In this document: positions 1 through 11,011 of the stretch, piece after piece
How the letters are laid out: the number at the start of each line of letters is the position of its first letter
Position numbering within the stretch: position 1 is the first letter of the stretch
Assembly: GCA_003695455.1 (NCBI GenBank)
Contig: RFJF01000586.1
Span: forward strand, 1 to 11,011
Origin: Chloroflexota bacterium
GTDB taxonomy: Bacteria > Chloroflexota > Anaerolineae > 4572-78 > J111
Reading direction: 5' to 3'
DNA: 11,011 nt
Program-made: the position numbers and the translations under genes
Notes under the pieces: generated by a model
What the model was told of the DNA's origin: nothing
Seen by the model: only the letters and a program-made list of their open reading frames with translations
Database searches by the model: none

Positions 1-2
1 GG

Positions 3-8
3 TAAGAT
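3..8 (+). promoter_or_regulatory. possible -10 box of the regulator promoter
   Basis: The hexamer TAAGAT matches four of six positions of the -10 consensus. Its first base lies 24.5 bp upstream of the centre of the operator at 20-34. In the well-formed promoter at 8259-8287 the -10 box lies 25.5 bp upstream of the centre of the same operator. That shared geometry is the main reason for the call. Any -35 box would lie outside the window. Confidence 0.35.
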
Positions 9-19
9 AGGCGGCATCA

Positions 20-34
20 ATGCACACGTGTGCG
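20..34 (+). promoter_or_regulatory. LacI-type operator O1 upstream of the regulator gene
   Basis: The sequence ATGCACACGTGTGC contains a perfect 12-bp palindrome (22-33) centred on CACGTG. The same 14 bases recur at 8300-8313 inside a longer palindrome on the iolMN promoter. An even palindrome with a central CpG is what LacI-family proteins bind, with a hinge leucine inserting at the central step. It lies about 40 bp before the regulator start codon, so autoregulation is inferred. It may also set transcription of the genes downstream of the regulator. Confidence 0.75.
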
Positions 35-73
35 CCAATGTGGGTCGTCGCTGTTATTCCAATGGGGGGAAGA

Positions 74-1075
74 ATGCCGGTTACCATCAAAGACATTGCC
101 AGGGTAGCGGGGGTGTCACACACCACCGTTTCACGGGCACTTAAAGGGAACCCGGCCATCAGCATTGAAACCACCGACCGCATTCGGAAAATCGCGCAGC
201 AAATGGGGTACACCCCCAGCGCTGTGGCTCAAAGCCTGCTCTCCCAGCGAACCCAAACCATCGGCATGGTCATCACCACCATTGCCGACCCCTTTGTAGT
301 ACGCGTGGTTGAGGGCGTTGAGGGTGTTGCCCAGGCCGCCGATTACAGTGTTTTTCTTGCCACTTCTCACAACAATCCCAACCAGGAAAATGCCGTGGTT
401 GAAACCTTGCACCGTCGCCGGGTTGATGCAATCATTGTTACCTCATCACGCGTGGGCAGTTTGTACAGTTCTCGTCTGGAGCAGATCAAAATTCCCATTG
501 TTTTGATCAACAACCAGGAAGAGGGCGAGTACCTGCACTCCATCCGCAGCAACGATATTCAGGGCGCGCGGCTGGCCGTTGAATACCTGCTGGGTCTGGG
601 CCATCGCCGGATTGGCTACCTGGGCTGCACCAACCGGCCCCGCTCCAATCAGCGCCGGTTGAGCGGCTACCAGGCGGCCCTTCAGCAAGCTGGTATTCAA
701 CCGGACCCCAACCTGATTGCCAACGTCGCTGCCGATACCGACATCGAACGGGGGAAAGCCGGGTTTCATCTTTACGCACAGGCCGGCGCTACCGCCGTAT
801 TTTGTTTCAACGACCTCACCGCCATCGGTTTGATGATGGAAGCCCGGCGGCAGGGCGTGGCGGTTCCGGCTCAACTGAGCGTGATGGGCTTTGACAACAT
901 TGAAGCGGCAATGTATGTAACCCCACCGCTAACCACGGTGGCCCAGCCGTTGCTGGAACTGGGCCGGCAGGCGATGCAAATGACGCTTGCATTGCTGGAC
1001 GGCAAACTTGTGCACGATATCCGCCTGCCCTGCACCCTGGTTGAGCGCGAATCCGTTGCCGCGCCGGGGCGGTAG
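74..1075 (+). CDS. LacI-family transcriptional regulator, probably of inositol catabolism
   Basis: A 333-residue LacI/GalR-family repressor, the usual length for the family. Residues 4-23 form the N-terminal helix-turn-helix (TIKDIARVAGVSHTTVSRAL). Residues 48-60 form the hinge with the typical leucine pair (AQSLLSQRT). From residue 61 on there is a periplasmic-binding-protein-like effector and dimer domain, including a GLGHRRIGYLG segment and a GFDNIEAAMYVTPPLTTV segment. The start at 74 is chosen because the family motif begins two residues later and a GGGGGGAAGA purine run precedes it. A longer frame from 20 would start inside the operator itself. Operators of matching sequence at 20-34 and 8295-8320 suggest that it represses itself and iolMN. 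The ligand is inferred from the neighbours to be inositol or a pathway intermediate. Confidence 0.93.
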   Translation: MPVTIKDIARVAGVSHTTVSRALKGNPAISIETTDRIRKIAQQMGYTPSAVAQSLLSQRTQTIGMVITTIADPFVVRVVEGVEGVAQAADYSVFLATSHNNPNQENAVVETLHRRRVDAIIVTSSRVGSLYSSRLEQIKIPIVLINNQEEGEYLHSIRSNDIQGARLAVEYLLGLGHRRIGYLGCTNRPRSNQRRLSGYQAALQQAGIQPDPNLIANVAADTDIERGKAGFHLYAQAGATAVFCFNDLTAIGLMMEARRQGVAVPAQLSVMGFDNIEAAMYVTPPLTTVAQPLLELGRQAMQMTLALLDGKLVHDIRLPCTLVERESVAAPGR

Positions 1076-1127
1076 GGGCGGTGCAGACAAACTTTTTGGA
1101 TGTTGAGTACCATTTGTATCAGCGTGA

Positions 1128-1169
1128 GAAATCAGAACAGAAAAATTGGCTGGTCAGGCTTCTGATTTC
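1128..1169. repeat. inverted repeat between regulator and iolG
   Basis: GAAATCAGAA (1128-1137) and TTCTGATTTC (1160-1169) are perfect 10-bp complementary arms separated by 22 nt. The pair lies in the 133-nt gap between the regulator stop and the first dehydrogenase start. The 3' arm is followed by a pyrimidine-rich stretch (CCTTCTTCTAAATTC) but not by a clean T-run. It could act as a weak terminator or attenuator, or as a protein-binding site. No copy of the CACGTG operator is visible in this gap. Confidence 0.45.
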
Positions 1170-1208
1170 CTTCTTCTAAATTCTCATAAAAACAGAGGAT
1201 CATCACCG

Positions 1209-2225
1209 ATGACAAATTCAATCAACGTTGGATTGATTGGCGCGGGCCGGATTGGGCAGGTTCACGCCGAAACATTGTCGTACCGCATTCCACAGGCCAA
1301 CCTGATTGCCGTGGCCGATGTGTTTGTGGAGAGCGCCAAAAAATGCGCCGACCGCTTCCAAATCCCCACCGTTACCGCCGACCCGCAAGATATTTTCAAC
1401 AACCCCGCCATTGACGCCGTGGTCATCTGCTCCAGCACTAACACCCACGCCCCGCTGATGACCCAGGCCGCCAACGCCGGCAAACACATCTTCTGTGAAA
1501 AACCCATTGCCCTCAACCTGGCCCAGATTGACAGCGCGCTGGCTGCCGTGGAGCGCGCCGGCGTCAAACTGCAAATTGGCTTCAACCGCCGCTTTGACCC
1601 CAACTTTAAAGCCGCCCGCGATATGGTTGCCGCCGGCAAAATCGGGCAGCCGCACCTGGTGCGCATTTCCAGCCGGGACCCCGAACCCCCGCCCATCGAG
1701 TACATCAAAGTGTCCGGCGGCCTCTTTCTGGATATGACCATCCACGATTTTGACATGGCCCGCTACCTGATTGACAGTGAAGTAGAGGAAATTTTTACCA
1801 GCGGTGCGGTACTGGTAGACCCTGCCATCGGCCAGGCCGGCGATGTGGACACCGCGGTCATCACCCTCAAATACGCCAACGGCGCCATCGGCACCATTGA
1901 CAACAGCCGCAAAGCCGTGTTTGGCTACGACCAGCGGGTCGAAGTATTCGGCTCCGGCGGCAACGTGGTGGTCTCAAACACCACCCCCCACACCGCCGTA
2001 CTCAGCAACGAGCAGGGCGTTCACGCCCCGCCGCCTCCCTTTTTCTTTTTGGAACGCTATCTGGAAGCCTACGCCGCCGAAATGGAAGCCTTCATTTCCG
2101 CCGTGCAAAATGATACCCCGCCGCCGGTCACCGGCATTGATGGCCGGATTCCGGTGGTGATGGGCATGGCCGCCTGGAAATCGTACCGCGAAAACCGGCC
2201 GGTCAAACTCAGCGAGATTGAATAG
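1209..2225 (+). CDS. iolG: Gfo/Idh/MocA dehydrogenase, inositol 2-dehydrogenase type (first copy)
   Basis: A 338-residue cytoplasmic NAD(P)-dependent oxidoreductase predicted to oxidise myo-inositol to scyllo-inosose. The N-terminal Rossmann fold opens with GLIGAGRIGQ (Gly11, Gly13, Gly16). CEKPIA holds the conserved Lys98. GGLFLDMTIHDFDMARYL holds Asp175 and His179, matching the Lys-Asp-His catalytic set of IolG enzymes. The start at 1209 is preceded by AGAGGA at 9 nt, and an upstream TTG at 1146 in frame would add 21 unconserved residues. A paralogue follows after 11 nt, in an operon. The family also contains scyllo-inositol and other sugar dehydrogenases, so the substrate rests on the IHDFD motif and on the neighbouring IolM, IolN and IolO homologues. 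Confidence 0.85.
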   Translation: MTNSINVGLIGAGRIGQVHAETLSYRIPQANLIAVADVFVESAKKCADRFQIPTVTADPQDIFNNPAIDAVVICSSTNTHAPLMTQAANAGKHIFCEKPIALNLAQIDSALAAVERAGVKLQIGFNRRFDPNFKAARDMVAAGKIGQPHLVRISSRDPEPPPIEYIKVSGGLFLDMTIHDFDMARYLIDSEVEEIFTSGAVLVDPAIGQAGDVDTAVITLKYANGAIGTIDNSRKAVFGYDQRVEVFGSGGNVVVSNTTPHTAVLSNEQGVHAPPPPFFFLERYLEAYAAEMEAFISAVQNDTPPPVTGIDGRIPVVMGMAAWKSYRENRPVKLSEIE

Positions 2226-2236
2226 GGAGAACGCCA

Positions 2237-3271
2237 ATGCCTGCAAAACTTCCGGTTGGAATCATTGGGTTGGGGCGAATGGGGCAGGTTTACGCCCGCC
2301 AACTGGCCGCCATGCCCGAAGTTGACATCGCCATTGTGTCTGATGTGCTGGCCGACCACGCCCAAACCTTTGCCGCCGAAATCGAGGCCAAAAGCTGGTC
2401 AACCGACTACCACGACGTGCTGGACCACCCCGACGTGCGGGCGGTGTTCATTATTTCACCCACCAACACCCACGCCCAAATTCTGGTAGACGGCGCTGCC
2501 AGCGGCAAAGCCCTGTTCTGCGAAAAACCCATCGCCCTGACCGTGGCAGAGACCGACCGCGCCATTCAGGCCGCAGAACAGCACGGCGCAATGGTGCAGG
2601 CCGGTTTTATGCGCCGCTTTGACCCGGCCTACGCCGCCGCCAAACAGCAAATTGAAGATGGAGTCATCGGCACGCCCACCACGTTTAAAGCCATTGGGCG
2701 CGACCCATTCTGCCCGCCTCTCCATTTTGCGCCCCGCGCCGTCAGCGGCGGCCTGATTCTGGATATGGGCATCCACGATTTTGACCTGGCCCGCTGGCTG
2801 ATGAACACCGAAGTACACCGCGTTTACACCGAAGGCGGCACGCTCGCCTTTCCGGAACTCAACGACGTGGGCGATATTGACAACGCCGTGGTCAACCTGC
2901 GCTTTGAAAACGGCACCATTGGCAATGTAGAAGTCAGCCGCAACGCCGTGTACGGCTACGATATCCGCACCGAAATTCTGGGCACCGAGGGCGGCATCAA
3001 CATTGGCCAGTACCGGAAAACGGCGCTGGTTACGCTGACCCGGCAAGGCGCCACCCACGATCTTATCCCCTATCTGCATGACCGTTTCATCCCCGCATAC
3101 ATCAACCAAACCCGCGATTTTGTAACCCGCGTCATCAACAACCAACCTCCCGCCATCAACCTGTACGATGCCCGCGCCAGCCTGATTGTTGGCCTGGCCG
3201 CCACCCGTTCATTTGACGAAGCCCGGCCGGTGGAACTCTCGGAGTTTCCGCCCCTGCCGAACGCCGGTTGA
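2237..3271 (+). CDS. iolG: Gfo/Idh/MocA dehydrogenase, inositol dehydrogenase type (second copy)
   Basis: A 344-residue paralogue of the preceding gene, with the same layout: GIIGLGRMGQ (Gly11, Gly13, Gly16), CEKPIA (Lys97), and SGGLILDMGIHDFDLARWL (Asp176, His180). All expected catalytic residues are present, so it should be active. The two proteins align along their whole length but differ in the loop before the active-site motif (PEPPPIEYIKVSGG against PFCPPLHFAPRAVSGG), which lies close to the substrate pocket in this family. It may therefore use a different stereoisomer, for example scyllo- or D-chiro-inositol, or a different cofactor. It starts 11 nt after the first copy with a GGGAG ribosome site, so the two are co-translated. 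The exact substrate is uncertain. Confidence 0.82.
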   Translation: MPAKLPVGIIGLGRMGQVYARQLAAMPEVDIAIVSDVLADHAQTFAAEIEAKSWSTDYHDVLDHPDVRAVFIISPTNTHAQILVDGAASGKALFCEKPIALTVAETDRAIQAAEQHGAMVQAGFMRRFDPAYAAAKQQIEDGVIGTPTTFKAIGRDPFCPPLHFAPRAVSGGLILDMGIHDFDLARWLMNTEVHRVYTEGGTLAFPELNDVGDIDNAVVNLRFENGTIGNVEVSRNAVYGYDIRTEILGTEGGINIGQYRKTALVTLTRQGATHDLIPYLHDRFIPAYINQTRDFVTRVINNQPPAINLYDARASLIVGLAATRSFDEARPVELSEFPPLPNAG

Positions 3272-3303
3272 TAAACCGCTGCGCCCGGCAAATCCTGATT
3301 ACG

Positions 3304-3327
3304 TTTCTGGTTTTTCGTCGCCAGAAA
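3304..3327. repeat. short hairpin after the second dehydrogenase
   Basis: TTTCTGG (3304-3310) and CCAGAAA (3321-3327) form a 7-bp stem with a 10-nt loop, 32 nt after the iolG stop. Outer bases GAT and ATC can extend it across a bulge. No T-run follows, so termination would be weak. The loop contains TTTTCGTC (3312-3319), which is complementary to GACGAAAA at 3383-3390. Confidence 0.35.
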
Positions 3328-3392
3328 ATCAAATTGTTGTGTTATGTACAGTTGCACACCAATAATTTGTGTCTCTGAATGTGACGAAAATT

Positions 3393-3398
3393 TATAAT
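3393..3398 (+). promoter_or_regulatory. possible promoter of the transporter operon (-10 box)
   Basis: A perfect TATAAT lies in the 236-nt gap before the binding-protein gene. At 17-bp spacing the -35 position (3370-3375) reads TGTCTC, which is poor, and TTGTGT (3367-3372) sits at 20 bp. An untranslated leader of about 100 nt would result. A half-operator-like TGCACAC is present at 3353-3359, but no full copy of the CACGTG palindrome is seen. Confidence 0.4.
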
Positions 3399-3492
3399 AA
3401 CCTTGAAAGGAGGGATGCCTATTTTTGAACAGCGACAAATTTTTGTGGTAATTGAAATAGAAACAACAAACATCTTGTACTAATCAGTGATG

Positions 3493-3500
3493 AAGGAGGA
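3493..3500 (+). promoter_or_regulatory. ribosome binding site that fixes the binding-protein start
   Basis: AAGGAGGA is a near-ideal Shine-Dalgarno sequence 7 nt before the GTG at 3508. The in-frame GTG at 3487 and ATG at 3490 lie upstream of or against this site, so they cannot use it. This favours GTG 3508 as the true start. Confidence 0.8.
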
Positions 3501-3507
3501 AAAGCAC

Positions 3508-4614
3508 GTGAAGTTTAAAAGTGTAGTGTGGGTAGTGCTCACTATGATGCTGGCCAGCCTGTTGGCCGCCTGCGGGCAATCGCAGGTTGTGGAGAAGGTA
3601 GAAACGGTTGAAGTTGAAAAAGTAGTGACCGTTGAAGTTGAAAAAGAAGTAGAAAAAGTAGTGACCGTTGAAGTTGAAGCCGCCCCGGCCGAAACTCAGC
3701 AGGAAACCGCGGCCCCGGCCAGCCAGGGCAACCGCTCCGATATCCGGATTGTGGTGGTCAGCCACGGTCAGGCTTCCGACCCGTTCTGGTCAGTGGTAGC
3801 CAACGGCGTACAACAGGCCGCCACAGATATGGGCGTCACGGTAGAATACCAGGCCCCGCAAACCTTTGATATGGTGGCCATGTCTCAATTGATTGATGCC
3901 GCCGTAGCCACCAACCCGGACGGGCTGGTGGTGTCCATTCCCGATGCCGACGCGCTGGGCGACTCAATCCGCGCGGCCGTGGATGCCGGCATCCCGGTTA
4001 TTTCAATGAACTCCGGCAGCGACGTGGCCAAAGAACTGGGCATTCTGGTTCACGTAGGCCAGACTGAATACGAAGCCGGTTTTGGCGGCGGCGAGCGCAT
4101 GGGCGCGGCCGGTGTAACCAAAGCCATCTGCATTAACCAGGAAGTAGGCAACGTGGCGCTGGACCTGCGCTGCCAGGGTTTTGCCGATGCCTTGGCCCAA
4201 ACCGGCGGCACGTCTGAAGTGCTGGCCGTTGACCTGGCCGACCCAATTGACGCCCAGCAGCGCGTCTCGGCGGCGCTGACGGCCAACCCCGATATTGACG
4301 GCGTGATGGCCCTGGGGCCAACCGGTGCCGCGCCCGCTATGGCCGCGCTTAAAGACGACGGCCTGCTTGGTCAAATTAAACTGGCAACGTTTGACCTTTC
4401 GCCGGAAGTGCTGGAAGCCATCCGTGACGGAGATGTGTTGTTTGCCATTGACCAGCAGCAGTATCTGCAGGGCTACCTGCCTATTGTGCTGCTGACACTG
4501 TACAACACCAACCTCAATACCATTGCCAACGATGTACTGATGACCGGTCCCGGGTTTGTAACCCAGGATACCGCCGCCCAGGTGATTGATCTGGCCGCGG
4601 CAGGCACGCGCTAA
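3508..4614 (+). CDS. CUT2-family sugar ABC transporter substrate-binding lipoprotein, probable inositol binder
   Basis: A 368-residue secreted lipoprotein that captures substrate for the importer encoded by the next two genes. From the GTG start it has a short basic n-region (KFK), a hydrophobic core, and a lipobox Leu19-Ala20-Ala21-Cys22, so it should be anchored by Cys22. Residues 23-72 are a Val/Glu/Lys-rich repetitive linker followed by an Ala/Pro/Gln stretch. From about residue 74 a ribose-type periplasmic-binding fold begins ([16 protein letters not shown]), with [21 protein letters not shown] and [12 protein letters not shown] later. Binding proteins of this class take ribose, fructose, rhizopine or inositol. 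Inositol is inferred from the neighbours only. A start at 3487 would put the ribosome site inside the gene and lengthen the signal peptide n-region with EEKH. Confidence 0.88.
3616..3678 (+). repeat. direct repeat in the lipoprotein linker
   Basis: A perfect 27-nt direct repeat occupies 3616-3642 and 3652-3678, with unit start points 36 bp apart. The shorter word GTTGAAGTTGAA occurs three times (3607, 3631, 3667). It encodes alternating Val-Glu/Val-Thr segments (EKVVTVEVE) of the linker between the membrane anchor and the binding domain. Identity at synonymous sites suggests recent slippage or duplication. Confidence 0.85.
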
Positions 4615-4626
4615 TCTGTAGCAATT

Positions 4627-4665
4627 GGCAGGCAGCAAGCCGTAACTTTGAACTTGCTGCCTGCC
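4627..4665 (+). repeat. hairpin between binding-protein and permease genes
   Basis: GGCAGGCAGCAAG (4627-4639) and CTTGCTGCCTGCC (4653-4665) are perfect 13-bp arms with a 13-nt loop, starting 12 nt after the binding-protein stop. No T-run follows (GTTAATCTG), so it is unlikely to be a full terminator. In ABC-importer operons a hairpin in this position commonly protects the upstream mRNA from 3' exonucleases or partly attenuates transcription, giving more binding protein than permease. That role is inferred here. Confidence 0.8.
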
Positions 4666-4691
4666 GTTAATCTGAAAAAGAGGAGACAGTT

Positions 4692-5738
4692 ATGGCAACA
4701 ACAACTGCCGCACAAAAAGACGAACGTATGGCTCAAACCGGGCTAATCACCCGGCTGCTCAGAAGCCCGGAACTGGGCGCGCTGGCCGGGGCCATTGTTG
4801 TTTGGGTATTTTTTGCCGTTGTGGCCCCCAATGCCTGGTTTAGTTTACGCGGCACCGCCACCTACCTGGAAGTAGCCGCCAGTTTGGGCATTATCGCCGT
4901 GCCGGTGGCCCTGCTGATGATTGGCGGCGAGTTTGATCTTTCAGTAGGCTCAATGGTCGGATTATCGGGGGCAATCATGGCCATTTTGGCCAGTGTGATG
5001 GGCATGCCGCTGTGGGTGGGCGCGCTGGTAGCACTGGTTGTGGCTCTGTTTGTGGGCTGGCTCAATGGCATTATGGTTGTTAAAACCGGGCTGCCGTCTT
5101 TCATTATTACGTTGGGCAGCCTGTTTATTATTCGCGGGTTAACCATCGGCGTGACCCGGCTGATTACCGGCCGTACCCAAATTGGCAGCCTTGATGATAT
5201 GCCCGGCTTTACAATGATGCGCTACATCTTTGCTGTTGATATTCCGGTTATGGGCGCCAATGTTTCAATTTCGGTACTCTGGTGGCTGCTGATTGGCGCC
5301 GTTGCAGCCTGGGTTTTGTTACGCACCCAGGTTGGTAACTGGATTTTTGGCGCCGGCGGCGCGGCGCAGGCAGCCCGGCAGGTGGGTGTGCCGGTCAACC
5401 GGCTGAAAATCGCGCTCTTTATGACCACCGCCACCGCCGCATGGCTGCTGGCAACCATCCAGGTTATCACCGTAAAATCAATGGATACCCTGCGCGGCGA
5501 ACAGCTTGAATTTCAGGCCATTATTGCGGCGGTTGTGGGCGGCAACCTGCTCACCGGCGGCTATGGTTCGGCCATTGGCGCAGTACTGGGGGCACTCATT
5601 ATTGGGATGGTTCGGCAGGGGGTGGTTTTTGCCGGGGTCTCTGCTGACTGGTTCCAGGTCTTTATGGGCGGCATGTTAATTCTGGCGGTGTTGATCAACA
5701 ACTACATCAGAAAACGAGCGGAGGCGGCACGACGATGA
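4692..5738 (+). CDS. CUT2-family sugar ABC transporter permease
   Basis: A 348-residue integral membrane protein of the RbsC/FrcC type, expected to form a homodimeric channel in the cytoplasmic membrane. After about 25 polar residues there are multiple hydrophobic segments (from about 28-47, 61-77 and 88-125 onward, to a last one ending near residue 338). The family signature [10 protein letters not shown] is at 78-87. The later [25 protein letters not shown] segment (split here by motif only) is also typical of the family. A good AGGAG ribosome site lies 6 nt before the ATG. The stop overlaps the ATPase start by 4 nt (ATGA), indicating translational coupling. Sugar specificity cannot be read from the permease. 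Only one permease gene is present, as is usual for CUT2 systems. Confidence 0.9.
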
Positions 5739-6592
5739 GTACAAACAATATTCCACGCGTTGAAGTTAGAAATATCTCCAAATATTTTGGCAACGTCATT
5801 GCCCTCAGCGATGTCTCGATGGCAGTACGCGCCGGCGAGGTGATGTGCCTGCTGGGTGATAACGGCGCCGGTAAATCCACTCTCATCAAAACGCTGTCCG
5901 GGGTTCACCAGCAGAGTGAAGGGCAATACTTTGTGGAAGGTGAAGAAGTTCGCTTTAACTCCCCCCGCGATGCGCTGAACCGCGGAATTGCCACCGTGTA
6001 CCAGGATTTGGCTATGATTCCGCTCATGAGCATCTCGCGCAACTTCTTTTTAGGCTCAGAACCCACCAAAGGCATAGGGCCGCTCAAACGATTTGATATA
6101 GCATTTGCCAACCGGGTGGCCCATGAAGAAATGGCTAAAATGGGCATTGATATCCGCGATCCTTCCCAACCGGTGGGCACGCTCTCCGGTGGTGAGCGCC
6201 AATCCGTAGCCATTGCCCGCGCTGTCTATTTTGGGGCCAAAACCCTGATTTTGGATGAGCCAACAGCCGCGCTCGGTGTAAAACAGGCCGGAACCGTACT
6301 GCGTTACATTGCCCAGGCGCGGGCACGCGGGCTGGCAGTGGTGTTCATCACCCACAACCCGCACCATGCCTACGCCGTTGGCGACAGGTTCACCATTCTC
6401 AAACGGGGCCGCACCTTTGGCACTTTTACCAAAGAGGAACTAAGCCGCGAAGAAATGGTGCGCATGATGTCGGGCGCGGATGAACTGGATGCCCTGACCC
6501 ACGAATTACAGGAATTTGAACACACCGATCAACTTAAAGCCGAAGGCAAACTCAGTGAAACAGAGCAGCAGTTGTCAGACAAATTAGGTTAG
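5735..6592 (+). CDS. single-domain sugar ABC transporter ATPase (FrcA-like)
   Basis: A 285-residue nucleotide-binding subunit that powers the importer at the inner face of the membrane. Walker A is GDNGAGKST (41-49), the Q-loop Gln is Gln90 (ATVYQDLA), the signature is LSGGERQ (150-156), Walker B is LILDE (171-175), and the switch histidine is His207 (FITHNPHH). All are intact. It has one ATPase domain, unlike RbsA, MglA and AraG, which carry two in tandem, so it must work as a homodimer like FrcA of the fructose importer. A charged C-terminal tail of about 45 residues (from about 240) is rich in Glu, Lys and Leu. It overlaps the permease gene by 4 nt and is followed 9 nt later by the pentapeptide-repeat gene. 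Confidence 0.93.
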
Positions 6593-6601
6593 GGGGCTAC
6601 T

Positions 6602-7228
6602 ATGACCGAACTGACACCGTGGCAGATTTACGATCTGCTCAACCGGCCCAAACCGTTGTGGCTGGCCGGCTGTGATTTGAGCCAGAGCTATCTCAACGGC
6701 GCAGACCTGTCAGAATCAGATTTACACGGCGCCAACCTGAGCGGGGCCAATTTGTCCCGGGCAAATTTAAGCAACACCAATTTGTCTGGGGCTGACCTGT
6801 CTGGGGCTGACCTGTCTGGGGCAATTCTCCGTGAAACCAACCTGCAAAACGCAAACCTGACAGGCGCCAATCTGGAAGACGCAAACCTGATTCAAGCAGA
6901 TTTGCAGAGCGCCAATCTGAGTCAGGCTCAACTAACGCGGGCAAACTTTAGGCAGGCTAATCTGGATCATGCCAATCTGCAAGATGCACACATGGTTGAA
7001 GCCACGCTCAGAGAAGCCCAGGCGGTGGCCGCCAACCTGAAAAATGCCAATCTGTTTGAGGCAACCTTGCTAAAAACAATTCTCAAACAGGCCAATCTGG
7101 AAAATGCCAATCTGGAAGGCGCGCATCTGCGCGGGGCCAATCTGTTTGATGCCAAACTTGACGGGGCCAACCTGACAAACGCCAACTTGTACGGCGCCAT
7201 GAATCCACAGGGTGACGTGTACGACTAA
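6602..7228 (+). CDS. pentapeptide-repeat protein, function unknown
   Basis: A 208-residue protein made almost entirely of pentapeptide repeats of the form A(N/D)LXX. An 18-23-residue N-terminal cap ([17 protein letters not shown]) is followed by about 35 uninterrupted units from residue 24 to 198, then a 10-residue tail. Such proteins fold as a right-handed square beta-helix with four units per turn, so about nine turns are expected. No signal peptide or membrane segment is seen, so it is probably cytoplasmic. Start choice is supported by the GGGGG run before the ATG and the 9-nt gap from the ATPase gene, which places it in the transporter operon. Some family members mimic DNA and protect gyrase, but most have unknown roles. 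No function is assigned here. A link to the transporter is suggested only by position. Confidence 0.92.
6783..6822 (+). repeat. 15-bp perfect tandem repeat inside the pentapeptide gene
   Basis: The unit TGTCTGGGGCTGACC is repeated at 6783-6797 and 6798-6812, with a partial third copy to 6822. Each unit is one pentapeptide (LSGAD). Identity at the DNA level contrasts with the diverged codons of other units and suggests recent slippage or unequal exchange that adds single repeats in frame. Confidence 0.9.
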
Positions 7229-7293
7229 CCAGATACAAGTTTCAGGTTCCCAAGAGCAAGGTTGGCGCTTTACGTTTTTGACCACCAGAGACA

Positions 7294-7334
7294 GTGTTGC
7301 GTGTTCAGTTGCAGCCTGCTTTGTCACGCAACAC
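7294..7334. repeat. intergenic hairpin, copy 1 of a related pair
   Basis: GTGTTGCGTG (7294-7303) and CACGCAACAC (7325-7334) form a perfect 10-bp stem with a 21-nt loop. It lies in the 189-nt gap between the pentapeptide-repeat gene and the epimerase gene. The first 13 bases and last 10 bases are identical to those of the hairpin at 9587-9625. No T-run follows. The rest of the gap holds a CCGGCGCCGG palindrome (7367-7376) and no clear promoter. It may be a mobile or REP-like intergenic element, an mRNA-stabilising structure, or a weak terminator. Confidence 0.75.
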
Positions 7335-7417
7335 AAGCAACGCAATCAAAGTAAAGAAAAAACTTTCCGGCGCCGGCAAAATCAGCACACGGCAAATCTG
7401 TTAGCTGTGAGTGACAC

Positions 7418-8239
7418 ATGACAAGAAAATTGGGCGTTTGCACCTGGACATTTGGCGAGATGCCGCTGGCCGAAATTGCGGACCGGCTGGCGGCGCTCAG
7501 CTTTGACGGTGTAGAATTGATGGGTAACCTCTTGGCATATTCGGCCCGCGAGGCAGCCCAAATTCTGCGCGACCACAATTTGCAGATATTTTCTCTGACC
7601 CCCGATAACGTGGACCTGGCCCACCCCGATGGCGCTGTGCGCGGGCAGGCCGTAGATTACTACCGCCGCCTGCTTGACTTTGCCGCCGAACTTGGTGGTG
7701 CGCCGCTGGTATCTTGCCACGGCTATGTGGGGCGCATCAAGGCAAAACGCTCTCAGGCCGATGAGTACCGGCTGTTTGTAGAGGCGGTGCGGCAGGTGGC
7801 TGCCCACGCCCAAAGCCTCAACCTGAAACTGGTCATAGAAGTACTCAACCGCTATGAATCGCACCTGGTCAACACCGGCGCAGACGCCGCAAAATTTGTA
7901 ACCGATGTGGGCGCGGCCAACGTGGGCATTCTGCTGGATGCCTACCATATGAATATTGAAGAAAGCAATCCGGCGCTCGCGTTGCAACAGGCCGGCAACC
8001 GGCTGTGGCTGTACCACGCCGCCGACTCAAACCGGCAGGCAATTGGCCGGGGCCACATTGATTTTTTGGCCCAACTGGCAGCGCTGGACGCCATCGGTTA
8101 CGGCGGCCCGGTGATTCTGGAATGTACCGCGCCCGGCCCCAACCCCTTCACCCCCATCAAAGACAAAGACTCGCTGAACTGGCTGGAAACCTACTTGCAG
8201 GAATCCCAACACCGGCTTCGCCACAATCAGGTAGAGTAG
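7418..8239 (+). CDS. iolO: TIM-barrel sugar epimerase, probable 5-keto-L-gluconate epimerase
   Basis: A 273-residue AP-endonuclease-2-like TIM barrel of the ketose 3-epimerase family. The expected metal ligands are Glu141 (VIEVLNRYE), Asp174 (GILLDAYHMN), His200 (LYHAADSNR) and Glu235 (VILECTAPG). His177 and Arg206 occupy the usual substrate positions. All six are spaced exactly as in D-tagatose 3-epimerase. The NRYE, YHMNIEE, HAADSNR and GRGHIDF motifs also recall Thermotoga maritima IolO, which converts 5-keto-L-gluconate to D-tagaturonate. That role fits the IolM and IolN homologues downstream. The alternatives are an allulose or tagatose 3-epimerase, or a hydroxypyruvate-isomerase-like enzyme. 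The ribosome site before the ATG is weak. It is 189 nt after the preceding gene, and its own promoter is not evident. Confidence 0.78.
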   Translation: MTRKLGVCTWTFGEMPLAEIADRLAALSFDGVELMGNLLAYSAREAAQILRDHNLQIFSLTPDNVDLAHPDGAVRGQAVDYYRRLLDFAAELGGAPLVSCHGYVGRIKAKRSQADEYRLFVEAVRQVAAHAQSLNLKLVIEVLNRYESHLVNTGADAAKFVTDVGAANVGILLDAYHMNIEESNPALALQQAGNRLWLYHAADSNRQAIGRGHIDFLAQLAALDAIGYGGPVILECTAPGPNPFTPIKDKDSLNWLETYLQESQHRLRHNQVE

Positions 8240-8258
8240 TTAGGTCACAAGAAAAATA

Positions 8259-8287
8259 TTGACAACCCTGCTGACTTGTGATATATT
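8259..8287 (+). promoter_or_regulatory. strong sigma-70-type promoter of iolMN
   Basis: A perfect -35 box TTGACA (8259-8264) is separated by 17 bp from TATATT (8282-8287), five of six matches to the -10 consensus. The start site should fall at about 8293-8296, directly at the edge of the operator palindrome. A 7-bp inverted repeat, TCACAAG (8245-8251) and CTTGTGA (8275-8281), brackets the -35 box. Confidence 0.88.
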
Positions 8288-8294
8288 TCCTGCA

Positions 8295-8320
8295 CGGCTA
8301 TGCACACGTGTGCATAGCCG
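8295..8320 (+). promoter_or_regulatory. LacI-type operator O2 on the iolMN promoter
   Basis: A perfect 26-bp palindrome centred on CACGTG, with the half-site CGGCTATGCACAC and its exact complement. It shares 14 bases with operator O1 at 20-33. It begins at the predicted transcription start, an ideal place for steric repression. The LacI-family protein encoded at 74-1075 is the obvious candidate ligand. An RNA copy would also form a long hairpin at the 5' end of the transcript, which may add stability. Confidence 0.88.
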
Positions 8321-8392
8321 GTATCTTTCTATCAATTCGGGCACCGATGCTCACACTTTTACTGAATTGTTGTGTACCAACGGAGGTAAATT

Positions 8393-9568
8393 ATGAAAGG
8401 TTTAATTTTAGACGCAACGTGGGAACCCAAAGCCGATTACAAAGTATCGGACTGGGAAAAAGAAACCGGCAAAGCCATTACCGGCAACAGCATTTGGCGG
8501 CACCCCAAACTGGAAGTCCGTGAAAAACCAGACCCCAAAATCAAACCGGACCAAATTCTGCTCGAAGTGCAAGCCTGCGGCGTGTGCGGCTCGGATATGC
8601 ACTTTTATGAAACCGACGACCAGGATTACATCCTGTATCCCGGCCTCACCAAGTTCCCCAGTATTTTGGGCCACGAACTTTCGGGCCGGGTAGTAGAAAC
8701 CGGCAGTGAAGTTACCGATTTGAAAGTGGGCGATATTGTGACCGTAGAAGAAATGATTTGGTGCGGTCACTGCACCCCTTGCCGCAACGGCTACCCCAAC
8801 CACTGCACCCATCTGGAAGAAATTGGCTTTACCATTGATGGCGCGTTTGCCAACTACCTGGCAATTGGCGCCAAATTTGCCTGGAAAATTGACTCGATTG
8901 CCGAACGCTTTGGCAGCGAAGCCAAAGCCTTTGAAGTAGCCGCCATGACCGAACCCACCTGCGTGTCATACAACGCTATGTTCGAGCGGGCCGGCGGATT
9001 CCGCCCCGGCCACTATGTGAGCATTTTTGGCACCGGTCCCATCGGGCTGGCCGCCGTGGGGCTGGCCGAAGCCGCCGGCGCCGGGATGATTGTGGCCTTT
9101 GAAGTTTCTGCCGAACGCCGCGAAATCGCCAAAAAACTGGGCGCAGACCACGTGTACGACCCCCGCGAGGTATCTCCGCACGAGGTGATGATGGAACTCA
9201 GCAAAGGCGAAGGCTTCAACTTTCACGTTGAGGCCGCCGGTGCGCCGCACCTGACCGTGCCGGAAATGGTCAAGAGTCTGGCTATCAACGGTAAAATTGT
9301 TCAGATTGGCCGCGCAGCTAAAGATGTTCCGCTCTATCTGGAAACATTCCAGGTGCGCCGCGCCCAATTCTTTGGCGCGCAAGGCCACTCGGGCCACGAA
9401 ACCTTCCCCAACGTCATCCGCATGGTGGCCTCGGGCCGGCTGGACCTCAGCCCCATGATTACCGCCCGCTACGAGCTGGACAAAACCGTTGAGGCCATTG
9501 CCAAAGCCACCGAACGCAAAGACGGCAAAATTATGGTTTTCCCCAACGGCATGTTGAACGGTCACTAA
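8393..9568 (+). CDS. iolM: zinc-dependent medium-chain dehydrogenase, probable scyllo-inosose 3-dehydrogenase
   Basis: A 391-residue zinc alcohol dehydrogenase. The catalytic zinc site is Cys65 (CGVCGSD), His94-Glu95 (GHELSG) and Glu187 (TEPTC). The structural zinc site is Cys124, Cys127, Cys130 and Cys138 (CGHCTPC..C). The NAD-binding fold has GTGPIG at 213-218 with Glu237 at the end of the second strand. A 30-40-residue N-terminal extension (KGLILDATWEPKADYKVSDW) and FYETDDQDYILYPGLTKFP resemble Thermotoga maritima IolM, which oxidises scyllo-inosose to 3-dehydro-scyllo-inosose. Known chemistry and the adjacent IolN homologue support this. Threonine or sorbitol dehydrogenases are the main alternatives. 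A GGAGG ribosome site precedes the ATG by 6 nt. The leader is about 100 nt and carries operator O2. Confidence 0.85.
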   Translation: MKGLILDATWEPKADYKVSDWEKETGKAITGNSIWRHPKLEVREKPDPKIKPDQILLEVQACGVCGSDMHFYETDDQDYILYPGLTKFPSILGHELSGRVVETGSEVTDLKVGDIVTVEEMIWCGHCTPCRNGYPNHCTHLEEIGFTIDGAFANYLAIGAKFAWKIDSIAERFGSEAKAFEVAAMTEPTCVSYNAMFERAGGFRPGHYVSIFGTGPIGLAAVGLAEAAGAGMIVAFEVSAERREIAKKLGADHVYDPREVSPHEVMMELSKGEGFNFHVEAAGAPHLTVPEMVKSLAINGKIVQIGRAAKDVPLYLETFQVRRAQFFGAQGHSGHETFPNVIRMVASGRLDLSPMITARYELDKTVEAIAKATERKDGKIMVFPNGMLNGH

Positions 9569-9586
9569 ATTGACCAGATAAAATCC

Positions 9587-9625
9587 GTGTTGCGTGTTCT
9601 GCAACTTGTGCAGAACACGCAACAC
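9587..9625. repeat. intergenic hairpin, copy 2 of a related pair
   Basis: A perfect 17-bp stem (9587-9603 with 9609-9625) with a 5-nt loop ACTTG lies 18 nt after the iolM stop and 42 nt before the iolN start. Its outer arms, GTGTTGCGTGTTC and CACGCAACAC, match those of the hairpin at 7294-7334. There is no T-run after it (AAACACCCATTT). It would separate iolM from iolN on the same transcript and may tune their relative expression. Confidence 0.88.
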
Positions 9626-9667
9626 AAACACCCATTTAACCCCTCAAATTAATTTAGGAGAAAAAAA

Positions 9668-10792
9668 ATGACAAACAATGCCCCCGCAGGCTGGTTGGCA
9701 ACAAATCAGGTTGACCTGTTTTTTGAAGATGATGAAATTGGCCGGATGAAAAAGGAAATCTGGGAAGCAGACGAAGCGGCGGTTGACGCCATGCTGGCCG
9801 AGTACGGCATGCCCGCGCCGGTGCAGTGGGGCGACCCCCGGGTTTACCTGCAAATGATGCCCCGCAACAAGTTGATTGAACAGCGCCGCAAAAATGACAT
9901 CGTCTTTTTGCCCATCGGCTGCACAGAAAACCACGGCATGCACCTGCCCAGCGCCACCGACACCCTGTTTGTCAGCCAGATTCTGGAAGGCGTGCGCCGC
10001 TACGTTGATAACCGGGACGGCGCGCCGCCGGCCATTTCTCTGCCGCCGCTTAACTTTGGCGCGCACCCCTACCACCACATGGGCATGCCCGGCACCGCCA
10101 TTGTCCGCGAAGACATTGCCCGTGAAATGCTGATTGATGTGATGCTGGGGCTGTGGAACGACGGTTTCCGCAAAATAATTATGATTAACAACCACGGCCA
10201 CCTGTGGATGCTGGAAGCAGCTATTCAACAGTTCCAGAAACGCTACCAGTTGCCCGGCATTTTCCGCGTGCTGGATTGGCACCGTGCCGTGCGAGAGTTT
10301 TTCCGCGAGAAGAAATTTGGCGGTGAATACGATTCGACCTTTGTTCACGCTGCCGAGGCCGAAACCTCGCTGGCGCTGTACCTCTTCCCGGAAATGGTAG
10401 AAATGGAATATGCCGTCAACACGCAGGGCAAAGGCTACATTCCCGACGGCCACTTTGACAAATCAGTGGACCCGTACCGCCGGCCCAGCCGCTGGAGCGA
10501 AGGCGAAGGCCACTTTGCCATCGAAGTGTCTGCCACGCCGGAAGGCGTGGTGGGGCTGGCCGCCCACGGCGAGGCTCGCAAGGCCAAAAAACCACTGGCC
10601 GCCATTTTGCGCTACCTGACCATTCTGCACGATGACATTCTCAAAGCCTTCCCCGCCGGAAGCGTGCCACCCGTGGAAGAAGTCACCCTGCGCACGGCAG
10701 AAGAGATGGAACCCTATCTGCGCGAACCCCAAAGCGAAGGCTGGAAATCAGTCTACCAACTGCCGCGCATCGGCCAGAGCAACATTTATTAA
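9668..10792 (+). CDS. iolN: creatininase-family hydrolase, probable 3-dehydro-scyllo-inosose hydrolase
   Basis: A 374-residue metal-dependent amidohydrolase-like protein of the creatininase/formamide hydrolase family. The metal-site motif PIGCTENHGMHLPSATD holds Glu87, His89 and Asp98. INNHGH holds His176, and HAAEAETS (227-234) holds the expected acidic ligand Glu230 or Glu232. An N-terminal region of about 75 residues precedes the core, and a C-terminal region after about 330 ends without a known domain. In Thermotoga maritima the IolN member of this family hydrolyses the ring of 3-dehydro-scyllo-inosose to 5-keto-L-gluconate. Its position directly after an IolM-like gene makes that the best call. 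Creatininase itself is the main alternative by family. An AGGAG ribosome site lies 7 nt before the ATG. The gene ends the iolMN transcript before a strong terminator. Confidence 0.82.
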   Translation: MTNNAPAGWLATNQVDLFFEDDEIGRMKKEIWEADEAAVDAMLAEYGMPAPVQWGDPRVYLQMMPRNKLIEQRRKNDIVFLPIGCTENHGMHLPSATDTLFVSQILEGVRRYVDNRDGAPPAISLPPLNFGAHPYHHMGMPGTAIVREDIAREMLIDVMLGLWNDGFRKIIMINNHGHLWMLEAAIQQFQKRYQLPGIFRVLDWHRAVREFFREKKFGGEYDSTFVHAAEAETSLALYLFPEMVEMEYAVNTQGKGYIPDGHFDKSVDPYRRPSRWSEGEGHFAIEVSATPEGVVGLAAHGEARKAKKPLAAILRYLTILHDDILKAFPAGSVPPVEEVTLRTAEEMEPYLREPQSEGWKSVYQLPRIGQSNIY

Positions 10793-10794
10793 CC

Positions 10795-10827
10795 GCCGGC
10801 ACCGGCAGGATTTTGAGCAAAGCTCAA
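10795..10827. repeat. two small hairpins before the terminator
   Basis: GCCGG and CCGGC (10795-10799, 10802-10806) and then TTGAGC and GCTCAA (10813-10818, 10822-10827, loop AAA) form two short inverted repeats between the iolN stop and the main terminator. They could be minor mRNA structure only. Confidence 0.4.
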
Positions 10828-10836
10828 CCCTTTTCC

Positions 10837-10879
10837 GGAGTCCGAAACCGTGGTTTCGGACTCCTTATTTTTCATTTTT
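10837..10879 (+). terminator. strong intrinsic terminator after iolN
   Basis: A perfect 13-bp stem, GGAGTCCGAAACC (10837-10849) and GGTTTCGGACTCC (10852-10864), is followed at once by the T-rich tract TTATTTTTCATTTTT (10865-10879). The arms are 2 nt apart, so the innermost pairs must open to form a stable loop. This ends the iolMN transcript and separates it from the promoter region that follows. Confidence 0.92.
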
Positions 10880-10908
10880 GCCGGGGTCAAGTTGCCGGTT
10901 GGTTGATT

Positions 10909-10937
10909 TTGCACCTTGCCGGATGGTGTTCTATAAT
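10909..10937 (+). promoter_or_regulatory. promoter of a downstream operon outside the window
   Basis: A perfect -10 box TATAAT (10932-10937) has TTGCAC (10909-10914) 17 bp upstream. Only the TTG core matches the -35 consensus. The predicted start is about 10943-10946, next to an operator-like palindrome. No start codon with a ribosome site is seen before the window ends, so the gene served lies to the right. Confidence 0.65.
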
Positions 10938-10945
10938 ATTGTCAC

Positions 10946-10957
10946 TGTAACGTTACA
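10946..10957 (+). promoter_or_regulatory. LacI-type operator, copy 1 of a pair
   Basis: TGTAACGTTACA is a perfect 12-bp palindrome with a central CpG. With flanks it belongs to a 15-base direct repeat, ACTGTAACGTTACAC, shared with 10997-11011. It lies at the predicted start site of the promoter at 10909-10937. It differs from the CACGTG operators, so it probably binds a different LacI-family protein. Confidence 0.75.
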
Positions 10958-10998
10958 CTAACTTTATATTTGACCGGATTTTGTGGAAACACACTTAC

Positions 10999-11010
10999 TG
11001 TAACGTTACA
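10999..11010 (+). promoter_or_regulatory. LacI-type operator, copy 2 of a pair
   Basis: The second exact copy of TGTAACGTTACA starts 53 bp after the first, about five helical turns. The two sites thus face the same side of the DNA, which allows cooperative binding or a small loop. The repeat runs to the last base of the window, so further copies may follow. Confidence 0.75.
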
Positions 11011-11011
11011 C

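Follow-up and report, generated by a model that had tools for sequence, protein, structure and literature searches.

Regulators of the LacI family bind even palindromes with a central CG, 16–22 bp long and mostly located 30–140 bp before the start codon; in the family survey autoregulation is common, seven orthologous groups of inositol regulators carry the name IolR, and the Chloroflexi are among the phyla studied (Ravcheev et al. 2014, PMC4052901). The recognition code of the family has residues 15 and 16, which precede TVSR, setting half-site bases 5 and 4, and Arg20 going together with G at base 6 (Camas et al. 2010, PMC2978694). IolR of the Thermotoga maritima inositol regulon is a ROK-family protein that was unresponsive to every sugar tested (PMC3750489), the Caulobacter IolR motif is GGAA-N6-TTCC (PMC2597717), and corynebacterial IpsA is a LacI-type regulator that is released by myo-inositol and controls inositol-lipid and cell-wall genes (PMC3899939). 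Compared with these systems, the locus described here resembles the T. maritima regulon in placing inositol genes under one local regulator, but the regulator is a LacI-family protein; with Caulobacter IolR and IpsA it shares the link to inositol and the palindromic sites, whereas the motif (IolR) and the targets (IpsA) differ. The NCBIfam and Pfam match lists of the regulator contained LacI models and no ROK-type models.

The window analysed is an entire contig (C924) of 11,011 bases from a draft genome of 4.38 Mb in 929 contigs. It opens with the gene of the LacI-family regulator (74–1075, plus strand), which carries the helix GVSHTTVSR, matches PF00356 and PF13377 above cut-off and is the putative binder of both operators described below; its likely start codon at 74 was picked by alignment with relatives. 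The regulator gene is followed on the same strand by iolG, encoding inositol 2-dehydrogenase (1209–2225; TIGR04380, 474 bits against a cut-off of 355), a second IolG-like dehydrogenase (2237–3271; 351 bits with the same model, slightly below cut-off) and a sugar importer of substrate-binding protein, permease and ATPase (3510–6592). A pentapeptide-repeat protein (6602–7228) lies within the transporter-iol gene run, and homologues occur in the corresponding run of two relatives (L043 and L045). Then come, again on the plus strand, an IolO-like epimerase (7418–8239), whose best NCBIfam match is IolO, iolM for scyllo-inosose 3-dehydrogenase (8393–9568; NF041097, 549 bits against 450) and iolN for 3-dehydro-scyllo-inosose hydrolase (9668–10792; NF041098, 314.5 bits against 245). 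For the Thermotoga-type pathway IolG, IolM and IolN score above the curated cut-offs and the IolO-like protein, at 139.5 bits against 300, below. The IolM and IolN enzymes belong to the pathway that has been reported from T. maritima. A long inverted repeat, GTGTTGCGTGTTCTGCA...TGCAGAACACGCAACAC, lies between iolM and iolN (9583–9629), and a shorter stretch resembling it is found near 7296–7335, before the IolO-like gene; it is perhaps a dispersed repeat.

The iolM promoter and its palindrome

The iolM promoter consists of a -35 element TTGACA (8259–8264, plus strand) and, after a 17-bp spacer, a -10 element TATATT directly preceded by TG (8282–8287, plus strand). With 11 of 12 matches it was the top promoter-like match of the window, although the promoter scan of the window overall gave no excess (5 promoter-like sites against a shuffle mean of 5.2). 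The perfect 26-bp palindrome CGGCTATGCACACGTGTGCATAGCCG (8295–8320, no strand assigned) is located at the predicted iolM transcript start. It begins 8 nt beyond the last -10 base, which would put its start at or beside the usual +1 position. It is the longest even palindrome in the window, the runner-up being 14 bp, and from base composition 0.00019 perfect palindromes of at least 26 bp would be expected per window. The original prediction of this arrangement before iolM (TTGACA, 17-bp spacer, TATATT, perfect 26-bp palindrome) was confirmed at 8259–8320. A chance palindrome would find nothing in its favour beyond the shortness of the hexamer CACGTG; with about 0.0002 expected per window and conservation across the class, its probability is negligible.

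Within the palindrome the predicted operator is ATGCACACGTGTGCAT (8300–8315), the conserved part of which, GCACACGTGTGC, occupies 8302–8313. When the window was scanned with this 16-mer at up to three mismatches, two matches were obtained against 0.10 expected in shuffles: 8300–8315 (exact) and 20–35 (two mismatches), with no operator-like site before the sugar importer at 3510–6592. The second match, ATGCACACGTGTGCGC (20–35; like the first, not assigned to a strand), is a second predicted operator upstream of lacI, ends 38 bp ahead of the likely start codon, and has an equivalent at the lacI gene of relatives. Half of the lacI promoter lies beyond the contig edge: a weak possible -10 element, TAAGAT (3–8, plus strand, 4 of 6 matches), is visible, and the -35 element would fall out of sight because the contig starts at base 1. 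The 14-base core ATGCACACGTGTGC that had been claimed to recur before lacI is present at 20–33 and 8300–8313. The claim of a shared operator stands in that both places hold this core, but the palindromic part common to both is only the 12 bp of GCACACGTGTGC.

The LacI-family regulator encoded at 74–1075 very probably uses this palindrome as its operator. The regulator combines a helix-turn-helix with a sugar-binding domain, the palindrome is even with a central CG and a core of 12–16 bp, and sites are found both at the regulator's own promoter (20–35) and at a linked target (8300–8315). Compared with LacI-family operators in the survey, the form is the same, an even palindrome with central CG, but the palindrome of the window is longer at 26 bp (PMC4052901). 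In the proposed mechanism a repressor dimer would sit on ATGCACACGTGTGCAT, which spans roughly +6 to +21 relative to the predicted iolM-iolN start; when bound it would block transcription initiation or escape, while the copy at 20–35 would let the repressor control its own operon from lacI-iolG onward. The repressor would come off the DNA when it meets a sugar-derived ligand formed in inositol or hexonate breakdown, so that iolM-iolN and the genes from lacI-iolG onward are transcribed. Binding, repression, start site and ligand are inferred.

Another LacI-like palindrome, TGTAACGTTACA, was found in two exact copies 53 bp apart near the contig end (10946–10957 and 10999–11010), the first of them 8 nt past a TATAAT (10932–10937). 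These putative operators probably belong to a different regulon past the contig end.

Conservation of the site and pairing with the recognition helix

The neighbourhoods of iolM were gathered from relatives (80, giving 81 of 107 matches with the window included; the remainder were mostly weaker matches), and a site was defined as a gene-linked CACACGTGTG with at most one mismatch. Such a site was present in 61 of the 77 neighbourhoods with IolM at least 55% identical, the window among them, and absent from 16, some of which have contigs that end close by; the neighbourhoods with weaker IolM gave 0 of 4. The 76 gene-linked sites comprise 45 before lacI, 27 before iolM and 4 before iolN, iolG or iolO, and 13 further sites in these loci lie out of reach of any such gene. 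A strong promoter ended just upstream of 57 of the 76 sites; on the opposite strand none of the 76 had one, and among shuffled upstream sequences the share was 2.2%. A further 24 sites were kept out of this statistic because the promoter score had oriented them. The gap between the -10 element and the 16-mer peaked at 4 and at 9–12 nt across 83 of 100 sites, and is 12 nt in the window. Half-site position 6 was G in 74 of 76 sites and position 7 was T in 56 of 76, neither being forced by the search.

At the genome level, the exact 12-mer occurred 63 times in 61 genomes (own and relatives) against 5 times for its reversed control, and was held by 25 of the 28 genomes with an iolM match compared with 9 of the 33 without. 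Scatter through unrelated genes and absence before iol genes of relatives had been named beforehand as refuting outcomes; the palindrome proved not to be scattered, and its conservation before iol genes held and extends to the linked lacI gene. The analysis shows the sequence, the strong promoter immediately before it, conservation throughout the class at the promoters of iolM and lacI, and pairing with one class of recognition helix.

The pairing was examined in two sets of LacI genes, from each of which one gene was dropped for too little upstream sequence. The first came from 46 LacI genes in the neighbourhoods, with enough upstream sequence required and the window's own lacI outside the table. 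LacI genes beside iolM with His-Ser or His-Thr as recognition residues had the site upstream in 40 of 40 cases, compared with 1 of 3 for His-Pro. An APS-helix LacI (L040) was counted with the site, in an upstream region common to it and a divergent iol regulator. The second set came from one scan of named genomes and held 80 LacI loci, 5 of which share DNA with the neighbourhoods already gathered. Named relatives of the window's regulator are mainly from Anaerolineae and other Chloroflexota, next from Nostoc and Acidobacteria. In the named set the site was found at 30 of 38 His-Ser or His-Thr genes from Chloroflexota, Cyanobacteriota and Acidobacteriota, grouped by record titles with one unplaced record (Bacterium HR08) included, and in a stricter listing 4 of the 7 records from Nostoc or Mojavia had it. 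The predicted repressor–site pairing recurs in Nostoc and Bryobacterales, which belong to two further phyla. One locus (L189) carries, besides a normal ATGCACACGTGTGCAT site, a perfect 48-bp palindrome without spacer (24 pairs) about 93 bp before the LacI start.

His-Thr LacI genes from other groups, mostly Bacillota plus Syntrophaceae, one Deltaproteobacteria record and an unplaced bin, had the site in 0 of 12 cases. The helix pair as sole determinant of the site is therefore rejected. Val-Thr or Ile-Thr LacIs of Bacillota were preceded by AAAACG- or GAAACG-type sites in 19 of 19 cases, a raw count without shuffle control. Set against the recognition code, His-Thr here pairs with C-A and G, the G at position 6 being expected with Arg after TVS, but the pairing fails in 12 of 12 proteins of other groups (PMC2978694). 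The His-Thr/His-Ser rule may already be among the 48 classes of Camas et al. (PMC2978694).

The own genome of the window holds the exact 12-mer in three places against none for the reversed control, namely the two window sites and a third that precedes another LacI gene; at up to three mismatches the 16-mer occurs in 10 places against 2. The third exact copy (L154:3976–3991, G000:C385) precedes a LacI gene with a VSVTT helix by 134 bp; nagA follows that gene, and in the sister species a site likewise lies upstream of a LacI gene with this helix (L136:5001, G001:C15). The own genome also encodes a second VSH-type LacI on contig C437 (helix VSHSTVSR, 45% identical to the window's regulator), a His-Ser protein that could compete for the operator. 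Directly before the start of its gene (L121:1461–1479, G000:C437) is an odd palindrome, TTACGCACA-G-TGTGCGTAA, in which the same half-site surrounds one central base in place of CG, giving a different spacing; the centre, one base shorter, might keep the two paralogues apart. Both the C437 protein and the third copy, found in the own genome and the sister species before the VSVTT-type LacI and nagA, would suit an operator that serves mainly another His-Ser/His-Thr paralogue or several regulators, with the cluster ends not forming one closed regulon. The different spacing before the C437 gene argues against this. So does the linkage, as no LacI other than that of the cluster is linked and its gene has the site upstream in relatives, and we regard such an arrangement as very improbable.

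Outer arms of the palindrome

Contiguous pairing beyond the 16-mer, of at least four pairs, was found at 10 of the 76 sites against 0.38 expected when left and right arms were re-dealt; 0 of 2000 shuffles reached 10, which is not an exact probability because arm shuffles break the relatedness of the sites. At least three extra pairs were present at 14 gene-linked sites from 12 loci. Among 19 oriented sites from the family and order of the window, 8 had at least three extra pairs and 11 had fewer, 8 rows of this listing coming from the 24 sites oriented by promoter score. The letters of the arms vary, being CGGCT/AGCCG in the window, CTCA/TGAG (iolM) and TCTGGTT/AACCAGA (lacI) in the sister species and CCAGCA/TGCTGG in another genus of the family. 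Perfect operator palindromes measure 26 bp in the window and 30, 28, 36 and 42 bp in other species, and the longest arms (L099, L044 and the lacI of L040) extend to the -10 element. The 42-bp example lies in the region L099:8351–8392 (G208) and the 36-bp one in L044:12112–12147 (G073), both with outer arms reaching -10.

Since the outer letters differ across species, a 26-bp operator read whole by the protein is rejected; the operator proper would be 12–16 bp, and recognition by the protein probably does not extend into the outer 5-bp arms. Pairing that persists while letters change (the same 10 of 76) could also be a sign that the palindrome acts as RNA: the iolM messenger would carry an 11-bp hairpin at its 5' end, which would protect it or attenuate transcription. 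The transcript would start at the hairpin, and the palindrome appears in a terminator scan. This reading is very improbable: G-U pairs were not enriched in the arms (28 against 44.8 expected at positions 9–12 of 100 sites, the 24 extra ones included), a deficit due partly to the excess of Watson-Crick pairs; the longest arms reach the -10 element, upstream of any predicted transcript start; a T-rich stretch followed 3 of 76 sites against 7 of 76 in the mirrored control; and the core letters are almost fixed and track the LacI helix. An attenuator or 5' messenger hairpin as the main function is rejected on the first two of these grounds, and an intrinsic terminator on the third, as no conserved T-run was found.

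Selection at the RNA level fails to explain the arm pattern, given the lack of G-U enrichment and the extension of the longest arms to -10, and the change of arm letters with pairing kept is apparently a DNA-level effect. As a tentative explanation, somewhat doubtful as it stands, the operator may be a focus of palindrome growth: in single-stranded DNA the palindrome can form a hairpin, so that template switching in replication would copy one flank onto the other while the letters turn over. Of the DNA-level causes known to us, this process is the simplest. Template switching at hairpins reportedly occurs at quasipalindromes of Escherichia coli. It has also been argued for RNA genes (PMC8794818). 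If palindrome growth is the cause, long perfect operators would record mutation bias and not protein specificity, and apparent covariation would arise without any RNA. The arms are in any event a warning that paired, letter-changing flanks alone prove neither RNA structure nor a longer operator.

Breadth of the regulon

Two genomes of the window's family (G005 and G009), in which no IolM match was found, retain the regulator at 62–64% identity with the same helix. Their sites lie before the regulator, before an operon of an unassigned gene, gnd and phosphofructokinase, and before D-mannonate oxidoreductase with a protein best matching nickel-dependent hexonate epimerase (below cut-off). The own genome of the window has a two-mismatch copy before gnd, located upstream of any clear promoter and not after it. 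In other phyla the genes nearby would suit breakdown of inositol and sugar acids: a Bryobacteraceae genome (L197) has IolB and IolC there, a Bryobacterales genome (L187) has IolB, an Acidobacteria genome (L199) has IolD, and Mojavia (L179) has glucuronate isomerase and D-mannonate oxidoreductase. Because the site precedes the gnd and mannonate-oxidoreductase operons in two relatives for which no IolM match turned up, the regulon is probably wider than inositol, and the ligand may therefore be a hexonate in place of inositol. The proposal that one regulon joins both cluster ends is supported by the conserved sites and the helix pairing, and is modified in that the regulon probably extends past inositol and the operator measures 12–16 bp.

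A full-text literature search for GCACACGTGTGC returned unrelated matches only, and a search by titles and abstract openings, lying outside subscription journals, supplements and RegPrecise, listed no publication describing a regulon of this kind from Anaerolineae. Judged by sequence, the site is very probably a genuine and for the most part ordinary operator of the LacI family, with an unexplained arm pattern in addition; the finding stands out through the pairing across three phyla and through this arm pattern. The pairing reaches its limit at the His-Thr LacIs of other groups, where it failed in 12 of 12 cases. For a Chloroflexota regulator group known mostly from metagenomes, the analysis provides a concrete predicted operator and a helix–site pairing (His-Ser/His-Thr with GCACACGTGTGC), and since both also occur in Nostoc-type cyanobacteria and Bryobacterales, regulons should be predictable there.
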